DNA of 44,964 nucleotides from Pirellulales bacterium. Lineage in GTDB: Bacteria > Planctomycetota > Planctomycetia > Pirellulales > JADZDJ01. Below the pieces are notes generated by a model. That model saw only the letters and a list, made by a program, of their open reading frames with translations. It did not search any database and was not told the origin of the DNA. A program made the translations under genes and the position numbers. Shown here piece by piece: positions 1-44,964 of this stretch (positions are counted from its first letter, which is position 1; the number at the start of each line of letters is the position of its first letter). The DNA lies in contig DATJYL010000115.1 in assembly GCA_035499655.1 (NCBI GenBank), positions 1 through 44,964 on the forward strand, in the 5' to 3' direction.

Positions 1-926
1 GTGATGGGCACCAAGTTGCGCAACACGCGTAGCTTTTCGGTGCGTACATTCACTCCTTTCAGACCACCGGGGGCATCCATGGCCGCATAAGCCAATAATT
101 GCAAAACATGATTTTGCATCACATCGCGAATGGCCCCGGCCGTGTCGTAGTAGCTGCCGCGGTGGCCCTCCATCCCGACTGTTTCGGCCACAGTTATTTG
201 CACATGGTCGACAAATTCGCAATTCAACAGCGGCTCGAAGATGGCGTTGGCAAACCGAAACGCCATCATGTTGAGCACCGTTTCCTTGCCCAAATAATGA
301 TCGATCCGATAAATTTGATCTTCCTGCAAGAAGCGGTGAATATCGGCATCCAATGCGCGGGCACTGGCTAAATCGCGGCCAAACGGTTTTTCAATGACCA
401 CTCGATACCAGGGGGTGCCCGGACTGTAGCGATGAATGAGTCCTTGCGCAGAAAGCTGGTCGATTACCGAGGCAAAAAATGTCGGCGACACCGCCAAATA
501 AAAAATCCGATTGCCGGGCATGTGTTGCTGGCTTTCGATGCCGGTAATACGCTTTCCCAAGCTGGCGTAACTTGCAGTATTGGCAAAATCGACCGATTGA
601 TACGAAAGCAGCGCGGCAAACTGCTTCCATTCATCGTCGCTGGCCGGCTTTAAGCGGCCGTGATCTTGCACAGCTTTGCGGGCCAAATCGCGGAACTGGT
701 CGTCGCTATATTTTTCGATCGCTACGCCGACAATGGCCATTGGATCGGGCAGAAACTTTCCCTGCCACAACGCAAACAGGGCGGGCAGTATTTTGCGTCC
801 GGATAGATCGCCCGTGGCTCCAAACAGCACTAGGACCGCAGGCTCCTGCGCCGCGGCGGAAGCCACGATTTGTGGAGCAATTTTTGCAGCCGGACCATGA
901 GCACGAATAATTTGAGCGCTTGGCAT
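1..926 (-). CDS. zwf: glucose-6-phosphate 1-dehydrogenase, 3' end cut by window edge
   Basis: Oxidises glucose-6-phosphate to 6-phosphogluconolactone with NAD(P)+, the first step of the oxidative pentose phosphate pathway, in the cytoplasm. About 308 residues are visible, of a family that is usually near 490-510. The N-terminal nucleotide-binding motif LFGATGDLSGRKILPALF follows a short leader of about 30 residues. The active-site motif RIDHYLGKE is present, with its histidine near residue 210, followed by TVLNMMAFRFAN. The chosen ATG at 926 has no clear Shine-Dalgarno sequence. It lies 46 bases after the pgl stop on the same strand, so pgl-zwf is probably one transcript, which fits the shared pathway. 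The assignment is secure; the exact start is less so. Confidence 0.95.
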   Translation of the reverse strand, partial: MPSAQIIRAHGPAAKIAPQIVASAAAQEPAVLVLFGATGDLSGRKILPALFALWQGKFLPDPMAIVGVAIEKYSDDQFRDLARKAVQDHGRLKPASDDEWKQFAALLSYQSVDFANTASYASLGKRITGIESQQHMPGNRIFYLAVSPTFFASVIDQLSAQGLIHRYSPGTPWYRVVIEKPFGRDLASARALDADIHRFLQEDQIYRIDHYLGKETVLNMMAFRFANAIFEPLLNCEFVDHVQITVAETVGMEGHRGSYYDTAGAIRDVMQNHVLQLLAYAAMDAPGGLKGVNVRTEKLRVLRNLVPI

Positions 927-972
927 GAGGATGAAAGGAGGCTTAAGTGAGTGGTGAAAGCATGAATTCAAT

Positions 973-1764
973 TCAGTGTTCTATTGGCTTGGGTGTCAGT
1001 AATTTTGCCGCTGGCTCATCGAGGAGCCAAGTTAGTTTTCCAGGGATGGGTTGCACGCCGCAGGCAGGATGTTTGTGAACGTCTGGCGGACCCTCTAAAA
1101 CCTCCTGCACAATCGAAGCTTTTCCCGCGCCTGATACAAGAAACATCACCTGCTGGGCCGCGTTGATCACAGGAAATGTGAAAGTTACCCGATCTACCGG
1201 CGGCGGCAAGACTCCGGGTGGGCTGTGTGTCACCCAAGCCTGCTTTTCATCAAGCGTCGGCTTACCTGGAAATAGCGAGGCAGTGTGGCCATCGTCGCCC
1301 AAGCCTAGCAAAATCAAATCGAATTGCGGGACTCCATCGGCTGATCGGCTGGAACTGCCGTTAAAGAACTTTCGCAGCGTCGACTCGTAGGCCGAGGCAG
1401 TTTGTGCCGGACTTCCGAAGCCTGTCGGAAGGGAGAGAACGTGGGTTGCTTCGATCTGCGCGGGTTTCAGCAGCGATTCCGCCGCTAAGTGGTAGTTACT
1501 GCGTGGATCGTCGTGCGGCACACAGCGTTCGTCTCCGAAAAACAACCACGTGTGCGTCCAATCAATCTGTTGGCGGCGCGGATTTTGCGCCAGCAACCGA
1601 TAAGTCCGCTCCGGGGTTGATCCGCCAGACAAGACCAGCGTAAAACGGCCCCGCTGGGCAATAGCTGTATGCGCGGCGGCCACAATTCGATCCGCGGCAT
1701 CTGCCGCCAACGCTGCGGCATCGCTGCAAATGACGATTTCCACTCGGCCGGCTGCAACACTCAT
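973..1764 (-). CDS. pgl: 6-phosphogluconolactonase (DevB/SOL family)
   Basis: Hydrolyses 6-phosphogluconolactone to 6-phosphogluconate, the step after Zwf. The 263-residue length is usual for the family. Family motifs are visible in order: LVLSGGSTPERTYRLL near the N-terminus, WLFFGDERCVPHDDPRSNY, and LILLGLGDDGHTASLFPG, whose histidine is catalytic in known members. An in-frame ATG six codons upstream (1782) exists, but the ATG at 1764 has GGAG eight bases upstream and starts nearer the conserved fold, so I prefer it. The gene reads away from the respiratory operon, and the bases between 1765 and 1940 probably hold divergent promoters. Confidence 0.95.
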   Translation of the reverse strand: MSVAAGRVEIVICSDAAALAADAADRIVAAAHTAIAQRGRFTLVLSGGSTPERTYRLLAQNPRRQQIDWTHTWLFFGDERCVPHDDPRSNYHLAAESLLKPAQIEATHVLSLPTGFGSPAQTASAYESTLRKFFNGSSSRSADGVPQFDLILLGLGDDGHTASLFPGKPTLDEKQAWVTHSPPGVLPPPVDRVTFTFPVINAAQQVMFLVSGAGKASIVQEVLEGPPDVHKHPACGVQPIPGKLTWLLDEPAAKLLTPKPIEH

Positions 1765-1817
1765 CCTTGCTTCTCCGTGCAAAGACTGGAGCGGATTAAA
1801 TCGGAACCGAAGGGCGC

Positions 1818-1845
1818 TTTACCAAACCGCCTCTCTTTGTATACA
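1818..1845 (+). promoter_or_regulatory. candidate sigma70-like promoter for the respiratory operon
   Basis: TTTACC at 1818-1823 and TATACA at 1840-1845 are separated by 16 bases, about 95 bases upstream of the preferred coxB start. The boxes resemble the -35 and -10 consensus, but this is pattern recognition only; planctomycete promoters are poorly defined and no operator is apparent. Confidence 0.3.
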
Positions 1846-1940
1846 TTGAGCGGCGATAAGTCTATGAGTCGGCGATGAACTGCGCCGGCTCGCCGTCATG
1901 GATGCCAACGACGAAACCCGCCGTCGTCAGGGGGCCCAAG

Positions 1941-3020
1941 ATGCCCAATTACTTGCTGCTCGCCGCCACAGCGGAAAACGTCCTGCAAGACGTTTCCACG
2001 CTGCACCCCGTTTCGCCCCCCGCAGACTCGATTCGTTACTTATTTTATTTTGTGACCGCGGTGGGGGCAGGCATTCTAGCCGTGGTGTGGGGCGTGCTGC
2101 TTTACTCGCTGGTTAAATTTCGGCGAAAGCGCAGCATTGGCTGGCGCGGCGGCGACGAGCAGCAGCCCGCTTATCCTGGAGTCGTCACCGCCGAGCCACC
2201 GCAAGTCTATGGGAGCATGCCCATCGAAATCGCTTGGACGGTGGCTCCAGGCATTATTGTGCTGATGTTGTCCCTAGTGATTGTGCGAACCGAATTGGAA
2301 GTGCGCATTAAGCAACCGAGCCCATTGCAAGGCTCGAACGCGCTGACCGCCACGGTGATTGGCCATCAATGGTGGTGGGAATACATCATCGAGCAGAATG
2401 GCGGCCAGAACGTCAATCCTGTTGTTACGGCCAACGAACTGCACGTGCCCGTCAGCGGCGAGGGAACCGAGGGAGCGCCGACTCGTCCCGTTTATCTCAC
2501 CCTGAAATCGGCCGATGTCTGCCACAGCTTTTGGGTTCCGCGCCTGGCCGGCAAAACCGATTTAATACCCGGCCGAGTGAATCAGATGTGGTTCCAAACC
2601 ACGCAGCCAGGATTGTATGTCGGCCAATGCGCCGAATACTGCGGAGCACAGCACGCCAACATGCTGCTGCGGGTCTATATCGACACCCCGGAGAACTTCG
2701 CCGCCTGGCTGGCGAATGAGCAAAAGCCGGCGGTGAGCGATCCGGCAGTTCGCGCAGGACAACAAGTTTTTTTGGCGCAATCGTGCGTCAATTGCCATAC
2801 CATTCGGGGCACCACGGCCAAGGGCAAATTCGGCCCAGACTTAACCCACCTGGCGTCGCGCGCTACATTCGCAGGCGGAATGCTGGGATTGAACCAGGAG
2901 AATTTGGAAAAATGGATTATCGATCCGCAAAAAATGAAGCCTGAATGTTTAATGCCAGCCTTTGGACTAAGCGTCCGCAACGTGGGGTTGATTACCGATT
3001 ATTTGATGACGCTGAAGTAA
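1941..3020 (+). CDS. coxB: cytochrome c oxidase subunit II with C-terminal cytochrome c domain (caa3 type)
   Basis: Takes electrons from the bc segment of the chain and passes them through CuA to subunit I. The ATG at 1941 (MPNYLL) gives 359 residues; an in-frame ATG at 1875 would add 22 residues without membrane character. After a short leader come two transmembrane helices, one starting near YLFYFVTAVGAG and one near AWTVAPGIIVLML. The cupredoxin domain carries the CuA motif CAEYCGAQHANM. A fused C-terminal haem-c domain has CVNCHT and a probable axial methionine in CLMPAFG. The fused cytochrome defines a caa3-type enzyme that needs no separate soluble donor at this step. It is first in the oxidase operon, 65 bases before coxA. 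Confidence 0.95.
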   Translation: MPNYLLLAATAENVLQDVSTLHPVSPPADSIRYLFYFVTAVGAGILAVVWGVLLYSLVKFRRKRSIGWRGGDEQQPAYPGVVTAEPPQVYGSMPIEIAWTVAPGIIVLMLSLVIVRTELEVRIKQPSPLQGSNALTATVIGHQWWWEYIIEQNGGQNVNPVVTANELHVPVSGEGTEGAPTRPVYLTLKSADVCHSFWVPRLAGKTDLIPGRVNQMWFQTTQPGLYVGQCAEYCGAQHANMLLRVYIDTPENFAAWLANEQKPAVSDPAVRAGQQVFLAQSCVNCHTIRGTTAKGKFGPDLTHLASRATFAGGMLGLNQENLEKWIIDPQKMKPECLMPAFGLSVRNVGLITDYLMTLK

Positions 3021-3085
3021 TTCCCATGCCTTACTGTCACCTCCACGACTCGCTCACGAACACTTCTCAGTATTAGCCACCTCAC

Positions 3086-4732
3086 ATGGCCACCGTCACA
3101 CAACCCGCCGCGCTGGAACGTCCGTTTTGGACAGCTCGATTGCACGAGTGGGCCGTGACCGTCGACCACAAGCGCATTGGCATTATGTACGTGGTGATGG
3201 CGGTTGTGTTTTTAGTGATCGCCGGCTTGGAGGCGGAAGCGATTCGCTGGCAGTTGTTCGTGCCGGAAAACACTTTTTTGGGACCCGATCGGTTCAATCA
3301 GTTTTTCACCATGCACGGCACCACGATGGTGTTTTTTGTGGGGATGCCCATTTTGATTGGCATTGCCAATTACATTGTGCCGCTGCAGATTGGCGCCCGC
3401 GACATGGCGTTTCCGCGATTGAATGCTTTCGGGTTTTGGGTCACCCTGTTCGGCGGACTGCTGGCATATTTCAGCTTTTTCATTCCCGGCGGGCCGCCGG
3501 CCATCGGCTGGTTTGCTTATGCGCCGCTGACGGAGCGGGCGTTCAATCGCGGGGCAGGCGTTGATTTTTGGACGCTGGGACTTTTGGTGAGCGGCATCGG
3601 CACCATTGCGGCCGGCGTGAATTTTGTGGCCACGATTCTCACCCTGCGCTGCCCCGGAATGACCCTGACAAAAATGCCGTTTTTCACCTGGACCATGTTG
3701 TGGACCAGCGTGCAGATATTGCTGGCGATTCCGCCGTTGACTGCGGCGCTGGTGATGGTGGAATTCGATCGCGCGCTGGGAGCGAAATTCTTTAATCCTC
3801 AAAACGATGGCTCCGCCTATATGTGGCAGCACTTGTTTTGGTTTTTTGGGCACCCGGAGGTTTACATTCTGATTTTGCCGGCGTTCGGCATGATTTCCGA
3901 AGTGATTCCCGTATTTTCGCGGAAAGTGCTGTTTGGTTACGAGTTCATGGCCGCCGCCACCATGGCGATTGTGTTCATTAGCATGGGCGTGTGGGCCCAT
4001 CACATGTTTTGCGTCGGCATGAACCGCACGCTGGATATGTATTTTGCGGCGGCGAGTTTGCTGGTATCCATTCCCACGGGCATCAAGTTTTTCAACTGGC
4101 TGGCGACGATGTACGGTGGGCGAATTTCGCTGGCCTCGCCCATGCTGTTCGCCTGCGGATTTTTGTCGATGTTTGTGCTGGGAGGCCTGACGGGCATTAT
4201 GCTGGCGTGCGCGCCGTTTGATTTCCAGGTGTCGGACACGTATTTCGTGGTGGGTCATTTTCACTGGGTGTTGATCGGCGGCACGTTGTTCGGCGTGTTT
4301 GCGGGCATTCACTATTGGTTTCCAAAAGTCACCGGCCGAATGCTTTCGGAACGCTTGGCCAAGTGGCAGTTTTGGCTGCTGTTGATCGGCTTTATTCTCA
4401 CTTTCGGCCCGATGCACATTTCGGGTTTATTGGGGATGCCGCGGCGAATTTACACGTATTTGCCAGACCGGCGGTGGCAAATTTGGAATCAACTGAGCAC
4501 GATTGGCGCACTGGTTCAAGTGCCTAGCTATTTGCTGTTTGTGATCAACATCTTTTGGTCCTTGAAGTACGGCCAGCCGGCCGGCGACGATCCGTGGGAC
4601 GCCTGGACGTTGGAATGGGCCACACCTTCGCCGCCGCCGACGTACAACTTTGAGGCCGTGCCGACGATTCGCAGCCGCCGTCCGCTATGGGACGCCAAAC
4701 ACCCCGACGACCCGGACTGGAAATACGAATGA
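3086..4732 (+). CDS. coxA: cytochrome c oxidase subunit I
   Basis: Catalytic haem-copper subunit that reduces O2 to water and pumps protons. The 548 residues hold about 12 transmembrane helices. The helix VI motif FGHPEVYILILP has the CuB histidine, the D-channel glutamate and the cross-linking tyrosine of A1-type oxidases. WAHHMF supplies the two further CuB histidines, and VGHFHWVLIGG the haem a3 and haem a histidines. The C-terminal tail of about 40 residues (ending DPDWKYE) is charged and rich in proline. The stop codon overlaps the coxC start by ATGA, so the two are translationally coupled. Confidence 0.98.
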   Translation: MATVTQPAALERPFWTARLHEWAVTVDHKRIGIMYVVMAVVFLVIAGLEAEAIRWQLFVPENTFLGPDRFNQFFTMHGTTMVFFVGMPILIGIANYIVPLQIGARDMAFPRLNAFGFWVTLFGGLLAYFSFFIPGGPPAIGWFAYAPLTERAFNRGAGVDFWTLGLLVSGIGTIAAGVNFVATILTLRCPGMTLTKMPFFTWTMLWTSVQILLAIPPLTAALVMVEFDRALGAKFFNPQNDGSAYMWQHLFWFFGHPEVYILILPAFGMISEVIPVFSRKVLFGYEFMAAATMAIVFISMGVWAHHMFCVGMNRTLDMYFAAASLLVSIPTGIKFFNWLATMYGGRISLASPMLFACGFLSMFVLGGLTGIMLACAPFDFQVSDTYFVVGHFHWVLIGGTLFGVFAGIHYWFPKVTGRMLSERLAKWQFWLLLIGFILTFGPMHISGLLGMPRRIYTYLPDRRWQIWNQLSTIGALVQVPSYLLFVINIFWSLKYGQPAGDDPWDAWTLEWATPSPPPTYNFEAVPTIRSRRPLWDAKHPDDPDWKYE

Positions 4733-5376
4733 TGAGCGATTCCACCATGGCCGGTTCTACAATCATTGGCGCGGCCAACGGGCTGCCCGCCGAATTAACG
4801 TCACCTGCCTCGGACTGGTGGCGCTCGCACGCCAAAGTCGGCATGTTGGCGTTTTTACTTTCCGAGGTAGCGTTTTTCAGCACGCTGATCACGACCTACG
4901 TTGTGTTTTTGCGGCAGACGAAAGCCGGCAATCCTAGCCCGGCGGAAGTGTTTCATTTACCGCTGGTGTTGACCGGCACAGCGTGCTTGCTGTCCAGCAG
5001 CATCACCATTCATTTGGCCGAGAAAGCCATGCGGACCGGCAAGCGCGCAGGCTTTCTCGGCTGGTGGGGCTTAACCATCGTGCTGGGCGCCACATTCCTG
5101 GCTTGCACCGGCAAAGAGTGGCACGAGTTGATTTGCACCTACGGGCTGACGATCAGCCGGAATTTGTTCGGCAGCACCTATTTCACGCTGGTGGGCTTTC
5201 ATGCGCTGCACGTGACCGTGGGCCTCGTTTTATTATCGACCATTTTCCTGTTGGCGTGGCGGCGAGCGCTCTCCGAGCAAGACCACACCGCAGCGGAAGT
5301 GATTTCCTGGTATTGGCATTTTGTCGACGGGGTGTGGATCGTGGTGTTCACATTGGTGTATTTGATCGGGCGGTAA
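4729..5376 (+). CDS. coxC: cytochrome c oxidase subunit III
   Basis: Structural subunit that stabilises the catalytic core and its proton uptake. The ATG at 4729 overlaps the coxA TGA and gives 215 residues; reading further upstream would translate coxA sequence in another frame. Typical subunit III features are AKVGMLAFLLSEVAFF in the first helix, the polar loop with GKEWHEL, FGSTYFTLVGFHALHV, and the C-terminal YWHFVDGVWIVVF. There are five to six predicted transmembrane segments, a shortened form as in many bacterial oxidases. The next gene starts 35 bases downstream. Confidence 0.96.
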   Translation: MMSDSTMAGSTIIGAANGLPAELTSPASDWWRSHAKVGMLAFLLSEVAFFSTLITTYVVFLRQTKAGNPSPAEVFHLPLVLTGTACLLSSSITIHLAEKAMRTGKRAGFLGWWGLTIVLGATFLACTGKEWHELICTYGLTISRNLFGSTYFTLVGFHALHVTVGLVLLSTIFLLAWRRALSEQDHTAAEVISWYWHFVDGVWIVVFTLVYLIGR

Positions 5377-5411
5377 AACGGTTTAGCCGCGAAGCGGCGC
5401 AATATATTTCG

Positions 5412-7004
5412 ATGGCACAACCGCACAATTCAAATCCGAAACTAGCGAGTCGCGAACCGACGCGCACGGTCGAGATGCCGCGGCCGACGGTGTGGCCTGT
5501 TGTCCTCGGATTGGGCATTGTTTTGGCCGCGCTCGGAGTAGCTACGAGTTTGTTTTTTTGCATCGTGGGAGCAACTTTGTTGGTGATCGGGCTGGTCGGT
5601 TGGGTTGCTCAATTGATGCCGGGCCGCGGACATGAGCATGAACCGCTGGCTGCGGCAGAAGAGCGCGTCACCATGGTCATTCCGCGTCCTGGAACCGTGG
5701 AACAGCTCAAGCCGGGAGTCACGGGTTACCGTTTTCAAGTTCCGGAAAAAGTGCATCCGGTTTCGGCGGGCATGAAAGGCGGCATCGTCGGCGGTTTGCT
5801 CATGCCTATTCCCGCGCTAGTGTGGGCAGTGGCTAGCGGTCACAGCATTTGGTATCCAGTGAATTTATTGGCCGGTTTGGTGTTGCCGGGCTTGCCCGAT
5901 ATGTCTGGTGAGCAACTGCAGCACAATCTTGAGATATTTCACCCCGGAGGAGTTTTGTGCGCCATCATCATGCACGTGATGATGTCGATTGGCTTTGGCC
6001 TGATCGGCGGCGTGTTGTTGCCGATGTTGCCGTCAATTCGAGGGGCTCCGTTATTATTTGGGGGATTGATTTTGCCGCTTTTGTGGAGCGGGGCGAATCA
6101 CAGCCTGATGGGTTTGGTCAATCCGCTGCTCAACGAATACATCAACTGGCCCTGGTATGTCGTTTCGCAATTGGTATACGGCATCGCAACTTCGATTGTA
6201 ATTATCCGGAGCGAAAAAATTGCCATCGCACCGCGCGGATCCGGCCGTGATGCAGGCGGCCCATTTATTCCGCCCGGCTGGCTGGGTTGCCTGCTGATGT
6301 TTTGCGTGCTGTTTTCCGGCTGCAGCGATGCCTTGCCCGGCAAGCCGGCTCTCGCCGACGCCTACGTCATGCCGCAGGACATCAAAAACTTTTCGGGGCC
6401 AACGGGATTGTATGCGCAGCGCTGTGCCGGCTGTCACGGGGCCGACGGAACGCTGGGACCGGGACCGCCGCTAAACGATCCGCTGTTTTTGGCGTTGGTG
6501 AGCGACGACGAACTTCGCAGCGTCATTGCCGAAGGCCGCCGCGGCACGCTAATGCCGGCCTGGGCGCAATCGTCGGGCGGACCGCTCACCGCCGACCAAG
6601 TGATGGTATTGGTGAAAGGGATCAGAGCGTGGCAAACGCCGGCAAATACCCACGTGCAAAGAGTTTATCCCAGCGCGCCGCCGCTGGCAGCGCCGACCGC
6701 GAAAGGCATGGGAAACTTCAGTGCGGGCGAAAAAGTGTACGCCGCGGCCTGCGCCGATTGTCACGGCGAGCACGGCGAAGGAACAGAGGATACGGCAGGT
6801 CCCCTGAACGATCCAGCATTTTTGGCGCTGTGCAGCGATCAGGAATTGCGCCGCTACATCATCACGGGCCGGCCAGATTTGGGCATGCCCGATTTCGCAT
6901 CGGCCTCTGGTCGCGGCGAAAAATTCTATCCTCTCACGGCCGATCAAGTGAACGATTTAATGGCGCTCTTGAAGCAGTGGCGCGAAATAGCGACGACGGA
7001 ATAA
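5412..7004 (+). CDS. polytopic membrane protein fused to a dihaem cytochrome c
   Basis: 530 residues from ATG 5412. Residues 1-75 resemble the small two-helix subunit often found in oxidase clusters and end with WVAQLMPGRGHEHEPL. A second membrane region (about 120-275) has four or five helices, with SGHSIWYPVNLLAG and HPGGVLCAIIMHVMM. Near residue 295 comes a hydrophobic stretch ending VLFSGCSD that looks like a lipobox, followed by two cytochrome c domains with CAGCH (residues 338-342) and CADCH (447-451). The two haem domains resemble each other (LNDPLFLALVSDDELR and LNDPAFLALCSDQELR), which suggests internal duplication. No stop separates the parts, so one polypeptide is encoded. It probably relays electrons between the bc complex and subunit II. 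I do not know a standard name for the whole protein. Confidence 0.8.
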   Translation: MAQPHNSNPKLASREPTRTVEMPRPTVWPVVLGLGIVLAALGVATSLFFCIVGATLLVIGLVGWVAQLMPGRGHEHEPLAAAEERVTMVIPRPGTVEQLKPGVTGYRFQVPEKVHPVSAGMKGGIVGGLLMPIPALVWAVASGHSIWYPVNLLAGLVLPGLPDMSGEQLQHNLEIFHPGGVLCAIIMHVMMSIGFGLIGGVLLPMLPSIRGAPLLFGGLILPLLWSGANHSLMGLVNPLLNEYINWPWYVVSQLVYGIATSIVIIRSEKIAIAPRGSGRDAGGPFIPPGWLGCLLMFCVLFSGCSDALPGKPALADAYVMPQDIKNFSGPTGLYAQRCAGCHGADGTLGPGPPLNDPLFLALVSDDELRSVIAEGRRGTLMPAWAQSSGGPLTADQVMVLVKGIRAWQTPANTHVQRVYPSAPPLAAPTAKGMGNFSAGEKVYAAACADCHGEHGEGTEDTAGPLNDPAFLALCSDQELRRYIITGRPDLGMPDFASASGRGEKFYPLTADQVNDLMALLKQWREIATTE

Positions 7005-7042
7005 ATCCCGCGACAAGCAAACACAACCTCAATTCATTGACT

Positions 7043-7621
7043 ATGACGAAACAGAATTCGAATCAACGCAATACGGAATTTCCGCCGCGGCGGACTTTTT
7101 TGAAACTATTGACCGCGCTATTGGGGACCGTTGCCACGGCGATGGTCGCCATTCCAGGCGTGGGATATTTGGCGGCGGCGGTGGCGCGGCGAAAAGATCA
7201 ACCCTGGGTTTCGTTAGGACCAGTTAGCACTTTTCCCAAAGGAGAAACGCGGCTGAAAGTCATTACGCCCAGCGAAAACCCACTGGCTCAACCCTGGGAC
7301 GGCGTTACCGCTCAAACCGGCGTGTACGTGCGGTATCTGGGGCGTGACGAAAACTTTCAAGATCAATTTAACGTGTTCGCCATTAACTGCACGCACCTGG
7401 GTTGCCCGGTCGAATGGTTTCCCCAATCGGGGCTGTTCATGTGCCCCTGCCACGGCGGTGTGTATTACGAAAACGGCGATCGAGCCAGCGGTCCGCCTCC
7501 GCGCGGACTGTATCACTGTGTGTGGCAAGTGAAGCAAAGCCAAGGCGAAGCGGAACCGCAATTGTTCATTCAAGCTCCGTTTTTGCCGACGCTTCAGCAC
7601 ACGCTGACAGATAAAGGATGA
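7043..7621 (+). CDS. Rieske iron-sulfur subunit of a bc/b6f-type complex
   Basis: 192 residues. The N-terminus has RRTFLKLL followed by a hydrophobic helix, a Tat-type signal anchor as usual for Rieske proteins. The cluster motifs are CTHLGC (ligands C116 and H118) and CPCHGG (ligands C134 and H137), with C121 and C136 able to form the conserved disulfide. The protein takes the first electron from quinol at the P side and gives it to a cytochrome c haem. It sits between the dihaem fusion and cytochrome b, with only 7 bases to the latter. The start at 7043 is chosen because the frame upstream overlaps the preceding gene and has no relation to the family. Confidence 0.95.
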   Translation: MTKQNSNQRNTEFPPRRTFLKLLTALLGTVATAMVAIPGVGYLAAAVARRKDQPWVSLGPVSTFPKGETRLKVITPSENPLAQPWDGVTAQTGVYVRYLGRDENFQDQFNVFAINCTHLGCPVEWFPQSGLFMCPCHGGVYYENGDRASGPPPRGLYHCVWQVKQSQGEAEPQLFIQAPFLPTLQHTLTDKG

Positions 7622-7628
7622 AGGCGGC

Positions 7629-9122
7629 GTGATCAAGCGCATGTACCACTGGTTCGACTCTCGCCTGGGCATCAGCGACACGTTCATGCCCATGCTAAGG
7701 CATCCGGTGCCGAGCGAGCTGGCCGGACCGTTGGGTTGGTGGTATGTGTTTGGAAGCGCATCGCTGACACTGTTTCTCATTCAAATTCTCACTGGCATTG
7801 GTTTGGCTCTCACGTATGTGCCCAGCGCCGGCCAGGCGTATGAAAGTTTGCTGTATTTGAATTATCAGCAACCGTGGGGATGGTTTTTGCGTTCGCTGCA
7901 CTATTGGTCAGGCTCGGCCATGGTGGTGATGGCACTGGTCCACATGACGCAAGTATTTTTGCACGCAGCTTACAAATATCCCCGCGAATTGACTTGGGTG
8001 ATCGGCGTCGGACTGTTGCTGTGCACCCTGGGCATGGCGTTTACCGGACAAGTGTTGCGGTGGGACCCCGACGCCTATTGGGGCGTGGGCGTGGGTGCTG
8101 CCATGGCGGGTCGGGTGCCCGGCGCTGGGCCAACCATTGTCGATTTGCTGCTGGGTGGGCCGATCATCGGGGCCGACACGCTTAGCCGTTTTTTCGCACT
8201 GCACGTGTTTGTCATTCCGGCGATTCTCATGGCGCTCCTGGCCGTGCATTTATGGCTGGTGCTGAAAAAAGGAATCAGCGTGCCGCCGAAACCGGGCGAA
8301 CTGGTCGACCCCGCCACCTACGATGCAGCGTATGAGGAAGAACTTCGCCGGGGCGAGCCATTTTTAGGCGAGGCTATGCTCAAAGACGTCGTCTTTTCGG
8401 CACTGGTCGTGATTGTAGTCGTCGCCCTTGCAGCGCTAGCGGGTCCGAAAGGGCCTAGCGCGCCCCCTGATCCCACACTTAGCGGCGCGAACCCTCGACC
8501 CGATTGGCCATTTCTGTGGCTGTTTGGATTACTTTCGCTTAGCCCGCCCGCTGCGGAAACCGCCATCATCCTGATCATGCCCGTCGCGCTTATTGTTGGA
8601 TTATTGGCCGTTCCGTTTATATCGAACCGTGGCGAACGGGCTCCTTCGCGCCGACCAATGGCGGTATTGCTGGTGGTCGTCATTTATGCAGTGCTAGGGG
8701 TGTTCACCTACTTGGGCCAGCAGTCGCCGTGGTCCCCACGTATGTTAGCGTGGAGCGCCGATGCCGTGCCGGTAAATCTTGTAAAGAAGATGGATCAACC
8801 ACTGTCCCCTCTTGAATTGCAAGGAGCTGTCGTATTTCAAAACAAGCAATGCCGCAATTGTCACGCGCTGGAAGGCATCGGCGGAACGCGCGGCCCAGAT
8901 TTAACAACTGTGGGGACGCGGCTGACTCGTGACCAACTAATCGACCAAGTCAGCAACGGCACGCCTGGCGGCGGCAACATGCCGGCCTACGGCAAGCAAA
9001 TGAGTCCAGCCGAAATGACCGCGGTTGTTGATTTTTTGGTTAGCCTGCGCCCGGCGGGCACAAAGGCGGCTCGAACACCGTCGGATCCATCTCGGGAGAA
9101 GAGCCAAGGATCGGGAAAGTAA
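7629..9122 (+). CDS. cytochrome b fused to a C-terminal cytochrome c domain
   Basis: 497 residues combining the N-terminal cytochrome b half, the subunit IV-like half and a monohaem cytochrome c. Haem-b ligands are the pairs H91/H105 and H192/H207. The 13- and 14-residue gaps between the ligands follow the b6f/Firmicutes pattern rather than mitochondrial bc1. KYPRELTWVIGVGLLL is the usual loop between helices. In place of the quinol-site PEWY motif the sequence reads PDWP (in RPDWPFLWLFG). The C-terminal domain has CRNCH at 408-412 and a likely axial methionine in GGNMPAYG. The Rieske gene precedes it and the CtaG fusion follows 9 bases later. Confidence 0.94.
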   Translation: MIKRMYHWFDSRLGISDTFMPMLRHPVPSELAGPLGWWYVFGSASLTLFLIQILTGIGLALTYVPSAGQAYESLLYLNYQQPWGWFLRSLHYWSGSAMVVMALVHMTQVFLHAAYKYPRELTWVIGVGLLLCTLGMAFTGQVLRWDPDAYWGVGVGAAMAGRVPGAGPTIVDLLLGGPIIGADTLSRFFALHVFVIPAILMALLAVHLWLVLKKGISVPPKPGELVDPATYDAAYEEELRRGEPFLGEAMLKDVVFSALVVIVVVALAALAGPKGPSAPPDPTLSGANPRPDWPFLWLFGLLSLSPPAAETAIILIMPVALIVGLLAVPFISNRGERAPSRRPMAVLLVVVIYAVLGVFTYLGQQSPWSPRMLAWSADAVPVNLVKKMDQPLSPLELQGAVVFQNKQCRNCHALEGIGGTRGPDLTTVGTRLTRDQLIDQVSNGTPGGGNMPAYGKQMSPAEMTAVVDFLVSLRPAGTKAARTPSDPSREKSQGSGK

Positions 9123-9131
9123 TCGTGCGTC

Positions 9132-11459
9132 ATGTTCACGACCTTCGATGCCGTGTTTTCATCTTGGCCGGCGCAGCCGTGGCTGGCTGCAATGTTGCTT
9201 TTGACCGCGGCCGTTTTTGGACGCGGTTGGTCGAGACTACGGCGGCGTGATTTGTTCCGCTGGCCCGTTGGACGCCTGGCCGCATTTATCGGTGGGCTGG
9301 GCATTCTGTACGTGGCATTGGCATCGCCGATTGAAGCGTTCGCGCCATTGCTTCTGCAAGTGCACATGTTCCAGCATTTGCTGTTGATGATGGTGGTTCC
9401 CCCGCTGATTTGGCTCGGCGCACCATTTCTGCCGCTGTTGCGTGGTCTGCCTACTGAAATCCGCCGGTATTGGATTACGCCGCTGTTGCACTGGCGGCAA
9501 TTGCGTCGGGTGGCGACGGTTGTTACGCATCCGGTGACGGCGCTGTTGATTTTTGTCGCGGCCACATGGCTGTGGCATTTGCCCGGCCCGTATGAGACCG
9601 CGCTCGCCAGCGATGGGTGGCACAAAGTGCAGCATGCGTGTTTTCTGCTGGCCGGGTTGATTTTTTGGTATCCCGTCGTGCGACCATTTCCGGCGCGGCC
9701 AAGTTGGTCGCCGTGGTGGTTGGCGCCATACTTAATTCTTGCCGACGTGCAAAACACGCTGCTGTCGGCGTGGCTGACGTTTTCCGATCACCCCTTGTAT
9801 CCACATTACACTCAAATGCCGCGGCTGGACGGAATTTCGGCTTTGGACGATCAAGCTGCGGCCGGCGTGATCATGTGGGTGCCGGGCTCCTTGGTATTTT
9901 TAGCGCCGCTGCTTTGGATTGGCGTAGGGCTAATGCAAAGTCGGAGCGCGAAGCGGATTGCGCAGAAAAATCGAATATCCAAAACGTCTCGGACTCCGCA
10001 CTCCAAAATTCGAACTCCGCACTTTGATCTGCTTCAAGTCCGTTTTATCGGTGCAATCGTTCGCTGGCGCTGGACGCGGCGGCTGGTGCAGTTGGCCGTA
10101 CTACTGGTGGTTCTGGCGGTCATTGTCGATGGTTTTTATGGGCCGCAAGTGGGAGCGATGAATTTGGCCGGCGTGTTGCCGTGGATTCACTGGCGGGGAT
10201 TACTCATCATTGGGCTGCTTGTCGCCGGCAACGTGTTTTGCTACGGCTGTCCGTTTTTGCTGCCGCGCACCGTGGCTCGGTGGCTGTTTCACCGGCTTGG
10301 ACGTAGGTCGTGGCCCGCAGCCTTACGAACCAAATGGCTGGCGGTGGCGCTGGTGGCGATGTTCTTGTGGGCGTACGAAGCGTTTTCGCTATGGAACAGT
10401 CCGTGGCTGACTGCCTGGATTGCCATCGCTTACTTCGCCGGGGCCCTCGTGATCGATTCCATTTTTCGAGACGCGGCGTTTTGCAAATATGTGTGTCCAA
10501 TCGGACAGTTTAATTTTGTGCAATCGCTCGTTTCGCCGTGGGAGGTGCGGGTGCGGCAACCAGCGGTTTGCACTGCGTGCCGCACACATGATTGCATTCA
10601 GGGAAGCAACACCGCCCGTGGTTGCGAGTTGCAACTGTTTCAACCGCGAAAAGTAGGCAACCTCGACTGTACGTTCTGCTTAGATTGCGTGCAGGCCTGT
10701 CCCCAGGACAATGTGGGTATCATTGCCGTTTCTCCCACGACAAGTTTGTGGCGCGATGGACCCCGCTCTGGCATCGGACGGTTGAACCGGCGGGTTGATT
10801 ACGCGGCATTGGCCGTGGTATTGGTGTTTGGGGCGTTTGCCAACGCAGCGGGAATGGTGGGGCCAGTGGTCGATTGGCAACAAAACATCAGCGACGCTTG
10901 GGGAGCTTCGTCAACGCTTTTCGCCACGACGCTGCTTTACGTGCTGTGGCTGGTTGTGCTGCCGGCGATTTGCATAGGGCTGGCAGCGATAATAAGCCGT
11001 GGACTTGGGTTGCCCACGCGAACTTTGCGGGACATTAGTTGCCGTTTCGCCTGGACGCTGGCGCCGTTGGGATTTGCCATGTGGGCGGCGCATTACAGCT
11101 TTCACTTTTTTACCAGCTACGACGCTATTGTGCCGGTCACGCAGCAATTTGTCGCCAGACTTGGAATCGCTTCCTTCGGACCGCCCAACTGGGTTTGTTC
11201 CTGTTGCCGACCCGCTCCCGACTGGCTGCTGAAGGCGGAATTATTGATGCTTGACGTAGGCTTGCTGACTTCTGTATATGCAGTGTGGCGCGTAAGCCGG
11301 GCCCTTGTCGTTTTGCCAAACAACAGCAATAAAGCCGCCCAGTGGCAAATATTGAAAACCGCAGCACCCTGGATTTTGCTGCTTGTGGCATTGTTCGCGC
11401 TGGGCGTGTGGATATTACTTCAACCGATGCAGATGCGCGGCATGCTGCCGGGAGGATGA
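9132..11459 (+). CDS. CtaG-like copper/oxidase assembly domain fused to a membrane polyferredoxin
   Basis: 775 residues in two parts. Residues about 1-270 match the caa3-type CtaG family: seven helices, ASPIEAFAPLLLQVHMFQHLLLM, and histidines in HKVQHACFL; CtaG helps deliver copper to the oxidase. A polar linker (about 275-300) joins it to a second membrane protein with iron-sulfur motifs of the NapH/CcoG sort: CKYVCPIG from residue 451, a three-cysteine motif CTACRTHDC from 480, and CTFCLDCVQACP from 513. Further helices follow, with a CSCC motif at 689-692. The second part may pass electrons for copper or haem reduction during assembly. The linker DNA contains a short direct repeat, so the fusion may have arisen by loss of a stop in a spacer. 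Confidence 0.82.
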   Translation: MFTTFDAVFSSWPAQPWLAAMLLLTAAVFGRGWSRLRRRDLFRWPVGRLAAFIGGLGILYVALASPIEAFAPLLLQVHMFQHLLLMMVVPPLIWLGAPFLPLLRGLPTEIRRYWITPLLHWRQLRRVATVVTHPVTALLIFVAATWLWHLPGPYETALASDGWHKVQHACFLLAGLIFWYPVVRPFPARPSWSPWWLAPYLILADVQNTLLSAWLTFSDHPLYPHYTQMPRLDGISALDDQAAAGVIMWVPGSLVFLAPLLWIGVGLMQSRSAKRIAQKNRISKTSRTPHSKIRTPHFDLLQVRFIGAIVRWRWTRRLVQLAVLLVVLAVIVDGFYGPQVGAMNLAGVLPWIHWRGLLIIGLLVAGNVFCYGCPFLLPRTVARWLFHRLGRRSWPAALRTKWLAVALVAMFLWAYEAFSLWNSPWLTAWIAIAYFAGALVIDSIFRDAAFCKYVCPIGQFNFVQSLVSPWEVRVRQPAVCTACRTHDCIQGSNTARGCELQLFQPRKVGNLDCTFCLDCVQACPQDNVGIIAVSPTTSLWRDGPRSGIGRLNRRVDYAALAVVLVFGAFANAAGMVGPVVDWQQNISDAWGASSTLFATTLLYVLWLVVLPAICIGLAAIISRGLGLPTRTLRDISCRFAWTLAPLGFAMWAAHYSFHFFTSYDAIVPVTQQFVARLGIASFGPPNWVCSCCRPAPDWLLKAELLMLDVGLLTSVYAVWRVSRALVVLPNNSNKAAQWQILKTAAPWILLLVALFALGVWILLQPMQMRGMLPGG

Positions 11460-12016
11460 AATTGCGGATCATCCGAATACTTTCACCATTAGCATTATTG
11501 ATCGCGATTCAGCCTGCTTTGTTGTGGGCCGATGGCGGCACGTTGCGGCTGTCTCAGCGATCCGGGAATTATCAAGTGAGCGTGTTTACTTCGCCTGCGG
11601 TGTTGCGTTGCGGGCCAATCGACATCAGCGTGCTGGTGCAAGATGCCGCCACCGGAAAAGTGCGAGACGATGTGCCGTTAACCGTCCGGATGGTTCCAAG
11701 CGACAACGCAAAGCGCGATCGATCAACCGGGGTTCTCGAACAGCCGGCTTCCACAACCGTGGCGACCAACAAATTGTTTCAGGCCGCTGTGTTCGAGGTT
11801 TCACAACCAGGGATGTGGCAAGGACGCGTCTCGCTTAGCACCAGATCAAACGCCACCGACCGGATGGAACTTGGCGAAAAGCCACTGGTGTTCGATCTGG
11901 ATATTTCACCGCCGTTGCCTGCGTGGCTGGAATTAGCGCCTTGGATTGGCTGGCCATTCGCGGCAATGGCTTTGTTTCTGGTTCATCAGCGACTTGCATC
12001 CCGCACGCGGCGGTAG
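11456..12016 (+). CDS. small secreted, C-terminally anchored protein, FixH/YtkA-like
   Basis: 186 residues starting at ATG 11456, which overlaps the preceding stop by ATGA and has GGAGG immediately upstream. A signal peptide (about residues 1-26, ending LLWADGG) is followed by a beta-rich domain of about 120 residues and one C-terminal helix (WIGWPFAAMALFLVHQ) with a basic end. The layout and the stretch GPIDISVLVQDAATGK recall FixH/YtkA-type domains associated with oxidase assembly, but I see no cysteine or histidine motif that proves copper binding. It is the last gene of the respiratory unit. The function is inferred from context only. Confidence 0.6.
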   Translation: MKLRIIRILSPLALLIAIQPALLWADGGTLRLSQRSGNYQVSVFTSPAVLRCGPIDISVLVQDAATGKVRDDVPLTVRMVPSDNAKRDRSTGVLEQPASTTVATNKLFQAAVFEVSQPGMWQGRVSLSTRSNATDRMELGEKPLVFDLDISPPLPAWLELAPWIGWPFAAMALFLVHQRLASRTRR

Positions 12017-12067
12017 GAAAATCATGCCTGGGGTTCTTTGGTGATATGGTCTGGGGGAACGGAAACA

Positions 12068-13324
12068 ATGACCGCTTTTCAAGCACGCGAAATCGGAAGA
12101 TGTTTATTCTGGTCTCGTCAAACGCTGCTGGAACTGCTGATGGCCGGAATGGTGCTGACGCTTGCCGCCCGGACCTCGTTCGCTCAAGCACCTGATTCAG
12201 GTCAAACGCCTCCGGCAACAACCACGGGGTCTGCAAAAGAGACGGCTCCCACTACCCCCTCTACAACAACCCCATCGTCGGCCGCACAACGGCAACCACG
12301 GGCTCCCTTCTTCCAACGTGGGCCAGTCCAATATCTGAATCGCTCGGCGGAATGGTTCGCCAGCGACGATGCCAAGAAAATTGCCGCCAACATTTTGACA
12401 TATCAGGCAGATTTGGGGGGCTGGCCGAAGAACATCGATACCACGGCTAAACCCTACACCGGCGATCGTGAAAAGCTAGACCCTACCTTCGATAACTCGG
12501 CTACAACCGACGAATTGCGCTACCTGGCGCACATGTATCAAGCCACGCACGACGAGCAATATCGGGCCGCGATATTGAAAGGCATCGATTACATTTTGAA
12601 GGCCCAGTATCCCAACGGCGGATGGCCGCAATTCTATCCGCCGCATAACCACACGCCGTATCAGCGTTACATTACCTTCAACGACGATGCGATGGTGCGG
12701 TTAATGGAGTTCCTGCGTGAAGTTTACAGCAATGAACTTTTCGACTTTGTCGATGCCGACCGCCGGCAGGCGGCTCACACGGCGTTCAATAAGGGAATCG
12801 ATTGCATTTTGAAGTGCCAAATCAAGGTCGACGGTAAGCTGACCGTTTGGTGCGCCCAGCACGACGAAGTCGATTTCAGCCCGCGGCCTGCCCGGAGTTA
12901 CGAATTGGTTAGCCTCAGTGGCAGCGAATCAGTAGGCATTGTGCGACTGCTGATGAGCCTGGATCATCCCAGCCCGGAAGTCGTTCAGGCAGTAGACGGA
13001 GCAGTGTCATGGTTCGAGCAGGCCAAAATCACTGGGATTCGGGTTGAGCGCAGGCCCGATGCGAAAAGTCCCAAGGGCACCAACAAGGTTGTGGTGGAAG
13101 ACCCTAACGCACCGCCCATTTGGGCGCGATTTTACGAAATCGGCACGAATCGGCCCATTTTCAGCGATCGCGACGGTGTGGCCAAGCACGATTTATCGGA
13201 AATCGGCTATGAACGCCGTAACGGTTACAACTGGCTGGATTATTGGCCGGCGGCACTGCTGAAAAAGGAGTATCCCGTTTGGAAGACAAAGTTGGCGCAA
13301 GATTCCAGCTCCGCCACAAAGTGA
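12068..13324 (+). CDS. pelA: secreted pectate lyase, polysaccharide lyase family 10
   Basis: Cleaves polygalacturonate by beta-elimination outside the cytoplasm. ATG 12068 has GGGGAACGG upstream and gives 418 residues. A signal peptide ends near RTSFAQA, followed by a Pro/Thr/Ser-rich stretch (about residues 40-85). The catalytic domain shows typical PL10 blocks: GGWPKNID, TFDNSATTDELRYLA, YPNGGWPQFYP, ITFNDDAMVRLM, WCAQHDEVDFSPRPARSYE and NGYNWLDYWP. The family acts on pectate with Ca2+. A GH88 hydrolase that could act on the unsaturated products lies 5 kb downstream. Whether it is expressed with the preceding respiratory genes or alone is unclear; the gap is 51 bases. Confidence 0.9.
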   Translation: MTAFQAREIGRCLFWSRQTLLELLMAGMVLTLAARTSFAQAPDSGQTPPATTTGSAKETAPTTPSTTTPSSAAQRQPRAPFFQRGPVQYLNRSAEWFASDDAKKIAANILTYQADLGGWPKNIDTTAKPYTGDREKLDPTFDNSATTDELRYLAHMYQATHDEQYRAAILKGIDYILKAQYPNGGWPQFYPPHNHTPYQRYITFNDDAMVRLMEFLREVYSNELFDFVDADRRQAAHTAFNKGIDCILKCQIKVDGKLTVWCAQHDEVDFSPRPARSYELVSLSGSESVGIVRLLMSLDHPSPEVVQAVDGAVSWFEQAKITGIRVERRPDAKSPKGTNKVVVEDPNAPPIWARFYEIGTNRPIFSDRDGVAKHDLSEIGYERRNGYNWLDYWPAALLKKEYPVWKTKLAQDSSSATK

Positions 13325-13623
13325 AAGGCTGCCAGGAGTTGTTGCCACAGCGACCATGCCGCAGCGCTTGACGGAACGAAGCCGGCCAAGTAGTTTGAAG
13401 TTAGTGCATTTCTCGCGGAATGCGGCGGTAGTCCATAGCTACCCGTTGCCAACCGGCTTCGAGAGCGGCCGCTGGGGCGCTGCACTTTCGTCCGAAACGG
13501 TTTGGATTCTTTCGGCTGGTTCTGGACCGCGGTCATTACGGAACATTGTTCAAGGCGTTTCTTTTCGGGCTAGGCGTGAGTATGGTTGTTGCGCTTAGTC
13601 CGCGTGCTTAGGGAGCTGCGCGC

Positions 13624-14283
13624 ATGCTAACCGAATTGTTTTTGCGAATTGCGTTTATCGGGGCCGAATGGGTGCTGTGGCTGTTATTATTGCTGAGTTT
13701 TATCAGCGTGGGCATTATCGTCGATCGGTTGCTGTTCTTTCGCAGCAACTTGGAAGAGGATGAACAGCTCAACAATCAATTGCCCGAGTTTCTGCGAGCG
13801 GGCGACATCAAAGGCGCGTGGGAATTAGCCTCGGCTTCTGATTCCGTGGCCGGCAAAGTGCTGACCGCGGGATTGCAAACCATGCGGCGTGGGTCGGACG
13901 CTTGCAGCGAGGCGATGCAAAGCGCCAAGGCGAGATTTAAAGGATTGCTGGATGCTCGCCTTTCCGTGTTGGGCACCATTGGCGCCAACGCGCCGTTTAT
14001 CGGATTGATGGGCACCGTGCTGGGTGTCATCAAAGCTTCGAATGATTTGTCGGCCAAAGACCCGGATAAAATTATGTTCGGCGTGTTTCAAGCGCTCATC
14101 GCCACCGCCGTAGGGTTGTTTGTGGCTATCCCCGCTGTGGTGGCTTATAACTTTTTCCAACGTAAAGTGCGCACGGCGATGGCACAAATCGATTCGTTGG
14201 CGCACTTAGTGCTGGCCAATGTGCATGCCGCGGAACATCGGGGTACGGCCAATCAAGTTCCGCAGTCGGCCAAAGCAATTTAG
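13624..14283 (+). CDS. exbB: MotA/TolQ/ExbB proton-channel family protein
   Basis: Inner-membrane subunit of a proton-driven energy transducer. 219 residues with an N-terminal helix (LWLLLLLSFISVGIIVDRLLFF), a cytoplasmic domain, and the two conserved C-terminal helices: LGTIGANAPFIGLMGTVLGV and the segment from FQALIATAVGLFVAIPAVVAYN. GGGAG-like GGGAG is absent, but GGGAGC-type spacing is met by GGGAG at 13611 (GGGAGC), placing a usable ribosome-binding site before ATG 13624. It is followed by exbD after 66 bases. The partner TonB-like protein is probably the third gene of the cluster. Confidence 0.93.
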   Translation: MLTELFLRIAFIGAEWVLWLLLLLSFISVGIIVDRLLFFRSNLEEDEQLNNQLPEFLRAGDIKGAWELASASDSVAGKVLTAGLQTMRRGSDACSEAMQSAKARFKGLLDARLSVLGTIGANAPFIGLMGTVLGVIKASNDLSAKDPDKIMFGVFQALIATAVGLFVAIPAVVAYNFFQRKVRTAMAQIDSLAHLVLANVHAAEHRGTANQVPQSAKAI

Positions 14284-14349
14284 TGCTGCGCAGGAGCGAA
14301 AAATCAGTTTGCTTAAAATAAGGCGGCGCCGAGGCGATAAGGTGTATTC

Positions 14350-14790
14350 ATGGCAGCTTCTGTTTCATTCGGCGATGATGAAGGCGGCGGCGCCATAACC
14401 GATATCAACGTTACCCCGTTGGTTGACGTGGTGCTGGTGTTGTTGATCGTGTTCATGATCACGGTGCCGGCCATTGTCGGCAGTACGCCGGTCCGCGTCG
14501 ATTTACCCCAAACCGCCGCGGCCTTCGACCCCTCGGCTGAGCAGCTGCCGCTGAACATTTTCTTGAAGCGCGAGGAAGGCGGAAAAATTGCGCTCTATTG
14601 GAACGAGGAACAAGTGACAGAAGAACAATTTCGCTCACGATTGTCAGAGATGCATCCCGGCAAAGACCAGGAAGTTTCCATCTCCGCCGACAAAGACATC
14701 GCTTACGACAATGTGGTCCATGTGATGGACATGCTGGCCACGGTGGGCATCCATAAAATATCGTTACCCACCAAGCATGTAGCCAAGTAA
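14350..14790 (+). CDS. exbD: ExbD/TolR family biopolymer transport protein
   Basis: 146 residues with one N-terminal helix and a periplasmic domain. The helix begins INVTPLVDVVLVLLIVF and carries D26, the counterpart of the essential membrane aspartate (D25) of E. coli ExbD that carries protons. The periplasmic part ends VHVMDMLATVGIHKISLPT, the usual ExbD C-terminal block. With ExbB it should form a proton-driven motor that acts on the transmembrane helix of a TonB-like partner. The downstream gene, 79 bases away, encodes a protein with such a helix. Confidence 0.93.
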   Translation: MAASVSFGDDEGGGAITDINVTPLVDVVLVLLIVFMITVPAIVGSTPVRVDLPQTAAAFDPSAEQLPLNIFLKREEGGKIALYWNEEQVTEEQFRSRLSEMHPGKDQEVSISADKDIAYDNVVHVMDMLATVGIHKISLPTKHVAK

Positions 14791-14869
14791 AAGGCAAGCG
14801 GCAAAGTGGTGATAATGCGTTGTTGCTTTACGTCGACAGTTTTACCCGCCAGCCGAGGGCCAGCGGGCC

Positions 14870-16591
14870 ATGATGGATTCCAATTCCTTACCACCGGACG
14901 GAAATAGTGCCAGGCAATACTTGCCCCCGGCGGCAATTTCTGCTCCATCGGCGCCGGTTCCCGCGCACGCCGGCAATTATGGGTTGACTAGCACCGCCGC
15001 GCCGGCGACTTCCTCGCACTCCAATTTGGCCAATGTGCCAGTGGGGCACCTCCAACCGTTCCAACCCCACGACGACAGCGGTGAGTGGACCGAAGCCCTG
15101 CAAGATGCGCCACCGTGGCTGGGAAGTTTGGTCATCCACATGGTCTTGCTCATCGCGATGGGGCTGATGGTAGTCTCCTTGAAAAGCAAGGAAGTGGTTC
15201 CGATTCAAGCCATTTACGGCGACACTCATCAGCCCGGCGACCAATTGTTGGAAGATAATCGCGAGGGTCTCTCGACCGATACACCCGATCCCACGGTCGA
15301 TAAAACGATGTGGTCGCCCGTGGATTTGCCTCCCGTCTCCGATCCGTTGGCTCTGCCGCCGTTGGCGAGCGAGTTTTCGCCCCACGGCATGTTTTTGGGA
15401 ACCACCTCCAGACCCGCCGACGCGCCCATCGGTTTGGCGTTCACCGGTCGCGAACGTGGAATGAAGCGGGCATTACTTGGCCGCTATGGCGGCAACGCCA
15501 CGACTGAGGAAGCCGTGCACCAAGCTTTGGAATGGCTGAAACGGAACCAGCGTCCTAATGGCTTTTGGACGCTGAATGGTCCGTATACCGACGGCGGAGA
15601 GGCGGAAAACAAAACCACCTCCACTGCGCTCGCTTTGTTGGCCTTTCAAGGTGCGGGCTACACTCCGACAACGAACGGTGATTACAAGTACGATTACAAA
15701 CAAGTCGTCAAAAAAGGGTGGGACGCGCTCTTGAAAATGCAAGCCAACGATGGGGAGTTCTTAATCGAGAACTCTCCCTCATATCATCAAATGTACAGCC
15801 ATGCTCAAGCAACCATAGCCATATGTGAATTGTACGGCATGACGCACGATTCCGTTTATCGCGGTCCGGCGGAGAAAGCAGTCAGATTTTGTGTGAACTC
15901 GCAAGATGCGGCCGGCGGCTGGCGCTATAACCCGAATTCGGATTCCGACACATCAGTCACCGGCTGGTTCGTGATGGCCTTGCAAAGCGCCAGGATGGCC
16001 GGCCTGGAAGTGCCCAGCAGCACCTTCATGAATATCTCCCGGTATTTGGACAGCGTTCAAGACGAATCGGGCAGCCGATATCACTATCAGATCGGCGGTG
16101 CTCTCAACCATGCCATGACCGCGGAAGCCTTGTTGTGCCGCGAATATTTAGGCTGGAAGCAAGACGATCCGCGGTTGGTGGGGGGCGTGGAATTTCTGTC
16201 GGACCAGCCCATTACCGATATGGAAATCAACGTTTACTATTGGTATTACGCCACGCAGGTCATGCATCACATCGGCGGGAATTATTGGAAACGGTGGAAC
16301 GAAGTGATGCGGCAATTTATTCCCGAAACGCAAGTCAAAAAGGGACCGGAAGCAGGCAGTTGGGATCCGGCCGGCGACCGCTGGGGTGGGCAAGGAGGCC
16401 GGCTGTACGTCACTTGCCTACGAACTTTCATGCTGGAAGTTTATTACCGCCATCTGCCGATTTACGGCGACATCTACCAGCCCGGAATTGCGGAAGCCAG
16501 CGCGCCGCAAACGCAACCGACGCCAGACAAAACAGACACGAAGTCGGATGCTGAGCAGCCGAAAGTTGAACAACCCAAGTCCGAGAATTGA
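14870..16591 (+). CDS. TonB-like transmembrane anchor fused to a squalene-cyclase-type alpha/alpha toroid
   Basis: 573 residues. The first 80 are rich in Pro, Ala and Ser and would be cytoplasmic. A single helix (about 84-106, LGSLVIHMVLLIAMGLMVV) contains S86 and H90 in an S-x-x-x-H arrangement, as in the E. coli TonB anchor (SVCIH). A disordered spacer (about 110-205) leads to a toroid domain of prenyltransferase/squalene-oxidase repeats: EALE-like helix WLKRNQRPNGFWTL near 225, then FCVNSQDAAGGWRYNP and further QW-like repeats ending with DRWGGQGGRLYVTCLRTF. The acidic DxDD motif of class II cyclases is not seen, so a binding role is more likely than cyclisation. The C-terminal tail is charged. 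Start: ATG 14870 or 14873. The stop lies 2 bases from the convergent dehydrogenase gene. Confidence 0.8.
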   Translation: MMDSNSLPPDGNSARQYLPPAAISAPSAPVPAHAGNYGLTSTAAPATSSHSNLANVPVGHLQPFQPHDDSGEWTEALQDAPPWLGSLVIHMVLLIAMGLMVVSLKSKEVVPIQAIYGDTHQPGDQLLEDNREGLSTDTPDPTVDKTMWSPVDLPPVSDPLALPPLASEFSPHGMFLGTTSRPADAPIGLAFTGRERGMKRALLGRYGGNATTEEAVHQALEWLKRNQRPNGFWTLNGPYTDGGEAENKTTSTALALLAFQGAGYTPTTNGDYKYDYKQVVKKGWDALLKMQANDGEFLIENSPSYHQMYSHAQATIAICELYGMTHDSVYRGPAEKAVRFCVNSQDAAGGWRYNPNSDSDTSVTGWFVMALQSARMAGLEVPSSTFMNISRYLDSVQDESGSRYHYQIGGALNHAMTAEALLCREYLGWKQDDPRLVGGVEFLSDQPITDMEINVYYWYYATQVMHHIGGNYWKRWNEVMRQFIPETQVKKGPEAGSWDPAGDRWGGQGGRLYVTCLRTFMLEVYYRHLPIYGDIYQPGIAEASAPQTQPTPDKTDTKSDAEQPKVEQPKSEN

Positions 16592-16593
16592 AT

Positions 16594-17643
16594 TCACCCT
16601 GGCAAGGGAACTTTTAGTGTTTCGGCCAGTTTCGCCAGGGCCGCCCAGTTGCCATCGTCCAACGGGATGCCAGTCGATTGTCGCACGGCCGCCGTTTTGC
16701 GTTCCGGATCGCCGGGAAGCAAAATTTCGTTTACGCCATCCGCTTTGGGGCACCCGCGCACGAATTTCACCAGGTCCAGCACTTCACGGGCGACGTGCTC
16801 GGCGCCGCCGACATGCCGCGGATCGACTACGATGGCGAACACACAGTTGCCCAGTTGATTGATCGGCTTTTCACGGATGCATACGCCGCCTGACAGCGCC
16901 CCGGCGAAGATTTCCACCATCAGCCCCAAGGCAAATCCTTTATGCGGTTGATCGCCGCCAAACGGCCGGATTGTGCCCGGTGGATCGCCGTATAACGAAT
17001 TCGGATCGTTGGTCGGCCGGCCTTCGCTATCCAATAACCAACCGTCAGGACAGGGCTGGCCGGCAATTCGCTTGACGCGGACCTTGCCTTCGGCGGTGGC
17101 ACTGGTGCCGAAATCCATCAGCAGTGTTCCATCCGGATGCGGCACGCCAATGGCAATCGGGTTGGTGCCCAACCGTGGCGCCTTGCCGCCCGGCGGCGCC
17201 ACCCGCCGCGCAACGCCATGCGTGTTGACCATGACCAGCGAAACCATTCCGGCTTCTGCAGCTTGCTGGCAATATTCGCCCAGCCGACCGATGTGGCCGG
17301 TGTGGAACAGCGTACCCAACGCCACGCCGCTTTCGCGGGCCATGCCAATCAACCGTTCTGTGAGGCGACGCGCCTGAGTTTGTCCGAAACCCCAATTTCC
17401 GTCGGCCTGCAGTAAGGAGGACAATTGTTTGATGACGGTGAACGGGGCGCCGGGTTTCACTTCGCCTTTGGATACGCCGTCGAGATAGTACGGAATGCGC
17501 ATCACGCCGTGCGAATCGTGCCCCAGCAGATTTGCCATGACCAGGCTTTTCGCTACGCCTTGGGCTTCGTCCACCGATACGCCGCCGGCTAGCAGAAGTG
17601 CCTCTGAGAACTGGGTAAGTTTATCGACAGGGATGTTGACCAT
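16594..17643 (-). CDS. malate/L-lactate dehydrogenase family oxidoreductase (Ldh2/MdhC fold)
   Basis: 349 residues, the usual length of this NAD(P)-dependent 2-hydroxyacid dehydrogenase family, which is unrelated to classical MDH. Conserved elements are GHDSHGVMRIPYYL near residue 40, the catalytic histidine region HTGHIGRLGEY, LGTNPIAIGVPH, and the segment DQPHKGFALGLMVEI. Members act on malate, lactate, ureidoglycolate or 2,3-diketogulonate, and I cannot choose a substrate from sequence. It follows trmL on the same strand after 30 bases, so co-transcription is likely. Its stop lies 2 bases from the convergent toroid gene, leaving no room for separate terminators. Confidence 0.88.
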   Translation of the reverse strand: MVNIPVDKLTQFSEALLLAGGVSVDEAQGVAKSLVMANLLGHDSHGVMRIPYYLDGVSKGEVKPGAPFTVIKQLSSLLQADGNWGFGQTQARRLTERLIGMARESGVALGTLFHTGHIGRLGEYCQQAAEAGMVSLVMVNTHGVARRVAPPGGKAPRLGTNPIAIGVPHPDGTLLMDFGTSATAEGKVRVKRIAGQPCPDGWLLDSEGRPTNDPNSLYGDPPGTIRPFGGDQPHKGFALGLMVEIFAGALSGGVCIREKPINQLGNCVFAIVVDPRHVGGAEHVAREVLDLVKFVRGCPKADGVNEILLPGDPERKTAAVRQSTGIPLDDGNWAALAKLAETLKVPLPG

Positions 17644-17673
17644 GGGTGACTCGTGTCATTGATTTATGGTTTT

Positions 17674-18159
17674 CTATTTGTCGCCGTATTGCCACTGCCG
17701 CAGCGCCTCATAAGCGGCTATGGCCACGCTATTGGATAAATTTAGGCTGCGCACTTGCTCGCGGATGGGGATGCGGAGGGTTCGATCGCGGTGGGCATCC
17801 AACAGCGAGCGTGGCAGGCCGTACGCTTCGCCTCCAAAAACCAAGATATCGCCGCGCTCGAACTTCACGTCCGTGTAAATTTGCGTCGCCGTTTTGGTGA
17901 ACAGCCACGGTTGCCTGCCGGGCAGTTCGACCGCCAAGCGCGTCAGCAGGGCTGACCAATCGTCGACGATTTCCCATTCCAGGTGTTCCCAGTAATCCAG
18001 TCCGGCGCGCCGCAGATAATAATCGTCGATACGGAATCCCAAGGGCCGCACCAACCACAATTTAGCTCCCACGGCCACGCAGGTGCGCCCCACGCTGCCG
18101 GTGTTATACGGTATTTCCGGTTGATGCAGAACGATATTCAATACGGGCTCATATTTCAT
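17674..18159 (-). CDS. trmL: tRNA (cytidine/uridine-2'-O-)-methyltransferase TrmL, SPOUT family
   Basis: Methylates the ribose of the wobble nucleotide (position 34) in certain tRNA-Leu using S-adenosylmethionine. 161 residues, the normal size for TrmL. The start ATG at 18159 (MKYEPVLN) is chosen because the family begins with a strand like LNIVLHQPEIPYNTGSVGRT; the open frame continues about 1.1 kb upstream but only as the reverse of the GH88 gene. The SPOUT knot motifs are ILVFGGEAYGLPRSLL and IPIREQVRSLNLSNSVAIAAYE. It is divergent from the GH88 gene across 123 bases. Confidence 0.93.
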   Translation of the reverse strand: MKYEPVLNIVLHQPEIPYNTGSVGRTCVAVGAKLWLVRPLGFRIDDYYLRRAGLDYWEHLEWEIVDDWSALLTRLAVELPGRQPWLFTKTATQIYTDVKFERGDILVFGGEAYGLPRSLLDAHRDRTLRIPIREQVRSLNLSNSVAIAAYEALRQWQYGDK

Positions 18160-18282
18160 ATCCCGCGAATACCGCGCCGCCGCAGCCACGTCAAGTGTCC
18201 CTTGAACTCCGCGCTCTTGCATTCGCCGATGGCAAGATAGAAACTGGTATGGAAATTCCCCATCTCTTTCTAAGCACCGCCC

Positions 18283-19401
18283 ATGGCCGACGCCCGAATC
18301 ACCCGCTACACACAGGCCTTGCAATTTGCCGAACGGCAAGTGGCGGGGCTGGTGCAAAAGCATCCCGATTTCTTTCCCATTTATACGGTGCAGGGCAAGT
18401 GGCATCACGAGGGTGAATTGTGGACTGATTGGACGGGCGGCTTTTTGGCGGGCATGATGTGGCAATTTCATCGTCGCACCGGCAATCCGGAGTGGCGCCA
18501 ACGGGCGGAACATTATTCCAAGCTGCTGGAGCAGCGGCAGTTCGATCGCAAAGTGCATGATCTGGGCTTCATTTTCTTGAACACGTATTTGCCGTGGTAT
18601 CAACTGACGCACGATCCAAAATTGAATGAGGTGCTGATTCAGGCGGGCCGCACGTTGGCGATGCGGTTCATGGAAAAGGGGCAGTATTTGCAATCGTTTG
18701 TCGCGCCGGATTCGCTGTTCATCGACATCATGATGAACGTACCGATTATTTTTTATGCCGCCCAGGAAACCAGCGACACCAACCTGTTTCGCATCGCTAC
18801 GGCCCATTGCCGGACGACGCGAGATACCATTGTCCGGTCCGACGGTTCCACGGCCCACGAAGGGGTGTTCGATTTGCAAACCGGCAAGTTCCTGCGTCAA
18901 ACCACGCACCAGGGGTTGCGGGCCGACAGCGCCTGGGCCCGCGGCTTGGCGTGGTCGCTGTACGGCTACAGCAAAGTGTTCGCGCTGACCAGCAGCAGCG
19001 AGTTTCTGGAAGTGGCGCAGCGGAACGCCGATTACTGGCTGGGGCATTTGCCGGCCGACAAAGTTTCGTTCTGGGATTTCAACGCCGATTTGTCGCAGTC
19101 GCCGCCCTGGGGCGCCCAAAAAGAAACTTCCGCCAGCGCGATTGCCGCCAGCGGACTGTTGGATTTGGCCGGGCAAACCAAATCGCGCGAGCGGGCAACC
19201 GCTTACCGCGAAACCGCTCTGGCCATGCTCGATGCTTTGTGCCAGCCGCAGTATCTGGCCATCGATACTCCGAGATGGGAAGGCATTTTGAAACATGGGG
19301 TATATCACACTAAGAAAAACCTGGGAGTGGACGAATCGGTGATGTGGGGAGAGTTTTTCTTCGTCGAAGCACTAACGAAAGCGGTGCAGGCGAATTCATA
19401 G
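18283..19401 (+). CDS. unsaturated glucuronyl/galacturonyl hydrolase, glycoside hydrolase family 88
   Basis: Removes the 4,5-unsaturated uronic acid left by polysaccharide lyases through hydration of the double bond. 372 residues, as usual for the family, with no obvious signal peptide, so it is probably cytoplasmic. The two aspartates used by known GH88 enzymes appear to be D93 (in KVHDLGFIF) and D148 (in SLFIDIMMNVP). Further conserved blocks are LWTDWTGGFLAGMMW, SAWARGLAWSLYGY and the C-terminal GVDESVMWGEFFFVEAL. Together with the PL10 lyase it could complete pectin breakdown, although the two genes are 5 kb apart. A 6-bp stem (19401-19422) follows the stop but has no T-run. Confidence 0.92.
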   Translation: MADARITRYTQALQFAERQVAGLVQKHPDFFPIYTVQGKWHHEGELWTDWTGGFLAGMMWQFHRRTGNPEWRQRAEHYSKLLEQRQFDRKVHDLGFIFLNTYLPWYQLTHDPKLNEVLIQAGRTLAMRFMEKGQYLQSFVAPDSLFIDIMMNVPIIFYAAQETSDTNLFRIATAHCRTTRDTIVRSDGSTAHEGVFDLQTGKFLRQTTHQGLRADSAWARGLAWSLYGYSKVFALTSSSEFLEVAQRNADYWLGHLPADKVSFWDFNADLSQSPPWGAQKETSASAIAASGLLDLAGQTKSRERATAYRETALAMLDALCQPQYLAIDTPRWEGILKHGVYHTKKNLGVDESVMWGEFFFVEALTKAVQANS

Positions 19402-19500
19402 CCCGTGGGAACCTATACGGGCCCAAATTGTGGCTTTCCTTGGGCAAATGCGTTAAAATAATCGCACCCCAACTCCCAAATCACTCTTCTTGCAGGAATC

Positions 19501-20469
19501 ATGGCAATGGAATGGGAAGGCCAGCGAGAAAGTGAGAATGTCGAGGACGAGCGCGGCTCTTCGGGCGGCGGATTGTTCGGCACCAGCATGTTCGGCGGCA
19601 GTTTGCCGGGCGGACCGGTCGCGTTTCATGGCGGGCTGGGGTCGATCGTCGTCATCGTGATTTTGTGTGCCGTGTTCCACATCAACCCGCTGCAATTGCT
19701 GCAGCAGGCGCCGCAACAAGGTGGTCAGGGTGGTTTTCCTGGAGCGCCTGCTGGCCAGGGCGGCAATCCATTCGGTTTGCAGCAGGGCGGTGGACAAGGA
19801 GGCGGCGCTGCGGTCGATCCGGCCCAAGACAAGCTTGTCGATTTCGTGAAAGTGGTGCTGGCCGATACTGAAGACACCTGGACTGCCCAGTTCCAAAAAA
19901 TGGGCCGCGAGTATCGCAAACCCAAGCTCGTGCTATTTACCGGGCACATCGAATCCGCCTGCGGTTTTTCCAGCGCGGCGGTCGGGCCGTTTTACTGTCC
20001 GGAAGATGAAAAGGTTTATCTCGATCTAAGCTTCTTCGACGAACTGCAAAATCGCTTCCACTCGCCGGGCAACTTTGCCCAGGCCTACGTCATTGCCCAT
20101 GAAGTCGGGCACCACGTGCAGAAACTTTTGGGCATTACCGACAAGGTTGATGCAGCCCGCCGACGCGCCAGCGAAAAGGAGGCCAACGCCTTGTCCGTGC
20201 GATTGGAATTGCAGGCCGATTTTCTCGCCGGCGTGTGGGCCCATGACATTCAGCAAACCAAGCACGTGCTTGATCCGGGCGATATCGACAATGCCCTGCG
20301 TGCCGCCAGCGCCATTGGCGACGATCGCTTGCAGAAGCAAGCCCAGGGTTACGTCGTGCCCGATTCTTTCACTCACGGCACCAGCGCCCAGCGTGTGAAA
20401 TGGTTCAAAAAGGGGTTCGACACCGGAGACATCAACCAGGGGGACACGTTCAACACCGATGACCTGTGA
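19501..20469 (+). CDS. ypfJ: putative neutral zinc metallopeptidase (YpfJ/KPN_02809 family)
   Basis: 322 residues. The N-terminal 50 residues are rich in Gly and Ser, followed by one transmembrane helix (LGSIVVIVILCAVFHI) and a Gly/Gln-rich spacer (about 75-115). The zinc motif HEVGHHVQ is at residues 200-207, and the second block ELQADFLAGVWAHD provides the third ligand candidate. SGFSSAAVGPFYCP-type sequence (SACGFSSAAVGPFYC) is typical of the family. The domain most likely faces the periplasm. The substrate is unknown. Possible promoter boxes lie just upstream (TAAAAT near 19454), without certainty. Confidence 0.88.
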   Translation: MAMEWEGQRESENVEDERGSSGGGLFGTSMFGGSLPGGPVAFHGGLGSIVVIVILCAVFHINPLQLLQQAPQQGGQGGFPGAPAGQGGNPFGLQQGGGQGGGAAVDPAQDKLVDFVKVVLADTEDTWTAQFQKMGREYRKPKLVLFTGHIESACGFSSAAVGPFYCPEDEKVYLDLSFFDELQNRFHSPGNFAQAYVIAHEVGHHVQKLLGITDKVDAARRRASEKEANALSVRLELQADFLAGVWAHDIQQTKHVLDPGDIDNALRAASAIGDDRLQKQAQGYVVPDSFTHGTSAQRVKWFKKGFDTGDINQGDTFNTDDL

Positions 20470-20792
20470 GTTGGTCTCAGCACCGCGAAACCTACCCGTT
20501 GAGGGATGCTGCCAGCAGCTTTATCAAGTTTTAAGTGCCCGCTAGAAACATGCTGCGCCACTTTCATTTACACATTGTGCCAGCAGTGAGCGCGGCAACG
20601 GCTCTTGCTCCATTTCAGACAATTTGATAGTTACCGTGCCCATCCGGGCAAGGCGAGAATTCAAACTTATCAATCGTCTGTCTCTTCTTACGGAATATTC
20701 CCGGCGTCCCGGGATGTTTATTCTCCTTCGTGGTTCTGCTTTGCCAACGAGCAAAGATCGGAACAACCTCCTCATTAATCGGAATGTGTCAC
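20470..20792. other. intergenic spacer before the LEPR-type protein
   Basis: 323 bases with no convincing gene. Short GC-rich inverted pairs occur, for example CCCGG...CCGGG around 20700-20715. No T-rich terminator and no clear promoter are visible. The spacer must contain the leader of the surface protein, since both flanking genes read in the plus direction. Confidence 0.4.
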
Positions 20793-22124
20793 ATGGACCG
20801 GACTCGCGGAAAACGGAAGTTTACAATCGAATCTTTAGAAAAACGCTGCATGCTGGACGGCAATGTCACCACCAGCTTCGCCAATGGCATCCTTACGATT
20901 ACAGGAGACAGCACTTCGAACGCGATTGCCATCACTACGCCTTCCGACGGAGTTCTCAAAATTACCGGATTGATGCAAGGCGGCGAACCCACTTTGATTA
21001 ACGGAGAGTCTGTCAAGCAAGGGCTGGGCGTCACGAGCATCGTCATCAACTTCAACGACGGCGATACCGGTGTCAATGTGGGAAACGACGTCGTCGTGAT
21101 CACAAATTTGTCGATAACCGGCTCGATTTCCATCACCACCGGCGATGGCGACGACTTCATCGGCATTGGAAACTTCGACAATTCGTCCGGCGAAGTGGAT
21201 AGTGCCGTCAATAGCTTGCAGGGAGCGGTCGATGTCGGCAAGGGCTTCACCATCAACATGCAAGGGGGCGAAAATACCCTGTCCGCCCAGGATGTCAGTT
21301 CGCAAACGTCCGGTGCAAACATGACGATTACCGGCGGCGACGGCGACGATACTGTCACGTTAAAAAACACTGCGATCATTCACGGCGTCGGTTTCAGCGA
21401 CATCGGCGATTCGTCGCTCAATTTCAACAACTTGACCACCAAAAACTTGGCGCTGACGCTCGGCATCGGCAACGACAGCGTGACGTTGCAAAACAGCACT
21501 GTGTCGGTGTCTGCGAATATCAACACCGGCTATGGAAACGATACCGTCAATCTCCAACAAGACGTTTTGGGGTCGCTTACTTCTTCCCTCGGACCTGGCG
21601 ACGATCAATTCACCGGCGACAATGTCACGATCAACGGCCCCACGACCATCGACGCCGGCAAGGGCAATGACACGGTCACGCTGAATACAGTTCAGGCAAG
21701 AGATTTGACCGTCTTGATGAACATCGGCGACGACCAAATGTCGCTCACCGACGTTACCGCCAAAAACGCGTTGCTCAATGGCGGCGACGGCGCCGATACC
21801 CTCACCGTAAGCGGCCTCACTGCCACTACGCTGACCATGAATGGCGGAAACGGAAACGATCAAATGAATTTGTCGGGCATGACCGTGGCCAACGGCGCCA
21901 ACTTAAATGCCGGCGCGGGTTCCGATACCATGTCGCTGGATGGTCTAAGCGCCTCCAAATTATCCGTCACGCTGGGCGTCGGCGCCGACTCGGTTTCCGT
22001 GGAGGACGTTTCCGTCACAGGGAAGGCCGCGTTCTTTGGCGGAGACGGCACCGACACCTACAACAATTTGGGCGGCGATACTTTCGGCACGCTCAGCCAA
22101 AAGCTGTTTGAAAACATTACCTAA
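20793..22124 (+). CDS. LEPR-motif exported protein built of beta-roll-like repeats
   Basis: 443 residues from ATG 20793; the frame is open further upstream but the export motif fixes the start. The N-terminus, basic and then FTIESLEKRCMLDGN, matches the planctomycete LEPR-type signal found at the start of large exported proteins. From about residue 185 to 435 some ten imperfect repeats of 21-25 residues occur, each with a glycine/aspartate turn: GDGDDTVTLKN, GIGNDSVTLQN, GYGNDTVNLQQ, GPGDDQFTGD, GKGNDTVTLN, GDGADTLTVS, GNGNDQMNLS and GAGSDTMSLD. The turns resemble RTX-type Ca2+-binding nonapeptides, so a right-handed beta-roll or beta-helix is likely. No catalytic domain is seen. It is probably a cell-surface or secreted structural protein. 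Confidence 0.78.
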   Translation: MDRTRGKRKFTIESLEKRCMLDGNVTTSFANGILTITGDSTSNAIAITTPSDGVLKITGLMQGGEPTLINGESVKQGLGVTSIVINFNDGDTGVNVGNDVVVITNLSITGSISITTGDGDDFIGIGNFDNSSGEVDSAVNSLQGAVDVGKGFTINMQGGENTLSAQDVSSQTSGANMTITGGDGDDTVTLKNTAIIHGVGFSDIGDSSLNFNNLTTKNLALTLGIGNDSVTLQNSTVSVSANINTGYGNDTVNLQQDVLGSLTSSLGPGDDQFTGDNVTINGPTTIDAGKGNDTVTLNTVQARDLTVLMNIGDDQMSLTDVTAKNALLNGGDGADTLTVSGLTATTLTMNGGNGNDQMNLSGMTVANGANLNAGAGSDTMSLDGLSASKLSVTLGVGADSVSVEDVSVTGKAAFFGGDGTDTYNNLGGDTFGTLSQKLFENIT

Positions 22125-22764
22125 GAGCAGCCGGTGGCCCGACGCCGTTGACCACTCGAAACATGGGGGCTTCGACGCCGGCGCCGATCCGAAATATCGG
22201 CTTGGACGCCAGCCAGCTCGGAACGACTTTTGTTCGGGGCGGCGGGCCAGTGAGCCGAGAAATCTCGGCAAGCCGGCGCGGGACGGCGCACAAACGTTGG
22301 CAAGTTTACGTTTGTTTTCGCCTGCGGCCGACCGCATTGTGAAATTAGGCAAGTGAATTTTCTCGACAAATTCACTTGCGGATGGTTGGCTTTTGTACAG
22401 GCCGCGCACAAAAGTACGGGGCCATGTCCAGGCGGAGAGGCAGACTTCCATCATGTCAGCCAGGTGTTGCCACGCCTGGGCTTGGATATGTGCATTCGAA
22501 TTGCCAAAGAGCGATGTCTTCCGGTTGAGGGAAGAAGATCGTCGGCAGTTTTAGCAGGTGCTGGCCCAAAACTCGAATGGATTATTGATTGTGGAAAATC
22601 CAAATGCCGAAGGATGGCTTTTCCAACAGGTACGGCCGGGCTATGTTCAAATTGTGGTAGGACAAATTTTAGGCGGCGCTTGCGCGAATCGCCATAAAAT
22701 GGAGCTTTTCCGGCAGGGTACGCACCGCCGGCTACCCATAACAGGCTGCATTGAGGACAGCGAA
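22125..22764. other. 640-base gene-free stretch with two hairpins
   Basis: No credible gene. It holds a 7-bp inverted repeat (GCCGAGA at 22254-22260 with TCTCGGC at 22263-22269) and a stronger 12-bp hairpin at 22349-22379, listed separately. Open frames here are short, lack family resemblance and have no ribosome-binding site. The stretch probably contains the 3' end of the surface-protein transcript and the promoter of the downstream regulator-like gene. Confidence 0.45.
22349..22379. repeat. perfect 12-bp inverted repeat with 7-base loop
   Basis: GCAAGTGAATTT (22349-22360), loop TCTCGAC, AAATTCACTTGC (22368-22379). The pairing is perfect. No T-run follows on either strand, so a classical intrinsic terminator is doubtful. 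It could be an RNA stem in the leader of the gene at 22765 or an operator. Confidence 0.6.
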
Positions 22765-24408
22765 ATGGCCAAAATCGAAGAAGTCGCATTTCCCCGACTC
22801 ACCAGTGCCGAAATTGCGCTGGTCAAACCATTGGCAACTCCGTGCGAGTACGCCGATGGCGAAATTATTTTTCGCGCCGGTCAAGCAGAAATCGATTTGT
22901 ACATTGTTGAATCGGGTGCAATCGAAATCCAAAATCCGACGGACAGCCATCGGCTGATCGTCGTTCACGAAGCGGGGCAATTTTCCGGCGACATCGACCT
23001 GCTGACCGGCCGCCCGGTGATTGTGACCGCCGTGGCCCGGGGCGCAACACGTGTGTTGCGCATTCCTCATCGCCATCTGCGGGCGCTTTTGAACCGGGTT
23101 CCCAGCTTCGGCGAGAAGTTGATTGTCGCGTTTACCCGGCGTCGAGAGCTGCTTTCTCAAATGGGCACGCTGGGGCTGCGTGTGGTTGGCGCCGGCCGAT
23201 GCCGCGACACCAATGCCGTTCGTGAGTTTTTGTATAAAAATTTCGTCCCGTTTACCTGGTTCGATCCGGAAACGGAAGACGGGCAGCGCGTATTTGCATC
23301 GCTGGGCTCACCCAAAAAAACACCGGTCATTGAATGCGGCAATGGACGTGTTCTGATTAATCCTTCGCTGCAAGAACTTGCCCGCGAGGCCGGCATTTGG
23401 AAACTTTGCCCCACGCAGGAAGTCGACCTGGCGATCGTTGGGGCAGGCCCGGCGGGAATTGCGGCCGGCGTGTATGCCTCGTCGGAAGGCCTGTCCACGT
23501 TAATGCTGGACCGGATGGGACCGGGCGGTCAGGCGGGCGGTTCGTCACGCATTGAAAACTTCATTGGCTTTCCGGCGGGGTTGAGCGGCGCGGACCTGGC
23601 CACGCGCGGCGTGTTGCAAATGCTAAAGTTTGGGGCGCGGATCGTTACGCCCGTTGAGGTCCAGCGGCTGGTTCCGGCTCGATCGGTCGACGATTGGCAC
23701 GTGCTGCAACTGGATTGCGGCGCGGAAATTCGCTGCCGGGTGTTGCTGCTGGCCTTGGGGGTTCGATGGCGGCAATTGGAAGCCACGGGAGCGGCCCGGT
23801 ATGCCGGCGCGGGTATTTATTACGCCTGCACGACGGTGGAAGCCGACCTTTACGACGGCACCGATGTCGCCGTGGTGGGCGGCGGCAACTCGGCCGGACA
23901 GGCCGTGATGTTCCTGGCGGAGTGCTGCCCTTCGCGGACGGTGCATTTACTGGTCCGCCGCCCGTTGGGCCCCGGCATGTCGGAGTATTTGTCGCAGCGG
24001 ATCCGAGCAACCCGCAATGTGATGATTCACGAAAAAACCGAAATTGAAGCGATTTATGGAAGCCGCAACATCGAAGAGATTGAACTGAAAAATAACGCCA
24101 CGAAGGAGCGGCGTCGCATTCCCTGCTCGGCGGTGTTCGTGTTTATCGGGGCGGAGCCGTCGGCTGAGTGGCTGCCGGCTGAAATTGCCCGCGATGCCAA
24201 TGGATATGTTCTGACCGGCACCGATGTTGTGCGTTCCGGATTATGGCCGCGCACGGACCGCGACCCTTGCCCCTTGGAAACTACGGTTCCGCGAGTGCTG
24301 GCGGCCGGCGACATCCGTTCGGGATCGACCAAACGAGTTGGATTTGCGGTTGGCGACGGCTCGCTGGCGGTGACCTGCGCCCATCGGCTGCTTTCGATCA
24401 GCCGTTAA
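22765..24408 (+). CDS. cyclic-nucleotide-binding domain fused to thioredoxin-reductase-like FAD oxidoreductase
   Basis: 547 residues from ATG 22765 (MAKIEE). Residues about 15-125 form a cNMP-binding (CRP/FNR sensor) fold with GEIIFRAGQAEIDLYIVESG and the GQFSGDIDLLTGRPV segment. Residues about 132-215 look like a glutaredoxin/thioredoxin fold without an active-site CxxC (NFVPFTWFDPET, KKTPVIECGNGRVL). The rest is a TrxR-like oxidoreductase with FAD motif GAGPAGIAAGVYASSEG and NAD motif VVGGGNSAGQAV. The redox CxxC of true thioredoxin reductases is replaced by YACTTVEA with one cysteine (C355). It may therefore sense or transfer hydride rather than reduce thioredoxin. The last 11 bases overlap the convergent gene downstream. 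Confidence 0.87.
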   Translation: MAKIEEVAFPRLTSAEIALVKPLATPCEYADGEIIFRAGQAEIDLYIVESGAIEIQNPTDSHRLIVVHEAGQFSGDIDLLTGRPVIVTAVARGATRVLRIPHRHLRALLNRVPSFGEKLIVAFTRRRELLSQMGTLGLRVVGAGRCRDTNAVREFLYKNFVPFTWFDPETEDGQRVFASLGSPKKTPVIECGNGRVLINPSLQELAREAGIWKLCPTQEVDLAIVGAGPAGIAAGVYASSEGLSTLMLDRMGPGGQAGGSSRIENFIGFPAGLSGADLATRGVLQMLKFGARIVTPVEVQRLVPARSVDDWHVLQLDCGAEIRCRVLLLALGVRWRQLEATGAARYAGAGIYYACTTVEADLYDGTDVAVVGGGNSAGQAVMFLAECCPSRTVHLLVRRPLGPGMSEYLSQRIRATRNVMIHEKTEIEAIYGSRNIEEIELKNNATKERRRIPCSAVFVFIGAEPSAEWLPAEIARDANGYVLTGTDVVRSGLWPRTDRDPCPLETTVPRVLAAGDIRSGSTKRVGFAVGDGSLAVTCAHRLLSISR

Positions 24409-25099
24409 ATGGGCGGCCGGCCGCCAATGCCACGAGGACAAGAAGCGGGACCAACAACACCCAGACGCCGAAACGGGCCGTCGCTGCCGCGGCCAGCACC
24501 GCTCCGACAAGAAAGGCGGCCCACAGCGCCGCCAGCAGAAATGCCCGGCGAAGATGCGTATCGCTGGGACGTTGCGCGTCTTTCAAGGGCGTCCGTTTCA
24601 GGGCCAGGGCGAGGTGGCTGCCAATTTTGTTGAGCGTGCCGGTGACGAACGTGAGGTTCACCGCTTCTGCACCCAAGTGAGAAAGCGTGGTGTTCATCAC
24701 CCCCATGGCAAAACTGAGTGTGGCGATGTTGGCCAAATGACTGAAGGACGCCAGCTGCGTGGTCCCGATGTTTACTGCCAACAAGGCTGCGACCAAGGCG
24801 AACTTCAGCCGCCGGGAACGGAGTGTGTCGGGATTGGTGAACAGCGTTCCCGCAAACACCCCGACCACAAACATGGCGATGGCCGTGAGTGTGGGTATAG
24901 CTCCGGAAAAATTGCCCTCTCCTGTGGCAATGCCGCTTTGCGTGGTATTTCCGCTCATGAACGACATGTAAGCGCCGTAACTGATAAAGCCATAGGCGTC
25001 AACATAGCCCGCAATCATGGCCAATAGCGCGGCAACCCACGGCCCGGAATTTGGCGAAGTCTCAGCCGAAGATTTCATTAATTCTTGGGTGATTGCCAT
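24398..25099 (-). CDS. YoaK/DUF1275 family membrane protein
   Basis: 233 residues with about six transmembrane helices. The first helix region has the family pattern GYVDAYGFISYGAYMSFMSGNTTQSG; later segments include NTTLSHLGAEAVNLTFVTGTLNKIGSHL. Family members are annotated as possible transporters or permeases without a known substrate. The start ATG 25099 lies 10 bases after the tetR stop, so the two are co-transcribed and the membrane protein is probably controlled by that regulator. The stop overlaps the end of the convergent TrxR-like gene by 11 bases. In-frame upstream codons would run into tetR. Confidence 0.86.
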   Translation of the reverse strand: MAITQELMKSSAETSPNSGPWVAALLAMIAGYVDAYGFISYGAYMSFMSGNTTQSGIATGEGNFSGAIPTLTAIAMFVVGVFAGTLFTNPDTLRSRRLKFALVAALLAVNIGTTQLASFSHLANIATLSFAMGVMNTTLSHLGAEAVNLTFVTGTLNKIGSHLALALKRTPLKDAQRPSDTHLRRAFLLAALWAAFLVGAVLAAAATARFGVWVLLVPLLVLVALAAGRPFNG

Positions 25100-25109
25100 A
25101 CGGACTGAC

Positions 25110-25685
25110 TCAAACGGCTGACGGCAGGTAGGCAGCGATGACGCTCTGGGCGATGCGGCGGGCGATATCAACGGCGGCGGGATTGCGACTGACGTGTTTG
25201 GTGACGTAGACGCCTTCCATGATCAGGCATAATTCTTGGGCCAAAGCGTGCGGGTCGGAGGCGCCGGCGTCGGCGGCGATTTGTTCGATCAAGGCTTCGA
25301 TGCTTTGCTTGCTGCGGGCCGCGGCCTGATGCGCCGGATCGTGCGGCAGCGGAAATTCGATGGCGGCGTTGACGAAAATGCAGCCGGCGAAATCGTCAGC
25401 GGCGGTGAGAAAATCGACCACATCGAACAGCGCCATGAGTTGAGTTGGGCCCTTGTCGGCCGTGCGCTGGTGGACCATGTCGCGAAAAGTTTGTTGCAAC
25501 CATTGATCCTGGTCGTCCAAGGCCGCCAGCATCAGATCTTCCTTGCAATCGAAATGCTTGTAGAAGGCCGTTTTGCTGATGCCGACATCGGACAGAATTT
25601 GATCGATGCCGACGTTCCGAAAGCCGTCGCGATAAAACCGTTTTCGGGCCGCATCAATGAGATTTTGGCGAGTGGCTGTAGGCAT
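25110..25685 (-). CDS. TetR/AcrR family transcriptional repressor
   Basis: 191 residues. The N-terminal helix-turn-helix is typical (FRNVGIDQILSDVGISKTAFYKHF, of which the recognition helix is ISKTAFYKHF). The C-terminal ligand-binding domain includes DFAGCIFVNAAIEF, found in TetR members that respond to small organic or electrophilic compounds. It is 10 bases upstream of the YoaK-like gene and divergent from the mddA-like gene. The 200 bases between start codons contain two 17-base direct repeats likely to be its operator, so it may control itself and both neighbours. Confidence 0.92.
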   Translation of the reverse strand: MPTATRQNLIDAARKRFYRDGFRNVGIDQILSDVGISKTAFYKHFDCKEDLMLAALDDQDQWLQQTFRDMVHQRTADKGPTQLMALFDVVDFLTAADDFAGCIFVNAAIEFPLPHDPAHQAAARSKQSIEALIEQIAADAGASDPHALAQELCLIMEGVYVTKHVSRNPAAVDIARRIAQSVIAAYLPSAV

Positions 25686-25740
25686 GGGGCTGTTTTGGAA
25701 TGAGAAGCGAAGTGCGAAAAGAGAATCGAGGGGGCCGGAA

Positions 25741-25780
25741 GTGTACTAGCAGTCAACCAAAAGGTGTACTAGAAGTCAAC
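25741..25780. promoter_or_regulatory. tandem 17-base direct repeats, probable TetR operator
   Basis: GTGTACTAGCAGTCAAC at 25741-25757 and GTGTACTAGAAGTCAAC at 25764-25780 differ at one base and are 23 bases apart, about two helical turns. They sit 55-95 bases upstream of the tetR start and 110-150 bases upstream of the divergent methyltransferase gene. On the minus strand each repeat begins with GTTGACT, so they overlap possible -35 boxes. The role as operator is inferred from position. Confidence 0.6.
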
Positions 25781-25888
25781 TTTGCAATTTCAAGGTTCAG
25801 GACAATACTTACCGGTGGTTGAGGGAGCCGGGCGGCCGGACGGCAGGATTGCGGCAAATCAAATTGTTTTTTGATGGGGAGTAGCCAG

Positions 25889-26680
25889 ATGAAACGCATT
25901 GTTTTTTTGGGGTATGGAATCGTTTGCTACTTGATGTTCCAGGTGGTGTACACTTGCCTGGCGTGCTTTGTGGAGAATTTCGCGCTTCCCAAAACTATTG
26001 ATTCCGTGCCTGTGGCCAGCGATGCCGCAGCCGTGGCAGGTTCTACGACATGGGGAGCCGCGGTTGCCATAGACGTCGTCTTGCTGCTGCTATTTGGTCT
26101 GCAGCATTCAGTCATGGCGCGGCCGTGGTTCAAACAGGCCTGGACGAAAATTGTCCCGCAGGAAATTGAGCGCAGCACGTATGTTTTGATTTCGAATCTG
26201 ACGCTACTGCTGATGATGTGGCAATGGCGGGCGATTCCGCTAGTGGTTTGGGATGTGCCTGGTACGGCGGTGCGCGTTTTGCTGATCGCGATTTCGGTTG
26301 TCGGCTGGTTAATCGTGCCGACCGTGTCGCTGATGATCAACCATTTCGATTTGTTCGGCGTGCGGCAAGTGTGGCTGCAGTGGCGGGGCCGGAAGTATAG
26401 TTCGCTCCCGTTTGGCGTTCCGATGTTGTATCGCTATATGCGGCATCCGCTGTACGTCGGCTTTGCATTGGCACTTTGGGCCACGCCGACCATGACCGTG
26501 GGACACTTGCTGATGGCAGGCGTGCTGACGGGATACATGGTGCTGGCTTCGAAAATCGAAGAGCGCGACCTGGTGAATCATTTTGGCGCCCTGTACGCAG
26601 ATTACCGACGCCAGGTGCCGGCGTTTGTGCCGCGGATTATGGGAAAGAAAGATCGGCGGCAACAGACGGCGCAATGGTAG
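25889..26680 (+). CDS. mddA: methanethiol S-methyltransferase (MddA), NnrU-like membrane protein
   Basis: Methylates methanethiol to dimethyl sulfide using S-adenosylmethionine. 263 residues from ATG 25889 with GGGGAG upstream, five to six transmembrane helices. The sequence shows the features I associate with MddA: LFGLQHSVMARPWFK, ERSTYVLISNLTLLL, LMINHFDLFGVRQVW, the SAM-binding YMRHPLYVGFALALWATP, and SKIEERDLVNHFGALYADYRR. These distinguish it from nitrite-related NnrU and from isoprenylcysteine methyltransferases, which share the fold. It is divergent from a tetR gene. Convergent with rnc 24 bases downstream. Confidence 0.85.
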   Translation: MKRIVFLGYGIVCYLMFQVVYTCLACFVENFALPKTIDSVPVASDAAAVAGSTTWGAAVAIDVVLLLLFGLQHSVMARPWFKQAWTKIVPQEIERSTYVLISNLTLLLMMWQWRAIPLVVWDVPGTAVRVLLIAISVVGWLIVPTVSLMINHFDLFGVRQVWLQWRGRKYSSLPFGVPMLYRYMRHPLYVGFALALWATPTMTVGHLLMAGVLTGYMVLASKIEERDLVNHFGALYADYRRQVPAFVPRIMGKKDRRQQTAQW

Positions 26681-26704
26681 GGCGAAAGCCGGGCGGCTGG
26701 GGCA

Positions 26705-27445
26705 TTAGTCCGACGGGTACGGCACATCTTCGCCGGCGATTTGGCATAGCGCATTTTGGGCGGCGTGCTGCTCGGCTTCTTTTTTATTGCGGCCCCAGGC
26801 GGGTTGGTAGCGCTGCGGGCCGACTTGGGCGGAAATTTTGAAGCACTTGCTGTGGTCGGGGCCTTTTTCATCAAGCAGCGTGTACGTGGGCGTGGTGCCG
26901 AAATCGCGCTGGGCCAGTTGTTGCAGCAGCGATTTGTAGTTGCCGCCCAGCTCACCCGCCACGGCCGCCGTAATTTCCGGACCGATGAAGCGGTAAATGA
27001 ACTCGCGGGCCACTGCCTCGCCGCCGTCGAGATAAATGGCCGCCGTGAGCGATTCGAACACATCAGACAGCAGCGAGGCCGGGATGCGGGGGCTGGTCGT
27101 CATGCCTTTGCCGAGAATCAGAAAATCGGCCAGGCCCAGCTCGTCGCTGATTTTAGCGCAGGTGCTGCGGCTGACGACAATCGATTTGATTTTGGTGAGA
27201 TCGCCTTCCAGATAATCGGGGAACAAGTGAAACAGGCGTTCGCAGACGACGAAGCCCAAAATGGCATCGCCCAGGAACTCCATGCGCTCGTTCGATTTCA
27301 GCCGGTGCAGGGCGCCGGAGGCGTGCGTGAGCGCACCGGTGAGAAGCGATTTGTCGGTAAAGGTGTAACCGAGCCGCGCCTCACACTGCGCGATTTGTTC
27401 GGGGGACAACTCCTCTGTCCCCACGGGAGCAGAGCGCTTATTCAT
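26705..27445 (-). CDS. rnc: ribonuclease III
   Basis: Cleaves double-stranded RNA in rRNA and mRNA processing. 246 residues: an N-terminal nuclease domain with the signature NERMEFLGDAILGFVV, the second acidic region FESLTAAIYLDGGEAVAREF, and a C-terminal double-stranded RNA-binding domain (about 175-240, with KEAEQHAAQNALCQI). The first 20 residues (MNKRSAPVGTEELSPEQIA) are a short extension common in this family. No neighbouring gene suggests an operon; the convergent methyltransferase ends 24 bases away. Confidence 0.96.
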   Translation of the reverse strand: MNKRSAPVGTEELSPEQIAQCEARLGYTFTDKSLLTGALTHASGALHRLKSNERMEFLGDAILGFVVCERLFHLFPDYLEGDLTKIKSIVVSRSTCAKISDELGLADFLILGKGMTTSPRIPASLLSDVFESLTAAIYLDGGEAVAREFIYRFIGPEITAAVAGELGGNYKSLLQQLAQRDFGTTPTYTLLDEKGPDHSKCFKISAQVGPQRYQPAWGRNKKEAEQHAAQNALCQIAGEDVPYPSD

Positions 27446-27981
27446 GCGTAAAGAATCTCACAAGGCAACCAGGTAAACTGGCAGCCCGTGGAAAAAGGGG
27501 ACTGGGGAGAATGACCAAGCACCAATGACCAATGACCAATGACGAAGAAAAACTCGTCGGTAGGTTTTTGGAAAATGGCCACGAACCCGGCGCTGTCCCC
27601 CTTTTCAACGGACGGCGCAAAAACAACACAATAAGCTGTAAGTCTAATTAGGACTTGGAGTTTTGTCAATCAGATTTCGGCCGTACGATTGGCTGACTGC
27701 TCTTGAACGGTTGAGCTGCGATTGGTAATGAAGGCTGCGATACAGTTTTTGGGTAGTATTTCGCGGGTTTTGGTGCTCCCGGATGGTGCCGTCTGGCTAG
27801 GGGATGTGTAGCCTAGGCGTAATATTCCGCAAGGCCGGCAGGGCTGGTCGAACCACTGAAAACCTGCCGCCGTAATGGCTTGATAGAGGCGCCGCATGAT
27901 TTTTCCCGCCGAGTGGTTTCTCGTGGGTTCGGCGCCTAACAAACTCCCCTTTGAATTTTTTGTGGAACCAGGAGGAATGAT
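27446..27981. other. 536-base spacer between divergent rnc and htrA
   Basis: Contains a tandem of CCAATGA units (27522-27543), a low-complexity motif, and a small GGCTA/TAGCC stem near 27797-27815. The promoters of rnc and htrA must lie here, but I cannot identify their boxes. A 90-codon open frame on the minus strand (27670-27942) has no recognisable content. The 3' end holds GGAGG at 27971-27975, seven bases before the htrA start. Confidence 0.4.
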
Positions 27982-29616
27982 ATGAAGGTCGCCTTTTCGC
28001 GTCCCAGTTGGTTGCTGACGGGCATCGCCGCGGTAGCGTTGTCGATCGGTTTGGGCTATGGATTAAAACAAAAGCAAGTTTCAGGCGCGGACCACACGCC
28101 GACCACGAACGCGAATGCTACTTCTACAGACCATGCACAACTTTCGGAATCTGCCACGCCGACAAAGACCCCCGAGGATCTTCGCAATGATCCGACGGTG
28201 GAACATGCGAACGCGCTGTCGCGCGCTTTCCGTGAAGCGGCGCACGTTGCCATGCCCAGCGTGGTGACGGTGTATTCGCACGAAAGTTCCAAGAAAGTGA
28301 AAGCGGAGCGCGGCGAACGGGGCATGGGTGGAATGTTCGGCGGCGGCGAAGATCCATTCAAAGGGACGCCGTTTGAAGGCCACTTCAAAGATATGTTCCC
28401 GAACGGGCCCGAGGGCGGAAATTTTAATTTCCAAACACCACCCCGCGACGGCATGGGAACGGGCGTGATTATCGACAAGAGTGGGATTATTTTGACGAAC
28501 AACCACGTGGTCGATGGGGCCGACACGGTGACGGTTCACTTTTCTGACGGCCGAGAGTTCAAAGCTACGGAAGTGAAGACCGATCCGCATAGCGATTTGG
28601 CCGTGGTTCGCATCAAAGCGGACGGCGATTTGCCGGCGGCTCATTTGGGCAACAGCGATGATTTGGACATTGGCGATTGGGTGATTGCCATCGGCAATCC
28701 GTTCGGACAAGAAAAAACGGTGACGGCCGGTATTATCAGCGGAAAAGGCCGCACGCTGGGCTCCACTCGCAGCGAGTATCTGCAGACCGATGCCGCCATT
28801 AACCCGGGCAATTCCGGCGGCCCATTGGTGAATTTAATGGGAGAAGTGGTGGGCATTAACACGGCCATTGCTTCCAACAGCGGCGGATATCAAGGCCTGG
28901 GCTTTGCGATTCCGATCAATCAAGCCAAATGGGTGACCGAACAGTTGATTAAGGACGGCAGCGTGCATCGCGGCTACCTGGGCATTGGCATCGAAGACGT
29001 GAACGGCGAGTTGGCGTCGAAGCTGGGCGTGAAGCCGGGCGAGGGCGCGCTGGTAAACAACGTGTTTCCGAATACGCCTGCCGCCGATGCGAAGTTCCAA
29101 GAAGGCGACGTGATTACCAAGTACGCCGGCCACGACATCCACAGCCCGCATGAAGTGCAGGAAGCCGTGGAGCGTTCGCCGGTGAACACCGCGGAACCGG
29201 TGGAAATTATTCGCGACGGCAAGCCAATGACGCTCAGCGTGACGGTCAAGTCGATGCCGAAGGATTATGGCATGGAAGAAGGCCAGACAGCGCAGCCGGA
29301 AGAAAAATCGCCGACAACCTCGAACTACAGCGCCGATAAATTGGGCCTGGAAGTTTCGGACCTGACGTCAGACGAGGCCGCCGACACTTACAAGGGTTTT
29401 GAAGGCGTCGTGATTCGCAAAGTCGATCCCGATAGCGCGGCCCACGATAAAGGATTGCAGCCCGGCATGCTGATCCGCAAGGTGGGCAAGACGGCCGTGC
29501 ACAATGTGAAGGATTTTGAAGCGGCACTCAAGAACGAATCGCTCAAAGACGGCATTTTGTTGCAAGTCCGCACCGAGCGGGGAAACCATTTTGTCGTGCT
29601 GGATGCACAGCAGTAA
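27982..29616 (+). CDS. HtrA/DegP-type periplasmic serine protease with two PDZ domains
   Basis: 544 residues. A signal anchor (SWLLTGIAAVALSIGLGYGL) is followed by a variable linker and a trypsin-like domain with the triad H175 (LTNNHVVDG), D205 (SDLAVVRIK) and S278 (NPGNSGGPLVN). A glycine-rich acidic loop (GGMFGGGEDPF) precedes the protease core, similar to the LA loop region. PDZ1 is about 330-420 and PDZ2 about 440-540, separated by an acidic linker. It degrades or refolds misfolded envelope proteins. The ATG has a strong ribosome-binding site (AGGAGGAATGAT). It is a single-gene transcript ended by an intrinsic terminator. Confidence 0.95.
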   Translation: MKVAFSRPSWLLTGIAAVALSIGLGYGLKQKQVSGADHTPTTNANATSTDHAQLSESATPTKTPEDLRNDPTVEHANALSRAFREAAHVAMPSVVTVYSHESSKKVKAERGERGMGGMFGGGEDPFKGTPFEGHFKDMFPNGPEGGNFNFQTPPRDGMGTGVIIDKSGIILTNNHVVDGADTVTVHFSDGREFKATEVKTDPHSDLAVVRIKADGDLPAAHLGNSDDLDIGDWVIAIGNPFGQEKTVTAGIISGKGRTLGSTRSEYLQTDAAINPGNSGGPLVNLMGEVVGINTAIASNSGGYQGLGFAIPINQAKWVTEQLIKDGSVHRGYLGIGIEDVNGELASKLGVKPGEGALVNNVFPNTPAADAKFQEGDVITKYAGHDIHSPHEVQEAVERSPVNTAEPVEIIRDGKPMTLSVTVKSMPKDYGMEEGQTAQPEEKSPTTSNYSADKLGLEVSDLTSDEAADTYKGFEGVVIRKVDPDSAAHDKGLQPGMLIRKVGKTAVHNVKDFEAALKNESLKDGILLQVRTERGNHFVVLDAQQ

Positions 29617-29675
29617 GGCGGCGACTCAAATTTGAAGACCCTGCATGAGCCGGGTCCCCACGAGCCTGGCTCCGA

Positions 29676-29706
29676 AGCCCCGCAAGGATTGCGGGGCTCT
29701 TTTTTT
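29676..29706 (+). terminator. rho-independent terminator after htrA
   Basis: A 10-bp perfect stem, AGCCCCGCAA (29676-29685) with TTGCGGGGCT (29689-29698), a GGA loop and then CTTTTTTT. It lies 60 bases after the protease stop and is the only textbook intrinsic terminator found in the window. Confidence 0.92.
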
Positions 29707-30021
29707 GGCCGTTTTGAGCCAGAACAGGGGTTGTCAAAGGCGCGCGGCTGCCGCGGATACATCATTGCGGCTTCTAAAGGCTTTTAGCAGCATTTACCCC
29801 CTCTGCTTGACTAACACTCTGCCACGACTAAGAATGATTTGGATTGGGAGGCGGCAGGCTGTGGTGGCCTCGCCCGGAGGGCTGTGGGAAGGCAGCCTGC
29901 CAACCACCGATGAGCTGGTAAAAGCGGACTTCATCGGTTGTTCGAAGGATTCTTCCGGCTATAAAATACTCGCCATGCGCTGCCATTAAGATTTCTTTTG
30001 CACACGCCAGGGTTTGTTCGT
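29707..30021 (+). other. structured leader upstream of the CobB-like gene
   Basis: Two stems are predicted by eye. GGCAGGCTG (29853-29861) pairs with CAGCCTGCC (29893-29901), enclosing an inner CCTC/GAGG stem. ACCGATGA (29906-29913) pairs with TCATCGGT (29931-29938). The run GTGGGAAGGCAGCCTGCC faintly recalls the 3' part of a cobalamin riboswitch, but the 5' GGTG core and the full B12 box are missing. No gene is supported here. A cis-regulatory RNA is possible. Confidence 0.4.
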
Positions 30022-31407
30022 ATGTCGATTTTGCCTCGCTTGGCGGTGGGCGCCATTCAACCCGAAGCCGATCTGCAACCGATCGTGTGGGCGCTGTTGG
30101 ATTCGCTGAAAGGAGCGAGCATTCGGACGCAAACCTTTCTGTCGCGGGCTTGCTTCAAACCGTGCGATGGAGCGGCGGTGATTTCTAATAACACGTCGCG
30201 GCATTTAGATAGTTGGCTGATGACGCCGGAAGTGTGTCGACAAGCTTTTTTGCGAACCGCCGCCACGGCCGATTTGGCGCTTGTGGAAGGGCGATACGAT
30301 CAGGCGGCGTTCCATTCGTACAACAACTTTGAGGGTAAAGCAGCCGAAAGTCAGCCGGACGGAAGCGGCGGCAGTCTCGACACGCTGTGCGATTGGCTCG
30401 ATTTGCCGCGCATTGCCGTCGTTGACGCTCGATTGTTGAATCACTGCTGTTTACCGCAGCGACCCGTGGCGGACCGCTTACTTTTGGACCGCGTGACGGA
30501 TTCGGGCGATTATTATCGCTGGCAAACGATTTTGGAATCGTTGTGGGGCATACCGGTCATTGGCGGACTGGACGAATGCTCGGCTCTACGACAAAGCATT
30601 GCCGCGTTGCCGGCCGGCAGCAAACCGCCTCGCGAATGGTGTGCTGCGCTGGGGGAGCGCTGGCGGCAATACTCGTGCTTAAAGCGCGTCATGCAACTGG
30701 CCACTCGACACGGCATACCTGCCGATTGGCCCGCGCAGGCGGTGGACGAAGGGCCATCGCTGCCGCGCGGCAACGTGCGCGTGGCCGTGGCGTACGATGA
30801 GGCGTTCCACTGTTATTTTCCCGACACGCTGGACATGCTGGAATTGCGCGGGGCCACGGTGCGAGTATTCTCGCCGTTGCGCGATGAATGCCTGCCGGCG
30901 GAAACCGACATCGTATATCTAGGCTGTGGTTCGCCTCACGAACATGCCGCGGCGCTGGCGGAAAATCATTGCATGCTGATGGCGCTGAAAGAACACGTTT
31001 GCTCGGGAAAACGAATTTACGCCGAAGGGGGCGGGCTGGCGTATTTGTGTCAGCATGTGGAAACCGCCGATGGCTGCCGTACGCCGATGGTGGGCGCCTT
31101 GCGGGCCGTCGCCCGGCGAAATCCACAGCGCGTGCCCCCGCAACCCGTGGAAGTGACGCTGGCCAGCGACAGTTGGCTGGGACCGGTCGGCACCAGGCTG
31201 CGCGGTTATCGCAACAGTAATTGGTTGCTGGAACCGACCGGTTGCCTGACCCGTTTCGCCCAAGAGCGCGAGAGCGAATTCGATTTGGTCGGGCGGCATC
31301 AAGCGATCGGCAGCCGAATTCATCTGAACTTTGCCGCCCAGCCGACGCTGTTGGGCGGATTCTTGCGCCCCTGTCCGGCGGCGCTGGCGTGGGGCGAAGC
31401 GAGATAA
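30022..31407 (+). CDS. CobB/CbiA-like protein lacking P-loop and glutaminase residues
   Basis: 461 residues from ATG 30022; an in-frame ATG at 29998 would add eight. The layout follows cobyrinate a,c-diamide synthase: an N-terminal dethiobiotin-synthetase-like half and a C-terminal class I amidotransferase-like half. Family landmarks remain: HLDSWLM (NLDPWM-like), ADLALVEGRYD (ADVVVVEGVMG-like) and the segment RIYAEGGGLAYL. The nucleotide-binding G-x-x-x-x-G-K-T/S expected near residue 10 reads AVGAIQPEADLQ. The nucleophilic cysteine of AECGG is G336. The GHEFHYS-type histidine block is GYRNSNW. It is therefore unlikely to amidate a corrinoid by the known mechanism. No other cobalamin genes are in the window. 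Confidence 0.72.
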   Translation: MSILPRLAVGAIQPEADLQPIVWALLDSLKGASIRTQTFLSRACFKPCDGAAVISNNTSRHLDSWLMTPEVCRQAFLRTAATADLALVEGRYDQAAFHSYNNFEGKAAESQPDGSGGSLDTLCDWLDLPRIAVVDARLLNHCCLPQRPVADRLLLDRVTDSGDYYRWQTILESLWGIPVIGGLDECSALRQSIAALPAGSKPPREWCAALGERWRQYSCLKRVMQLATRHGIPADWPAQAVDEGPSLPRGNVRVAVAYDEAFHCYFPDTLDMLELRGATVRVFSPLRDECLPAETDIVYLGCGSPHEHAAALAENHCMLMALKEHVCSGKRIYAEGGGLAYLCQHVETADGCRTPMVGALRAVARRNPQRVPPQPVEVTLASDSWLGPVGTRLRGYRNSNWLLEPTGCLTRFAQERESEFDLVGRHQAIGSRIHLNFAAQPTLLGGFLRPCPAALAWGEAR

Positions 31408-31495
31408 GTTTGCCGCAAGCGGAGCCTAACCGGAAGCGGAGGCTGATGCTTCTGCCAGTGCGCCGCTGCTTTGAAATTTGGCGCAACGAGATTTT

Positions 31496-31843
31496 TCAGC
31501 TGTTGCTGTGGGCCTCTTGGATCGGGTGGCCCACGTACATTTGCAGAATGTGACTTTGCACCTTGATTGCCCGAATCAGGACCCACACTTGTTCCAGGGT
31601 GAACTGCCGCGGGTCCATGGCCGCTAATTGTTCCAATTCCGTGGTCATGGCGGCGTGCTGATCGCTAGCGGCCTGCAGTCGCAGGTTGGCGTCTTGCCAG
31701 GCATCGACGATGCAGTCGTCGCGCCGCAAACTGTCGAGATTATCGACGGTGTTCGCCAACAACAAACAGAGCCTGGCCACATCCCGGGGCGCCGTTTCCG
31801 GCTGAAAATGCTCGATCCGCGCGGCCAATTCTTGGCAATTCAT
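31496..31843 (-). CDS. small alpha-helical protein of unknown function
   Basis: 115 residues from ATG 31843 (MNCQELAARIEHF); an upstream in-frame ATG at 31900 gives 134. Composition and regular heptad-like spacing (LCLLLANTVDNLDSLRRDD, QDANLRLQAASDQHAAM) suggest a helical bundle or coiled coil. There is no signal peptide or membrane helix. The convergent CobB-like gene ends 88 bases away. I do not recognise a family. The codon pattern looks like that of neighbouring genes, which supports it as real. Confidence 0.5.
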   Translation of the reverse strand: MNCQELAARIEHFQPETAPRDVARLCLLLANTVDNLDSLRRDDCIVDAWQDANLRLQAASDQHAAMTTELEQLAAMDPRQFTLEQVWVLIRAIKVQSHILQMYVGHPIQEAHSNS

Positions 31844-32375
31844 GATGGGATGTTTTCCTGTGAAATCTTTTAAGAAGCTGCGAACCTGTTCGCCAAACAA
31901 ATGCTCTCATTCAAGCACGGCCGCCTGGCCATAAAATGGCTTGCTGAGACACACCTGGGTAAACCAAAGCCACGATTGCGGCCGGGGCGAACGACGAAAA
32001 GGAAGGCGGTTGAATGTTTGCTCTAAAGCTCAACCTACTGCCGCCTCATTGAAACATAGCTTTTTTCTCTGGCGATGATTGCACCCTGTTTCAACAATCC
32101 ATACGCGTTTGGCAAACCCTGTGTTCGGCTGACTGATTCAAATGATTTGCAGCCATTGCCAGCAAACCGTGTTGCCGATCACCGTCAGTGTGGCCAAAGC
32201 ACAACGTGGAAACGGCCTGAATGTGAGGGCTGGCTTCGCGTTGCCGACTTGTGATAATGTCCATACACGCGCTTTACAATCGCTTGCGGATTTCGGATAA
32301 CCGAAGACATACGAAACACTGCCCAACCGCAAGCGAATCGGTAAACATTTAATCAGCCTTCGTCACATTCCGCCC
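31844..32375. other. 532-base intergenic region upstream of pdxJ
   Basis: No credible gene, tRNA or strong hairpin. It is less GC-rich than the flanking genes. It should contain the divergent promoters for the small helical protein and pdxJ. A GATAAT box at about 32251-32256 could be a -10 element, but no matching -35 is convincing. Confidence 0.35.
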
Positions 32376-33089
32376 ATGCCTGAACTTGGTGTGAACATCG
32401 ATCACGTGGCAACGCTGCGGCAGGCCCGGCGGACTTACGAGCCCGATCCGGTTTGGGCTGCGGCGGCGGCGGAACTTGGCGGCGCCGACGGAATAACCAT
32501 TCACCTGCGCGAAGACCGGCGGCACATTCAGGACCGCGATTTGGAACTACTGCGGCAAAGCGTGAGCATGAAGCTGAATCTGGAACTCGCCGTGGCCAGC
32601 GAAATTGTGACCATCGCCTGTCGAGTGAAGCCCGACCAGGCAACGCTGGTTCCGGAACGGCGTGAAGAGGTGACGACCGAAGGGGGTTTGGACGTGGCCG
32701 GCCAGCGCCAAGCGGTTGCCACGGCCGTCGGCAAGTTGCGTGACGCGGGAATCTACGTCAGTTTATTTCTGGATCCTGATCCACGACAACTCGATTTGGC
32801 CAAAACCCTTGGTGCCCAGGCGGTCGAGTTGCACACCGGCCAATACGCCTTGGCCAAAGCAGGAAAACCGCAGGCAGTGGAACTCGCCAAGTTGGTCGCC
32901 GCCGGCAAACGAATTCGCGATGCAGGGCTGGCCCTGCACGCCGGCCACGGGCTAAATTATCACAATGTGCGGCCGGTCGCCGACATCGCCGACATGCACG
33001 AACTGAACATCGGCCACGCCATCGTTTCGCGGGCGGTTTTTGTCGGTCTGCAAGAAGCGGTGCGAGAAATGAAACGGCTGGTGAACTAA
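32376..33089 (+). CDS. pdxJ: pyridoxine 5'-phosphate synthase
   Basis: Condenses 1-deoxyxylulose 5-phosphate with 3-amino-1-hydroxyacetone phosphate to make pyridoxine 5'-phosphate in the DXP-dependent vitamin B6 pathway. 237 residues, the family length. The TIM barrel shows [15 protein letters not shown] at the start, [18 protein letters not shown], the [19 protein letters not shown] strand with its catalytic glutamate and arginine region, and [11 protein letters not shown] near the end followed by [17 protein letters not shown]. It is followed after 45 bases by dapA, perhaps on the same transcript. Confidence 0.97.
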
Positions 33090-33134
33090 AACTATTGAAA
33101 CCACGCGCTCCGCTAGCGCGTCGCGGCTAAACTC

Positions 33135-34022
33135 ATGCCTACCCGTGCTGAACATTTTTCCGGACTTTCCGTCGCCATCGTCACGCCGTTTCGCAACGAC
33201 GAGGTCGATTACCCGGCGCTGAAAGCACAAATCGAATTTCAAGTTGCCGCCGGAACCACGTGCATTTGTCCGGTGGGCACGACGGGGGAATCGCCCACGC
33301 TGTCGCATGAGGAGCACGAACGGGTCGTGGCCGCATCGGTCGAATACGCCAACAAGCGTCTGAAAGTGATGCCCGGCACGGGCAGCAACAGCACGCGGGA
33401 AGCGTTGCGGCTGACCAAATTTGCGGCCAAGCACGGGGCCGACGCCGCATTGGTCGTGGCCCCGTATTACAATAAGCCGACGCAAGAGGGGTTTTATTTG
33501 CATTTCAAGGCGCTATCGGAAGCGACCGATTTGCAAATCTGCGTGTACAACATCCCCGGCCGCACGGGAAAGAACATCGAGCCGGAAACGTTCGCCCGGC
33601 TGGCCGAGTTCAAAAACATTACGATGGTGAAGGAGGCGACGGGCTCGCTCGACCAGGCTTCGGCCATCGCCGCGCTGACCGATTTGACCATTCTCAGCGG
33701 CGACGATAGTTTGACGCTGCCCATGCTTTCCATCGGTGCGCGGGGCGTGATTTCGGTGGCGGGCAACATCGTGCCGCAAGATGTGATTTCGCTGTGCAAG
33801 GCGTTCGACAGCGGGAACATTGCCGAGGCGCAAAAGTGGCATCGAAAATTGTTTCCGCTGTGCCGCGACATGCTGGGATTGGCGACGAACCCCATTCCCA
33901 TCAAAGCGGCTATGAAGCTTTTGGGGCGCGACACCGGCGCGCTGCGCCTGCCGATGACCCCGCTGGAAGACGACGGCGAAGCGAAGCTGCGTAAAACATT
34001 GACGGCGTACGGACTGCTGTAA
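33135..34022 (+). CDS. dapA: 4-hydroxy-tetrahydrodipicolinate synthase
   Basis: Condenses pyruvate with aspartate semialdehyde in lysine and diaminopimelate synthesis. 295 residues. [20 protein letters not shown] holds the Thr-Thr pair of the proton relay; VYNIPGRTG holds the tyrosine; K166 in [11 protein letters not shown] is the Schiff-base lysine. [14 protein letters not shown] follows as usual. The arginine of NIPGRTG that binds substrate carboxylate is present, supporting DapA rather than a sugar-acid aldolase, although members of the family can be misassigned. It converges with the MFS gene (20-base gap). Confidence 0.93.
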
Positions 34023-34042
34023 ATTCGTTTCGCCCGCCGGCA

Positions 34043-35512
34043 TCAATCCTTCGCCGGTTTTCGTCGCCGCACATAGGCCACAATCAGCACAATCAGGGCC
34101 GACGCAATCGGAAACGGCGCGATCAGCAGCAGGCCCAAGCGGAAATTTTCGCTGTTGTCTCTGGCGTAGCCTACGATGGTTGTGCCCAACGAGCCTCCCA
34201 AATTGCCCGTCATGTTGATGAAACCGATGGCCGAGGCGGCGGCGGTCGAACCTAAAAACAGCGTGGGGATTGACCAGAACGCCGGCATGTGGGCGTAAAT
34301 GAACGGGCCGACGCAAAAAATGTAGACCAGCAATGCGGTCGCACCCCAATTTTCAGCCAGCGCCGCCAGCAAAATACCGCCGCCCAACAGCAACATGGAA
34401 ATCGACACGTGCCACACTCGCTCGCTGGTTTTGTCGGAATGCCGCGCATTGATAAGCATCGCCAGGAAGCCCATCAGGTAGGGCAGGGCGGTCAATAGCG
34501 CTGCGGTATCGTCACTCACGCCTGTATGCGATTGAATCATGCTCGGCATGAAGCCGCCCAGGCCGTAACTGGCGACATTCTGACCGAAGTAGACAGCCGT
34601 GAGCAACAACACCATTCCCAAGTGATGGACGATGGTCCAATGCCGCTGGGTCGAGAGCAGTTCGTGTTCGCGCTGCAGCTCGCCTTCCAGCCACGCCCGT
34701 TCTTCGGTCGAAAGCCACCGGGCGTCTTTCGGCCGGGCCGGCAACAAAAACAGCGTGGCAAAGCCAGCCAGAATCGGCAGCGCACCCTCGACAATGAACA
34801 CCCACCGCCAGCCCATCAGCCCCAACCAGTTGGCCTTAAGCAGCAACCCGGACAGAGGCGCACCCAAGGCATTCGCCAGCGGCATGCCGATCATAAAGCA
34901 ACTCATCGCTTTGGCGCGGTCCTGCGGCCGAAACCACAGCGACAAATAAACCACGACCGAGGGGAAAAAACCTCCTTCGAAAAATCCCAACAGCAATCGC
35001 AAGCAATAAAATTGATGCTTGGGATCATCGCGCAGCGCGTTCAGCCAGGCGAATGCACTACCCAACACGGGCCAATCGGTGGGCAACAACGGCCACCAGC
35101 CGAAAATTTTTCCGGCAATCGGCAGGCCAATCAACCCGGCTGCCGCGGCACACAGTCCCCACAAAATTAAAATTCGCACAAACACCCACCGGGCGCCCCA
35201 TTTCACCACGCTGACGGTGCTGGGAATTTCCAAAATCCAGTAAGTCCAAAAGAACATGCCAATGCCCAGGCCGATGATTTTATTGTCGAATCCCAAACCG
35301 CCTAGCTCGAGCGGCTTGACCATTTGCAATTTGGCCACCGACACATTAATGCGGTCCACATAGGCCAGGATGTACAGAAAAAACAGAAACGGCAGCAGAT
35401 GAATTGTCACGCGGCGGCGAGTGCGCTCGGCAACATCCACCGCCGGCTTGCGCCAGACGAGGCGCATCCAGCGCTCGCCCAATCGATCGACATCCTCCGC
35501 CGGCAAATTCAT
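34043..35512 (-). CDS. MFS transporter, anion:cation symporter-like family
   Basis: 489 residues with 12 predicted helices. After a 38-residue cytoplasmic N-terminus the first helix reads HLLPFLFFLYILAYVDRINV, typical of the ACS group that carries hexuronates, tartrate, phthalate or allantoate. Helix 4/5 carries MSCFMIGMPLANALGAPLSG, and the loop after helix 2 FGWWP-type sequence is longer than usual (about residues 105-150), which is an unusual extension. The substrate cannot be told from sequence. It lies 39 bases downstream of pabB on the same strand and may be co-transcribed. Confidence 0.88.
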   Translation of the reverse strand: MNLPAEDVDRLGERWMRLVWRKPAVDVAERTRRRVTIHLLPFLFFLYILAYVDRINVSVAKLQMVKPLELGGLGFDNKIIGLGIGMFFWTYWILEIPSTVSVVKWGARWVFVRILILWGLCAAAAGLIGLPIAGKIFGWWPLLPTDWPVLGSAFAWLNALRDDPKHQFYCLRLLLGFFEGGFFPSVVVYLSLWFRPQDRAKAMSCFMIGMPLANALGAPLSGLLLKANWLGLMGWRWVFIVEGALPILAGFATLFLLPARPKDARWLSTEERAWLEGELQREHELLSTQRHWTIVHHLGMVLLLTAVYFGQNVASYGLGGFMPSMIQSHTGVSDDTAALLTALPYLMGFLAMLINARHSDKTSERVWHVSISMLLLGGGILLAALAENWGATALLVYIFCVGPFIYAHMPAFWSIPTLFLGSTAAASAIGFINMTGNLGGSLGTTIVGYARDNSENFRLGLLLIAPFPIASALIVLIVAYVRRRKPAKD

Positions 35513-35551
35513 GCTTGCTCCCCGCGCGCTTAACTGTTGGATGTGAAATTA

Positions 35552-37006
35552 TTATGGTGTCAGCGCACGCAGGAGACCTTGGGCTTTAGCCCAAGTTTCC
35601 TCGTATTCGCGCTGCGGGTCGCTCTCGGCCACAATGCCGCCGCCGACCGGTAGCTGCCACCATCCGCGGCCGGCGGTAATGGTGCGGATTAAAATGCTGC
35701 TGTCCATGGCGCCGTCGAACCCGATATAACCCAGCGCCCCGCAGTATGCTCCCCGGGCCGTCGGTTCCAATTCGGTAATAATCTGCATCGCCCGAATCTT
35801 CGGCACGCCCGTGACCGAGCCGCCGGGGAATGCCGCCCGCAGCAAATCGAGCGGCCCGCATTCCGGCCTCAACTTGCCCTGCACTACCGACACCAAATGT
35901 TGCACGAAGGCAAACCGTTCTAGCCGGCACAAATCGGCAACTTGAACGCTGTGGTACTGGCACACGCGCGACAGGTCATTTCGCAACAGATCGACAATCA
36001 TGACATTCTCGGCCCGATCTTTCTCGCTGGCAAGCAATTCGCGGGCAGCGTTTTGATCGGCGTGGATTTCGCCAGACAGTGGCCTCGTCCCCTTAATTGG
36101 CCGCGTCTCCACGTATCCTTCGCGCACTTTGAGAAACCGCTCCGGCGAGGCGCTGATAATTTGAAACTCGCCCAAATCGAAATAAGCGGCGAAGGGGGCG
36201 GGGTTGCGCTCCCGCAGCCGCAGATAAAGCGAAATCGAATCACCCCGTGCCGGGCAGAGCAACCGCTGCGCCAGGTTCACTTGAAACACATCGCCGGCGT
36301 AAATGTACTCGATGCCGCGGCGAACCATTTTCAAATAACCGCCAGGCGAAAAGTTACTTGTTAAATTGCGGATGCTGCCTACGGGAAATTGCGGTGCTAG
36401 TGATGAAGCAGGCAAAACATGCTGCGGCGAGTGTACGTTGACCGCCGGCAATTGACCCGCTTCCAGCAACCGCTGCATTTGCGCGGCGCGATTTTTTGCC
36501 CGACGATGGCGCATCCGCGGATCGCACTCCGGAAAGCCCTGCGAAATAATCCACGCCTGCTCGGTTTGATGATCGTAAGCCAGCACGACGTCGTAAAAGC
36601 CCAGCGTGAGTGCCGGCAGTGCAAATTCGTCGCAGCGTGGCTCGGGCAAGCGCTCCAGGCTGCGCGATAAATCGTAGGAAAACAATCCCGCAGCGCCGCC
36701 TTGGAACGGCGGCAAATCGGGCAGCGACGGCGTGGTGAATCGGTTCAAGCGCTGCCGGATTCGGTTCCAGGCGGAAGCATCTTCGGCGTCGGCTCCCAGC
36801 ACTTCAAACGGATCGGCGGCCAGGAACGAATACCGGCCCACGTGCGCGTCGGGCATGGCGCTATCGAAAAAAATGCAATGCGGCAAGTGCGCGAGCTGGC
36901 GAAACGCTTCGCTCGGCTGGGGCGCATTTTGCAGCGGCACAACTACGCCGGACCAATCGTCGATGGCCGGAGGCGGGCGCTCGATGGTTTGCGTTTGGGT
37001 GTTCAA
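35552..37006 (-). CDS. pabB: aminodeoxychorismate synthase component I
   Basis: Makes 4-amino-4-deoxychorismate from chorismate for folate. The start is TTG at 37006, which overlaps the SDR stop in TTGA and has GGAGG seven bases upstream; this gives 484 residues. The chorismate-binding domain shows VFQVNLAQRL, the PIKGTRPL motif, SEKDRAENVMIVDLLRNDL, and AAFPGGSVTGVPKIRAMQII. The N-terminal lobe (FQGGAAGLFSYDLSRSLERLP) is of the PabB/TrpE type. The order of blocks and the PIKGT motif favour PabB over TrpE. No glutaminase component is in this window. Confidence 0.9.
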   Translation of the reverse strand: MNTQTQTIERPPPAIDDWSGVVVPLQNAPQPSEAFRQLAHLPHCIFFDSAMPDAHVGRYSFLAADPFEVLGADAEDASAWNRIRQRLNRFTTPSLPDLPPFQGGAAGLFSYDLSRSLERLPEPRCDEFALPALTLGFYDVVLAYDHQTEQAWIISQGFPECDPRMRHRRAKNRAAQMQRLLEAGQLPAVNVHSPQHVLPASSLAPQFPVGSIRNLTSNFSPGGYLKMVRRGIEYIYAGDVFQVNLAQRLLCPARGDSISLYLRLRERNPAPFAAYFDLGEFQIISASPERFLKVREGYVETRPIKGTRPLSGEIHADQNAARELLASEKDRAENVMIVDLLRNDLSRVCQYHSVQVADLCRLERFAFVQHLVSVVQGKLRPECGPLDLLRAAFPGGSVTGVPKIRAMQIITELEPTARGAYCGALGYIGFDGAMDSSILIRTITAGRGWWQLPVGGGIVAESDPQREYEETWAKAQGLLRALTP

Positions 37007-37785
37007 GCACGGCCTCCATTCACGGCCACAATTTGGCCAGTGATGAACGTGGCGGCGGGAGAAGCGAGAAATCGGGCGGCTTTCGCCACGTCTTCCGGCG
37101 TACCCCAGCGCGCCAGGAGCGATTCTTGTCGTGCGCGCTGTTGCCAAATTTCACTGGCCTGTTGGCCCCAGGCGGTTTTGATCCAGCCCGGCGCTAAGCA
37201 GTTGACACGCACTTGCGGGGCCAGCGTTTTGGCGAGGCTGCGCGTGAACGCCATGACCGCGCCTTTGGAAAGCGCGAACATTTCTCCCGTGTCGCCGGCC
37301 ATGCCGCTCTCGGCCTGATCCCAACCGATGTTGATGATGACGCCACGGCCGCGCTGTTTCATTTTTTCTCCAATGAACCGCGACAACATCACGGTGGCCA
37401 GCACGTCGACCTGCCACAGCCGCCGCAATTTTTGTTCGAAATCAAGCGTGCGGCCGGCGCCGGTGAGGATGTCGGCCCCGGCGTTGTTGATCCAAATATC
37501 GACCCTGTCACGATCGTTGCCGCCACGCCAATTCCAGGCTGCCGCGCCAAAGTTCAAAATCTCAGCCTCATTCTCAAAATCGGCCGTCAAAATTTGCGAT
37601 GTTCGACCCAACCCCGCGACTTCAGCCGCTGTTTGTTTCGCGCCGGCGGTGTTGTGACCGGCGTGAACCAGCACGTCGGCCCCGGCTGCGGCCAGTTCCA
37701 GGGCCATGGCTCGCCCAATGCCGCTGGACGAACCGGTGACGACGGCCACTTGGCCGGCCAGTTCGGTGGTTCTGTCGGTTGACAT
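37003..37785 (-). CDS. SDR-fold protein without catalytic Ser and Tyr, coupled to pabB
   Basis: 260 residues with the short-chain dehydrogenase fold: the cofactor motif TGSSSGIG (17-24), DIWINNAG (96-103) and the C-terminal TGQIVAVNGG. The catalytic triad is altered. The expected serine block (INISS) is INIGWDQAES at 151-160, and the YxxxK tyrosine is phenylalanine F170 with K174 kept (FALSK). A normal hydride transfer chemistry is therefore doubtful; the protein may bind a pterin or nucleotide, or use other residues. Its stop overlaps the pabB TTG start, so the two products are probably made together. A relation to FolM-type pterin reductases is possible but unproved. Confidence 0.82.
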   Translation of the reverse strand: MSTDRTTELAGQVAVVTGSSSGIGRAMALELAAAGADVLVHAGHNTAGAKQTAAEVAGLGRTSQILTADFENEAEILNFGAAAWNWRGGNDRDRVDIWINNAGADILTGAGRTLDFEQKLRRLWQVDVLATVMLSRFIGEKMKQRGRGVIINIGWDQAESGMAGDTGEMFALSKGAVMAFTRSLAKTLAPQVRVNCLAPGWIKTAWGQQASEIWQQRARQESLLARWGTPEDVAKAARFLASPAATFITGQIVAVNGGRA

Positions 37786-37964
37786 GATAACAAATCTCTA
37801 GCCCAGTAATCGCTACGGTCGATTCCATCGTTGTAGTCGGCAGTTTGCAGCCAGGCAAGCCGCAGCCAGGCGGCGAAATGCAATCGCTCCAACTGTGTAC
37901 GATGGAGTAAGATGCTGCCACGCGCCCTGATCGGTCGCCTCCACACCCGCCTGTTGCCAAATCC

Positions 37965-39107
37965 ATGCTCGATCTGAAAGAACATCTTTCCAACTCCGCC
38001 TTTGTCTTTCGTGGTTACAACGTAACCAACCTGGGACGCACCGCGGAGTTACTGGCGCACCCGGCTTACGGACCGGTCATGGAAGAGCATTTGCGCGAAG
38101 CTTCGAAAATTGCCGGCGACTTGCTGTCGCGCAACATCGACTTGGTGCGGCGCGTGCGGGAAAAACAAGAAACCGATTTGGAAACCTACGCCGACGCCAT
38201 CGCCTTGATTATGTCCGTCTCGCAAGCCCAGTTGAAATTGCTGGACGAGTTTTTCGACATTGAATACGCTCGAACACGAATGATGTTTGGATACAGCCTG
38301 GGCGAAATCAGCGCGCTGGTGGCGGGCGGAGTCATGGACCTGGCGTCGGCTTTGCACGTGCCGCTGTTGATGGCCGCCGATTGCGTGGACTTGGCGCGCA
38401 ATGTCACGCTGGGTGTGTTATTTTCTCGCGGGCCGGCGCTCGATGCCAACGCCGTGTACAAACTCTGCTTGCGGATTAACACGGCCGGAAAAGGCGTGAT
38501 TGGAATTTCGGCGTATTTGTCTCCCAACTCGCTTTTGTTGATGGGTCAGCAAGATACCATCGACCGCTTCGCCGATTTAATGCGCGAATGGTTGCCGCAA
38601 CGGCTTTTTTTGCGAAAAAACGACAGCCGCTGGCCCCCCATGCACACGCCCATTACCTGGCAGCGGAATATCCCCAACCGTTCGGCCGTGATGATGCAAA
38701 CGTTGCCCGGCGGCTTCCGCGGCCCCACGCCGGCCGTACTGTCGCTGGTAACCGGAAAGCTCAGCTACAACGATTACAACGCCCGCGAAATGTTGGCCCG
38801 CTGGGTCGATCATCCCCAACGGCTGTGGGATGCCATCACCGAAACGCTGTCGATGGGCATCGACACCATCGTGCACGTCGGACCGGAGCCGAATTTGGTC
38901 CCCGCCACCTTCAAGCGGCTGGCCGACAACGTGGAAACGCAATTAGGGGCCAAATCGTGGGAAAGCGTCGGCTTGCGGGCCGTCTCGCGCGCCGTGCGCC
39001 GCCCCTGGCTGGCCAAAATTTTGCCCACCCGCAGCTCACTGTTGCGAGCCCCCTTCGTGCGGCAAGTGAATTTGGAAGACTGGCTGCTGGAGCAAGAAGC
39101 GCAGTGA
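37965..39107 (+). CDS. stand-alone acyl/malonyltransferase-like protein (FabD fold)
   Basis: 380 residues. The acyltransferase nucleophile elbow is FGYSLGEISALVAGG, with S111 in G-x-S-x-G; the second catalytic residue is H227 in MHTPITW. SPNSLLLMGQQDTIDRFADLM occupies the place of the ferredoxin-like subdomain. Near the C-terminus there is HVGPEPNLVPATFKRLADNV, as in malonyltransferases (GPGKVLTGL-like). The first 60 residues differ from FabD. No acyl carrier protein, ketosynthase or other fatty acid genes are nearby, so it may serve a polyketide or lipid pathway elsewhere. It reads divergently from the SDR gene. Confidence 0.75.
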   Translation: MLDLKEHLSNSAFVFRGYNVTNLGRTAELLAHPAYGPVMEEHLREASKIAGDLLSRNIDLVRRVREKQETDLETYADAIALIMSVSQAQLKLLDEFFDIEYARTRMMFGYSLGEISALVAGGVMDLASALHVPLLMAADCVDLARNVTLGVLFSRGPALDANAVYKLCLRINTAGKGVIGISAYLSPNSLLLMGQQDTIDRFADLMREWLPQRLFLRKNDSRWPPMHTPITWQRNIPNRSAVMMQTLPGGFRGPTPAVLSLVTGKLSYNDYNAREMLARWVDHPQRLWDAITETLSMGIDTIVHVGPEPNLVPATFKRLADNVETQLGAKSWESVGLRAVSRAVRRPWLAKILPTRSSLLRAPFVRQVNLEDWLLEQEAQ

Positions 39108-39125
39108 CGGCCGAGCAGCGAAGGG

Positions 39126-39296
39126 CCACAGATGGACACAGATGAATCAGATGAGAGCAGACGAAGCAGTGGTCGGATATAATTTCGATTACACAGTCAA
39201 TGGTTAACTGGTGATCCGAACACTTTTATCTGTGTTCATCCGTGTTCATCCGTGGCGATTCTGCATCTATTGATGGTTGCTGCGTTCATCTGTGGC
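39126..39296. repeat. three copies of an ATCTGTGTTCATCCGTGG-type repeat, one inverted
   Basis: Inverted copy CCACAGATGGACACAGATGA at 39126-39145; direct copy ATCTGTGTTCATCCGTG at 39228-39244, with a further TTCATCCGTGG ending at 39255; a shorter third copy GTTCATCTGTGGC at 39284-39296 inside the last codons of the PQQ-like gene. Such short units are scattered in intergenic DNA of many planctomycete and verrucomicrobial genomes. They end the malonyltransferase/PQQ convergent gap, where they may form a stem in RNA. Confidence 0.55.
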
Positions 39297-40985
39297 TACT
39301 GCGGCGTCGGATAACGGTAACTCATAGCAGGCTGCTTCTTGGGCATTGCGGACCAAGAGCAGATTGCCCGCCAGCGCCGGATTATTCCAGGTTTTCCCCT
39401 CCACGGCTTGGAACTTGGTCAGCTCGTGGAAAGCGTCGGGTTTCAATTCCACCAGCGCCACTTCGCCCGTTTCGCCGCTGACCAAAAGCAGGTCGCCCGC
39501 ACGTAATAGTTGGCCGTGGCCGTAATCGGCGCCGGCCCACGCACGCTGGCCGGTCGCCAGATCGACGCATTGTAAAACGCCGTCGGAAAGGCCGTACACA
39601 AAGCCATCTTTCACAATCACGTTGTCCAGCTTCGTTTGCAACACGCGATGGTTGTGCCACAAGCGTTTGACGGCCCAGGCCGAGGCGGAAGGCTGGTCGC
39701 CGCCGTTTGCTGCCGTGTCATTGCCGGTTTCCGCATTGCCGCCGCTGGGCTTTACTTCGAACACCGCGCCGCCCCCCATCGAATAACCCTTGGAAACGAA
39801 AAACTTGTCGTCCGCTATTTGCACCGTTTGTGAAGCGCTGGCCGTGCTGTTGCTGCTGCCATCCCAAGGCGCGGTCCACAACACTTCGCCGGTGGCTGGA
39901 TCGTGCCCGGTGATGTTGTCCTCGTTCACAATCACAATCTGCCGCACGCCGCCGTAGGTGGCCAGACTGGGCGAGCTGTAACTTACCTGCCGCTGCCCGC
40001 CCCGCCACACAATTTCCCCCGTGAGCAGGTCGTACGCCACAAGAGATACTTTCGGCCCGGCCGGTGGGCCGCCCCCGGGCACGACAACCAGGTGGTCGAC
40101 AATCAGCGGCGATGCCGATCGGCCCCACCACACGCCGGCGCGATCAGCCTCGTACGTCGTCCCCACGTCGGCCAACACATCGCGAATCCAAATCGGTCGC
40201 CCCGTGGCGGCGTCTAAGCAGCGCAGCACCCCGGTGCCTCCCAGGGCATACACGCGGCCATCGTGAACCGTCGGCGTGGAGCCGGGGCCATCGCCCCCAA
40301 TATCGTTATGCTGCCGGGCTGCAATGGCATGATGCCACAGCAACTGGCCGGTTTTCAAATCGTAACAAGTGACCAGCTCCTGCTCGCCACGCTGCTCCAG
40401 CGTGAAGGCCGCCTGGCCGACAACGGCAAAGCCCGAGTAACCGGCGCCAATCGGTCGCCGCCACAACAGCTTGGGAGGCTGCGCATTCCAATCGGTCGCC
40501 AAATGCACGTCGGGCACAAATGCGTCGCGGTTGGAACCGAGAAAGCCCGGATAATCGTGCGCCGTGGGGTGAATGTCGGCCGTCCCCGCCGCTTCGTCCA
40601 ATGGGTGCTCGGCCAGAACCACGTCGGCCTTTGGATTCCAGCGCCACGTAAACCGCGGCACAAGATTGCCGCTAAAACCGTCCAATCGAACCGCGGCCAA
40701 CAACAGCGCAATCGCCGCCGTGGCCCCCGCAATGCATCGCCAGCGCGTGGCGCGCGAAAACGGCGAAAAAAAAGCCGTCCACAATCCAAGCAGAACGAAC
40801 ACCAGCAGAATAGCCAGCATCGTGAAGGCGTTCGACGTGCCGTTATCAGCCAGCCCCACGATCTGAAAATATGCGATGGCCCCCGCGCCGACGCCGAAAA
40901 TCGCCCAGGCCGGCCACAGCGGCCAGCGGCGCGCAGTGGAAATTACTTGTGGGGCAGCAATTTGCGAGGAAGAATCGGGCGTCAT
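39267..40985 (-). CDS. membrane-anchored PQQ-like beta-propeller protein
   Basis: 572 residues. Three N-terminal helices are visible (about 20-45, 50-75, 85-105: AWAIFGVGAGAIAYFQIVG, FTMLAILLVFVLLGLWTAFF, CIAGATAAIALLLAAVRL), then a large outer domain with BamB/PQQ-type blades: CYDLKTGQLLWHH, CLDAATGRPIWIRD, AYDLLTGEIVWRGG, GHDPATGEVLWTAPWDG and CVDLATGQRAWAGA. No pyrroloquinoline quinone ligand residues can be argued from sequence, so an enzymatic function is unproved; binding or scaffolding is as likely. The last ten codons overlap an intergenic repeat, so the C-terminal residues (ATDERSNHQ) may have been acquired. No operon partner. Confidence 0.85.
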   Translation of the reverse strand: MTPDSSSQIAAPQVISTARRWPLWPAWAIFGVGAGAIAYFQIVGLADNGTSNAFTMLAILLVFVLLGLWTAFFSPFSRATRWRCIAGATAAIALLLAAVRLDGFSGNLVPRFTWRWNPKADVVLAEHPLDEAAGTADIHPTAHDYPGFLGSNRDAFVPDVHLATDWNAQPPKLLWRRPIGAGYSGFAVVGQAAFTLEQRGEQELVTCYDLKTGQLLWHHAIAARQHNDIGGDGPGSTPTVHDGRVYALGGTGVLRCLDAATGRPIWIRDVLADVGTTYEADRAGVWWGRSASPLIVDHLVVVPGGGPPAGPKVSLVAYDLLTGEIVWRGGQRQVSYSSPSLATYGGVRQIVIVNEDNITGHDPATGEVLWTAPWDGSSNSTASASQTVQIADDKFFVSKGYSMGGGAVFEVKPSGGNAETGNDTAANGGDQPSASAWAVKRLWHNHRVLQTKLDNVIVKDGFVYGLSDGVLQCVDLATGQRAWAGADYGHGQLLRAGDLLLVSGETGEVALVELKPDAFHELTKFQAVEGKTWNNPALAGNLLLVRNAQEAACYELPLSDAAVATDERSNHQ

Positions 40986-41086
40986 AGGGCGAAGTCATTA
41001 TAGACTTCAATCACGATGACGGCGACGGGCTGCATTACGAAGCTAGCCCGGCGGGAGCCTCGCCCTTTCGTAACCGGGCGTACGCT

Positions 41087-41683
41087 TTACCGCGCGATGT
41101 ATGTCACGCCGACGCGCGGGCCATAGTACGGTCGGTAATATCCGGGACCCCAGTAGGGATCGGCCACGACGACCGGCGGCGGACCACCAGGAACGACGAC
41201 GGCGCCCGGCGGCGGAGAAGCCACCGCCACGCGTGTTTGTTGCATGATGGAAATCACGTGCGGGCTGACGCCGTTTTGCTGCAAGTAGATTACGTCGTTG
41301 GCTTGCAATGGGCGCTGCAGGCCCGAGGTGGCCAGTTGGTTGACAATGATTTGCTCGTCGATGCCCGAGCGAGTCATCGCGACGATGTCGTTCACGCTGA
41401 CCGCGGTGGGCGGATGTCCGGTGGCGGCGGCAATTTGAGCGCGATTTTTGGCGTCAATGTTGTCCAGGGCGCCGCCAACCGCGCCGCCCGTCAGCGCGCC
41501 GGCAGCAGCGCCAATGGCGGCGCCTGCGCCGGTGTGTCCGCTGGCGCTACCGATGAGGGCTCCCAAACCTGCCCCGCCCAAGCCGCCTGCGAGTGCGCCT
41601 TGATCGGCATAGTAGGGAGAATGACATCCGGCCAAACACACGGCCAACAGAGTCACTAGCGATGACGAGATAACGCGGAACAT
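41087..41683 (-). CDS. small lipoprotein with glycine-zipper segment
   Basis: 198 residues from ATG 41683, preceded by GGAAG. The signal peptide ends in a lipobox LAGC with C20. A glycine-zipper-like stretch follows (about 30-75, ALAGGLGGAGLGALIGSASG), typical of outer-membrane or envelope-inserted proteins. The middle part (DIVAMTRSGIDEQIIVNQL) resembles a repeat in planctomycete lipoproteins. The tail is rich in Pro and Tyr. The frame is open upstream to 41827, but the lipobox fixes the start. A role in envelope structure is only inferred. Confidence 0.78.
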   Translation of the reverse strand: MFRVISSSLVTLLAVCLAGCHSPYYADQGALAGGLGGAGLGALIGSASGHTGAGAAIGAAAGALTGGAVGGALDNIDAKNRAQIAAATGHPPTAVSVNDIVAMTRSGIDEQIIVNQLATSGLQRPLQANDVIYLQQNGVSPHVISIMQQTRVAVASPPPGAVVVPGGPPPVVVADPYWGPGYYRPYYGPRVGVTYIAR

Positions 41684-41932
41684 GGGAACTTCCTTTTCCA
41701 CAGCGAACTTTTTTGTTGGGATCTTTTTAGGAGAACGTGAACAACTCACGCCGGCTGAGCAAATTGCGATTGCGGCGGATAGCACACTCGGGGGTGGGTT
41801 TTTCCCAAGTTCGCCGCAAGGCGTCAAGGGAAGCAGGTCCGAGCGTGTGCTATCAGGGCCATGTGCTCTTGCCCTGCTGTATATATCGGCAAGGGGCGGG
41901 CGCCAGATGTCAAATTGGGCGGGGGAAAGCGA

Positions 41933-43255
41933 TTATTCGGTCTTTTCAGCGCCAGATTTTGCGGCCGGATTTTCGCCCATCGCTTGTCTCTGCCCAGCTT
42001 GCCACTCCTGCCACTTTTGAAAAGCGGCTTCGCGATCTTTATCGCTGGCAAAAGCAATAGTGTTAAGGTTGACGTTCGTCAGGGCACGCTCCGATTGTTG
42101 ATAACGCTCGAAACCAAAGTTCTTAGGGTCCTGCCCGGACAGAACAATCGTGGTGACCAGCGCGACATCTCCCAATTGCACCTGCATGGGCTGGGTGTTG
42201 CCGCCAGTGTCGAAGCAGAGTTGATGATCTGTTAATAGCGGCTCCACCAGCGGGAGGTGTTCTTTGCCGCCGAACCGCTCCAGCACCATGAGGGCATTGC
42301 ACTTCACAATGGCGGGCGATTGCGCCTGTTTCAAGATGCTGACGGCCGGAATGACCCCTTCCTGCAAGTTGAACGCCTGGGCATAGAATAAATTTCGCAT
42401 CATCAGCGTGGAATTCAGATCGTCGCGAGAAATCCAGCGGCCCATAATTTTGCGGCACACTTCGCGCTGTGGATTTGACTCCCGCGTCGTACGGAGCACC
42501 GCTTCTTGAAATACCGGATTCTGCGGCAACATGACGGTGCGGGCGGTAATGTCGTCGCTGAGGGGTACATCCGGATCGCCGGCCACGAACAACCACGCCA
42601 GGATGGAACCGAGATTGGTGACCGTGGGCCGGATGATGTTGCGACCGCGAGCATTGGTGGTGGGGGGATCCAGCGCAGCCTGCGCCCGCAGCTTTTCGGC
42701 CGCCTGTTTAGGACCCGCTTCGTACGATTCCAGCAGCGCCGCTTCGGCCTGTTGCATTTCGACGAACACCTGTCGCGCCGCCTGGCTGCTGCCCATCGTC
42801 CGCTTGAACGACGACCAGCCGGGCATGCTCAAATTTTGTTTGCCGTCCACATCGGCACTGAAGGCGCTCAGGCGTTTTTGGAAATCGGCTTCGACGACGA
42901 CCTCTAAAATATGCCGTGCCCTGAAACGCACCTCGGCGTCGGAACTTTCAAGCGCCGCCAACAATTGCGGCTTGGCGGCAATGCCCTGGCGTGCCAACTG
43001 GTTGGAAGCGGCTTCGCGGACGGCAAAGACGTCGTCCCCCAGTTTGGCGATCAGCGCGGGAATATCGTCGTGCTGGGCCGTGCCGGAAACCGTGGCGGAA
43101 ACATTCGTCGCCGAAACCGCAGCACTGGGTTCGCCTGCCCGGGAATTTGTCCCGACCGCAAATCCCAAAAAAAACGCCGTGCTACAGACGCCGCAGATGA
43201 GGCTTGTGCCCCAGGGGCGAAATCGGAAGGCCGAAGCGACTGTTGGGCAGTGCAT
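41933..43255 (-). CDS. exported HEAT-like repeat protein
   Basis: 440 residues. An N-terminal hydrophobic segment (LICGVCSTAFFLGFAVG) is a likely signal peptide. A HEAT-like unit occurs at about 65-120: DIPALIAKLGDDVFAVREAASNQLARQGIAAKP, of which LGDDVFAVREAASNQLAR is the recognisable core, then LLAALESSDAEVRFRARHIL. The rest is helical, with a further armadillo-like stretch near VKCNALMVLERFGGKEHLPLVEPLL. It resembles secreted HEAT proteins of planctomycetes with unknown partners. It lies 280 bases downstream of the haem peroxidase on the same strand; a shared transcript is possible but the spacer contains a repeat. Confidence 0.75.
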   Translation of the reverse strand: MHCPTVASAFRFRPWGTSLICGVCSTAFFLGFAVGTNSRAGEPSAAVSATNVSATVSGTAQHDDIPALIAKLGDDVFAVREAASNQLARQGIAAKPQLLAALESSDAEVRFRARHILEVVVEADFQKRLSAFSADVDGKQNLSMPGWSSFKRTMGSSQAARQVFVEMQQAEAALLESYEAGPKQAAEKLRAQAALDPPTTNARGRNIIRPTVTNLGSILAWLFVAGDPDVPLSDDITARTVMLPQNPVFQEAVLRTTRESNPQREVCRKIMGRWISRDDLNSTLMMRNLFYAQAFNLQEGVIPAVSILKQAQSPAIVKCNALMVLERFGGKEHLPLVEPLLTDHQLCFDTGGNTQPMQVQLGDVALVTTIVLSGQDPKNFGFERYQQSERALTNVNLNTIAFASDKDREAAFQKWQEWQAGQRQAMGENPAAKSGAEKTE

Positions 43256-43443
43256 CGTGATCGTCCAGAGGGTGGAAGTGGGGGGCGTGTTCCTTCCATT
43301 GTAAGCGGAGACCGGCCCAAGCGCCTAGCGATCTGCACGGATGCATTTGCGTTAGAAATTCGTGGGCAAATGGTCGTTTGGCACGATGGGCGGTGGTGGG
43401 GCGATTCATATCTTTTCTGCGGATCTGCATCCGCAGCTATCAA

Positions 43444-43512
43444 GTTTGAACGCCGCAGGCAAGCTGTGGATTCGCCTCGCAACCGCGGGCATACACCCGC
43501 GGCTACGAGAGA
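43444..43512. repeat. GC-rich intergenic palindromic repeat
   Basis: The core CCGCGGG (43483-43489), loop CATACA, CCCGCGG (43496-43502) is a perfect 7-bp hairpin. The flanks (CGCCGCAGGCAAGCTGTGG at 43451-43469, and CTACGAG after it) look like a longer unit of the kind repeated in planctomycete intergenic DNA. It lies between the haem peroxidase and the HEAT-like gene and may also act as a transcription attenuator. Confidence 0.5.
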
Positions 43513-43535
43513 ATGTGCCGTATTCGCGCAGCTTG

Positions 43536-44964
43536 TTACCACCAGTTGTCGCCTGAGTCATCGAAAGCCGCCCACGAGTTCCAACCAGAGCCGGGACCGT
43601 GTCCGCCCAAGCCCGGCAACTGCAATTGGAAATCCAATCCGTTGATGAAAATATCGCCGCGCGTGACGTCCACGGTACGGCTCAGGACCGATTGCCTGGC
43701 GCTACTGGGCGTAACCAATTGCACTTGGAGGAAGCCGGTTTCCGTTACGTTGAAGCTATACTGACCGCGGCCGTTAGTCGTCGTGGTGGCCACGACATCG
43801 CCGTCGGAGTCGATCAGATTCACGGTGAGGCCAGCCAGACCTTGGCTGTTTTGGCCGCCGCCCGGACCGCCGCCGCCAAATCCGCCGCCTCCGAAACCAC
43901 CGCCCGGACCGCCGAATCCGCTCGGGCCGATTCCAAACGGCGAGGGACCGGGGCCGGGTTGCAACATGCCGCTGGTAACCGTTCCGGAAATCGAGGCGTG
44001 GAACAAAAACACATCGGACTGTAGGTTCGTGAGCGGCGTATTCCGCTCGATGATCTGCGCCAAGGTCGTGTTGTTCAACTGCTGCACCATCGCGGGCGAA
44101 TCGGCATTGGCGTAGAAATACTGATCGCCATCACGGAGCGCCTGGAAATGCTGGGCCAAGATTGCTTGTTCGGTTGGACCAAGCGACGAACCGGGCAAGT
44201 GGTTTTCGGCCATCAGTCCCACGAACAACTCGACATTATTCACGTTGCCGTAAATTTGTTTCAATTCACTCTGCAACTGCGTGTTCGAGGTGATTTGTGC
44301 AAACGACGTCACAGGCCGCTCGCCCAGCGCGATCCGCATTTGGTTATACGTTGGATCGCCCTCGTCGCGGCCACGTTGGATGTCGTCGGCAATTAAATCG
44401 CTGGCGCCGACTTCGACGTTGTCCAAAATGGGGGCGTCGGGGAACAGCGCGTTGCGCAACCCATCGACCGTTTGCTCGTCGACCTCCTGCGCTAAATCGC
44501 TGGCCAGATACTTCAAATTGGCGGCGACCTCGCCGGGAATGGCAACAATCGCGGGTTGAAAGAAATCGGCGGCCAGCGGAATATCGCCGCCTGCGATGCC
44601 GGCGATTTCATTTCCATTGTTATCGAGAAATTCGACATCGTCGTCGAGCAGCGTGTGCAACCGAAACGCCGCACTGGAAAACTCGACGCTGATCGATGGA
44701 TTGACGTTGGCATTGTAACCCTGGTACGGCGTCAGGGCATTGTTGCCCATCAGCGCCGGCAGCCACTCGTTATAAGTGATCGACTGAATCTCTCCGATCA
44801 CAATTTGCCGGGCAGCCTGATAAAGCTGCTCGTCGGTCCAGGTGGGGTGCTGTTTGGCCAGCAGGGCCGCTTGGGTGTTGTGTTCGCGCACAAATAGCGT
44901 GGTAAGGTTCGACAATTCGACGTTTTCGTTGGCGCGCACGTCGCCGGCGGCAAACAACGTATCT
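43536..44964 (-). CDS. animal-type haem peroxidase with SdrD-like C-terminal domain, 5' end outside window
   Basis: At least 475 residues are visible; the N-terminal part of the protein lies beyond the right edge, as the frame stays open there. Family blocks: AAGDVRANENVELSNLTTLFVREHN, of which GDVRANEN is the core; NEWLPALMGNNAL; SISVEFSSAAFRLHTLL around the proximal histidine; and IQRGRDEGDPTYNQMR. In this last motif the usual QRGRDHG histidine is glutamate, and the proximal block reads FRLHTLL where FRFGHSLL is common, one residue shorter. After a glycine-rich spacer a Cna-B/SdrD-like domain follows (LTVNLIDSDGDVVATTT, GRGQYSFNV). It is probably secreted. Activity may be altered by the motif changes. 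Confidence 0.85.
   Translation of the reverse strand, partial: DTLFAAGDVRANENVELSNLTTLFVREHNTQAALLAKQHPTWTDEQLYQAARQIVIGEIQSITYNEWLPALMGNNALTPYQGYNANVNPSISVEFSSAAFRLHTLLDDDVEFLDNNGNEIAGIAGGDIPLAADFFQPAIVAIPGEVAANLKYLASDLAQEVDEQTVDGLRNALFPDAPILDNVEVGASDLIADDIQRGRDEGDPTYNQMRIALGERPVTSFAQITSNTQLQSELKQIYGNVNNVELFVGLMAENHLPGSSLGPTEQAILAQHFQALRDGDQYFYANADSPAMVQQLNNTTLAQIIERNTPLTNLQSDVFLFHASISGTVTSGMLQPGPGPSPFGIGPSGFGGPGGGFGGGGFGGGGPGGGQNSQGLAGLTVNLIDSDGDVVATTTTNGRGQYSFNVTETGFLQVQLVTPSSARQSVLSRTVDVTRGDIFINGLDFQLQLPGLGGHGPGSGWNSWAAFDDSGDNWW

Follow-up and report, generated by a model that had tools for sequence, protein, structure and literature searches.

ExbBD/TolQR motors drive TonB and TolA, and the locus described here raises the question of what such a motor drives when the gene beside it encodes a membrane-anchored protein of another kind. 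The window, i.e., the whole stretch of 44,964 nucleotides that we analyzed, lies on contig C115 of a Pirellulales bacterium draft genome (G000; 4.5 Mb, 97% complete). An earlier note on this DNA had placed exbB, exbD and a gene for a 573-residue protein together on one strand, and the coordinates of the three open reading frames agree with this, with intergenic gaps of 66 and 79 bases. The features of the locus are as follows.

13624..14283, + strand: exbB/tolQ-type proton channel subunit, 219 aa (Pfam MotA_ExbB, 3.1e-29)
14350..14790, + strand: exbD/tolR-type subunit, 146 aa, with proton-site Asp26 (Pfam ExbD, 2e-25)
14870..16591, + strand: candidate toroid arm protein, 573 aa, made up of an N-terminal segment, a transmembrane (TM) helix, a disordered linker and an alpha/alpha toroid (AlphaFold2 model, family alignments A1 and A2)
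15113..15178, + strand: TM anchor helix, residues 82-103 (AlphaFold2 pLDDT about 93; S86 at 15125-15127, H90 at 15137-15139)
15179..15427, + strand: disordered linker, about residues 104-186 (pLDDT mostly <60; alignment highly variable)
15428..16459, + strand: alpha/alpha toroid domain, about residues 187-530, with QW-type repeats and no DxDD (AlphaFold2 and VIA-align)

Judged by their sequences against solved structures, the products of the window exbB and exbD are ordinary TolQ/ExbB- and ExbD/TolR-like proteins. The window ExbB matches TolQ/ExbB chains in the PDB at 1e-14 to 1e-11, and its MotA_ExbB domain contains both pore threonines (T131 and T161), as do all 47 of the 47 ExbBs collected. 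The ExbD domain carries a TM aspartate, D26, which aligns with the Asp of solved PDB ExbD chains, confirming the motor pair and proton site of the earlier note; the essential Asp of E. coli ExbD is Asp25 (PMC12905483). Identity of the window ExbB to the other ExbBs of the class found in our class-wide search reaches 37% at most, and this ExbB has a Val where TM1 of E. coli ExbB/TolQ has a conserved Trp, with the co-variation of Ser and Trp on ExbB TM1 being anecdotal.

Our AlphaFold2 model of the 573-aa protein (ma0eb3df21d3c; input, a 65-sequence alignment) contains a single long TM helix with disorder on either side and a toroid (about 187-528) at pLDDT 87-98, i.e., a folded C-terminal domain behind a disordered linker, as in the force transducers. 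The best fold match of this toroid by VIA-align is squalene-hopene cyclase 2sqc_A (Z 26.5, 3.2 A, 288 residues), followed by sugar epimerases and GH76-type barrels/glycoside hydrolases at Z 22-23; a fold that the model has in common with cyclases and epimerases shows no function. Pfam searches returned sub-threshold cyclase/toroid matches only (SQHop_cyclase_C, 8e-6) and no match to TonB_C or to the TolA C-terminal domain, so that the toroid proposed in place of a TonB C-terminal domain is borne out by both model and domain search. Our motif scan likewise found the QW-like motifs expected in the toroid domain and no DxDD catalytic motif anywhere in the protein. The earlier note had looked to clear cyclase catalytic residues as evidence against its proposal; with DxDD lost, we rejected a squalene/terpene cyclase reading. 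The likeness to squalene-hopene and class II terpene cyclases is thus one of toroid fold (Z 26) and QW-type repeats, whereas the window toroid has no DxDD, is about 16-19% identical to them and is TM-anchored behind a linker.

PL10 pectate lyases are alpha/alpha toroid relatives themselves, and a PL10 gene (12038-13324) immediately precedes the trio on its strand. This neighbour is a clear PL10 member (Pfam Pec_lyase, 2.6e-109), whereas the 573-aa toroid has a weak similarity to the same profile (1.7e-4, under the cut-off) and is not PL10; in the other loci fetched, no toroid was found to have a PL10 gene beside it. A GH88-family protein is encoded downstream of the trio (18283-19401), so that both pectate lyase and GH88 genes lie near the toroid. 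Further genes in the window encode a 775-aa protein (9132-11459) that starts with a CtaG domain and continues into a long C-terminal part in which CxxC/4Fe4S-like motifs are seen by eye, and a cyclic-nucleotide-binding domain followed by a fused pyridine nucleotide-disulphide oxidoreductase (22558-24408).

The single TM helix had been proposed to carry the S-x-x-x-H pattern of TonB, and our analysis confirmed this, with S86-L-V-I-H90 located inside helix 82-103 and with the Ser/His spacing of E. coli TonB (S16/H20) and TolA (S18/H22). The conservation of S-x3-H in the toroid helix exceeds chance: the motif is present within the helix in 85 of the 92 homologues with a recognizable toroid start and a TM segment, compared with 41 of 2534 TM segments (1.6%) in non-toroid open reading frames of the same loci, a background that includes genuine TonB and vWA transducers. 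An unselected alignment contains the Ser in 42 of 47 sequences and the His in 39 of 47, and in a 16-member alignment no residue before 194 is invariant except S86 and H90. Alignment A2 was built from members selected for S-x3-H, and we excluded it as evidence of conservation, using the 85/92 count and the unselected alignment instead. The full SHLS motif is S-3x-H-6x-L-3x-S (PMC12905483); in the 85 family members position +11 is Leu in 61 and Met in 10 (M97 in the window), and the last Ser, at +15, is kept in only 8 (V101 in the window). The seven exceptions comprise a protein that begins with a signal-peptide-like segment (L089_1130), one with a lipobox-like GLSSGC instead of S-x3-H (L058), one with C-x3-H (L152), two with S-x3-N (L153 and L162) and two in which the motif is missing (L081 and L085), with L081 nonetheless adjoining exbBD. 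Ser and His, whose variation among orthologues would have spoken against the proposal, are instead conserved phylum-wide.

An N-in/C-out orientation is favoured by the charge bias of the family and by zinc-ribbon-like N-termini. In 129 members, the sequence flanking the helix contains 3.0 K+R before it versus 1.9 after it, with a net charge of -0.1 before versus -2.6 after, and zinc-ribbon-like cysteines precede the helix in 13 of the 129. It is from this family-wide bias that we infer a periplasmic location for the toroid, since the helix flanks of the window protein itself are ambiguous in charge and not decisive.

Our search for relatives identified toroid homologues in 179 of 199 sampled Planctomycetota genomes, often several per genome, a count that includes secreted toroids. 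A single-protein scan of genome contigs gave no relatives, which were recovered by profile; at least 80 named relatives come from GTDB genomes and, among the matches listed, all are planctomycetes. Profile searches of individual genomes yielded anchored toroids, of which G000 has three, and short secreted ones (about 350-400 aa). These secreted toroids, which have signal peptides, serve as an internal control, in that they retain the core aromatic residues and are missing the S/H. Residues common to anchored and secreted toroids are Q227, W233, Y309, W351, Y353, D360, Y406, Y456, Y459, Y460 and W498, and a further set (R194, R424, N477, R511, E523, Y525 and R527) is largely invariant in the anchored forms and mostly absent from the secreted ones. 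This anchored-specific set points to a probable conserved interaction surface or pocket, for which we would favour the binding of an envelope component over catalysis. In G000, short secreted toroids without a TM anchor (C182 and C204; L181 and L180) are located near genes that by eye look to be of the BatA/DUF58 aerotolerance type. We found no description of toroid arms in the open-access literature searched, where absence is no proof, and they are apparently an undescribed as well as widespread planctomycete inner-membrane family.

Examination of the neighbourhoods showed that most family members are solo genes with no adjoining exbB/exbD, including the closest orthologues of the window protein (L073, L090-L106). 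Orthologues regularly found without adjoining ExbB/ExbD, which the earlier note had named as evidence against it, do therefore occur; they do not break the model, since 117 solo copies retain both S and H and ExbB-type genes are present in 39 of 39 genomes of the class. In the toroid tree (the rooting of which is arbitrary), at least four branches, scattered among solo members, have copies adjacent to exbB/exbD, and of the 19 such copies that carry labels in that tree 18 retain the His. For example, a TPR-exbB-exbD-toroid arrangement, with a long toroid protein containing extra TM helices, occurs in two separate clades (the L050/L062/L072/L075 type and the L055/L061/L149/L166 type), and family f83 has the order exbB-exbD-exbD-X-toroid in 8 of 8 genomes, with S-x3-H in every case and, in one (L263), with the toroid gene call fused to X. 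Protein X, which lies between exbD and the toroid gene in each of these f83 genomes and has a homologue adjoining a toroid in f84 (L264), is secreted, is about 500 aa long and belongs to no Pfam family (L256:6723-8261, L257:6764-8335, L261:3827-5377 and relatives).

The window-type trio is also present in G001 (L070). The gene order toroid-Ldh_2-GH88 is kept in both G001 and G002, and L107 likewise has a GH88 homologue downstream of its toroid. In the sister genus G002 the syntenic toroid (L073) has no exbBD, so the window trio looks recent, with the motor pair most simply gained beside an existing solo toroid in the window genus, or else lost in G002. Neighbourhood clustering around solo toroids found no family-wide conserved partner; an FHA/Ser-Thr kinase cluster was rejected on account of its mixed strands and distances, and many other clusters were rejected as antisense shadow ORFs. 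Linkage to the motor therefore stands, on several branches and throughout f83, and strict three-gene linkage as a family trait does not, most members being solo. The framing as a strict trio is too narrow: the trio is not obligate, and these proteins are better regarded as a family of toroid arms that draw on shared motors.

Genome-wide domain searches of G000, a 97% draft with two ExbD genes, found no TonB_C, no TonB_2 and no TolA, and the best vWA match in it begins like a lipoprotein and lacks S-x3-H. This genome also encodes a lone 427-aa MotA_ExbB protein (C95:56690-56992; L052:8319-9602) with a weak match to the GldM N-terminal domain in its C-terminal half, beside which no exbD was found. 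Three complete single-contig genomes (G026, G050 and G183) and the near-complete G089 all contain anchored toroids and ExbB, and our searches of these four found no TonB_C, no TolA and no TonB-dependent receptor barrel; G026, G050 and G183 contain vWA proteins with the same S-x3-H helix. Across the phylum TonB_C is present in 139 of 198 genomes, many of which hold TonB_C and toroids together, so that toroids are no simple replacement for TonB. Two TonB-dependent-receptor barrels are present in G000 (C221:7933-9351 and C244:2888-4084; L224 and L225), and the single-contig G169 has one such receptor and no TonB_C.

In the reading that we consider probable, the 573-aa protein serves as a force-transducer arm for a proton motor of the ExbB5-ExbD2 type, with the toroid gripping a target. 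The single TM helix would dock outside the ExbB ring via the same Ser/His face as TonB and TolA, the disordered linker would span the periplasm, and the alpha/alpha toroid would form the effector end, gripping a putative outer-membrane, peptidoglycan or glycan component, such that the proton motive force would be turned into a pull on, or displacement of, whatever is gripped. Solo toroid proteins would be alternative arms sharing the motors of the genome. Coupling to the motor is in each case predicted from sequence. The motor pair, helix, fold and S/H conservation all support the proton-driven machine with a toroid effector arm that the earlier note had proposed, and strict three-gene linkage falls away. 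Counting against such an arm are the rarely kept +15 Ser, the Met at +11 in the window, the unlinked majority, the few motif-less relatives, the Trp-to-Val change in TM1 of the window ExbB and the lack of a conserved partner in the neighbourhood analysis.

Three other explanations have to be weighed. The toroid may act mainly as an enzyme or as a binding protein, of a glycan lyase/epimerase-like or lipid-handling kind, which is docked on ExbBD for localization or regulation and transmits no force. We regard this as unlikely, in that an S/H helix with a long disordered linker is also how the TonB, TolA and vWA transducers are laid out, DxDD is missing, and the anchored toroids have their own largely invariant residue set; the core residues common to anchored and secreted forms would nevertheless suit a common ligand or catalytic pocket (though many of them are part of structural QW repeats), as would the fold matches to sugar epimerases and glycoside hydrolases and the nearby pectate lyase and GH88 genes. 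That the toroid stands in for TonB, energizing the few TonB-dependent receptors of these genomes, fits the two receptor barrels of G000 and the single one of the complete G169, neither genome having TonB_C, but G000 is a draft, the searches may have overlooked a divergent TonB, and with toroids and ExbB present in four genomes with zero receptors (G026, G050, G089 and G183) we hold this to be distinctly improbable. The mostly solo relatives and the syntenic sister-genus toroid without exbBD would be explained if a motor pair and an unrelated membrane-anchored toroid had come to lie together by chance; linkage on at least four branches and in every f83 genome makes this very hard to credit, and it was already disfavoured by the conservation of the motor-binding residues throughout.

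The most economical reading is a toroid-type SHLS force transducer, parallel to the SHLS-helix vWA force transducers published in 2025 from PVC and other bacteria (PMC12204202, Mol Biol Evol). Both have an N-terminal S-x3-H TM helix, a disordered linker and a C-terminal domain unrelated to TonB/TolA, both are linked to exbB/exbD-type genes and a TPR gene, and the toroid-family profile matches vWA proteins through the N-terminal TM/linker part, with the same S-x3-H; the C-terminal domain of the toroid family is, however, an alpha/alpha toroid and not a vWA domain, and the words "toroid" and "squalene" do not occur in the text of PMC12204202. Loci L174-L178, from planctomycete genomes, encode vWA proteins whose anchor helix contains S-x3-H; three of the five loci have them as tandem pairs, and no exbB/exbD was found in the stretches fetched. 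With TonB/TolA the family has in common an S-x3-H-x6-L helix and, as predicted, an N-in anchor, a periplasmic arm and an ExbBD/TolQR partner, and it differs in having no TonB_C or TolA C-terminal domain, in not conserving the last SHLS Ser, and in having a long N-terminal segment, the first Ser of the helix motif being preceded by a median of about 96 residues. The claim that this locus was the best candidate for an undescribed system is tempered by the published vWA transducers: the toroid arm is apparently undescribed, but the kind of machine is already known, and the toroid is a new arm on it rather than a categorically new machine.

Whether this extends to the phylum is, in our estimate, evenly balanced: across Planctomycetota, multi-copy toroid (and vWA) arms may replace TonB/TolA for proton-driven envelope work, possibly on a glycan, peptidoglycan or outer-membrane partner, and may be the only recognizable ExbBD clients in some lineages. 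If true, the motor would be a power source of general use, with unrelated effector domains attached to it. Recognizing the toroid arms would also put right a likely misannotation, given the matches of these proteins to squalene-cyclase models. They are a concrete candidate for how planctomycetes without TonB, TolA and TonB-dependent receptors energize the outer membrane or the handling of macromolecules, and suggest a new route by which planctomycetes may perform mechanical work across the cell envelope.
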